A stretch of DNA of 33,757 nt from Thermoplasmata archaeon (GTDB lineage: Archaea; Thermoplasmatota; Thermoplasmata; Lutacidiplasmatales; UBA184), in the NCBI GenBank assembly GCA_022749995.1, contig JAKIWO010000011.1, forward strand, positions 1-33,757, given 5' to 3'. The notes under the pieces are model-generated. The model was not told the DNA's origin, searched no databases, and was given only the letters and a program-made list of their open reading frames with translations. The position numbers were made by a program, and so were the translations under genes. This document shows, piece after piece, positions 1-33,757 of this stretch. Each line of letters opens with the position of its first letter. Positions within the stretch are counted from its first letter, which is position 1.

Positions 1-73
1 ACCGATGCAGGTCCCCCGCCGTATCCCCTTCGTGGAACTCCGTCGTTCTCGGTCGCTAGAGGCTCTGCGCACG

Positions 74-388
74 ATGGGTAACGACGAGTTCGACGAGATC
101 CTGAGCGCCCTCGATCGCGAGAGTGCCCGGATTCGGGTGCGGGTCGAGCCCCGACGGTACAACAAGCCCGCGACGGTGATCTCGGGGTTCCCCACGGGCG
201 TGGACCTCCCGGGGACCGCTCGCCAGCTCAAGAACCGCTTGGCCACGGGCGGGTCGGTCGTCGATGGCGAGGTGTACCTGCAGGGGGACCACCGTGCGCG
301 GATCCGGGACGAGCTCGGTCGGCTCGGATTCGATGAGGGGTCCATCGAGGTTTCGAACGACCAATTGCCGAAGCGCGGTCGCCACTAG
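74..388 (+). CDS. Translation initiation factor aIF1 (SUI1 family)
   Basis: ORF 5..388; internal ATG at 74 gives MGNDEFDEIL...; SUI1-like core 'PATVISGFPTGVDLPGTARQLKNRLATGGSVVDGEVYLQGDHRARIRDELGRLGFDEGSIEV'. The ORF is open to position 5, so the start is uncertain. Confidence 0.88.
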   Translation: MGNDEFDEILSALDRESARIRVRVEPRRYNKPATVISGFPTGVDLPGTARQLKNRLATGGSVVDGEVYLQGDHRARIRDELGRLGFDEGSIEVSNDQLPKRGRH

Positions 389-520
389 GCACGCGCGGAT
401 TCGGCGGGCATTCGTCCACGGGACGACATTATCTGACGCAGAATCATGCGGCTCCTCCGCAGGGTTCCGATTTCGCCACCCCTATATGCCTAAACCGCTC
501 CCGTGGACCCGAGGAAGCTA

Positions 521-1381
521 GTGTCGCAACCGTACGCCCACCCGGACGTCCTTGTGGAGACCGACTGGGTCGCCGAGCACCTGTCCGACCCGAAGGTCCG
601 TATCGCCGAGGTCGACTACGACCCGAGCGCGAACTACGCCCTCGGCCACATTCCGGACGCGGTGCTGTTCGACTGGCGAAAGGACATCAACGACCCGGTG
701 CGCCGGGACATCCTCTCGCGGGAGCAGCTCACCGAGCTGTTCCGTAGGTCCGGGGTCGGGCCGGACACCACCCTCGTGCTGTACGGGGACTTCAACAACT
801 GGTTCGCGGCGTTCGCCTACTGGGTCTTCGAGTACTACGGCGTCGCCCGGCTCAAGCTGATGAACGGGGGCCGCAAGAAGTGGATCGACGAAGACCGTCC
901 ATTACCCACCCAAGTGCCCTCCCCCCAGCCTTCCCGCTACACCGCCGGAACTTCCAACGAGAAGCTGCGGGTGTACTTCGACGAGGTCCGCCAGCGGCTC
1001 GGCCAGGTCAAGGCCGGCACCCTCGGGCTCGTCGACGTGCGCGGTCCCAAGGAGTTCTCCGGCGAGGTCACCGCACCCCCGGAGTACCCGAACGAGCACG
1101 CGCAGCGGGGGGGCCACATCCCGGGCGCGACGAACATCCCTTGGGCCCAAGCCGTGAGCGAGAATGGGACCTTCAAGAGCCGCGAGGAGCTCGAAGCGCT
1201 CTACCGTGGCAAGGGGATCACCGGGGAGCACCCCGTGATCACGTACTGCCGGATCGGGGAGCGCTCGAGCCACACCTGGTTCGTGCTCCACCACCTGCTG
1301 GGCTACTCGGACGTCCGGAACTACGACGGCTCGTGGACCGAGTGGGGCAACCAGGTCCGGACGCCGATCGAGAAACCTTAG
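521..1381 (+). CDS. sseA: Rhodanese-family thiosulfate/3-mercaptopyruvate sulfurtransferase (two rhodanese domains)
   Basis: ORF 503..1381; C-terminal active-site loop 'CRIGERS'; N-terminal rhodanese motifs 'GHIPDAVLFDW', 'VLYGD'. GTG at 521 is preceded by 'gagg' and TATA-like 'cctatatgcc' at 481-490; GTG 503 is the alternative start. Confidence 0.9.
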   Translation: MSQPYAHPDVLVETDWVAEHLSDPKVRIAEVDYDPSANYALGHIPDAVLFDWRKDINDPVRRDILSREQLTELFRRSGVGPDTTLVLYGDFNNWFAAFAYWVFEYYGVARLKLMNGGRKKWIDEDRPLPTQVPSPQPSRYTAGTSNEKLRVYFDEVRQRLGQVKAGTLGLVDVRGPKEFSGEVTAPPEYPNEHAQRGGHIPGATNIPWAQAVSENGTFKSREELEALYRGKGITGEHPVITYCRIGERSSHTWFVLHHLLGYSDVRNYDGSWTEWGNQVRTPIEKP

Positions 1382-1386
1382 TCGGG

Positions 1387-2094
1387 CTAGACGCGTCCGG
1401 TCTCGGCAGAACGGGTCCGCGGGGTGGGGCTCGCCTCTCGCCGGACGAGGAACCGGTGGACCGTGCCCTCCCGATAACTGCCGAGGACCGTGTGCCCCGT
1501 GCGATCGGCCCACCGGACCATCTCGAGCGGGCTCGTGGGGTCATCGGAGACGAGTCGCAGAATGTCGCCGGGCGCGCGCAAGGCGAGCTCCGTGTCCAAC
1601 CGCGCGAGCACGGCCGAACATTCGCTCCCTAGTTCGACCACCTCGACGTCGGGCACCGGCCCTTCGCAGCGCACGCGCAGCACCGCGATCCGCGAGGTGA
1701 GCGCCTCGGTCGCCGCGCGCCCTCGGGGAAGACGGTCGACTTCCGCCGGGTGCACCGGTCGGAACTCGATCACCCAGCCCTCCTCGTAGGGGGAGTCGTT
1801 CAGCAGTCGGGGCCTAGCCACGATGGCCCGGTTCGGAACCGCGCCGACTCCGGTGAGGGGCAGCCGCACGGCTCCCGTGTATCGGAGGCTCTCGATCGTG
1901 GCCACGCTTTCCCCGGGGTGCAGCTCGGCACCGACGGTTCGGTGCCGGATCGCGAGGATCCTCCCCGCGAACGCCGAGAGAGAGGAGGTGATCCCGAGCC
2001 GGTACACTCCCGGGGTAGGCGCGGCCCTCACCCAGACGTCGTGCTCGGCGTCAAAGTGAGCGTCCTCGGGGAAAGGGCAGCCGCCGAGCTCCAC
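1387..2094 (-). CDS. GcvH-like (lipoyl-type) domain fused to a TusA-like sulfurtransferase domain
   Basis: N-terminal half 'HDVWVRAAPTPGVYRLGITSSLSAFAGRI...VGAELHPGESVATIESLRYTGAVRLPLTG...LLNDSPYEEGWVIEFRP' follows the GcvH pattern. C-terminal half 'LGSECSAVLARLDTELALRAPGDILRLVSDDPTSPLEMVRWADRTGHTVLGSYREGTVHRFLVRR' follows the TusA pattern. GTG start at 2094. Confidence 0.8.
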   Translation of the reverse strand: MELGGCPFPEDAHFDAEHDVWVRAAPTPGVYRLGITSSLSAFAGRILAIRHRTVGAELHPGESVATIESLRYTGAVRLPLTGVGAVPNRAIVARPRLLNDSPYEEGWVIEFRPVHPAEVDRLPRGRAATEALTSRIAVLRVRCEGPVPDVEVVELGSECSAVLARLDTELALRAPGDILRLVSDDPTSPLEMVRWADRTGHTVLGSYREGTVHRFLVRREASPTPRTRSAETGRV

Positions 2095-2122
2095 CTTTGC
2101 GCGAGGGAGTTCACCTCGTAAA

Positions 2123-2158
2123 GCCTCGCTGCCTTTTTCCGCCTCGCTACCTTTTTCC
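2123..2158. repeat. Tandem direct repeat, 2 x 18 bp (GCCTCGCTGCCTTTTTCC / GCCTCGCTACCTTTTTCC, one mismatch)
   Basis: Read directly from the sequence in the intergenic region between divergently transcribed genes. Confidence 0.85.
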
Positions 2159-2183
2159 CTTTAGCGGGAAGCGTGGGGGCGCG

Positions 2184-2378
2184 ATGGTTACCAAGTCCAC
2201 GGACCGGAGTCCGCCCGAGCCGGCCCGCAATCGGTGCCGATGCGGGCACTACCCTTCGGCCCACCTCGAGGTACACCCGGTCCTCGGCGGCGGCTCGGCC
2301 AGCTTCGCGCTCCTGCCCACCGGCCCTTGCCGCTTCTGCGGGGGTCCCGGGTGCACCGCCTTCGTCCCGGGAAGCTAG
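2184..2378 (+). CDS. Small Cys/His-rich putative zinc-binding protein (about 64 aa)
   Basis: ATG at 2184 within ORF 2097..2378; 'CRCGHYPSAHLEVH...GPCRFCGGPGCTAF' has spaced Cys/His ligands. Confidence 0.6.
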   Translation: MVTKSTDRSPPEPARNRCRCGHYPSAHLEVHPVLGGGSASFALLPTGPCRFCGGPGCTAFVPGS

Positions 2379-2394
2379 CCGGCGCGGCTACCCG

Positions 2395-2408
2395 GGTAAA
2401 AATACTCC
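2395..2408 (+). promoter_or_regulatory. TATA-box-like element for the surface protein starting at 2428
   Basis: 'gggtaaaaatactcc' about 25-30 nt upstream of ATG 2428; an AT-rich island in GC-rich DNA. Confidence 0.5.
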
Positions 2409-2427
2409 CCATCGGCTCTCCTCCTGC

Positions 2428-4050
2428 ATGGGCCGCGGTCTCGCCGCTACGGGCGTGCTGCTCCTCGTGGCCCTCCTCGCGGCGCCGGTCCTGTTCGCGG
2501 CGCACTCCCGCCCCGCGTGGACACCCGCTCCCGCGTCTCCCGCGACGGCGCCGAACCACCCCGCGGCCTCTCCCGGGCAGGAGCTGCGGCCTCGGCTCGG
2601 CGGCGGGTCGGCCGAACTCCTGGTCTACGCCAACGACACGGCGATCGCGCCGGCGACTGGAGTCGAGGCGAACCTCACAGCCTTCACGCCGGCCGCCTTG
2701 CCGCCGGCCAGCTCGTTTCAAGTGAGCGTCGCCGCCGTGCTCGGTGGGGTCGAGGTGGTTTTCGGCATCTTCCAGAACACGGGGAACGCACCGACCGCGT
2801 TCCTGGCCTCCTTCTCCAACCGGACCGACCAGTACCTCTCGCTCTCCTACTGGCGCAACCTCACGCTCGTGGACGGGACTCCGTACGGCTTCAACCTGGA
2901 GCACGGATCCGGGACCAACTGGACGCTGACGATCGGCGGTGCCCTATTCGACGGGAGCCGGAGCAATGCGACGATCGATTGCGGCGTGAGCTCACTCCAG
3001 TGGGTCCATGGGTTGAGCTTCTCGGAAACGGTCGCCTTCGGAGGGAACCGGTTCGTGCCGCCGGCCGTTGTTGCGTCGCTGGCCTTCGCTACGGAGCAAG
3101 GTAGCGGTTGGTACCTCCCCCGGCTGGGCGTCGCCAACCAATCCGGATTCGGCAGCGGCCCGTGGGGGATCCAGGGGCGGGTCCAGCACCCGACGCTCGC
3201 TCCTGGGGAGCTCGTCTCGGGCCCCAGCATCGCGCCCGTGGCCAACGGGACGCCGCTGTGGAGGAGCGGGCCGGTCCCAGTCGACCTGCGGCTGCAGGTG
3301 AGCCCGACGGGCCCGCTCGCGTTCGGCACCGTCTCGGTGAACGCCTCGTTGACCGACCCGAACGGCACCCCGTTGCCGTCCGTTCCGCTCCAGTTCTCCG
3401 ACTCCAACGGGAGCATGTTCTTCCCGGCGGGGGAGCAGACCGACGCGAACGGCACGGCGTTGGCTGCCTTCCCCGCCCCCAACGCGAGCGCTCCCGCGAC
3501 CGACACGGTGAGCGCCGTCGTGGAGCTGCTCGGGTTCCTCGGAAATGCCCAGAGCTCGATCACCACCTCACCGGCGCAGGAGCTCCTCGTAAGCCCCGTC
3601 AATGCGCCGGGCCGGATTGTCCCCGGTGCGACGGTGCAACTCACCTTCGAGGTCCGGACGGTGGACTCCCACCCCGCCTCCGGCGTGGCCGTCCTGTTCA
3701 CGTTGAGCGGCCCGGGGGCGGTGGACCCTACCGCTGCGGCGACCGCCTCCGACGGAACGGTCGCCTTCACGATCAGCTCCTACGGGGAGCTGGCGGTGCT
3801 TCAGGTCACCGTGCGCGTTCAGCAACCCGGGTTCTGGGGCCACGACCAAGTGGGGGTCCGGGTGGCACCGGACCCTCCCACGCTGCTCGACACAATCGCA
3901 CCGTACGAGTGGCCGGCGGTGGGGATCGCCGTCGCCGCGGTCCTGGTGTTCGCGTTCTACACGCGTCGTCGGCCCCGCGGCGCGCTCCCGGTGCTCAGGC
4001 TGCCGCCGCCCCGGCGGCGCGTTCGTGTTGAGCCGCCCCGTCAGCCGTAG
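2428..4050 (+). CDS. Secreted surface protein with Ig-like domains and a C-terminal membrane anchor
   Basis: ATG 2428 gives signal/TM 'MGRGLAATGVLLLVALLAAPVLFAAHS'; beta-rich 'VSVNASLTDPNGTPLPSVPLQFSDSNGS' repeats; C-terminal TM 'WPAVGIAVAAVLVFAFY' then RRR. Confidence 0.8.
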   Translation: MGRGLAATGVLLLVALLAAPVLFAAHSRPAWTPAPASPATAPNHPAASPGQELRPRLGGGSAELLVYANDTAIAPATGVEANLTAFTPAALPPASSFQVSVAAVLGGVEVVFGIFQNTGNAPTAFLASFSNRTDQYLSLSYWRNLTLVDGTPYGFNLEHGSGTNWTLTIGGALFDGSRSNATIDCGVSSLQWVHGLSFSETVAFGGNRFVPPAVVASLAFATEQGSGWYLPRLGVANQSGFGSGPWGIQGRVQHPTLAPGELVSGPSIAPVANGTPLWRSGPVPVDLRLQVSPTGPLAFGTVSVNASLTDPNGTPLPSVPLQFSDSNGSMFFPAGEQTDANGTALAAFPAPNASAPATDTVSAVVELLGFLGNAQSSITTSPAQELLVSPVNAPGRIVPGATVQLTFEVRTVDSHPASGVAVLFTLSGPGAVDPTAAATASDGTVAFTISSYGELAVLQVTVRVQQPGFWGHDQVGVRVAPDPPTLLDTIAPYEWPAVGIAVAAVLVFAFYTRRRPRGALPVLRLPPPRRRVRVEPPRQP

Positions 4051-4499
4051 GCGTCACGTAGCAGCTGCTCTTTGAACCGGTGCAGCCGGTCGTCCCAGAG
4101 GCGGAAATGGAAGGAGCGCGCTTCCTCCCATGCCTCACCCGATTCCCAGCCCGCATGTTCGAGGGTGACGTCGATGCCCTCGGGCGAGTCCTGGAGGCGG
4201 AAGTACACGTGGGTCTTCGGCTCGGGCTCGTTCATCGTCCGGTCGTGGGGAGCGGGCGCGCGCCACGTGTAACCCACATCGACGTCCGGCGTAAGCCGGG
4301 TGATCTCGCCCCGACTCGTGAACTCCGGCTCGCCGCGGTAGGTGAGCTCGTACCGGCCCCCGAGGCGGGGCTCGATTTCCGCGGCGTCGCAGAAGGAGCG
4401 CGAGAGCTGGGCCGGGTCGAGCAGCGCGCCGTGGATCATCGAGATCGGCAGCGGAACGCTGACCTGGATGATAATCGGGTCGAGTTCCTCGTCCGGCAC
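4041..4499 (-). CDS. SRPBCC/AHSA1-type (START-like) domain protein
   Basis: C-terminal part of ORF 4041..4841: 'VPDEELDPIIIQVSVPLPISMIHGALLDPAQLSRSFCDAAEIEPRLGGRYELTYRG...'; GTG at 4499; upstream minus-strand 'gataaactc' TATA-like. Upstream residues of the long ORF look non-coding (Arg/Ser-rich). Confidence 0.7.
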   Translation of the reverse strand: MPDEELDPIIIQVSVPLPISMIHGALLDPAQLSRSFCDAAEIEPRLGGRYELTYRGEPEFTSRGEITRLTPDVDVGYTWRAPAPHDRTMNEPEPKTHVYFRLQDSPEGIDVTLEHAGWESGEAWEEARSFHFRLWDDRLHRFKEQLLRDAYG

Positions 4500-4594
4500 G
4501 GGTCGGGCCGTCCCGTACTGGGTCTTAGAGTTTATCCCTTCAGGCCGTGGGTGTCCAGGGCACTCCAAGTACTGCTCCCGGTCTACGCTAGTTG

Positions 4595-5521
4595 ATGACG
4601 CTGCGCGCGGGAGGAGCACGCCGCCAGCGCACGATACTCCTCTTCCTTCTGATGAGCGTGGGGTTCGGCACCGTCGCGGCGTTCCTCGACTCGAGCGTGA
4701 CCGCAAGGGCCGGAGGCGGAAGCTCGACCTTTGGTTCCGTGCCCGCCGTGTTCTGGGTGGACCTCCTCGCCGTCGGGATCCCCCTCTACCTTGGGCTTTG
4801 GATGGCGAGCCGCCTCCTCCAACGATTCCGCGAAGGAGCAAGTCTCCCCGCCGGACCGGCCGTCGTTACGTTCCTCGTGGTCGCCCTCCTCGCCCTGGGA
4901 CTACTCGCGATCGCTTCGCACCGAGCCCAATCCGCATGGTCGATGGCGCCGGGCTCCTCCTCCGCTCCCCCCCACTCCGTCCCGAGCGATGGCGATGCCA
5001 CCGTCAACACTACCAACGGCTCGGGAGCTACGACAGGCGCGGCCTTGCCTCCCCTCGCCATTCCGAGTTGGGTTGAAACAGGGCTGCTCGTGGGCGCCGC
5101 TCTTGCTGCGGCGGCGATCTTGTCCGTTTACGCGGTGGCCGTACGGCGGTTCCCGCAGGCAGCGAATGCGAACTCGCGTGCTGCGGTCGCTGACGCCCTG
5201 CTCGCATTCCGCGATTCCCTGGGCGATGACCTGACGCTGGACGCGAAGGAGAGCATTCGTGCACTCTACGCGCGACTCCTGGCGCACCTAGAGGATCTTC
5301 GAGAGCCGACCGCAGCGCTCACCCCGAGAGAGATCGAAGCGCGGCTGATTCGGATCTTCTCCGTCCGCCGACACGCGGCGGCAGAGCTGACCTCGTTGTT
5401 CGAAGTTGCGCGCTATTCAACTCAACCCCTACCGGCAGACGCCGCATTCCGCGGCCGGACAGCGGCTGGAGAGGCGCTCGAGGATCTCGCCGCTCTCGGG
5501 CGCTCCCGAACCCGAGGGTGA
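4595..5521 (+). CDS. Membrane protein with C-terminal DUF4129-like domain
   Basis: ATG 4595 (annotated TTG at 4592); several hydrophobic segments; C-terminus 'ESIRALYARLLAHLEDLREPTAALTPREIEARLI...AAAELTSLFEVARYSTQPL' resembles DUF4129. Confidence 0.7.
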   Translation: MTLRAGGARRQRTILLFLLMSVGFGTVAAFLDSSVTARAGGGSSTFGSVPAVFWVDLLAVGIPLYLGLWMASRLLQRFREGASLPAGPAVVTFLVVALLALGLLAIASHRAQSAWSMAPGSSSAPPHSVPSDGDATVNTTNGSGATTGAALPPLAIPSWVETGLLVGAALAAAAILSVYAVAVRRFPQAANANSRAAVADALLAFRDSLGDDLTLDAKESIRALYARLLAHLEDLREPTAALTPREIEARLIRIFSVRRHAAAELTSLFEVARYSTQPLPADAAFRGRTAAGEALEDLAALGRSRTRG

Positions 5522-5662
5522 GCCGAGTTCCAATCTCCCACCCTCTCAGGGGAGAAACGATCGATCCCCGTTCCGAACCGATTGGGAAAGCACCGCGGCG
5601 GAATGGGTTGGTATACTACTGTTCCCAATGCGACTCAAATAGACCGGTGCCTACGTTCCCGC

Positions 5663-6091
5663 ATGGTGCGAATTGTTGACGAGGGGAGCCATTTCGACGC
5701 GCCGATCAGCAAGGTCTGGAAGCTCATTGAGAGCCACGCTACCGAAACCTCCAAGATCCACCCCGGTGCGAAGAACGCCAAGATCCACCCCGTGGGGGAG
5801 AACCAGGGGTCGGTCACCTTCGAGTCCGATGTGAACGGACAGATGATGCCGATGAAGTTCCGCGTGACCGCGATCCCTCCGACCGCCCAGGTCCTCGAGA
5901 TCCTGCAGGGCCCACTGGCCGGATCCAAGGTCGTGAACTACTACACGGCCAAAGGCGACAAGACGGCAGTGACGGTCATCGCCGACTTCGAGTCACCGAT
6001 GCTACCTCCGCACCAGCTGGAGGCCGTCGCGCGCGAGTTCCTCCAGAACGGCTTCGACGAGGACCAGGCCTACCTGAAGACGATGCACTAG
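5663..6091 (+). CDS. SRPBCC family (polyketide cyclase/START-like) protein
   Basis: ATG 5663 gives MVRIVDEGSHFDAPISKVWKLIESHATETSKIHPG...; N-terminal SRPBCC pattern; TATA-like 'ctcaaatagacc' about 25 nt upstream. Confidence 0.7.
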   Translation: MVRIVDEGSHFDAPISKVWKLIESHATETSKIHPGAKNAKIHPVGENQGSVTFESDVNGQMMPMKFRVTAIPPTAQVLEILQGPLAGSKVVNYYTAKGDKTAVTVIADFESPMLPPHQLEAVAREFLQNGFDEDQAYLKTMH

Positions 6092-6367
6092 GGTCTTAGT
6101 AGGAGACTCGGTGGCCCCCAGGGCGCCATCGGTTCCGGCGCCCCCGCTCGACACCGGACCACCGGTGGTGAGCTCGCGGGGATCCTCGAGCGGTGACCAC
6201 GTGCCGGTGGCTTTCACTCGCGGAGTCGCGCCCGCCGTGGCCGTGGCGCCGGTCGAGGGCAACGCCGCGTGGGAAGCTCCCCGAGAGGTGGACTAGCCAG
6301 AGACTCGTCCCTGCGCCAACCTTCGAACGTGCTACGTCACGAAGTGGAAGATTCGGGGGAGGTCGAT

Positions 6368-6934
6368 CTAGGGAAGGGTAGCGCTGATCGATCCCGTGCA
6401 CGACGACCCAATCCATTGGAGAACGATCGTGTCGCCTGAGAGAGAATCGTTCCCGGGGTAGGCCAGGTCAATCGTCTCCGTGGTCGAGAGTAGGATCGCG
6501 CCCCCGCTGACCCAGGACGGGTTGGGCGCGCCGATGTCATAGCTCGCGATCGTCGTCCCGGCAGCGTTGCGGATGGTGAGATTCCATCCCGACCCGGTGA
6601 TACCAATCGGGTTCCCGCGCGGGTCCTGAACGCTGAACGCAAAGTCGCTCCAGATCGCTCCACCCCCGGTGCTGCCCACCGGGATGCGGTAGCCGGGCGA
6701 GGAGCCGTTTGTCACCGCGTCGGGCGTGCCCAGGACGATCAGCGCACACCCTGAGCGAGCGCCCGGACTGAAGTGCGAGGAGGGCGCCAGTAGTAGCCAC
6801 GCGGCGGTTCCACCGACCAGCGCCGCGGCCACTACCAAGCCAGCGAGCAGCGTACTCGTCCGGGCCACCTCCGGCGATACCGCATGCGTGCTTAGCGGCT
6901 GGCTCGATTCTGCCTCGCCGCCGGTAGGTGGCAC
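6368..6934 (-). CDS. Membrane-anchored secreted protein with one N-terminal TM (pilin-like architecture)
   Basis: 'ARTSTLLAGLVVAAALVGGTAAWLLLAP' TM followed by a beta-rich C-terminal domain 'GSGWNLTIRNAAGTTIASYDIG...SGDTIVLQWIGSSCTGSISATLP'. GTG 6934 chosen because the longer ORF runs into the tRNA gene; the start is uncertain. Confidence 0.6.
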   Translation of the reverse strand: MPPTGGEAESSQPLSTHAVSPEVARTSTLLAGLVVAAALVGGTAAWLLLAPSSHFSPGARSGCALIVLGTPDAVTNGSSPGYRIPVGSTGGGAIWSDFAFSVQDPRGNPIGITGSGWNLTIRNAAGTTIASYDIGAPNPSWVSGGAILLSTTETIDLAYPGNDSLSGDTIVLQWIGSSCTGSISATLP

Positions 6935-6968
6935 GCATCCGAGCGAGGCGGATCCATGGGAGCCCGAG

Positions 6969-7040
6969 TGGACTGGTCGGGATTTGAACCCGAGACCTCC
7001 GGTTTGCAAAACCGGCGATCTTCCGCTGATCTACCAGCCC
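6969..7040 (-). tRNA. tRNA-Ala (anticodon TGC)
   Basis: Minus strand GGGCTGGTAGATCAGCGGAAGATCGCCGGTTTTGCAAACCGGAGGTCTCGGGTTCAAATCCCGACCAGTCC+A; full cloverleaf, G3:U70 wobble, no encoded CCA. Confidence 0.96.
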
Positions 7041-7066
7041 GGCCGGCGATGGGAAGCCTCGCCGCT

Positions 7067-7810
7067 TTACCGTTTCTGATGGACGGCTCCCGACGCAACT
7101 GCACGCCAGACGCGTTCAAGTTGAGGCACCGTCTCGTATCGGGCCATCTCCTCCGGGCGAACCCAACGGCCCTCCGAGTGTTCCCAGTCGAGCCGGATCC
7201 TATCCGAGCGGACCCGAAATCGAAACGGATGGACGACGAACATCCGCTCTTCGTCGCGAATGTACAGCGGAGGTGCCGACGCGTCGAGTTCGGTTTCGAC
7301 CTCGGAAAGACCGGTCTCTTCCGTGACCTCGATTCGGGCGCGAACCATCGGATCCCGCTCCTCGAGGAACCCCGAGACAGCAGCCCAGCGCCCTCGGTAG
7401 CTACTCACCTGCTCGGAACGGCGGAGCAGGAGAATGGTATCATCCTCCCGCTGCAGGAACACGGTGACGACGGGAACGCCTTGAACCGACTCGAGCTCGA
7501 GCAGGCCCCGGCTGCCGTCCACTCCTACCCACTCCCCATCGCGGAGCCACTGCTGCTCCGCGCCGCCTACCACGGGGAAGCCCAGGTTACTCGGCGGGCC
7601 CCCGGCGTCGACCAGTACGACCCCGGCCGCCGGGTCAGGCTCCGGTTGCGTCGGCGGCTGCGGCTCCGAGAGCCAGCGGGGGCCCGCCGCGATCCAGGGC
7701 ACGGCCATCGTCCGCCCGGAACCCATCCTCGAGACGGGTACTCCTCCCTCCATCCACCCCACGCGACCCCGGCAGCGCCCGGGGGAGAGTGCGAGGACCG
7801 GTAGTTCCAC
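7067..7810 (-). CDS. NUDIX hydrolase with N-terminal PEP-utilizer-like swivel domain
   Basis: C-terminal 'TILLLRRSEQVSSYRGRWAAVSGFLEERDPMVRARIEVTEETGLSE' is a NUDIX box variant; N-terminal 'LALSPGRCRGRVG...GVVLVDAGGPPSNLGFPVVGGAEQQWLRDGEWVGVDGSRGLLEL' resembles PEP-utilizer mobile domains. Confidence 0.75.
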   Translation of the reverse strand: MELPVLALSPGRCRGRVGWMEGGVPVSRMGSGRTMAVPWIAAGPRWLSEPQPPTQPEPDPAAGVVLVDAGGPPSNLGFPVVGGAEQQWLRDGEWVGVDGSRGLLELESVQGVPVVTVFLQREDDTILLLRRSEQVSSYRGRWAAVSGFLEERDPMVRARIEVTEETGLSEVETELDASAPPLYIRDEERMFVVHPFRFRVRSDRIRLDWEHSEGRWVRPEEMARYETVPQLERVWRAVASGAVHQKR

Positions 7811-7883
7811 GCCGCAGGCACTCGCCGAGCGCTCTTGGGTTCACCATGCCAACGCCCATGAAGGGACGGACTGTCCCGCGCCC

Positions 7884-8873
7884 GTGAGACTGAGCGCCTT
7901 CACCGTCGTCGATTCTTATCCGGAGTACGAGTCCGGCGCTCGAGATCGTTACGCAGAGGTCCTGGAGCTCGCCGACGCTGCCGAGCGGAACGGACTTTCC
8001 GCCCTTTGGGTAGCCGAACATCACTTCCATACCGGAGGGGTCTGCCCGTCTCCTCCCACCCTCCTCGCTGCGATCGGAGCCCGGACGCAGAGATTGCGGG
8101 TCGGCTCGCTGGTGGCGGTACTGCCGTTCCACTCGCCCGTCGAGATCGCCGAGCAGTACGCTCTCGTGGACCGGCTCGTGCACGGGCGGCTCAACCTCGG
8201 CGTGGGCAGCGGCTACTTGCCCCAGGAGTTCGAAGGGTTCGGCGTCGACCCCGAGGAGAAACGGGCCCGCTTCGACCGCGCTCTCGAGGTGTTGCTGCGT
8301 GCCTGGCGCGGCGAGGCCATCCCTCCCGTGGCCGGGTCGGGACCACCGATCCGGATCAACGTGAAACCCATCCAGCGCCCCGCACCCCCCATCTGGGTGG
8401 CGGCACAGCGGCGCGAGGCGCTGCCCCATCTGGCTCGGGCCGGACGGTCGGTGGCGCTGATCCCCTACGCGACGGTGGACTCTATCGACGAGCTCGCCCA
8501 GGAGATCCGAGAGTTCCGAGCCGCGCTACCAGGAGGGACGACCGCCGAGGTCGCTGCGGCGGTGCACGTGTACTCTGGAACGGAGCTGAGCGTGGCCCGA
8601 CAAGCTCTCCAGCGATACCTCGACAGCCGCCTGGCCACGCACAGTACGCATCTGGCAGCCAAGGTGCGGGCGGACCCCCGTCGCGCTCACGCCGAGGCCG
8701 TGGAGTCGTCAGGATTCGCGGCGTTTGGCTCGCCGGAGGAGGTCGCTCGCCAGTTGCAGAACTTTGCCGCTGCGGGCGTCGACGAGCTGCTCGGGATCTT
8801 CGACTTCGGTGCGTTGCCCGTGCGCCAGGTCGTCCAGTCCGTGGCGTCCCTCGGGGCCCGCTGGGGTCGCTAG
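7884..8873 (+). CDS. LLM-class flavin-dependent oxidoreductase (bacterial luciferase-like)
   Basis: 'SALWVAEHHFHTGGVCPSPPTLLAAIGARTQRLRVGSLVAVLPFHSPVEIAEQYALVDRLVHGRLNLGVGSGYLPQEFEGFGVDPEEKRARFDRALEVL' is characteristic. Confidence 0.92.
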   Translation: MRLSAFTVVDSYPEYESGARDRYAEVLELADAAERNGLSALWVAEHHFHTGGVCPSPPTLLAAIGARTQRLRVGSLVAVLPFHSPVEIAEQYALVDRLVHGRLNLGVGSGYLPQEFEGFGVDPEEKRARFDRALEVLLRAWRGEAIPPVAGSGPPIRINVKPIQRPAPPIWVAAQRREALPHLARAGRSVALIPYATVDSIDELAQEIREFRAALPGGTTAEVAAAVHVYSGTELSVARQALQRYLDSRLATHSTHLAAKVRADPRRAHAEAVESSGFAAFGSPEEVARQLQNFAAAGVDELLGIFDFGALPVRQVVQSVASLGARWGR

Positions 8874-8938
8874 GCGGTCGTGCCGTGCCCGGCTCCCGCC
8901 GGGGGCGGGGCCGCCCGGGGGGGGAGCGCGGCGGGCGC

Positions 8939-11323
8939 CTAGTGCGGGGAGTCGCCCGAGGCGGGGGTCGGCAGCGGCGGGTTGTTCGAGGCCGGGTCCG
9001 GCTTGGTCCCGCTGCCTTCCGACCACACCGACGTTCCGCTGGAGCCCGCAGCGCCGTCCTTGGCAGTGCCACTGTCCGCCGAGTACGGCTGGATGGGACC
9101 GCCCGCGGGGGGAGAGCTTCGGCGCCGGATGAGCAGGAACAGTACGAGCGCGACCACCACGATGAGCACGAGCTGGATGACCCAGCCCACGGTGAGGCCC
9201 GAGCCGGCGCCTAGCTCGTTGGTCAGTACCGAGGGCGAGGCCTCGACCGGGACCACGAGCTCGTCGTAGGCGCTGCAGCCGCCCGTCGGGCAGTGCTGGA
9301 ACTCGGCGTACAGGTCGACGTACTGGTCGCCCGTGCCCCAACTGGAGGGGATCTTGAACGAGACGCTCCCCGAGGTAGCCGTGGTCTGGGTGAAGCTGCT
9401 CCCCTGGTTGGCCACATACTGGTCGGTCTCGAAGTAGAGGCTGATCACGCCGGGCGCTGGGGCGTTGGACACCGGGACGATGGTGTACTGGATGGTGATC
9501 GTTTGGCCCGGCTGGTAGCTGCCGTCCACGTAGTTGGACTTGGTCGAGATCGATGCGTGGAGCACGTAGCCGTTCCCTTCATCGATGGTGACCTCGCCGC
9601 TCGCCAGCAACCCGGAGGTCGGGCTCTGGGCGGTGACGTTGACCCGGACATAGGACGGCGTGTTCACGACGGGGACGTTGAAGGAGATGCTCCCGCCCGT
9701 GACGACCCCGGACCAGAGGGTCACGCCGCTAGAGGAGGCGACGGTCCCCCACAGGGTGGCCGAGGAGAGGGCCGAGCCCTGCGTACCGACCGCCACGTGC
9801 AGCGTGTCGCCGGGCTGGTAGACGTACTCGCTCGGGGTCAGCAGGATGCTCGGCGTGGTGACGTCGGCGTAGCCCACGCCGTCGATGCGCTGGGTGGCGT
9901 TGTGCGCGAAGACGATGAGCTCGATGAGCCCGGCGTAGCCGGTCGGCATCGGGAGCGTGAAGCTCGAACTGCCTGCGCCAGAGTTGATCGTCCCCGTGAG
10001 CCATCCGGCGTAGGAGGCATCCGGCTCGACGGCTTCCCAGTCGTCGACCGTCCAGCCGGCCGGGGCGCCGCCGGTGCCGTTGCCCAGCTGCCAGTTCACG
10101 GTGGCGGTGTCCCCACCGTAGTACTGCTGCTGGCCGAACCAGACCTGGAGGCCCTCCGTGCTGTTCTCGTAGGGCAGGACCGAGAAAGAGAGCGTGTTGT
10201 TGAGGCTCGCCCCCGGCCCGTTCGTCTGGGTCGAATTCTCCCAGAAGACGTACGGCATCTGCGGGGTGAACGTCGAGGTCGAACTCGTGAACAGGATCGA
10301 AGCATCCCCCTGCGAGTTCGTGATCAAGTGGAGCGGGGGGTTACCCGGAAGTGAGGTGACCATGCCGTGCGGGCCGTGCAGGGCGAGCGCCACCGAGATG
10401 TTCGCACCCGGTCCCGTGTAGAAGCCCGTGATGATCGTCACCGCGACGGTCAGGATCGCCGGGGTATTCGCCGGGAGCACGGCGACCGACGTTCCGCCGT
10501 TACCGAGGGTCAGGCTGAGGGCGGTGCTCAGGTTGCCGACGTAAAGCGTGGCGGAGCTAGTGTGGCTTTCCGTTCCGCCGGTGCCGGTCAGGTTGGCCCA
10601 CCCTCGGAGAAGCACCGAGGTGCCCGGGGCCGCCAGACGGGGAATGGAGACGGTGAACGTCTCGAAGCCCGACGGGGTGAGGGTCAGGGGGGTGCTTCCG
10701 AACAGCGACTTGAACGTGAAGTTCGCGAGTTCGTACGTGCCCGTCACCACAATGGTCGTAGGGGTGAACGGCGCACCGTTCGTCGTGCGGGTCACGGTGG
10801 AGAGCACCTGCGCGGACTGGCCGGGCAGGTAGGCTTCCTGGTAGGGGCCCATCTCCGTGTAGAAGGTCTGGACGGTGAAGTTCTGGTAGAGGAACCCGGC
10901 GAGCGTGCCCGCGAGGGTGATGTTCCAGATGCCGCCCTGCGGGAGGTTGAGCGGGAGGGCGTAGAAGATGTTCCAGTCGGAGCTGTAGTTGTCGGTGAAG
11001 AGGGTGAAGTTGGCCACGAACTTGGCGACCGGGTTCGTGAGGCCGTCCCGGGTGGCGTTCTTGTCGTTGATCTCGACCGTGGCCACGGTGTCGCCGGTCC
11101 CGTCGTAGGCGTGGTAGTAGATCTGGCCCGTAGAGAGCCCTGTCTCGAAGTTGAACCGGTTGAATCCGCCGCTATCCGTGGGGGTGATCGATGCCGCCAC
11201 GGCCGGATGCGGAATCGCCGGAGGGGCGACCGCGTGGGCGCCCCCGAGACCGGGCACGCCAATCAGGGCGATCAGGGTGAGGACGACGGTCGCAGCGGGC
11301 AGGCCGGCCAGTGGGCGGTACAT
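8939..11323 (-). CDS. Large secreted surface protein (Ig-like/beta-sandwich repeats) with C-terminal TM and long cytoplasmic tail
   Basis: ATG 11323: 'MYRPLAGLPAATVVLTLIALIGVPGLGGAHA'; beta-rich repeats; C-terminal TM 'VGWVIQLVLIVVVALVLFLLIRRR' then a roughly 60-aa Ser/Gly/Pro tail. Confidence 0.82.
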   Translation of the reverse strand: MYRPLAGLPAATVVLTLIALIGVPGLGGAHAVAPPAIPHPAVAASITPTDSGGFNRFNFETGLSTGQIYYHAYDGTGDTVATVEINDKNATRDGLTNPVAKFVANFTLFTDNYSSDWNIFYALPLNLPQGGIWNITLAGTLAGFLYQNFTVQTFYTEMGPYQEAYLPGQSAQVLSTVTRTTNGAPFTPTTIVVTGTYELANFTFKSLFGSTPLTLTPSGFETFTVSIPRLAAPGTSVLLRGWANLTGTGGTESHTSSATLYVGNLSTALSLTLGNGGTSVAVLPANTPAILTVAVTIITGFYTGPGANISVALALHGPHGMVTSLPGNPPLHLITNSQGDASILFTSSTSTFTPQMPYVFWENSTQTNGPGASLNNTLSFSVLPYENSTEGLQVWFGQQQYYGGDTATVNWQLGNGTGGAPAGWTVDDWEAVEPDASYAGWLTGTINSGAGSSSFTLPMPTGYAGLIELIVFAHNATQRIDGVGYADVTTPSILLTPSEYVYQPGDTLHVAVGTQGSALSSATLWGTVASSSGVTLWSGVVTGGSISFNVPVVNTPSYVRVNVTAQSPTSGLLASGEVTIDEGNGYVLHASISTKSNYVDGSYQPGQTITIQYTIVPVSNAPAPGVISLYFETDQYVANQGSSFTQTTATSGSVSFKIPSSWGTGDQYVDLYAEFQHCPTGGCSAYDELVVPVEASPSVLTNELGAGSGLTVGWVIQLVLIVVVALVLFLLIRRRSSPPAGGPIQPYSADSGTAKDGAAGSSGTSVWSEGSGTKPDPASNNPPLPTPASGDSPH

Positions 11324-11344
11324 AGCGGAATCCTCGGTGTTTAC

Positions 11345-11354
11345 GTATATAATT
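11345..11354 (-). promoter_or_regulatory. TATA-box-like element for the surface protein starting at 11323
   Basis: Minus strand 'ggaattatatacgtaa' about 26 nt upstream of ATG 11323. Confidence 0.65.
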
Positions 11355-11435
11355 CCACCGTCGGAGGCGCCGACGGCCGGCTCCCCCCAGAACTGCCCGG
11401 GTCGACTATTCAACCAGCGCAACGGTACCTGCGTT

Positions 11436-12224
11436 GTGGCCGTGGAGCCCAAACCAGGTCCAAAACCGAAGCGGCTCTACCTGCGCATCGTCCGCCTCGC
11501 GGAGGGGTCCACCGACCGACCCCCCCACCGCCTCATCGCAGCCTGGACGCTGGATCTCGAGCGGGTCGGCCGCTTGGTGGCCCACGGCGAGCTCGTCGAC
11601 CCGCCAGGGGATCTGCTGCTGTTCCGTGCCACGGACGCGTCGGAGGCCGAACGGGCGCTCCGGTCCGACCCTTGGCGGGCGGTCGAGGGTGCCGAAAGCG
11701 AGCTGCTCTCCTGGCACGCCAGCTCCACGGCGATCGGCGTGAACCTCGACCCACCCCCCTCCCGCGGCACCGGGCGGCTGACCAGCCTGCGCCGGGTCGC
11801 CATCGCGGTACGCGACCAAGCGCGCTCGGTCGCTTGGTACCAAGAGGTACTCGGGCTGAGCGTCCGCGAGAGGGAGACGGAGACCGGTTTCATTGAACTC
11901 GCACTGGGACGGGGCAGCTCCGGCCTCGCGGTGGTGGAGCCTCGCCCAGAGTGGGGCGAACCCCACTACTCGCGCACCGCGGCCCGGGTCGGCCGCGAGA
12001 CGGGCATCGTCTTCCAGACCGACAGCGTCTCCGCGCTGGCCCTGCGACTACAGCACGCCGGCGCGAAGGTGACCCAACTCCCGCGCGCCGAACCGTGGGG
12101 GGGCTCCACGATCCGGTTCGCCGACCCCGATGGGAACGAGTTCTTGGCGTTCCAATGGGGAGCCCCGCCCCCCTCGGCACCCGGTGCCCGGGCCCACGTG
12201 CCGCACCCCAAGCAAGCGAGATAA
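11436..12224 (+). CDS. YCII-related domain fused to a glyoxalase/VOC domain
   Basis: N-terminal 'HRLIAAWTLDLERVGRLVAHGELVDPPGDLLLFRATDASEAERALRSDPWRAVEGAESELLSWHAS' (YCII-like); C-terminal 'LRRVAIAVRDQARSVAWYQEVLGLSVRERETETGFIELALG...TIRFADPDGNEFLAFQW' (VOC). Start GTG 11436 or 11442. Confidence 0.8.
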   Translation: MAVEPKPGPKPKRLYLRIVRLAEGSTDRPPHRLIAAWTLDLERVGRLVAHGELVDPPGDLLLFRATDASEAERALRSDPWRAVEGAESELLSWHASSTAIGVNLDPPPSRGTGRLTSLRRVAIAVRDQARSVAWYQEVLGLSVRERETETGFIELALGRGSSGLAVVEPRPEWGEPHYSRTAARVGRETGIVFQTDSVSALALRLQHAGAKVTQLPRAEPWGGSTIRFADPDGNEFLAFQWGAPPPSAPGARAHVPHPKQAR

Positions 12225-12251
12225 TCTGCTCCGGGCTCCTTCTCCGAGCCC

Positions 12252-12917
12252 ATGACCGAGCTATTCCCGGGCGTCCACCTCGTGGACGGCGTCGACCCGA
12301 GTCCCGACTTCACGACCCACGTCTTCCTGCTCAAGAACCGCGGGGGCGGCTACACACTCGTGGATACGGGCGTGTCCGGCAAGGACGCGGCGATCCTCGC
12401 CTACCTCAAGTCCCACGCGATCGCACCGGCCGAGGTCAAGCACGTCCTGATCACGCATCTCCACGCCGACCATACCGGAAATCTCCGTCGTATCCTCGAC
12501 GTGACCAAGGCCAAGTCCTACGCCCACTGGATCGAGGCCGGCTTCATCGCCCAGCGGCCCGCGTACGACGGGCCCGGCAGCCCGCCCAAGGAACCGGTCG
12601 AGATCGACGTGCGGTTCAAGGATGGGGACGTGTTCGAGATGGGGGAAGGGCTGGTGGCGTACCACACTCCCGGGCATACCCCCGGTCATACGAGCTATTT
12701 CGAGCCCTCGAGGGGTCTGCTGTTCAGCGGCGACCTCTTCTTCGGGATACCCGAGCTGGCGCTCACCCTCCCGGACTACACCATTCACACGGGGACGGCG
12801 CAAATCTCGGCGCGGCGGATGGCCGACCTGAGTCCCCAGGCGTTGCTCACCTACCATGGTGGCCCCTTCCTGAAGGGATCCGCCGAGGCGCTTCGTTCGC
12901 TCGTGCGCCAGTTCTGA
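12252..12917 (+). CDS. Metallo-beta-lactamase fold hydrolase
   Basis: 'HLHADHTGN' metal motif, 'YHTPGHTPGHTSYF', 'LLFSGDLFFG'. Confidence 0.92.
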   Translation: MTELFPGVHLVDGVDPSPDFTTHVFLLKNRGGGYTLVDTGVSGKDAAILAYLKSHAIAPAEVKHVLITHLHADHTGNLRRILDVTKAKSYAHWIEAGFIAQRPAYDGPGSPPKEPVEIDVRFKDGDVFEMGEGLVAYHTPGHTPGHTSYFEPSRGLLFSGDLFFGIPELALTLPDYTIHTGTAQISARRMADLSPQALLTYHGGPFLKGSAEALRSLVRQF

Positions 12918-12929
12918 CCGGGCTCGCAC

Positions 12930-14300
12930 GTGGGGCCTGAACAGGCACGCCAGGTACTCGCGGAGACCAGCTTCGTAGGCTGGCGGCGTCAGGCGGGATG
13001 GTCCCCGCTGCTCATCGAGCGAGCGGAGGGCTGCCGATTCTTCGACACGCAAGGGCGCAGCTACCTGGACTTCGCATCGCAGCTCGTGGCGACGAACTTG
13101 GGACACAGCAATACGGCGGTCGCCGAGGCGATGGCCGCCCAGGCCCGAAGGTTGCCGTACTTGCACCCCTCGTTCTCGACGCCGCTGCGTGCGGAGTTGC
13201 AGCGGGAACTCTCCGGCGTCCTTCCGCCCGGGCTCCCGCGGTGCTTCTTCTCTACCTCGGGGACCGAGGCGATCGAGGCGGCGCTCAAGATCGCGCGCGT
13301 GACGACCGGCAAGCCGGGAATCCTCGCCCGGTCCCGTTCCTACCACGGAGCCACCGCTGGGGCGATATCGGTCAGCGGTGAGTTCCGTCGCCTTCCCGTG
13401 GAGGGCCTCGGGACCGTCCCCGGCACCGAATGGGCGCCCGAATGCTACTGCTACCGGTGTCCGCTGGGTCTGCGCTACCCGAGCTGCCGAGTGGCGTGTG
13501 TAGAGGAGATCGACCGGATCCTCGCTCGCCAACAGGACATCGCGGCCGTCATCGTCGAGCCCGTCGTCGGGAGCAACGGGGTGATCCTTCCAGTTCCCGA
13601 GTACCTTCCCCGGTTGCGGGAGATCACGCGACGGCGTGGGGTCCTCCTGATCGCCGACGAGGTGATGACCGGCTGGGGGAGGACCGGCCGGTGGTTCGCC
13701 GTGGACCACTACGGGGTGGTCCCGGACATCCTCGTCACCGCGAAGGGGATCACGGGCGGCTATGCGCCGCTCGGACTGACCGCAACGACCGAGGCGCTGC
13801 ACCAAGTCTTCGAGCAGCGCTACTTTCCGCACGGCCACACGTACGAAGCGCATCCGGTGATGCTCGCCGCGGCCTTGGCGGCCGTGCGAGAGTACCGCCG
13901 GCTCGATTTGGTGGCCCGCTCTGAACGCGAGGGGCGGCGCCTGCTCGCCGAGCTCCAGCAGCTGGCCGCGCGACATCCTTCGGTGGGGGAGGTGCGGGGG
14001 CTGGGGCTGTTCGCCGCCGTGGAGCTGGTCCGGGACCGAGCGAGCCGGATCCCGATGTATTCGCCCGAGCGGAAGCTCACGGGAGATCCGAGCGTAGTCG
14101 AGGAGGTCGCCGAGGCGATGCTAGCGCGGGGCGTGTTCGTACTCGCCTGGGGTTCGAACCTGATCTTGGCTCCGCCGTTGATCGTGAAGGCCGAGGAGAT
14201 CACCGAAGCACTCGCCGCGCTCGACGACGCACTGGGGATCGCCGACGCCGCCGCGGCCCACGCCGCTCCACCGACGGGAGCCTTCGGCGCGCAAGGCTAA
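12930..14300 (+). CDS. Class III (PLP-dependent) aminotransferase
   Basis: 'FFSTSGTEAIEAALKIAR', 'SYHGATAGAISVSG', 'IADEVMTGWGRTGRWFAVDHYGVVPDILVTAKGITGGYAPLG' with PLP lysine; GTG start. Confidence 0.93.
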   Translation: MGPEQARQVLAETSFVGWRRQAGWSPLLIERAEGCRFFDTQGRSYLDFASQLVATNLGHSNTAVAEAMAAQARRLPYLHPSFSTPLRAELQRELSGVLPPGLPRCFFSTSGTEAIEAALKIARVTTGKPGILARSRSYHGATAGAISVSGEFRRLPVEGLGTVPGTEWAPECYCYRCPLGLRYPSCRVACVEEIDRILARQQDIAAVIVEPVVGSNGVILPVPEYLPRLREITRRRGVLLIADEVMTGWGRTGRWFAVDHYGVVPDILVTAKGITGGYAPLGLTATTEALHQVFEQRYFPHGHTYEAHPVMLAAALAAVREYRRLDLVARSEREGRRLLAELQQLAARHPSVGEVRGLGLFAAVELVRDRASRIPMYSPERKLTGDPSVVEEVAEAMLARGVFVLAWGSNLILAPPLIVKAEEITEALAALDDALGIADAAAAHAAPPTGAFGAQG

Positions 14301-14324
14301 GCGGCGGGTCCCTCTGGTCCACCC

Positions 14325-17252
14325 GTGCGAGCGCTGGGAACGGCCGGAGTCCTGGCCCTGCTCCTCGCGGCCGCGGTGCTCTTCGCACCGGTCCTCTCGG
14401 AGATCGCCGGCAGCGGGCCCCTCGGAGCGCTCCGGTCGAGTTCGCAGAGCATCGGTACGCTCCTGGGGGCCACCCACGCCCTCCCCGCGACCCCCCGGAG
14501 CTTTGGAGCGGTCGGGCCGATCGGCCCCGAGTACTATCTCCAATCCAACAGCAGCTTTGGCGCCGCCTTCGAGGAGCCGCTGCTCGCGGTCGACCCGCTC
14601 CACCAGGTGCTGTACGCGGTCGACCAGTTCCACGGCTTCCTCACCGCGAGCAATCTCACCACCGGCGCCCTCCTGGCCAGTACGGTGTTCGCCGCGGATC
14701 CGCCGGCGGCCTCTCAGGTGCTGGGCCTGAGCTTCCTACCGGATCACGGCCAGGTGGTCGCCTCGTACGACTGGGGTCCGGGCGGCTCCTTGCTGGTCTT
14801 CAACGGCTCCTCCCTGGGGCTCGAACAGAATCTCACGGCCTTCCCCGGACTCACCGGGTATCCACCGGCGAAGAGCCTGTACGTCCGTGCGACCGACCAG
14901 CTCTGGGTGCAGGACGAGAACCACGGGGGTCTCGAGATCCTCTCGGCGGAGGATTTGAGCCTCGTGAGCACCCTCGCCACCACGCCGGGTTGCTCGCTCG
15001 GCTGCGCTTCCGACGGCCTCGTCGACATCTCCGTCCACGGGTTCGTGCTCTCCGACACCGGGTACCTGTTCCTGCCCGAGATCTCCCTCGCCAACGACAG
15101 CGCCTTCGCCACGCTCCCGGGCCCGAACGGCACCTTCACCTTCGGCAAGAGCGCCTTCGACGCCGTTTCGAACCAGATCTGGGCCGAGAACTTTTCCGGA
15201 AGCCGCGCGATCGTCTTCGCACGGTTCAACGCCAGCACCGGCAGTTTCCTGGGGAACGTCGCCACTCCGATCGTGGGGTTCCGGGGCATCGCCTACGACC
15301 CGCGCCTAGGCGCGATGGTCCTGGCCGAGCGGGATCCGGCTCGCTGCCTCGGCAACGACCTGCTCTGGCTCAACAACACGGCGGGTGGTGTCCTCACCGA
15401 CCTCTGCGGCCCCGGCTTTCCGACCGGTGCTATCGGGAGCTATTCTGAGCTGGCGCTGGTGGACCTACCGGCCGCGTCGCTCCTCGTGGCCGCCGCCCCC
15501 GGCGAGGCCGAACTGTTCGCACTCGCTCGAGCGGGCAATTCCACGCTCACGCGGTTGTTCGCCTACGGCGAGATCGCTCCCACGAGCGCGACGTTCTTTC
15601 TTCCCGGAGGAGCCGAGACCGTGGAGGCCGGCGCGGGACCCAACGGCACCGTCCTCAGCCTCCGCAGCGAGAACACCGGCGCCACGATTTGGGCCGAGAC
15701 CGTCCGGCCCGTCGGCCCGACCGCAGTGGACCCCTCGCTCGGCCTGCTCTACCTCGCCAACGTGACCGGTGAGATCCTCGCCTACCACCTGTCGGATGGC
15801 AGCTACGCCGCCACCGTGGTGCCCCGTTCCACGAACTCGGTGCTCGGGCTTGCGGTAGATCCCGTGCACGCCTGGCTGTACGCGATCGAGCCGGCGAACG
15901 GAAGCACCACCGTGTCGGTGTACTCCCTCAGCGGCACCTCGGCCACGCTGCAGGGCAATCTTGGGCTCTCGGGGGTGCGGCCTTGCGCCTGGACCGCCGA
16001 CCCCGCCGTGCCGGCCCTGGCCCTGACCTCCTGCCTACTTCCCGGTGCTCCGAGTGGAAACAACCTGACGCTCATCGACCCGAGCCCGCTCGCGGCGGCT
16101 CCCGCCATCCCTACGGGGGAGTATCCGGATGCGCTATGCGCGGGGGCGAGCGGCAACATGTACATCCTCGACGCCAGCAGCTCGGAGGTGACGGAGTGGA
16201 ACGCGAGCGCTCGCGCCACGCGCAACGTCGCAGTGACGGGTTTCGGCGCGAGCAGTCTGGCGGTGGACTCCTCGGGCGGTCTCCTGCTGGGCGCCGTCGG
16301 TGCCGCGTTGGTCATCCTCAACCTCTCCGCTCCCGGCCTCCCCCTGGTGGCCCGTCTGTCCGCTCCGTCCGCTCTCGCAAGCGTGGGCGTCGACCCCGCG
16401 AGCGGCGTGCTGCTCGCGTCGACCAGCTGGACCGGCCAGGGCGTCCTCCTCTCCCCCGCGAGCACCCCGTGGGTCGTTCCCGGATTCGAAGTGGCCCCGG
16501 CGAATGATTCCCTTGCGGCATCCTGGGGTCCCGCACGGAACCCTCTAGGCGCGGTGGCGGCGACCTACCTCCTCTCCCTCTCCAACGACAGCGGCCGGAC
16601 GTGGAACCTCGCGGGGCAGACGACGGCGCTCAACCTGACACTGACTGGGCTGGTGGACGGCCGGAACTATCTCGTGCAACTCGCCGCCAAGAATTCCGCC
16701 GGCGGCGGTCCGCCCTCTGCGAATCTCAACGCGAGCCCGGTCGGCGCGCCCTATCCTCCCACCGAGCTTCGCGCCACCGCGAACAGCTCCCTCGTGGCAC
16801 TCGCATGGCAGCCGCCGGTCGACGACGACGGCGCGCCCATCACGGGCTATGTGGTACAGTGGAGGGCGAGTAGCACGGGCGCGTGGACCAGTGCGCCCAC
16901 AGGGAGCGGGCTCTCCTACAACGCCACCAACTTGAGCGACGGGAACACCTACAGCTTCCGCGTCCTGGCGGTGAACCGGGCCGGGACGGGCAACCCCTCG
17001 GCCGGAGTGAGCATCCCGTTCGGGCCGGCCGGCTCAGTGGCGGGCCCGCTCTCCAGCGCCGTCACGCAGCTGGCCCTCGTGCTCCTCGTCGTCGCGATTG
17101 CGATCATCGCGCTCGTGCTGTTGGTCCGCCGCCATCGGGGACCGGAGCCGCCCGGTGACGAAGTCGAACCGCAGGACGCCGAGTTTAGGGTCGTCCCATC
17201 TTCCTCCGCGCCGATCGAGCCGTCGACAGATCCGCCCGCGGAAGCCCCCTAG
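14325..17252 (+). CDS. Secreted beta-propeller (YVTN-like) protein with two FN3 domains and C-terminal TM
   Basis: Signal 'LGTAGVLALLLAAAVLFAPVLS'; propeller-like 'TAVDPSLGLLYLANVTGEILAYHLSDG', 'LAVDPVHAWLYAIEP'; FN3 'YPPTELRATANSSLVALAWQPPVDDDGAPITGYVVQWR...YSFRVLAVNRAGTGNPS'; C-terminal TM 'LALVLLVVAIAIIALVLLVRR'. Confidence 0.85.
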   Translation: MRALGTAGVLALLLAAAVLFAPVLSEIAGSGPLGALRSSSQSIGTLLGATHALPATPRSFGAVGPIGPEYYLQSNSSFGAAFEEPLLAVDPLHQVLYAVDQFHGFLTASNLTTGALLASTVFAADPPAASQVLGLSFLPDHGQVVASYDWGPGGSLLVFNGSSLGLEQNLTAFPGLTGYPPAKSLYVRATDQLWVQDENHGGLEILSAEDLSLVSTLATTPGCSLGCASDGLVDISVHGFVLSDTGYLFLPEISLANDSAFATLPGPNGTFTFGKSAFDAVSNQIWAENFSGSRAIVFARFNASTGSFLGNVATPIVGFRGIAYDPRLGAMVLAERDPARCLGNDLLWLNNTAGGVLTDLCGPGFPTGAIGSYSELALVDLPAASLLVAAAPGEAELFALARAGNSTLTRLFAYGEIAPTSATFFLPGGAETVEAGAGPNGTVLSLRSENTGATIWAETVRPVGPTAVDPSLGLLYLANVTGEILAYHLSDGSYAATVVPRSTNSVLGLAVDPVHAWLYAIEPANGSTTVSVYSLSGTSATLQGNLGLSGVRPCAWTADPAVPALALTSCLLPGAPSGNNLTLIDPSPLAAAPAIPTGEYPDALCAGASGNMYILDASSSEVTEWNASARATRNVAVTGFGASSLAVDSSGGLLLGAVGAALVILNLSAPGLPLVARLSAPSALASVGVDPASGVLLASTSWTGQGVLLSPASTPWVVPGFEVAPANDSLAASWGPARNPLGAVAATYLLSLSNDSGRTWNLAGQTTALNLTLTGLVDGRNYLVQLAAKNSAGGGPPSANLNASPVGAPYPPTELRATANSSLVALAWQPPVDDDGAPITGYVVQWRASSTGAWTSAPTGSGLSYNATNLSDGNTYSFRVLAVNRAGTGNPSAGVSIPFGPAGSVAGPLSSAVTQLALVLLVVAIAIIALVLLVRRHRGPEPPGDEVEPQDAEFRVVPSSSAPIEPSTDPPAEAP

Positions 17253-17405
17253 TCGTCCCGGGCTCGCGATGACGCCCGAGGGTGCGGCGGCGGCGTTTGG
17301 TCCTTCACAGGCGCTCAGAGTTCCCGACCCGGATCGCCCCGGATGGGAGGATTCGAGTGGCGAGGCGCGTGGAGGCGCTTTCCGCACTCGGCGGCTCTGG
17401 GAGCC

Positions 17406-17885
17406 ATGACCCGATCGATTCCGGCTCGACTCGGGCACGTGGGGATCGAGGTCTCCGACCTCGCCAAGGCCCGAAGGTTCTTCGGGCTGATCCTCTCGCG
17501 TCTCGGGTTCCGTTCGGTCCGGACGACGAGCCCGCGCTGGATTGGTTTCCGGCGCGGAGGCACCACCCTGTGGCTCACCCAGAGCTGGCCGCCTCGCGTC
17601 CATCGGAGAGCCGCCCGTGTGCCGAAGACGGACGAGGAGGACCCCATCTCCGACCATCTCGCATTCCAGGTCCGCTCCGCCCGGGAGGTGGTCGCCCTCC
17701 AGCGAATGCTGGAGCGCCAGGGGTTGCATCCGATCTACCCAGTAGAGTGGCAGGCATCCCAGGGTGGCCTTTGGTACGTCTCGACGGCGTGGACCGATGC
17801 CGATGGCGTGGTGCTCGAGGTGTACGCAACTCCACGCAGATCCTCTCGAGCCCGCCGGAGCCCGAAGCCCGTCGGGGCCTCCTGA
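17406..17885 (+). CDS. Glyoxalase/VOC superfamily protein
   Basis: 'LGHVGIEVSDLAKARRFFGLILSRLGFRSVR...SDHLAFQVRSAREVVALQRMLERQGLHP...AWTDADGVVLEVYA'; ATG 17406. Confidence 0.85.
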   Translation: MTRSIPARLGHVGIEVSDLAKARRFFGLILSRLGFRSVRTTSPRWIGFRRGGTTLWLTQSWPPRVHRRAARVPKTDEEDPISDHLAFQVRSAREVVALQRMLERQGLHPIYPVEWQASQGGLWYVSTAWTDADGVVLEVYATPRRSSRARRSPKPVGAS

Positions 17886-17895
17886 GGCGGATGGT

Positions 17896-17932
17896 CCGAG
17901 AGTTGTGCTCTCGGGTCCTCGCTTGAGCGAGG
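17896..17932. terminator. Two tandem perfect hairpins (CCGAGAG-TTGTG-CTCTCGG and CCTCGCT-TG-AGCGAGG) between convergent genes
   Basis: Both 7-bp arms are exact; located 10 nt after the VOC stop. Terminator function is inferred. Confidence 0.5.
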
Positions 17933-18018
17933 GAATCCCCTCGCGCGGGTCTAGCGGTGATGCCCCAATTCGATCGTTGCTGACTCGACATGACGGAATG
18001 CGGCATTGGAAAGGGCCC

Positions 18019-18627
18019 TCAATGATGGATGCGCGTCTCGCCGGTCCACGACACGCTGTGTCGGGTCCTCCGGGAGGACTTGGAATCCTTCACCGTGAGT
18101 CCCACCGCCCCCGCTTGGTCGGTGAGCATCTCGTAGCAGACCTCCGTCACTCTACCCGAACTGCGGGGCGGGCCGACCGAAAGGTACCAGCGGGCCCGAT
18201 GCTGGCGAAGGGGAGCATCCCCATTGTCCAAGTAGCGCCACAGCCGTATCCGTAGTCGTCGATCGCTCCACTCGTACCGGTACTCCCGACCTTTCCGGTC
18301 GTGGACCAAGATCCCTTGGGAGTCCACCGTCATGTCGGTCACCGGATTGAACGTCGAGGTGCCGAGCCAGACCCAGATCCCGAGGGTCCCAAATCCAGCG
18401 AACACCGCCAAGGGAATCAGCCAGTTGCCGAACGGAGCAATCGCGGGATCAACCCGCGGGTAGACGAGGCCGAGGACCAGGAACGACGCGAGCCAGATGC
18501 CCGCGAACCAACGGGCGAGTAGTTCCCCGCGGACCAGCTCCCTGACCTGGCTGGTGAGGTCGATCCGAACCCCGAGTTGACTCGTCGCGTCGGGAGGCGA
18601 CGAGTTTCCGAGACTGGGCTCCTGCAT
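18019..18627 (-). CDS. Two-TM membrane protein of unknown function
   Basis: ATG 18627 gives MQEPSLGNSSPPDATS...; TMs 'WFAGIWLASFLVLGLVY' and 'WLIPLAVFAGFGTLGIWVWLG'; soluble beta-rich C-terminus. Alternative ATG 18657. Confidence 0.65.
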   Translation of the reverse strand: MQEPSLGNSSPPDATSQLGVRIDLTSQVRELVRGELLARWFAGIWLASFLVLGLVYPRVDPAIAPFGNWLIPLAVFAGFGTLGIWVWLGTSTFNPVTDMTVDSQGILVHDRKGREYRYEWSDRRLRIRLWRYLDNGDAPLRQHRARWYLSVGPPRSSGRVTEVCYEMLTDQAGAVGLTVKDSKSSRRTRHSVSWTGETRIHH

Positions 18628-18830
18628 GCGGCGACTCCCTACCAACTCCCGGTCCATAAGATGCGACGATTCTAGGGGGGCCCACCGCCGAATCCGGGAG
18701 GGTCCGATACGGGCCACCAACCCGGAGGTAACCAACCGCAGGAGACCATCCCCGCCCCGAGTCCCGGCCTCATCGGACGAACACGCGGGATCCCACGGTG
18801 AAGGCCGACCGGGCGGCCGTCCGGCGAAAG

Positions 18831-18905
18831 TGGGACTGGCCAGATTTGAACTGGCGTCTCGGAGTCCCGAACCCCGAAGGATGGACCAAGCTACCCCACA
18901 GTCCC
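18831..18905 (-). tRNA. tRNA-Pro (anticodon CGG)
   Basis: Minus strand GGGACTGTGGGGTAGCTTGGTCCATCCTTCGGGGTTCGGGACTCCGAGACGCCAGTTCAAATCTGGCCAGTCCC+A; anticodon stem CGGGG/CTCCG with loop TTCGGGA; no encoded CCA. Confidence 0.94.
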
Positions 18906-18937
18906 AGTTGCGCGGTGCCGCTCCGCACCGAGCGCTC

Positions 18938-18948
18938 GGTATATGAAA
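18938..18948 (-). promoter_or_regulatory. TATA box of tRNA-Pro
   Basis: Minus strand 'tttcatatacc' about 38 nt upstream of the mature tRNA 5' end. Confidence 0.65.
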
Positions 18949-19083
18949 CCGGGGGCCCGCAACGGCGGAGAGAGCCACCGACCCCGACGCGGGCGAGTGC
19001 TCCTAGCGATTCGGTGTCGCGGGCCCCAGCTCCATCCCGGGTGGAGCTCAGCCCTACACGCTCAGCGGCGCGGTTCCTTTGAC

Positions 19084-19102
19084 CGCGCGATTGAATCGCG
19101 CG
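19084..19102. promoter_or_regulatory. Perfect 9-1-9 dyad CGCGCGATT-G-AATCGCGCG, candidate operator upstream of nre
   Basis: Exact inverted repeat read from the sequence, 62 bp upstream of GTG 19165. Confidence 0.5.
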
Positions 19103-19164
19103 AACCTCAGAGCGTTTCCCCCTTACCGGAGCGACTCAAGTAGGTCGGGCCCTCTTTCACCCGC

Positions 19165-20502
19165 GTGACCTCCGGCGGAACGCCGCCGTTTCCCGGCTTG
19201 CAATCCCACCCGTCCCTCTCGTACGAGATCCCGGGGCTGCGCGAGGACCCGACGCTCTGCCTTCGTTGTCGTGCCGCGCAGGGACTCTGCGGCAAACCGG
19301 TCTGCCCGATCCTCTTGCGTCACGATGCCTTCCTGCGGACGCTGCCGAGTACGCCGAGCAAGGAACTCGAAGGCAGCTCGCCTCCGGCACTGTTCGTGGG
19401 GCGATTCGGTTGGCCTAAAGTTTCGGTCGGGCCTCTGCTCTCGGCCCAGCACGGCGATACGCGCCTCCTGGATCTGCCCGAATCGTGGGTCGGGCGACCG
19501 GTCGCCGAGGTGGTCGGCATGCGTACCGGCCTGGTCCGCGGCACGCGGGCCGCCCGCGTGGAGGATGCCCGCCGACCGGACCAGTACCTCGAGTCGCTCC
19601 AACTGCTCAGCCTGGCGGAGGAGTCCTCCGAGGCCGAGGCGAAGTTCCGCCGGATCCCACGGGCGAGGATCTCGCTCTCCGACACCGCCCCTCCGTTCGG
19701 ACCGTCCGCTCCGGTGGAATCGATGCGGCTCGACGTGCGCCGAGTGGACGCTCGGCTTGAGCGGATGAGCTCCGACATCCACGCCACGGCGCGGGTAGGA
19801 GTGGAGGAGCTCTACGACCGCGCGGTGCCCGTGAGCCGTATCCAGCGTGCGTTCAGTGCCGGAGTGCTGGGGCGGTTGCCCCGCCGCACGCTCGTGCCCA
19901 CCCGCTGGTCGATCACGGCGGTGGACGACCTCATCTCGCGCGGGAACCTGGAGCGGGTGCGGGAGCTGCCCGAGCTCTCCGAGATCCTCCTCTACCGGCT
20001 GACCGCGCTCGACAATCGCTGGCTGATTATCCTGCTGCCCGGTGCGTACCGGTACGAGTCGATCGAGGCGTGGTATCCGAACACCCTTTGGAATCCCAGC
20101 CTTTCGGAGGTCGTCATCATGGGCGATCACGAGGGGTATGACGGCCGCACCAGCTACGCCCGGATCGGCGGCTGCTACTACGCCGCCCGGCTCGCGACGA
20201 GCGAGGGGCTCCTCCAGTTGGGTCGTCAAGCGGGTGTGGTGGTGCTGCGGGAAGTGCACCCGGGGGAGATCCTCCCGCTCGGGGTCTGGAATGTCCGAGA
20301 GCACGTTCGGGCCGCGATGCGGGAAGCACCGTCGCACTTCGCCTCGCTGGAGGAGCTGCTCACCGCAATCCGGGAGTACTTCGTGATTGAGCTGCCCCGA
20401 TGGGTCCGGGCGAGCGCCCACCTCGGCACCGCCCGCTACCAGCGGCGGCTCGAGGAATTCGACCTTTCCGCCGTCTCGGCGCTCGCGGCGCAGCCGGGCT
20501 AA
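19165..20502 (+). CDS. nreA: Nre family DNA repair protein (archaeal)
   Basis: 'CLRCRAAQGLCGKPVCPIL', 'FVGRFGWPKVSVGPL', 'VPTRWSITAVDD', and C-terminal PIP-like 'QRRLEEF'; these match the archaeal Nre family as I know it. Confidence 0.88.
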   Translation: MTSGGTPPFPGLQSHPSLSYEIPGLREDPTLCLRCRAAQGLCGKPVCPILLRHDAFLRTLPSTPSKELEGSSPPALFVGRFGWPKVSVGPLLSAQHGDTRLLDLPESWVGRPVAEVVGMRTGLVRGTRAARVEDARRPDQYLESLQLLSLAEESSEAEAKFRRIPRARISLSDTAPPFGPSAPVESMRLDVRRVDARLERMSSDIHATARVGVEELYDRAVPVSRIQRAFSAGVLGRLPRRTLVPTRWSITAVDDLISRGNLERVRELPELSEILLYRLTALDNRWLIILLPGAYRYESIEAWYPNTLWNPSLSEVVIMGDHEGYDGRTSYARIGGCYYAARLATSEGLLQLGRQAGVVVLREVHPGEILPLGVWNVREHVRAAMREAPSHFASLEELLTAIREYFVIELPRWVRASAHLGTARYQRRLEEFDLSAVSALAAQPG

Positions 20503-21398
20503 GCCCCGACGGGCGCACCGCAGGCGTGGCAGTAGGCATCGGCGGCCTCCATCTGGGCGCCGCAGCGAGGGCACCGATGCGCCGCGATGGAGGCGCCGCA
20601 TCCGCGGCAGAACCGTTCGCCCCCTCGGAGCGCTCTCCCGCACTGGGCGCAGGAGGCTCCCGGCGTCTCGGGGTCCGCCTCCTCGGTGTCTGCTTCGTCG
20701 GGGGTGGGGCTGGCTGCCGAACTGCCGCTGATGGCTTCGACCGAAGAACCCAGTCGCCGACGAGCCCGCAGCGCGGTGGTCCAGGCATCGGAGTACCGCT
20801 GCTCGTCGAAGGCCCGCCCGGCCTCCTTGCGGAGATGCTCGACTTCGCCGAGCCGGGGGTCGACCGTGCGCTCCCGACGCGCGGACTCGATGTCCTGGTC
20901 GAGCAGCGAGAGGGTGAATCGTGCCTCCACCATTCCCTTGGGCAGCTTGGGAGTGGTAGTCGCCGGTCGGGGACCGTCCATCCGATCGGAGGAAACCTCC
21001 GCGGGCTCGGGGGAGGCGCCGCCGTCCTCGGAGCGGAGGGCGGAGGGGGAACGCGGTGGTGGCGGGCGCGAGCGGGGTCGGTCCTTGGCGGCCCTCAATT
21101 GTTCCCGCGCCTCCTCCGCGAGCCGCAGTGCCCCGGCATGGTCGCGCCGGGCGTAGCGGCTCTCCGCTCCGTCGAGCGTGGCGTTCACGCCGCTCACATC
21201 GTGTCCCTGGTTGGCGAGGTGGCTCGCCGCCGCGCGGGTGATCCGGATCTGGTTGAACGCGCGGTCCTCGGGGGGGACCTTCACCTCGCCGGCGAGGATC
21301 CGGTTGCGCCGTCGCAGGTTGAACTGGTAGAACACGTAGACCGAGATGCTCAGGAGGACGGCCGCCAGGAAGAACAGCAGCTCGCCAGTGTCCACCAT
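20499..21398 (-). CDS. Membrane-anchored protein with C-terminal double zinc ribbon
   Basis: N-terminal TM 'LLFFLAAVLLSISVYVFYQF'; C-terminal 'CAQCGRALRGGERFCRGCGASIAAHRCPRCGAQMEAADAYCHACG' has four CxxC knuckles. Confidence 0.82.
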   Translation of the reverse strand: MVDTGELLFFLAAVLLSISVYVFYQFNLRRRNRILAGEVKVPPEDRAFNQIRITRAAASHLANQGHDVSGVNATLDGAESRYARRDHAGALRLAEEAREQLRAAKDRPRSRPPPPRSPSALRSEDGGASPEPAEVSSDRMDGPRPATTTPKLPKGMVEARFTLSLLDQDIESARRERTVDPRLGEVEHLRKEAGRAFDEQRYSDAWTTALRARRRLGSSVEAISGSSAASPTPDEADTEEADPETPGASCAQCGRALRGGERFCRGCGASIAAHRCPRCGAQMEAADAYCHACGAPVGA

Positions 21399-21516
21399 CT
21401 CCGTTCTCTACGGCGCCGCCAACGGTGGCGCCCGGGCGATACCGCCGTACGATGCGCCGTCCCGGTATTTAGTTCCCCAGCCCGCTCTCGACGGCGAACG
21501 GAGGGCTGTGGGGATC

Positions 21517-22713
21517 CTAGAACACGGAGAGCTTGTCGGTCAGCAGCTTCTGGGGGATGGTGCCGATCCGGTCGAACCAGCCCTCGGCGACGGAGATCGC
21601 CTCGGCCTTGACCTGAGGGAGCTTGACCCCGTCCGCCGGCAGCAGCTGGATGCTCGCCACCTGCGGCTCGTCGACCGGCTTGCCGATCTGCGAGAGGATC
21701 CGTACGTGGACCTCCTTGACATTGCCCCGCGTCTCCTTCACGATGTCCTGGGCGATCAAGGTGGAGAGCAGGTTGTAGATCTTGCCCACATGATTGACCG
21801 GGTTCTTCCCCGCGGTCGCCTCGAGGCTCATCGGCCGGCAGGGCGTGATGAGCCCGTTCGAGCGGTTGCCGCGTCCGACCGAACCGTCGTCCCCGGCCTC
21901 CATCGATAGACCGGTGACGGTCAAGTAGAACCGTCCCAGCTCTGGGTCGTCGGCGGTGTTGACGTTCACTTCCACGGGCTTCGCCGTGATCTTGGCCGCT
22001 TGATCGAGGAGCTTGTCGGAGATCTCCTGGCAGACGCTCGCATACTCGATTGCGTCCTTGATCTCGGAATCGACGAGGGCTGCGGCGACGGTGAGCCGGA
22101 CCCGGTCGCCGGACCGGTAGCCCATGACCTTGACATCCTCCCCGAGCGCTGGCAGGCGCTTCTTGAGCTTCCCGGTGAGGAACCGCTCGCTCTCCAGCAC
22201 GAGCCGCTCGGTGGTGGAGAGCGGGGCGAATCCCACGCCAAAGGAGGTGTCGTTGGCCAGCACCTGCTTCTGCTCGAATACGCCGCGCAGGTCGACCGAA
22301 CCGGAGCCGATCTTGCAGTCGAACTCGATGTGCTTATCGATGTCCAGGTGCGAGCAGACCGAGCCGACGTACTCCTTGGCCGCGTCCAGGGCCACTTGCC
22401 GGAACGGCAATTTCTCCCCGTCGACCTCGGTGGTGGCCCGTCCGACCAGCAGCACGTAGATCGGCTGGGTGACCTTTCCGCCGCCGAACTTGGGCAGGGA
22501 GGCGCCCCCGACCACCTGGGTCTCGTCGGTGTTGTGGTGGAGGATGCGCCCAAACTCGTCGAGGTACAGGCGTGACAGCGCACGACTCACGCTCTCCGAG
22601 ACTCCGTCCGCGATCGAATCCGGGTGGCCGATCCCCTTGCGTTCCACGAGCTCGATGTCCTGGTTCTCGATGTGGACCGCGCGCAGCGGTTCGACGTGCA
22701 GATTCCGACCCAT
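21517..22713 (-). CDS. mat: Archaeal-type S-adenosylmethionine synthetase
   Basis: '[78 protein letters not shown]'; ATG 22713. Confidence 0.96.
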
Positions 22714-22773
22714 TCCGGTCACTCGGCGCCGGGCGAGTCGGCACGGTGGATAACGGTTGCGACGATTCTTCCC

Positions 22774-22810
22774 GCGCACGTCGAGGAACGCGCAACGCAA
22801 CGACGTGCGC
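22774..22810. promoter_or_regulatory. Perfect 10-bp inverted repeat GCGCACGTCG-N17-CGACGTGCGC between elp3 and mat
   Basis: Exact arms at 22774-22783 and 22801-22810; just after the elp3 stop and upstream of mat. Confidence 0.5.
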
Positions 22811-22816
22811 CGCGCT

Positions 22817-24352
22817 CTAGCCGCCGGCGGAGAGCGTGCGAGACTGATACGGACCGGACGGCTCGAAGCCCAAGTGTCGATAGTACTCACGCGTCCCTAC
22901 CGCGCTGGTAACGAACAGCGTCCTGGCCCCGTGCTCTCGGGCGAGCTCGGAGGAGCGTTCCACGAGACGTCGTCCCAGCCCACGGTGCTGGAGCTCGACC
23001 GAACCGTCGGCGGTTCGCCCTACTCCCACCTCGCGGCCGAGCACCTTGAGCTCGCGGATGATCGGTCCGGGGACCGCCCCCGGTCGATCGGGGTCGGGGA
23101 TCCGAAGGCGGAGATAGCCCGCGACCGTGTCGCTCGCTCGTTCCTCAAAGGAGAGGAACAGCTCCCGGGCCCCGCTCGCGTCGTACGAGCGCTCGAACAG
23201 CTCGAGCGCCTCAAAGGGCGGAGTCGAACGGCGGCCGGCCTCGCGGCAGCGCAAGCAGGGGCAGTGCTGCCCCCTCGCGGCCATCAGGGCAAGTGCCTTC
23301 TCGCGCAGATTGCCGGCACGAACTCCGGCGGTGATGAGCCGCGCCGGGATGTCTCGCTGGATCCGGTGGATGCGGACCCACGGCGGGAGTCGGGGCTTGA
23401 TCTTCGCCAGCAGCTCGGCGGCCGTGTCCGCTTCGTACGGAGAGTACCGACCGGCGCTCCAATCAGCATGCAGCGGGGTCCCGGGCAGCACGAGCGTGGG
23501 GTAGATCTTCAGGAAGTCGGGCCGAAACCCCGGGTCGGCGAACAGCCGCTCGAAATCCTGCGCGTCCTTCTCCGGGTCCATTCCGGGGAGTCCGAGCATC
23601 ATGTGGTACCCCACCTTGAGGCCGCGCTCCTTGGCGGCGCGGGTGGCGCGGACCACCTCCTCGGTCCCGTGCGCCCGTCCGACCGCGGCTAGGACCGGGT
23701 CGCGCAGGCACTCCACACCCATCTCCAACCGGGTGACGCCGGCGTCGAGCAGAAACGGCAGCACCCGCTCGTCGCACCAGTCCGGTCGAGTCTCGACCGT
23801 AAGTCCCACGCACCGCCGGGCGGCGCTTTCGTTCAGCTGGTGAGCCTGAGGCAGTGTCTCCGAGCTCACGCCGTTGAGCCCGGCGAAGATGCCCCGGAAG
23901 ATCCCTTCCTGGAACGACCGCGGGCGGGAGGGGAAGGTGCCACCCATGACGATCACCTCCACCTTCGAAGTCGAGTGTCCGATGCTCTCGAGCGCTGCGA
24001 GCCGGTGCTCGGTGATGGCCCGGGGGTCGTACCCGAACTGGGCCCCCCGGAGAGCGGACGGTTCCTCGCCCGTGTAGCTCTGCGGCGAGCGCGCGTCCAC
24101 GCCGCCGGGACAGTAGGTACACGTGCCGTGCGGGCAGCGGGTCGGCGCCGTCATGACGGCCACCACCGCGACCCCCGAGAGGGTACGGGTCGGTCGTCGT
24201 GCGATCGTGAGGCCGGCGCGCTCCTGTTCGGCCGGGGAGAGTGCCTCCTTCCACTCGACGTTCCCAGGGACGCCGACACGTCCCGTTCGGCGAACCCACG
24301 CGCGCTTCTCGGCCTCGCGGAGGCGAGAGCCTGCCTCCGCCGCCGCGCTCAC
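22817..24352 (-). CDS. elp3: Elp3 family tRNA U34 modification enzyme (radical SAM + GNAT)
   Basis: 'CPHGTCTYCPGGVDARSPQSYTGEEPSALRG', 'VEVIVMGGTFPS', 'GLTVETRPDWC', and GNAT C-terminus 'HRGLGRRLVERSSELAREHGARTLFVTSAVGTREYYRHLGFEPSGPYQ'. Confidence 0.95.
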   Translation of the reverse strand: MSAAAEAGSRLREAEKRAWVRRTGRVGVPGNVEWKEALSPAEQERAGLTIARRPTRTLSGVAVVAVMTAPTRCPHGTCTYCPGGVDARSPQSYTGEEPSALRGAQFGYDPRAITEHRLAALESIGHSTSKVEVIVMGGTFPSRPRSFQEGIFRGIFAGLNGVSSETLPQAHQLNESAARRCVGLTVETRPDWCDERVLPFLLDAGVTRLEMGVECLRDPVLAAVGRAHGTEEVVRATRAAKERGLKVGYHMMLGLPGMDPEKDAQDFERLFADPGFRPDFLKIYPTLVLPGTPLHADWSAGRYSPYEADTAAELLAKIKPRLPPWVRIHRIQRDIPARLITAGVRAGNLREKALALMAARGQHCPCLRCREAGRRSTPPFEALELFERSYDASGARELFLSFEERASDTVAGYLRLRIPDPDRPGAVPGPIIRELKVLGREVGVGRTADGSVELQHRGLGRRLVERSSELAREHGARTLFVTSAVGTREYYRHLGFEPSGPYQSRTLSAGG

Positions 24353-25458
24353 GGGGGAAGCCAGTCCCGCGTCTCGCCCGTGACCACGAACGGGGCGTGC
24401 TGGAGTTGGTTGAGAGTAGCCGATCCCGTCAGGAACATGGCAACTCGCAGTTCGTAGATGATCTGCTCGAGCTCGCGCCGGGTCTGCTCGTACCCCGCCG
24501 CGGCCGCGCGCAGGATTCCCCCGGCGATGCCGGCCGCGCTCGCGCCCAGGGCAAGCGCCCTCGCCACGTCGAGCCCCGAGCGGATGCCGCCGCTCGCGAT
24601 GACGGGCAGGCCTACCGGCACCACCGCGCGCACCGACACCGGCGACGGGATGCCCCAGTCCCAGAACGTCTTGCCGAGGCGCGCTTCCCGTTCGGCCCCC
24701 CGAGCCTTCGCGCGGTAGTGTTCCACGGCGGCGAAACTGGTCCCGCCGGTACCGCTCACGTCGAAGCCGCGCACGCCCGCGGCCCGCAGTCGGTCGGCCA
24801 CCTCCCTCGAGATCCCCGCGCCGGTCTCCTTCACCAGCACCGGCAGCTCCTGGGCGAGCTGAGCGATCGCGCCCAAGCAGCCGCGGGCACGACGATCCCC
24901 CTCGGGCTGGACCATCTCCTGGAGGAAGTTGAGGTGGACGGCCAGCAGGTCGGCGCCGATGAGCTCCATCGCGGCGCGCGCGTCCCGCACCGAGAGCAGC
25001 GGCTCCCCCGGAACCTGGGCGATGATCTGGGGAGCCCCCACGTTGGCGAACCGGAGCGGGACGGCGTGCTTGGCCACCGTCGAGTAGCTCTCCGGGTGCT
25101 GACCTCGGAGAATGGCCGCCCGTTCGCTGCCGACGCCCATCGCGAGTCCGAGTTCGGCGGCCGCCCGTGCGAGGTGGCCGTTGATCATCTCGGCCCCCGG
25201 ATATCCCCCGGTCATGCCGGTGATGACGAGCGGAGCGGAGAGCCGCTTGCCGAACAGTTCGAGCGAGGGGTCGATCTCGTCGAAGTCTAGCTCGGGCAAC
25301 GCATTGTGTTGAAGCTGGATGTCCTCCCAGTACCGGTGCCGGCCCTCGACGGACTCTCCCAGCACCACTTTGACGTGCTCGGCCTTGCGGTGGGAGAGCA
25401 GCACCGCCGGGTCGCTGGAGGATGAGCTAGCGGAACGAGGGTCCTGCCCAGCTCCCAT
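24349..25458 (-). CDS. fni: Type 2 isopentenyl-diphosphate delta-isomerase
   Basis: 'RKAEHVKVVLGESVEG...LSAPLVITGMTGGYPGAEMINGHLARAAAELGLAMGVGSERAAI', 'DVSGTGGTSFAAVEHYRA', 'VIASGGIRSGLDVARALALGA'. ATG 25458 or 25497. Confidence 0.93.
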   Translation of the reverse strand: MGAGQDPRSASSSSSDPAVLLSHRKAEHVKVVLGESVEGRHRYWEDIQLQHNALPELDFDEIDPSLELFGKRLSAPLVITGMTGGYPGAEMINGHLARAAAELGLAMGVGSERAAILRGQHPESYSTVAKHAVPLRFANVGAPQIIAQVPGEPLLSVRDARAAMELIGADLLAVHLNFLQEMVQPEGDRRARGCLGAIAQLAQELPVLVKETGAGISREVADRLRAAGVRGFDVSGTGGTSFAAVEHYRAKARGAEREARLGKTFWDWGIPSPVSVRAVVPVGLPVIASGGIRSGLDVARALALGASAAGIAGGILRAAAAGYEQTRRELEQIIYELRVAMFLTGSATLNQLQHAPFVVTGETRDWLPP

Positions 25459-26233
25459 GGACCACTCCTCCCGCCAGCGCCTGCGAGAGCGCGCCATGTC
25501 GGAGTCCGCTAATAATCCCTGCGTCGACGCCGGCCTCGGCGAGCCGCAGGACCACTTCGAGCTTCCCCCGGATTCCGCCGGTCACATCGGGGGCTCCGGG
25601 CCGCGGCAGGAGGTCCGTCAGCGTCCGCTCGTCCACGCGGGGGATGCTCCGGGGCCGGGAGCCGTGCGTCGAGTCGAGCACCCCATCGACGTCGCTCACG
25701 AAGATCACTCGGGCGGCGTGCAGCTCGATGGCGAGCCGGGCCACGATAGTGTCGGCCGAGAGAATGGAGTAGCCCCACCTCTCGTCCAGCACCACATCCC
25801 CGAAGGAGACCGGGACCAGGCCGCGGCCCAGGGCCGCCGCGAAGGGTTTCGGGTCGAAGCCGGAAAGACGGCCGCCTTCATTGACCGCCGTGGCACCGAC
25901 CGGTACGGAGAAGGCCGGAACGCCTGCGGCCGTAAGTGCGCTCAGTACTGCCACGTGCAGCCTGCGAACACTGGAGGAAACCACGACCGCTGCCCGGCGT
26001 CGGCGAGCGTCGGTCCGGTCCACCGTGGGCGGTTCGGCGAGACCACTTCGGAGTGCCCCGGGGTGGCCGAAGGAACCGGCGCCGTGCAGGAGCACCAGCG
26101 GGCCGGGGGACGCGGCGACCTCCTCGGAGAGGCGGACGACGAGTTTGGGTCGGAGCTTGCCTTCTTCCCGCTTCCGCGTGAGAACGCTTCCGCCGAGCTT
26201 GACGATCGTGAGCGGCGCCGGATTCGGTTGCAC
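25427..26233 (-). CDS. Isopentenyl phosphate kinase (amino acid kinase family)
   Basis: 'TIVKLGGSVLTRKREEGKLRP', 'LVLLHGAGSFGHPGA', 'IFVSDVDGVLD', 'DVTGGIRGKLEVVLRLAEAGVDAGIISG'. Confidence 0.9.
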   Translation of the reverse strand: MQPNPAPLTIVKLGGSVLTRKREEGKLRPKLVVRLSEEVAASPGPLVLLHGAGSFGHPGALRSGLAEPPTVDRTDARRRRAAVVVSSSVRRLHVAVLSALTAAGVPAFSVPVGATAVNEGGRLSGFDPKPFAAALGRGLVPVSFGDVVLDERWGYSILSADTIVARLAIELHAARVIFVSDVDGVLDSTHGSRPRSIPRVDERTLTDLLPRPGAPDVTGGIRGKLEVVLRLAEAGVDAGIISGLRHGALSQALAGGVVHGSWAGPSFR

Positions 26234-26251
26234 CGGGCCGCCTCGGTTGGT

Positions 26252-26473
26252 CTAGCGGTCGGCACCGGCGAGCGGGTGGAAGACGAGGAGGAAGCCCACC
26301 GCGACGATGGGAACTCCCAGGAAGAACAGCCAGTCGAAGGTCAACACCCAGGCCGCCACGAGGAACAGACCGGCCCCCATTAGGAGCGCGGCCAAGATGA
26401 CGAACGGGACGGAGATCGAGCCGTGATGCTGCGGGGCGGTCTCGAGCTCCTCGACGGAAACGTACTCTCCCAC
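26252..26473 (-). CDS. Small two-TM membrane protein
   Basis: 73 aa; hydrophobic helices 'VPFVILAALLMGAGLFLVAAWVL' and 'WLFFLGVPIVAVGFLLVF'; upstream of IPK; TATA-like 'gatttctagtgg' about 24 nt upstream on the minus strand. Confidence 0.65.
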   Translation of the reverse strand: MGEYVSVEELETAPQHHGSISVPFVILAALLMGAGLFLVAAWVLTFDWLFFLGVPIVAVGFLLVFHPLAGADR

Positions 26474-26618
26474 GACCGACCGACGCGCCCCCCACTAGAA
26501 ATCGGTTCTGTTCGTCGAAGCCCCCGAACGACGGCCCCGGGCTCCGTCCAAGTGACCGAACTGGCTCCCAGGAGGGTTAGGTGACGCCGATATCCAACAG
26601 CGGCCCGGTCGATGAGAG

Positions 26619-26626
26619 GTATATAG
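26619..26626 (+). promoter_or_regulatory. TATA box of the kelch-repeat surface protein
   Basis: 'aggtatataggaatat'; spacing of about 26 nt to GTG 26649. Confidence 0.65.
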
Positions 26627-26648
26627 GAATATGGCTCCCCGTATCCCT

Positions 26649-29129
26649 GTGAGTTTGACTTCCGCGGCGCCGCTGCGTCCCCGACGTAGGCCTAAGCTCC
26701 GGACGATGGGCATGCTGCTGCTGCTCGGGGTCGCGGCGCTGCTTCTGCTTCCCCCGCTCGCGGAACACGCGCGCGCCGGGCTGCAGCCTCCGGCGCGGAC
26801 CCTCCCGACACCCGCCCCCAGATCTCTACCGGCTCAGGGCCTCTCGCCCAGTCCAAGCGCGTCCGAGCAGTTCGCCAAGGCCGCCGCTTCGCTGGGTACC
26901 GGCGCCGGACCGGCTGGAGGTGTTCCGGTCGGCTGCAGGGTTAACCCGGATGGGGTCTCCGGAAGCTGCGGCGCCCCGGTGGCGTCCGCGGGCCAGCCCG
27001 GCCGCAGCCCATACTCCTCGATCACCCCCGGCCCCACGGCGCAGCGAGCCACCCCGGGAGCGCTGTTCGGCGCCTCGATGGCGTACGATGCGGCCGGATC
27101 GGTCAACGCGGTGATCCTCTTCGGCGGCGCACGCACGTCGGGGTACCTGTCGAGCCAGACCTGGAGCTTCGTGGACGGAGTCTGGTACAACGACACCCCG
27201 TACTACCCTGGGCCGGAAGCGCGTTGGGGAGCGGCGATGACGTACGACGCCGCGGACGGCTATCTCCTCCTGATGGGCGGGTGCATCAGCCCCCCGACGG
27301 CGGGCTTCTGTCCCCTCTCGGCGTCCGAGACGTGGAGCCTCAGTGCCACCGGGTGGTCGCCGGTCGACGTTCCGAGCTGGCGAGCCTGCGCCGGCGGGAG
27401 TTCGCCGGGTCCCGGCCCGTTGTACGACGTGGCGCTGAGCTACGACGCGGCCGATGGGTACGTCGTCCTGTTCGGCGGCGCGTACGGATTCGTGGTGCGG
27501 CTGCCTCCCTGCGCCGGTGGAGGTCCGCCCCCTCCCCCTCCGCCCGTCCCGACGATCACTGTGCAGGGGAATACCTGGGCCTTCAGTGGGGGAAGCTGGC
27601 TCAACATCTCCTCGAGTACCGGCTCGCAACCCTCCCCCCGGTACGGCGCCCAGGAGGCATACGACCCGATCGCGGGGGTGGTGATCCTCTTCGGAGGCAC
27701 CAATCGCACCGAGATGAGCACGTACCCGGCGACCTCCGACACATGGGAGTTCGTCGGCGGCAATTGGAAGCAGCTGAGCTCCCAGGGGCCACCGGACGGG
27801 CGGCGGGGAGGGCAGCTGGTGTACGACCCGCTGCAGACCGAGCTGCTCCTCATCGGAGGCGCGCTCTCGGAGGGAGTTCCGGGCAGCGACATCTATGCCT
27901 TCTCGAGCGTCCGGCAAGGCTGGCGCCTCATCCGACCGGACACCCCGCCAGTCCCGACGGCCCCCGACGCCCGGTACAGCGCGATGGCCACGTTCGATGG
28001 ATTCGACCAGTACCTGCTCCTCTACGGTGGGCAGACCGCCTCCGGCTCGGCGTTCGGGGATCTCTGGAAGGAGAAGACCGGGAACTGGACGGAGCTCTCG
28101 GCTGGACCGAGCTTCCCTGCCGTTCCACAGGCTCGGTGGGAGGCGGCCTCCGCGTTCCTCGGAGGTTCGTTGCCGGGCTCAGGATCCGGCCTGCTCTTCG
28201 GGGGACAGCAATGCCTGGCCGCGCGGTGTTTGCCGCTCGGCGACACCTGGCAGTTTTCGCGGGGCGTTTGGTCTCCCGTCACGGTCACCCACGCCCCGTC
28301 CGCGCGATACGGCGCGGCGATGGCCGCCTACCCGGCCGGCGGTTACATCGTCCTGTTCGGGGGATGCGGGATCCTCTGCCCGCTGGGGGACACTTGGAAG
28401 TTCTCCAACGGGCAGTGGACGCAACTGCACCTGTACCCGTCACCTTCGGCCCGGTACTTCGCGAGCCTGAGCCTCGACGCGGCCGATGGATTCCTCATCT
28501 TGTTCGGCGGCTGTCTCGGAGGGCACCAGCTCTGCCCCGCGAGCGATACGTGGGTGTTCGACGTGGGCCGGTGGATCAACGCCACAGGAGGGTTCCCGGG
28601 GCCGACACCCGCGGCCCGGTTCGGCGCCGGGTATGACAGCAGCTCGGGATACGCGGTCCTGTACGGCGGGATGGGCGTGGCGGGGCCGCTGAACGATACG
28701 TGGTGGTTCGAGAACTTGACCGCGGGCTGGGTTCAGTTGCCCGCGGGGTCGAACGTCCAGCCGATCCCTTCGGTCTTCCCCACATTCGCGTACGACCCTC
28801 TGGACCAGCTCTTCCTGCTCTGGTCCGGATGCAACGGGGTCTTCTGCCCGACGGGCGTACCGTTCGAGTACCCGTTCAACGGGACGTTCCCGAACATCAA
28901 CGCCCCTCCGCAGCCTGGCCATCCTCCTCCCGGATGGTCGCTCTGGTTCCCGACCGGTTTCTGGTTTCCTCCGCCCCCGACCTATGGGGGCACCCCGTTC
29001 TGGGACCCCAACGACGGGCCCGAGGGGTACCTGCTGATCGTCGGCGGGCGCGCCGTGAGCGGCGCATCGACGAACTATTCGGAACAGTTCGTGGGCGGGG
29101 CGTGGAACGACCTCACCCCGTGGACGTAG
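26649..29129 (+). CDS. Secreted kelch-repeat beta-propeller protein with Cys-pair loop insertions
   Basis: About 11 repeats such as 'YDAADGYLLLMGGC', 'YDAADGYVVLFGGA', 'YDPIAGVVILFGGT', 'FDGFDQYLLLYGGQ', 'LDAADGFLILFGGC', 'YDSSSGYAVLYGGM'; signal 'MGMLLLLGVAALLLLPPLAEHARA'. Confidence 0.85.
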   Translation: MSLTSAAPLRPRRRPKLRTMGMLLLLGVAALLLLPPLAEHARAGLQPPARTLPTPAPRSLPAQGLSPSPSASEQFAKAAASLGTGAGPAGGVPVGCRVNPDGVSGSCGAPVASAGQPGRSPYSSITPGPTAQRATPGALFGASMAYDAAGSVNAVILFGGARTSGYLSSQTWSFVDGVWYNDTPYYPGPEARWGAAMTYDAADGYLLLMGGCISPPTAGFCPLSASETWSLSATGWSPVDVPSWRACAGGSSPGPGPLYDVALSYDAADGYVVLFGGAYGFVVRLPPCAGGGPPPPPPPVPTITVQGNTWAFSGGSWLNISSSTGSQPSPRYGAQEAYDPIAGVVILFGGTNRTEMSTYPATSDTWEFVGGNWKQLSSQGPPDGRRGGQLVYDPLQTELLLIGGALSEGVPGSDIYAFSSVRQGWRLIRPDTPPVPTAPDARYSAMATFDGFDQYLLLYGGQTASGSAFGDLWKEKTGNWTELSAGPSFPAVPQARWEAASAFLGGSLPGSGSGLLFGGQQCLAARCLPLGDTWQFSRGVWSPVTVTHAPSARYGAAMAAYPAGGYIVLFGGCGILCPLGDTWKFSNGQWTQLHLYPSPSARYFASLSLDAADGFLILFGGCLGGHQLCPASDTWVFDVGRWINATGGFPGPTPAARFGAGYDSSSGYAVLYGGMGVAGPLNDTWWFENLTAGWVQLPAGSNVQPIPSVFPTFAYDPLDQLFLLWSGCNGVFCPTGVPFEYPFNGTFPNINAPPQPGHPPPGWSLWFPTGFWFPPPPTYGGTPFWDPNDGPEGYLLIVGGRAVSGASTNYSEQFVGGAWNDLTPWT

Positions 29130-29141
29130 GAGGTCGGCGCG

Positions 29142-31217
29142 GTGAGGGACGAATGGCAAGGGAGCCGCACGCGTCGGAGCAGCGCCCTCTCGCTCCTGCT
29201 CCTCCTGGGCATTGCCCTGCTCACGGTAGTGGCGGCGTTCGCCACCGCGACGGTCCCCTCGTCGCGACCGGGCGCCGGCCCGTTGTCGGGCCTCCAGTTG
29301 GAGGAGCGATCGCACTTGACCAACGGCTCGCTCGCCGGCCCGCCGCTCGCTCTCTCCGTTTTCGTCTCATCCCCGGCGGTCTGCGTGGATGCGCTAGCGA
29401 ACTGTCCGGCCCAGCTCGGGCTGGACCAGGTCACGCTCACGGCGCAGGTCGGGCCCTCGCACTGGCCCGCGGTCCAAGTGCTGTTCCTCGTCGAAACGAC
29501 CCCCTACGACGGGGTGTATGACCCATCCGCCGGCGTTCCCGGAGGCGATCCGTGCGGAGACGCCCAGTACGGGTACGGCACGCTCTGCGAGGAGTCGAAC
29601 GGAGTCCCGTTCTTCGTCGCCAACGCCAACGAGATCACCCGGGGGATCGCCGCGGCCCACCCCGGGACCAACTTCTCCTTCGGGCTGGTCGATTTCTTCG
29701 CGACCGCGGACCAGTTCGATGCGGGAGGCGGCGCGTACTACCACGTCGACGTGAGCCAGTTCCTCAACGCCAGCGGGTTCGGCACCGCTGTCGACAGCTC
29801 CTTCCAGGCCAAGACGCTGGGCGGAGGGTTCATCCTTCCGCATTCCGACCTCCGGGAGAACTTCCTCCACTCCTCCTCCATCACCGCGCTCTACGGAGCG
29901 CTGGAAGGGGCCGGGCTCAACTGGAGCGACAACGCGCACCACGTGATCGTGCTCCTGGGCTCCACCGCCCCCCGCGATCCCCACTACACGGAGAACTACT
30001 GTGCCAGCCCGGCCGTCACGCCCGACGGGCTCGCGAACTGTACCGCACCCACCTGCGAGCCGACGAACAACCTTCCCAGCGGCCTCGTCGTGCCGGCCTG
30101 CGAGGGCTGGGTGGTCTCGAGTACGGCCAACTCCTCCGCCGATCTCGCCGCACTCGCCGCCCATGCGGCTGCGTGCAGCGGCTCTCTCGGAGCGAACTGT
30201 ACGGTCGACAGCATCGACTTCTACGACACCCCCACCGACCCCGGCTCTCCGTCCTGGTCGGAGTCCGGCAACGCGGGCGGTCCGCTGAACTGGACGCTCA
30301 ATAGCGAGCACATCCTCCAGGCCGGCTGCGACATCGCCGCGGCGACCGGAGGGACCTGGGCGGGCCCGAGCTGGTACACGTGCCCGAACGGCTGGGCCGG
30401 GAACCTGCCGTTGGTCGGCCACGGGCCCGCGGCGGAACCCAACGCCTCCAACCCGAAGCTCCTGGCCGCGCTGCTGGGTCTCGGGATCGGCCAGCCGAAC
30501 GGTGTCTTCCCGGTCGCTGGCGCGCCGGCCCGGCCGATGTTCCTCTTCGTGCCGTACGGCGCGGTCTCGGTCGCCCTCGGTGCCAGCTTCCGCGAACAGT
30601 GTACGAACGCGACGGGCGCTCCGTTCCCGTGCCCGGGCCCCACCACCGTACCGCTCGGCGACACCACGGCGTACGGCTGGAACATCTCCACTACTCCGTT
30701 CGCCAACGGTCTGAGCGCGGGGGAGACCTGGAGCTCCACGTTCGACGTCGAGGTGCTCGGGCCCCCGTTCGCTACGGTGCCCGTCGACGCGTGCATCACC
30801 GTCCCCTGTCGCGCCGCGGGTAGCGGGCCGATCCTGGGCAACTTCAGCAGCTCGGTCTACCGACCGTACGAGGGCAGCCTGGTGGCCGCGCTCTCCTTCC
30901 CGTTGGCCGTGGTGAGCGTCGAGCCGGATGTAGGCGGAGGCGCGTTCTCGCCCCCGTTGGCCCCGATCGCGGGTCCCCCCCTCGGAACCCCAGGAGCCGG
31001 AAGCGCACCGCCGCCCACCAGCGCTCCCCCGCCGGGCGCTGCCGTCCCTGCTCCGGGCCTCGCGATCGGCACCTTCAGCGCAGGGGTGATCGCGGCCGGC
31101 GCGATACGGCTCGGTATTCGAGGGAGCGGCATGGGAGTGAAGACAGCCGCCCAGAGTGGTCCCGGAGTCAGGAAGCGAGGGTCGCCGGGCTCGACCCATG
31201 TGGGCCGCTGGGTCTGA
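29142..31217 (+). CDS. Secreted Cys-rich protein with VWA-like domain and C-terminal hydrophobic segment
   Basis: Signal 'ALSLLLLLGIALLTVVAAFATA'; 'VQVLFLVETTPYDG...ITRGIAAAHPGTNFSFGLVDFFATADQFD...HHVIVLLGSTAPRD' is VWA-like; C-terminal 'IGTFSAGVIAAGAIRLGI'. Confidence 0.75.
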   Translation: MRDEWQGSRTRRSSALSLLLLLGIALLTVVAAFATATVPSSRPGAGPLSGLQLEERSHLTNGSLAGPPLALSVFVSSPAVCVDALANCPAQLGLDQVTLTAQVGPSHWPAVQVLFLVETTPYDGVYDPSAGVPGGDPCGDAQYGYGTLCEESNGVPFFVANANEITRGIAAAHPGTNFSFGLVDFFATADQFDAGGGAYYHVDVSQFLNASGFGTAVDSSFQAKTLGGGFILPHSDLRENFLHSSSITALYGALEGAGLNWSDNAHHVIVLLGSTAPRDPHYTENYCASPAVTPDGLANCTAPTCEPTNNLPSGLVVPACEGWVVSSTANSSADLAALAAHAAACSGSLGANCTVDSIDFYDTPTDPGSPSWSESGNAGGPLNWTLNSEHILQAGCDIAAATGGTWAGPSWYTCPNGWAGNLPLVGHGPAAEPNASNPKLLAALLGLGIGQPNGVFPVAGAPARPMFLFVPYGAVSVALGASFREQCTNATGAPFPCPGPTTVPLGDTTAYGWNISTTPFANGLSAGETWSSTFDVEVLGPPFATVPVDACITVPCRAAGSGPILGNFSSSVYRPYEGSLVAALSFPLAVVSVEPDVGGGAFSPPLAPIAGPPLGTPGAGSAPPPTSAPPPGAAVPAPGLAIGTFSAGVIAAGAIRLGIRGSGMGVKTAAQSGPGVRKRGSPGSTHVGRWV

Positions 31218-31258
31218 ACGGCGTCGGAGATGCCGTTCTCGTCGGTGAATTTCTAAAG

Positions 31259-31270
31259 GTATTTAATAGA
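31259..31270 (+). promoter_or_regulatory. TATA box of the BNR-like surface protein at 31290
   Basis: 'taaaggtatttaatagag' with an AT island about 25 nt upstream of ATG 31290. Confidence 0.6.
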
Positions 31271-31289
31271 GAAACGGCTCGAACGCCGT

Positions 31290-33757
31290 ATGGCTGAGCT
31301 CCGGGCCACCGTACCGAAGACGACATTTGGCTGGGCACGCACTCTAGGGCTCGTCGGGCTCGTGCTGTTCCTGTTCGTGCTCGGTAGCGTGAGCTCCCCC
31401 GCGATGGGACGGCTCTCCGTCTCTCGCGCGACGGCGCCCTCCGCGGCGCCGGTGCTGCTGGGCCACGCGCCGCCTCCGGCCATCCACGTTCGACCGCTGG
31501 CCGGCTCGCCGACGATCTTCTCCTTCTCTGTTGCTCCCAAGACCATTTTCGAAGGCTACCCCACCACCTTTACCACGAACGCCGCGGGCGGCACGGGCAA
31601 CCTGACCTACGCGTACACGGGCCTACCGCCGGGCTGCACGAGCGCCAACGTGAGTGTGCTGTTCTGCGGTCCGACCGACAACGGGACGTTCAAGGTCACG
31701 GTGAACGTGACCGACATCAACCACAACGCGACGCTGGCCAACACCACGCTGTTCGTCGAGCCGTACACCTCCGGCCAGTTCTGGGTGCACAACTCGACCT
31801 TCTCCGACCTGCCGCAGTCGCAGCAGGTGTGCAGCACGGTGAACTCGGCTCCGTTCTACTCGGTCTCCTGCTACTCCTCCTCGCAGTTCCCGAGCCTGCT
31901 CTCGCTCTCCAACGGCCACCTCGGTGTGGGGTACGAGATGTACACGCACAGCACCGCCAACACCTGCACGGGCGCCGCGGTCGGCACAACGGCGCGGATC
32001 GGCTGGACCTCCTCTTCCGACGGTGGCATCCAGTTCGGTGCGCCGGCGAACATCGGCAACCTGAGCTGCCAGTATCTCAACGCGATCGAGCCGTCGTTCG
32101 TGAACTCGGGGTCGTCGGTCTACGGAGCGTTCGTCGAGGAGAACGGCTCCTCGGCCATCCTCCCCTCCAACTACGGCGCGCGCGCGAGCGATGCGCTCGG
32201 GTTCGTCTCGAGCGCGAACAACGGAGCGACGTGGAGCCCGGTGCGGACCCTGGTCGGGACCGGGGACATCGCGCGCCCGGAGATGGCCGCGATCGGGAAC
32301 ACCCTCTACCTCGTCTACGAGGATGTGGCGAACTCGAGCACGGCGATCGCGGGCGGCTGGCTGCCGATCAGCGTGGAGTTCACCGTGTCCACCAACGCGG
32401 GAGGGACCTGGAGCCCGCCGGTCACGCTGCCCGGCCTCAACAAGACCGCCAGCTACGATGCGTTCGCGCCCTCCATCGCCGTGAGCCCGCTCGGGCCGGT
32501 GACGGTGGCGTATGCGACGAACCGCAGCTGCGTGAACCCGGGAGCGGCGGGCGCCTGCGCCACGTACGGGGACAACATCTACACGACCACCTCGGCCAAC
32601 AACGGCAGTGCCTGGGGCACGCTCGAGCTGGTCGCATCGGCGATCGGGGAGAGCACGTGCTACAGCTCCGGTTGCCTGCCGAGCTACTTCCAGTCGACGC
32701 CCGAGACGTCGATCGCCATCGACGGTGCCGGGAGCCTGTATGTGGCCTACGCGGGCACGTTCAACTCCCACTCGTTCAACCCGGCGAACAACTATCGGTG
32801 GACCGGCAGCTACTACGCGGTCTCCGCCAACGGCGGGACGAGCTGGACCACCCAGACGATCGGCCAGGCGGCGCCGGGCTGGCAGACGAACTACTTCAAC
32901 CCGTCCGTGGGGGTCCACGGGACCAATGTGGTGCTGGCGTATTCGGAGGACAACGAGACGCTGGGGACCGCGGCGTACGACGGATCGCTGAGCGAGTGGA
33001 CGACGAACGCCTCGACCGGAGTGGCCGGCAAGCTGACGCCCTCGATCCTGACGGGGATCGTGGCGATGCCGTTCGGACGGCTGACGAACTTCACGCGCTA
33101 CTCGTATGTCGGCATGACCAGTTCGGTGACGTTCAACGCGACGGGCTGGCCGCTGCTGGCGTATTCGCTGGCCCAGACGCCGTCGGTGAAGGTGAAGTCC
33201 GGGCCGGGCTACTACTACACGAACACTACGTACGGGACCAACCTGACGGTGGCCTACCGTGCGTTGCGGACCAACTACGCGCAGGTGGTGAACGTGACGT
33301 TCACGGAGGTGGGGCTGCCGATCAACGAGAGCTGGCAGTTCACGATCGAGGGCCAGACGTTCGTGTTGCAGAACACGAGCCTGACGCTGCTCAACGTGCC
33401 GCGGGGAGTCGAAGTGCCGTTCATCTGCCTGCTCGCGCCGCACGGGTGGCAGCTGGGCACGCTCACGCAATCGCTGAGCAGTCCGCAGACGTTCAGCGGG
33501 AACACGACGATCACGTTCACCTTCACGCTGCGGTTCGGGCAGGACTGGTATCCCGCCGCGGGGGTCCTCCCGGCGCCGGGCTCGAAGATATCGAATTACT
33601 TCACGTTCGAGGTCGAGTACTACGTCTACGACTACCCGTGGTACTACATCGACATCTTCGTCGAGATCTACGGTGGTCCCGGCTACTCGTACTATTTCGT
33701 CGACAACTACGGCTACAACTACACGACCGGCATGAGCTTCGGTGGCGGCTTCTGTAA
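31290..33757 (+). CDS. Secreted BNR/sialidase-like surface protein, truncated by the window end
   Basis: Translated by hand from ATG 31290 (MAELRATVPKTTFGWARTLGLVGLVLFLFVLGSVSSPA...): 822 codons with no stop to the window edge. Asp-box-like repeats 'SSANNGATWSPV', 'STNAGGTWSPPV', 'SANNGSAWGTL', 'SANGGTSWTTQ'; 'VTFTEVGLPINESWQFTIEGQ' module. Not in the ORF track. Confidence 0.85.
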   Translation, partial: MAELRATVPKTTFGWARTLGLVGLVLFLFVLGSVSSPAMGRLSVSRATAPSAAPVLLGHAPPPAIHVRPLAGSPTIFSFSVAPKTIFEGYPTTFTTNAAGGTGNLTYAYTGLPPGCTSANVSVLFCGPTDNGTFKVTVNVTDINHNATLANTTLFVEPYTSGQFWVHNSTFSDLPQSQQVCSTVNSAPFYSVSCYSSSQFPSLLSLSNGHLGVGYEMYTHSTANTCTGAAVGTTARIGWTSSSDGGIQFGAPANIGNLSCQYLNAIEPSFVNSGSSVYGAFVEENGSSAILPSNYGARASDALGFVSSANNGATWSPVRTLVGTGDIARPEMAAIGNTLYLVYEDVANSSTAIAGGWLPISVEFTVSTNAGGTWSPPVTLPGLNKTASYDAFAPSIAVSPLGPVTVAYATNRSCVNPGAAGACATYGDNIYTTTSANNGSAWGTLELVASAIGESTCYSSGCLPSYFQSTPETSIAIDGAGSLYVAYAGTFNSHSFNPANNYRWTGSYYAVSANGGTSWTTQTIGQAAPGWQTNYFNPSVGVHGTNVVLAYSEDNETLGTAAYDGSLSEWTTNASTGVAGKLTPSILTGIVAMPFGRLTNFTRYSYVGMTSSVTFNATGWPLLAYSLAQTPSVKVKSGPGYYYTNTTYGTNLTVAYRALRTNYAQVVNVTFTEVGLPINESWQFTIEGQTFVLQNTSLTLLNVPRGVEVPFICLLAPHGWQLGTLTQSLSSPQTFSGNTTITFTFTLRFGQDWYPAAGVLPAPGSKISNYFTFEVEYYVYDYPWYYIDIFVEIYGGPGYSYYFVDNYGYNYTTGMSFGGGFC

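Follow-up and report, generated by a model that had tools for sequence, protein, structure and literature searches.

Whether a lipoate-type carrier protein can do without its lipoyl lysine, and what it would then carry, is the question raised by a single gene in a Thermoplasmata archaeon (the window is the whole 33,757-nucleotide stretch of contig JAKIWO010000011.1 that was analysed). The gene has a GTG start, and its product joins an H-protein domain to a TusA-like domain (Table 1). The first-pass annotation, made from the sequence alone, described a GcvH-like domain with the lipoyl lysine replaced by arginine, fused to a TusA-like domain, and proposed a lipoate-independent sulfur carrier or scaffold that works with a neighboring rhodanese.

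Table 1. Features of the fusion gene and its partner, in window coordinates.
Feature	Position	Strand	Evidence
LbpA-like H-protein domain + TusA-like domain, 235 aa	1387..2094	-	ORF, Pfam GCV_H and TusA, 76 aligned homologues
GCV_H (H-protein) domain	1699..2055	-	Pfam search of own genome
TusA domain, CPxP reads C-S-A-V	1438..1629	-	Pfam search of own genome; Foldseek top match TusA 3lvj_C
Codon 71, CGA (Arg), lipoyl-Lys position	1882..1884	-	59 Arg, 15 Lys and 2 Thr in 76 homologues
Cys6, LbpA-type N-terminal cysteine	2077..2079	-	76/76 fusions; 23/23 LbpA; 0/21 GcvH
Cys143, LbpA-type C-terminal cysteine	1666..1668	-	76/76 fusions; 22/22 LbpA; 0/21 GcvH
Cys159, pairs with the TusA sulfur-carrying cysteine	1618..1620	-	Alignments to 1dcj and 1je3; 76/76 fusions
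Two-domain rhodanese (SseA/TST type), convergent partner	521..1381	+	Two Pfam Rhodanese stretches; adjacent in 61/63 loci; CRIGERS in 67/67

Domain composition and structure models

Both domain assignments of the first-pass annotation held when profile searches were run. The Pfam GCV_H model matches residues 14–132 with an E-value of 1.2e-19, above the curated cut-off, and the TusA model matches residues 156–219 with an E-value of 1.1e-7 (32 bits, with a curated cut-off of 28.6).

The structure prediction that had been suggested recovered the TusA fold in the C-terminal half, while the H domain was poorly modelled. In the whole-protein model, built from four input sequences (mean pLDDT 50), only the TusA half is usable; its strands and helices succeed one another as in TusA, and Cys159 opens the first helix. 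In Foldseek, TusA 3lvj_C is the best match (TM-score 0.84 by target), and the next matches are H proteins, which account for the remainder of the chain. The H domain modelled alone (mean pLDDT 39) is too poor for distances; in this low-confidence model, Arg71 lies between strands 63–68 and 75–79, as in H proteins.

Distribution of the fusion

The fusion architecture was found in 77 of the 150 related genomes searched, and these 77 fall into three families (f1, f11, and f25) of the class. A class-wide draw gave 99 of 400 genomes, a count that takes in a few partial hits, among them one from a fourth family (f65). These counts rule out a chance or single-genome artefact. In a phylum-wide draw of 390 genomes, full-length copies came from f1 and f11 only, and none of the plasmids searched had a copy that spanned 80% of the query; bacterial genomes were covered by short peptide patterns only. 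The fusion is a real family, present in more than 90 genomes of three families within one archaeal class (the Lutacidiplasmatales and relatives). Its named homologues are from MAGs, such as AcS5-34 and AcS5-116, which are Lutacidiplasmatales (PMC9287336).

No description of an H-protein–TusA fusion was found in the literature searched, which was mostly without subscription papers, and novelty is judged within that body of work. GcvH, TusA, and rhodanese are treated together in one of the papers searched (PMC6067878).

One f25 genome (G544) has a second copy, a paralogue that has diverged (L171:468-1127): its lipoyl site is Thr and its TusA cysteine stands in ‘ECPE’, but it retains all three of the cysteines discussed below.

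Kinship of the H domain

LbpA, the lipoate-binding protein of the sHdr sulfur-oxidation system, is in most cases divided from GcvH by two terminal cysteines (PMC6067878). Both are found in the fusion. In a single alignment, the N-terminal cysteine is present in all 28 fusion rows and all 23 LbpAs, and the C-terminal cysteine in all 28 fusions and in 22 of 22 LbpAs (one row being truncated), while neither occurs in any of the 21 GcvH sequences. The LbpAs of the sHdr-type loci of the same families start with ‘NGCE.PDD’ and end with ‘NIRCMRC’, and the fusion shares with LbpA the GCxxP[DE] motif at the start and RC at the end. Cys6, Cys143, and Cys159 are invariant in an alignment of 59 homologues and in all 76 fusions, down to approximately 32% identity.

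In a maximum-likelihood tree of 81 H domains (149 columns, unrooted), the fusions form one clade (support 100/98) and GcvH another (100/99). When the tree is rooted on GcvH, the fusions fall beside LbpA, with support of 91/94; as the tree is itself unrooted, this sister relation hinges on GcvH being the outgroup. Judged by its sequence, the H domain of the fusion is thus specifically LbpA-like, with both LbpA cysteines and, under the GcvH root, a sister position to LbpA. The earlier description as GcvH-like was correct as to the H-protein domain, and is narrowed here to LbpA-like by the terminal cysteines and the GcvH-rooted tree. An origin straight from the sHdr LbpA that these genomes carry was rejected, given that the fusions are placed as sister to LbpA, not nested within it, although the deep branch has no more than 91/94 support, over 149 columns.

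The fusion differs from LbpA in the exchange of the lipoyl Lys for Arg in most copies, in the fused TusA domain, and in the location of its gene, which is apart from sHdr and, in many cases, in a genome that lacks this system. With GcvH (PF01597) it shares the fold and length of the domain, but it has two extra cysteines and no lipoyl Lys, and the genome holds a separate canonical gcvH. Against the TIGR00527 GcvH equivalog model, the fusion scores 44 bits, well below the cut-off of 115.85. A decayed GcvH was rejected on the basis of the canonical gcvH and of the 13 alignment columns, the three cysteines included, that are invariant across the 76 homologues.

Other H-domain proteins were observed in the course of these comparisons. 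An annotated GcvH on the Acidithiobacillus ferrooxidans plasmid pACF1 (NZ_AP025161.1; L174:787-1233) has both LbpA cysteines (NGCELPED, VQCMRC) and lies near an HdrB-related gene and hemerythrins; it is probably, by these motifs, an LbpA that is carried on a plasmid and wrongly named GcvH. The sHdr-type loci of f1 genomes also encode a second, diverged H-domain protein (L062:6112-6540, L061:9224-9628, L043:5317-5793), which sits on a long branch, keeps the Lys in ES[ED]KW, and has an N-terminal cysteine in the different context ‘ACRIG’.

The lipoyl site

Codon 71 aligns with the lipoyl Lys of H proteins of known structure and encodes Arg, as originally read from the ESLR motif. In the H-domain alignment, Arg occupies this position in 25 of the 28 fusion rows, and Lys in all 53 rows of LbpA, GcvH, and other H domains. 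A wider survey for the ESLR variant gave a mixed picture, with Arg predominating (Table 1) and Lys retained in 15 of the 76 homologues, mostly in an ES(G/V)K context.

On a tree of the fusions built without the lipoyl column, the state of this site changes at least eight times, or at least seven if it is scored as Lys versus non-Lys. The first-pass annotation had regarded homologues with a lipoylated adjacent Lys as evidence against a lipoate-independent protein, and the 15 Lys forms bear in part on that point. This mixture of Lys, Arg, and Thr, with its seven or more switches, suggests that lipoylation is no more than an option for the fusion family. Another Lys as the lipoyl site was rejected, given that Lys reaches an occupancy of no more than approximately 30% in any column of the H domain among the 76 fusions.

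The TusA domain and the cysteines

Residues 148–219 of the fusion align with residues 8–79 of E. coli YhhP/TusA (1dcj), at equal lengths, which places Cys159 on Cys19, and in the alignment to 1je3, Cys159 is paired directly with the YedF cysteine. The identification of Cys159 as the TusA cysteine in the first reading is thus borne out, as is the loss of the CPxP prolines. The cysteine of this motif is kept and its prolines are lost in every aligned homologue (C-S/A/Q/N/T-A), while the diverged paralogue reads CPE. The residues G156, E158, and A161 around Cys159 are also invariant. Cys143, located 16 residues before Cys159, was rightly singled out as a second key cysteine, although a third, Cys6, was overlooked.

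TusA-family proteins carry sulfur on the aligned cysteine, and in TusA the CPxP motif serves as a helix cap and modulates the cysteine (PMC11073785). The fusion resembles this family (PF01206: TusA, YedF, and YeeD) in its fold, sulfur-carrying cysteine, and DDP and C-terminal strand motifs, but differs in the absence of the CPxP prolines from all copies and in the placement of TusA behind an H domain. Among the standalone TusAs fetched, those nearest to the TusA domain of the fusion, ahead of the sHdr TusAs, are found in loci L064 and L059, a weak result over 85 positions. Both of these TusAs adjoin DsrE-like genes, and IscS-like and IscU-like ORFs lie near that of L064, as identified by eye.

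The rhodanese partner

The rhodanese gene ends 5 bp from the end of the fusion gene and contains two PF00581 stretches; its active-site loop, CRIGERS, is the same in all 67 sequences. In the window, the fusion gene is also neighbored by SUI1 and other genes. The proposed link to the rhodanese is upheld by an ortholog, 60–84% identical, which is convergent and adjacent to the fusion in 61 of 63 loci, and this adjacency holds in g3, g7, and f11 loci that lack the SUI1 neighbor. The exceptions are L036, where the rhodanese is missing, and L049 (f25), where it lies approximately 45 kb away on the same contig. In several f25 loci, the rhodanese is convergent within a few kb, with an alcohol dehydrogenase-like ORF between the two genes in two of them. 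Being convergent, the fusion and rhodanese genes are not part of one operon.

The survey of co-occurrence with SseA, as proposed at the outset, gave 76 of 150 genomes with both fusion and rhodanese, one with the fusion only (G042), six with the rhodanese only, and 67 with neither, the relatedness of the genomes being ignored. The partner is an ordinary-looking member of the two-domain rhodaneses (SseA/TST), which differs in its dedicated linkage to an LbpA–TusA fusion, an arrangement not found in the literature searched. A TST is listed for the Lutacidiplasmatales, and the oxidation of thiosulfate-derived sulfite has been predicted for these archaea (PMC9287336).

In two loci, a C-terminal rhodanese fragment of approximately 46 aa lies near the fusion, beside a longer rhodanese match (L167:5623-5760 and L169:1091-1231). 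These fragments are read as duplicated remnants of the partner gene.

A proposed sulfur carrier and its alternatives

Rhodaneses form a cysteine persulfide from thiosulfate. With a confidence a little above even, the fusion is interpreted as a cytoplasmic carrier of sulfane sulfur that works with the rhodanese and uses three protein thiols in place of a lipoyl arm. The single-polypeptide, lipoate-independent carrier proposed in the first-pass annotation is thus still the best reading, and is what we infer from the loss of the Lys, the three thiols, and the rhodanese link. The rhodanese would be loaded by thiosulfate or a comparable donor, with the sulfur bound as a persulfide to the cysteine of its CRIGERS loop, and would pass this sulfur to Cys159, in the way that TusA proteins receive sulfur. 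Cys143 and Cys6 may then accept the sulfur, or free it by closing a disulfide, while the surface of the H domain would dock on a final acceptor, which need not be sHdr. The fusion is hypothesized to be a natural sulfur acceptor for a TST. The points against this reading are the lost CPxP prolines, the convergent rather than operonic arrangement, the six genomes with a rhodanese and no fusion, and the reverse case of G042.

A more far-reaching version, put forward tentatively, is that the fusion represents a lipoate-independent branch of the LbpA lineage, in which the fused TusA domain replaces the swinging arm, with a three-cysteine relay and a dedicated rhodanese, outside sHdr.

The fusion might instead be a redox or regulatory adaptor, in which Cys6 and Cys143 form a disulfide, either structural or a thiol switch, and the two domains are docking surfaces through which the rhodanese is sensed or adjusted, with no sulfur being carried. 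The loss of a motif that tunes the cysteine in TusA (PMC11073785) would fit this possibility, as would the retention of the two terminal cysteines as a pair in LbpA and the lack of an operon with the rhodanese. The adaptor is nevertheless rather unlikely, given that the TusA fold is retained and that Cys159 is invariant together with G156, E158, and A161, which a pure scaffold would not need.

A role for the fusion as an extra carrier, both LbpA-like and TusA-like, that supplies the Hdr-like complex of the sHdr pathway is improbable, even though the H domain is LbpA-like and sHdr is present in 19 f1 fusion genomes and in six sampled f11 fusion genomes. No sHdrB1 was found in 51 of the 70 f1 fusion genomes, the window's own included, and the presence of sHdrB1 is not significantly associated with the fusion in this family (19 with and 51 without, versus two with and 19 without among the fusion-free genomes; p 0.14). 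In the window's own genome, which is 87% complete, sHdrB1 had no match, and neither an LbpA nor a TusA was found apart from the fusion; it has two GCV_H matches, the fusion and the canonical protein, and one TusA match, the fusion. The sHdr-type locus L065, for example, encodes DsrE, two CCG (HdrB-type) proteins, an FAD protein, an Fe4S4 (HdrC-type) protein, an H-protein, and a second DsrE, together with a lipoate ligase and an Mrp-type NTPase, and the fusion was never located within an sHdr locus among the loci read. The role in sHdr sulfur trafficking suggested in the first reading is therefore not supported.

The least probable reading is that of a surviving lipoyl carrier, either with another Lys lipoylated in the Arg forms or with working Lys forms and decaying Arg forms: it could appeal to the 15 homologues with Lys, mostly within ES(G/V)K, but the H domain has no conserved Lys column, and Arg is fixed throughout f1 while 13 columns, the three cysteines among them, are invariant, so that the Arg forms are not decaying.

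Significance of the LbpA-type cysteines

What is new here is the presence of the LbpA-type Cys6 and Cys143 in the H domain, its GcvH-rooted sister position, and the drifting lipoyl site. The role of the LbpA cysteines as sulfur-binding residues is only suggested, by analogy with SoxY (PMC6067878). The lipoyl Lys has on many occasions been lost or replaced in the fusion family, while the two LbpA cysteines have never changed, which makes the family a natural experiment. As they are constant despite the loss of the Lys, these cysteines are predicted to do chemistry of their own, which becomes testable on one small soluble protein. A thiosulfate sulfurtransferase has already been noted in Lutacidiplasmatales of acid soils, and the fusion is a concrete candidate for its acceptor. 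If the fusion works as its sequence suggests, a lipoate-type sulfur carrier would be able to run on cysteines alone in these archaea.

The divergent region upstream of the fusion gene

A 93-aa ORF at positions 2097–2378 of the plus strand is divergent from the fusion gene. It had no match in a Pfam search and appears, by eye, to be zinc-ribbon-like, with CxC...H and CxxC. Upstream of the fusion gene, in the divergent intergenic region, positions 2106–2155 contain a tandem near-identical pair of GCCTCGCT[GA]CCTTTTTCC, identified by eye and possibly regulatory.
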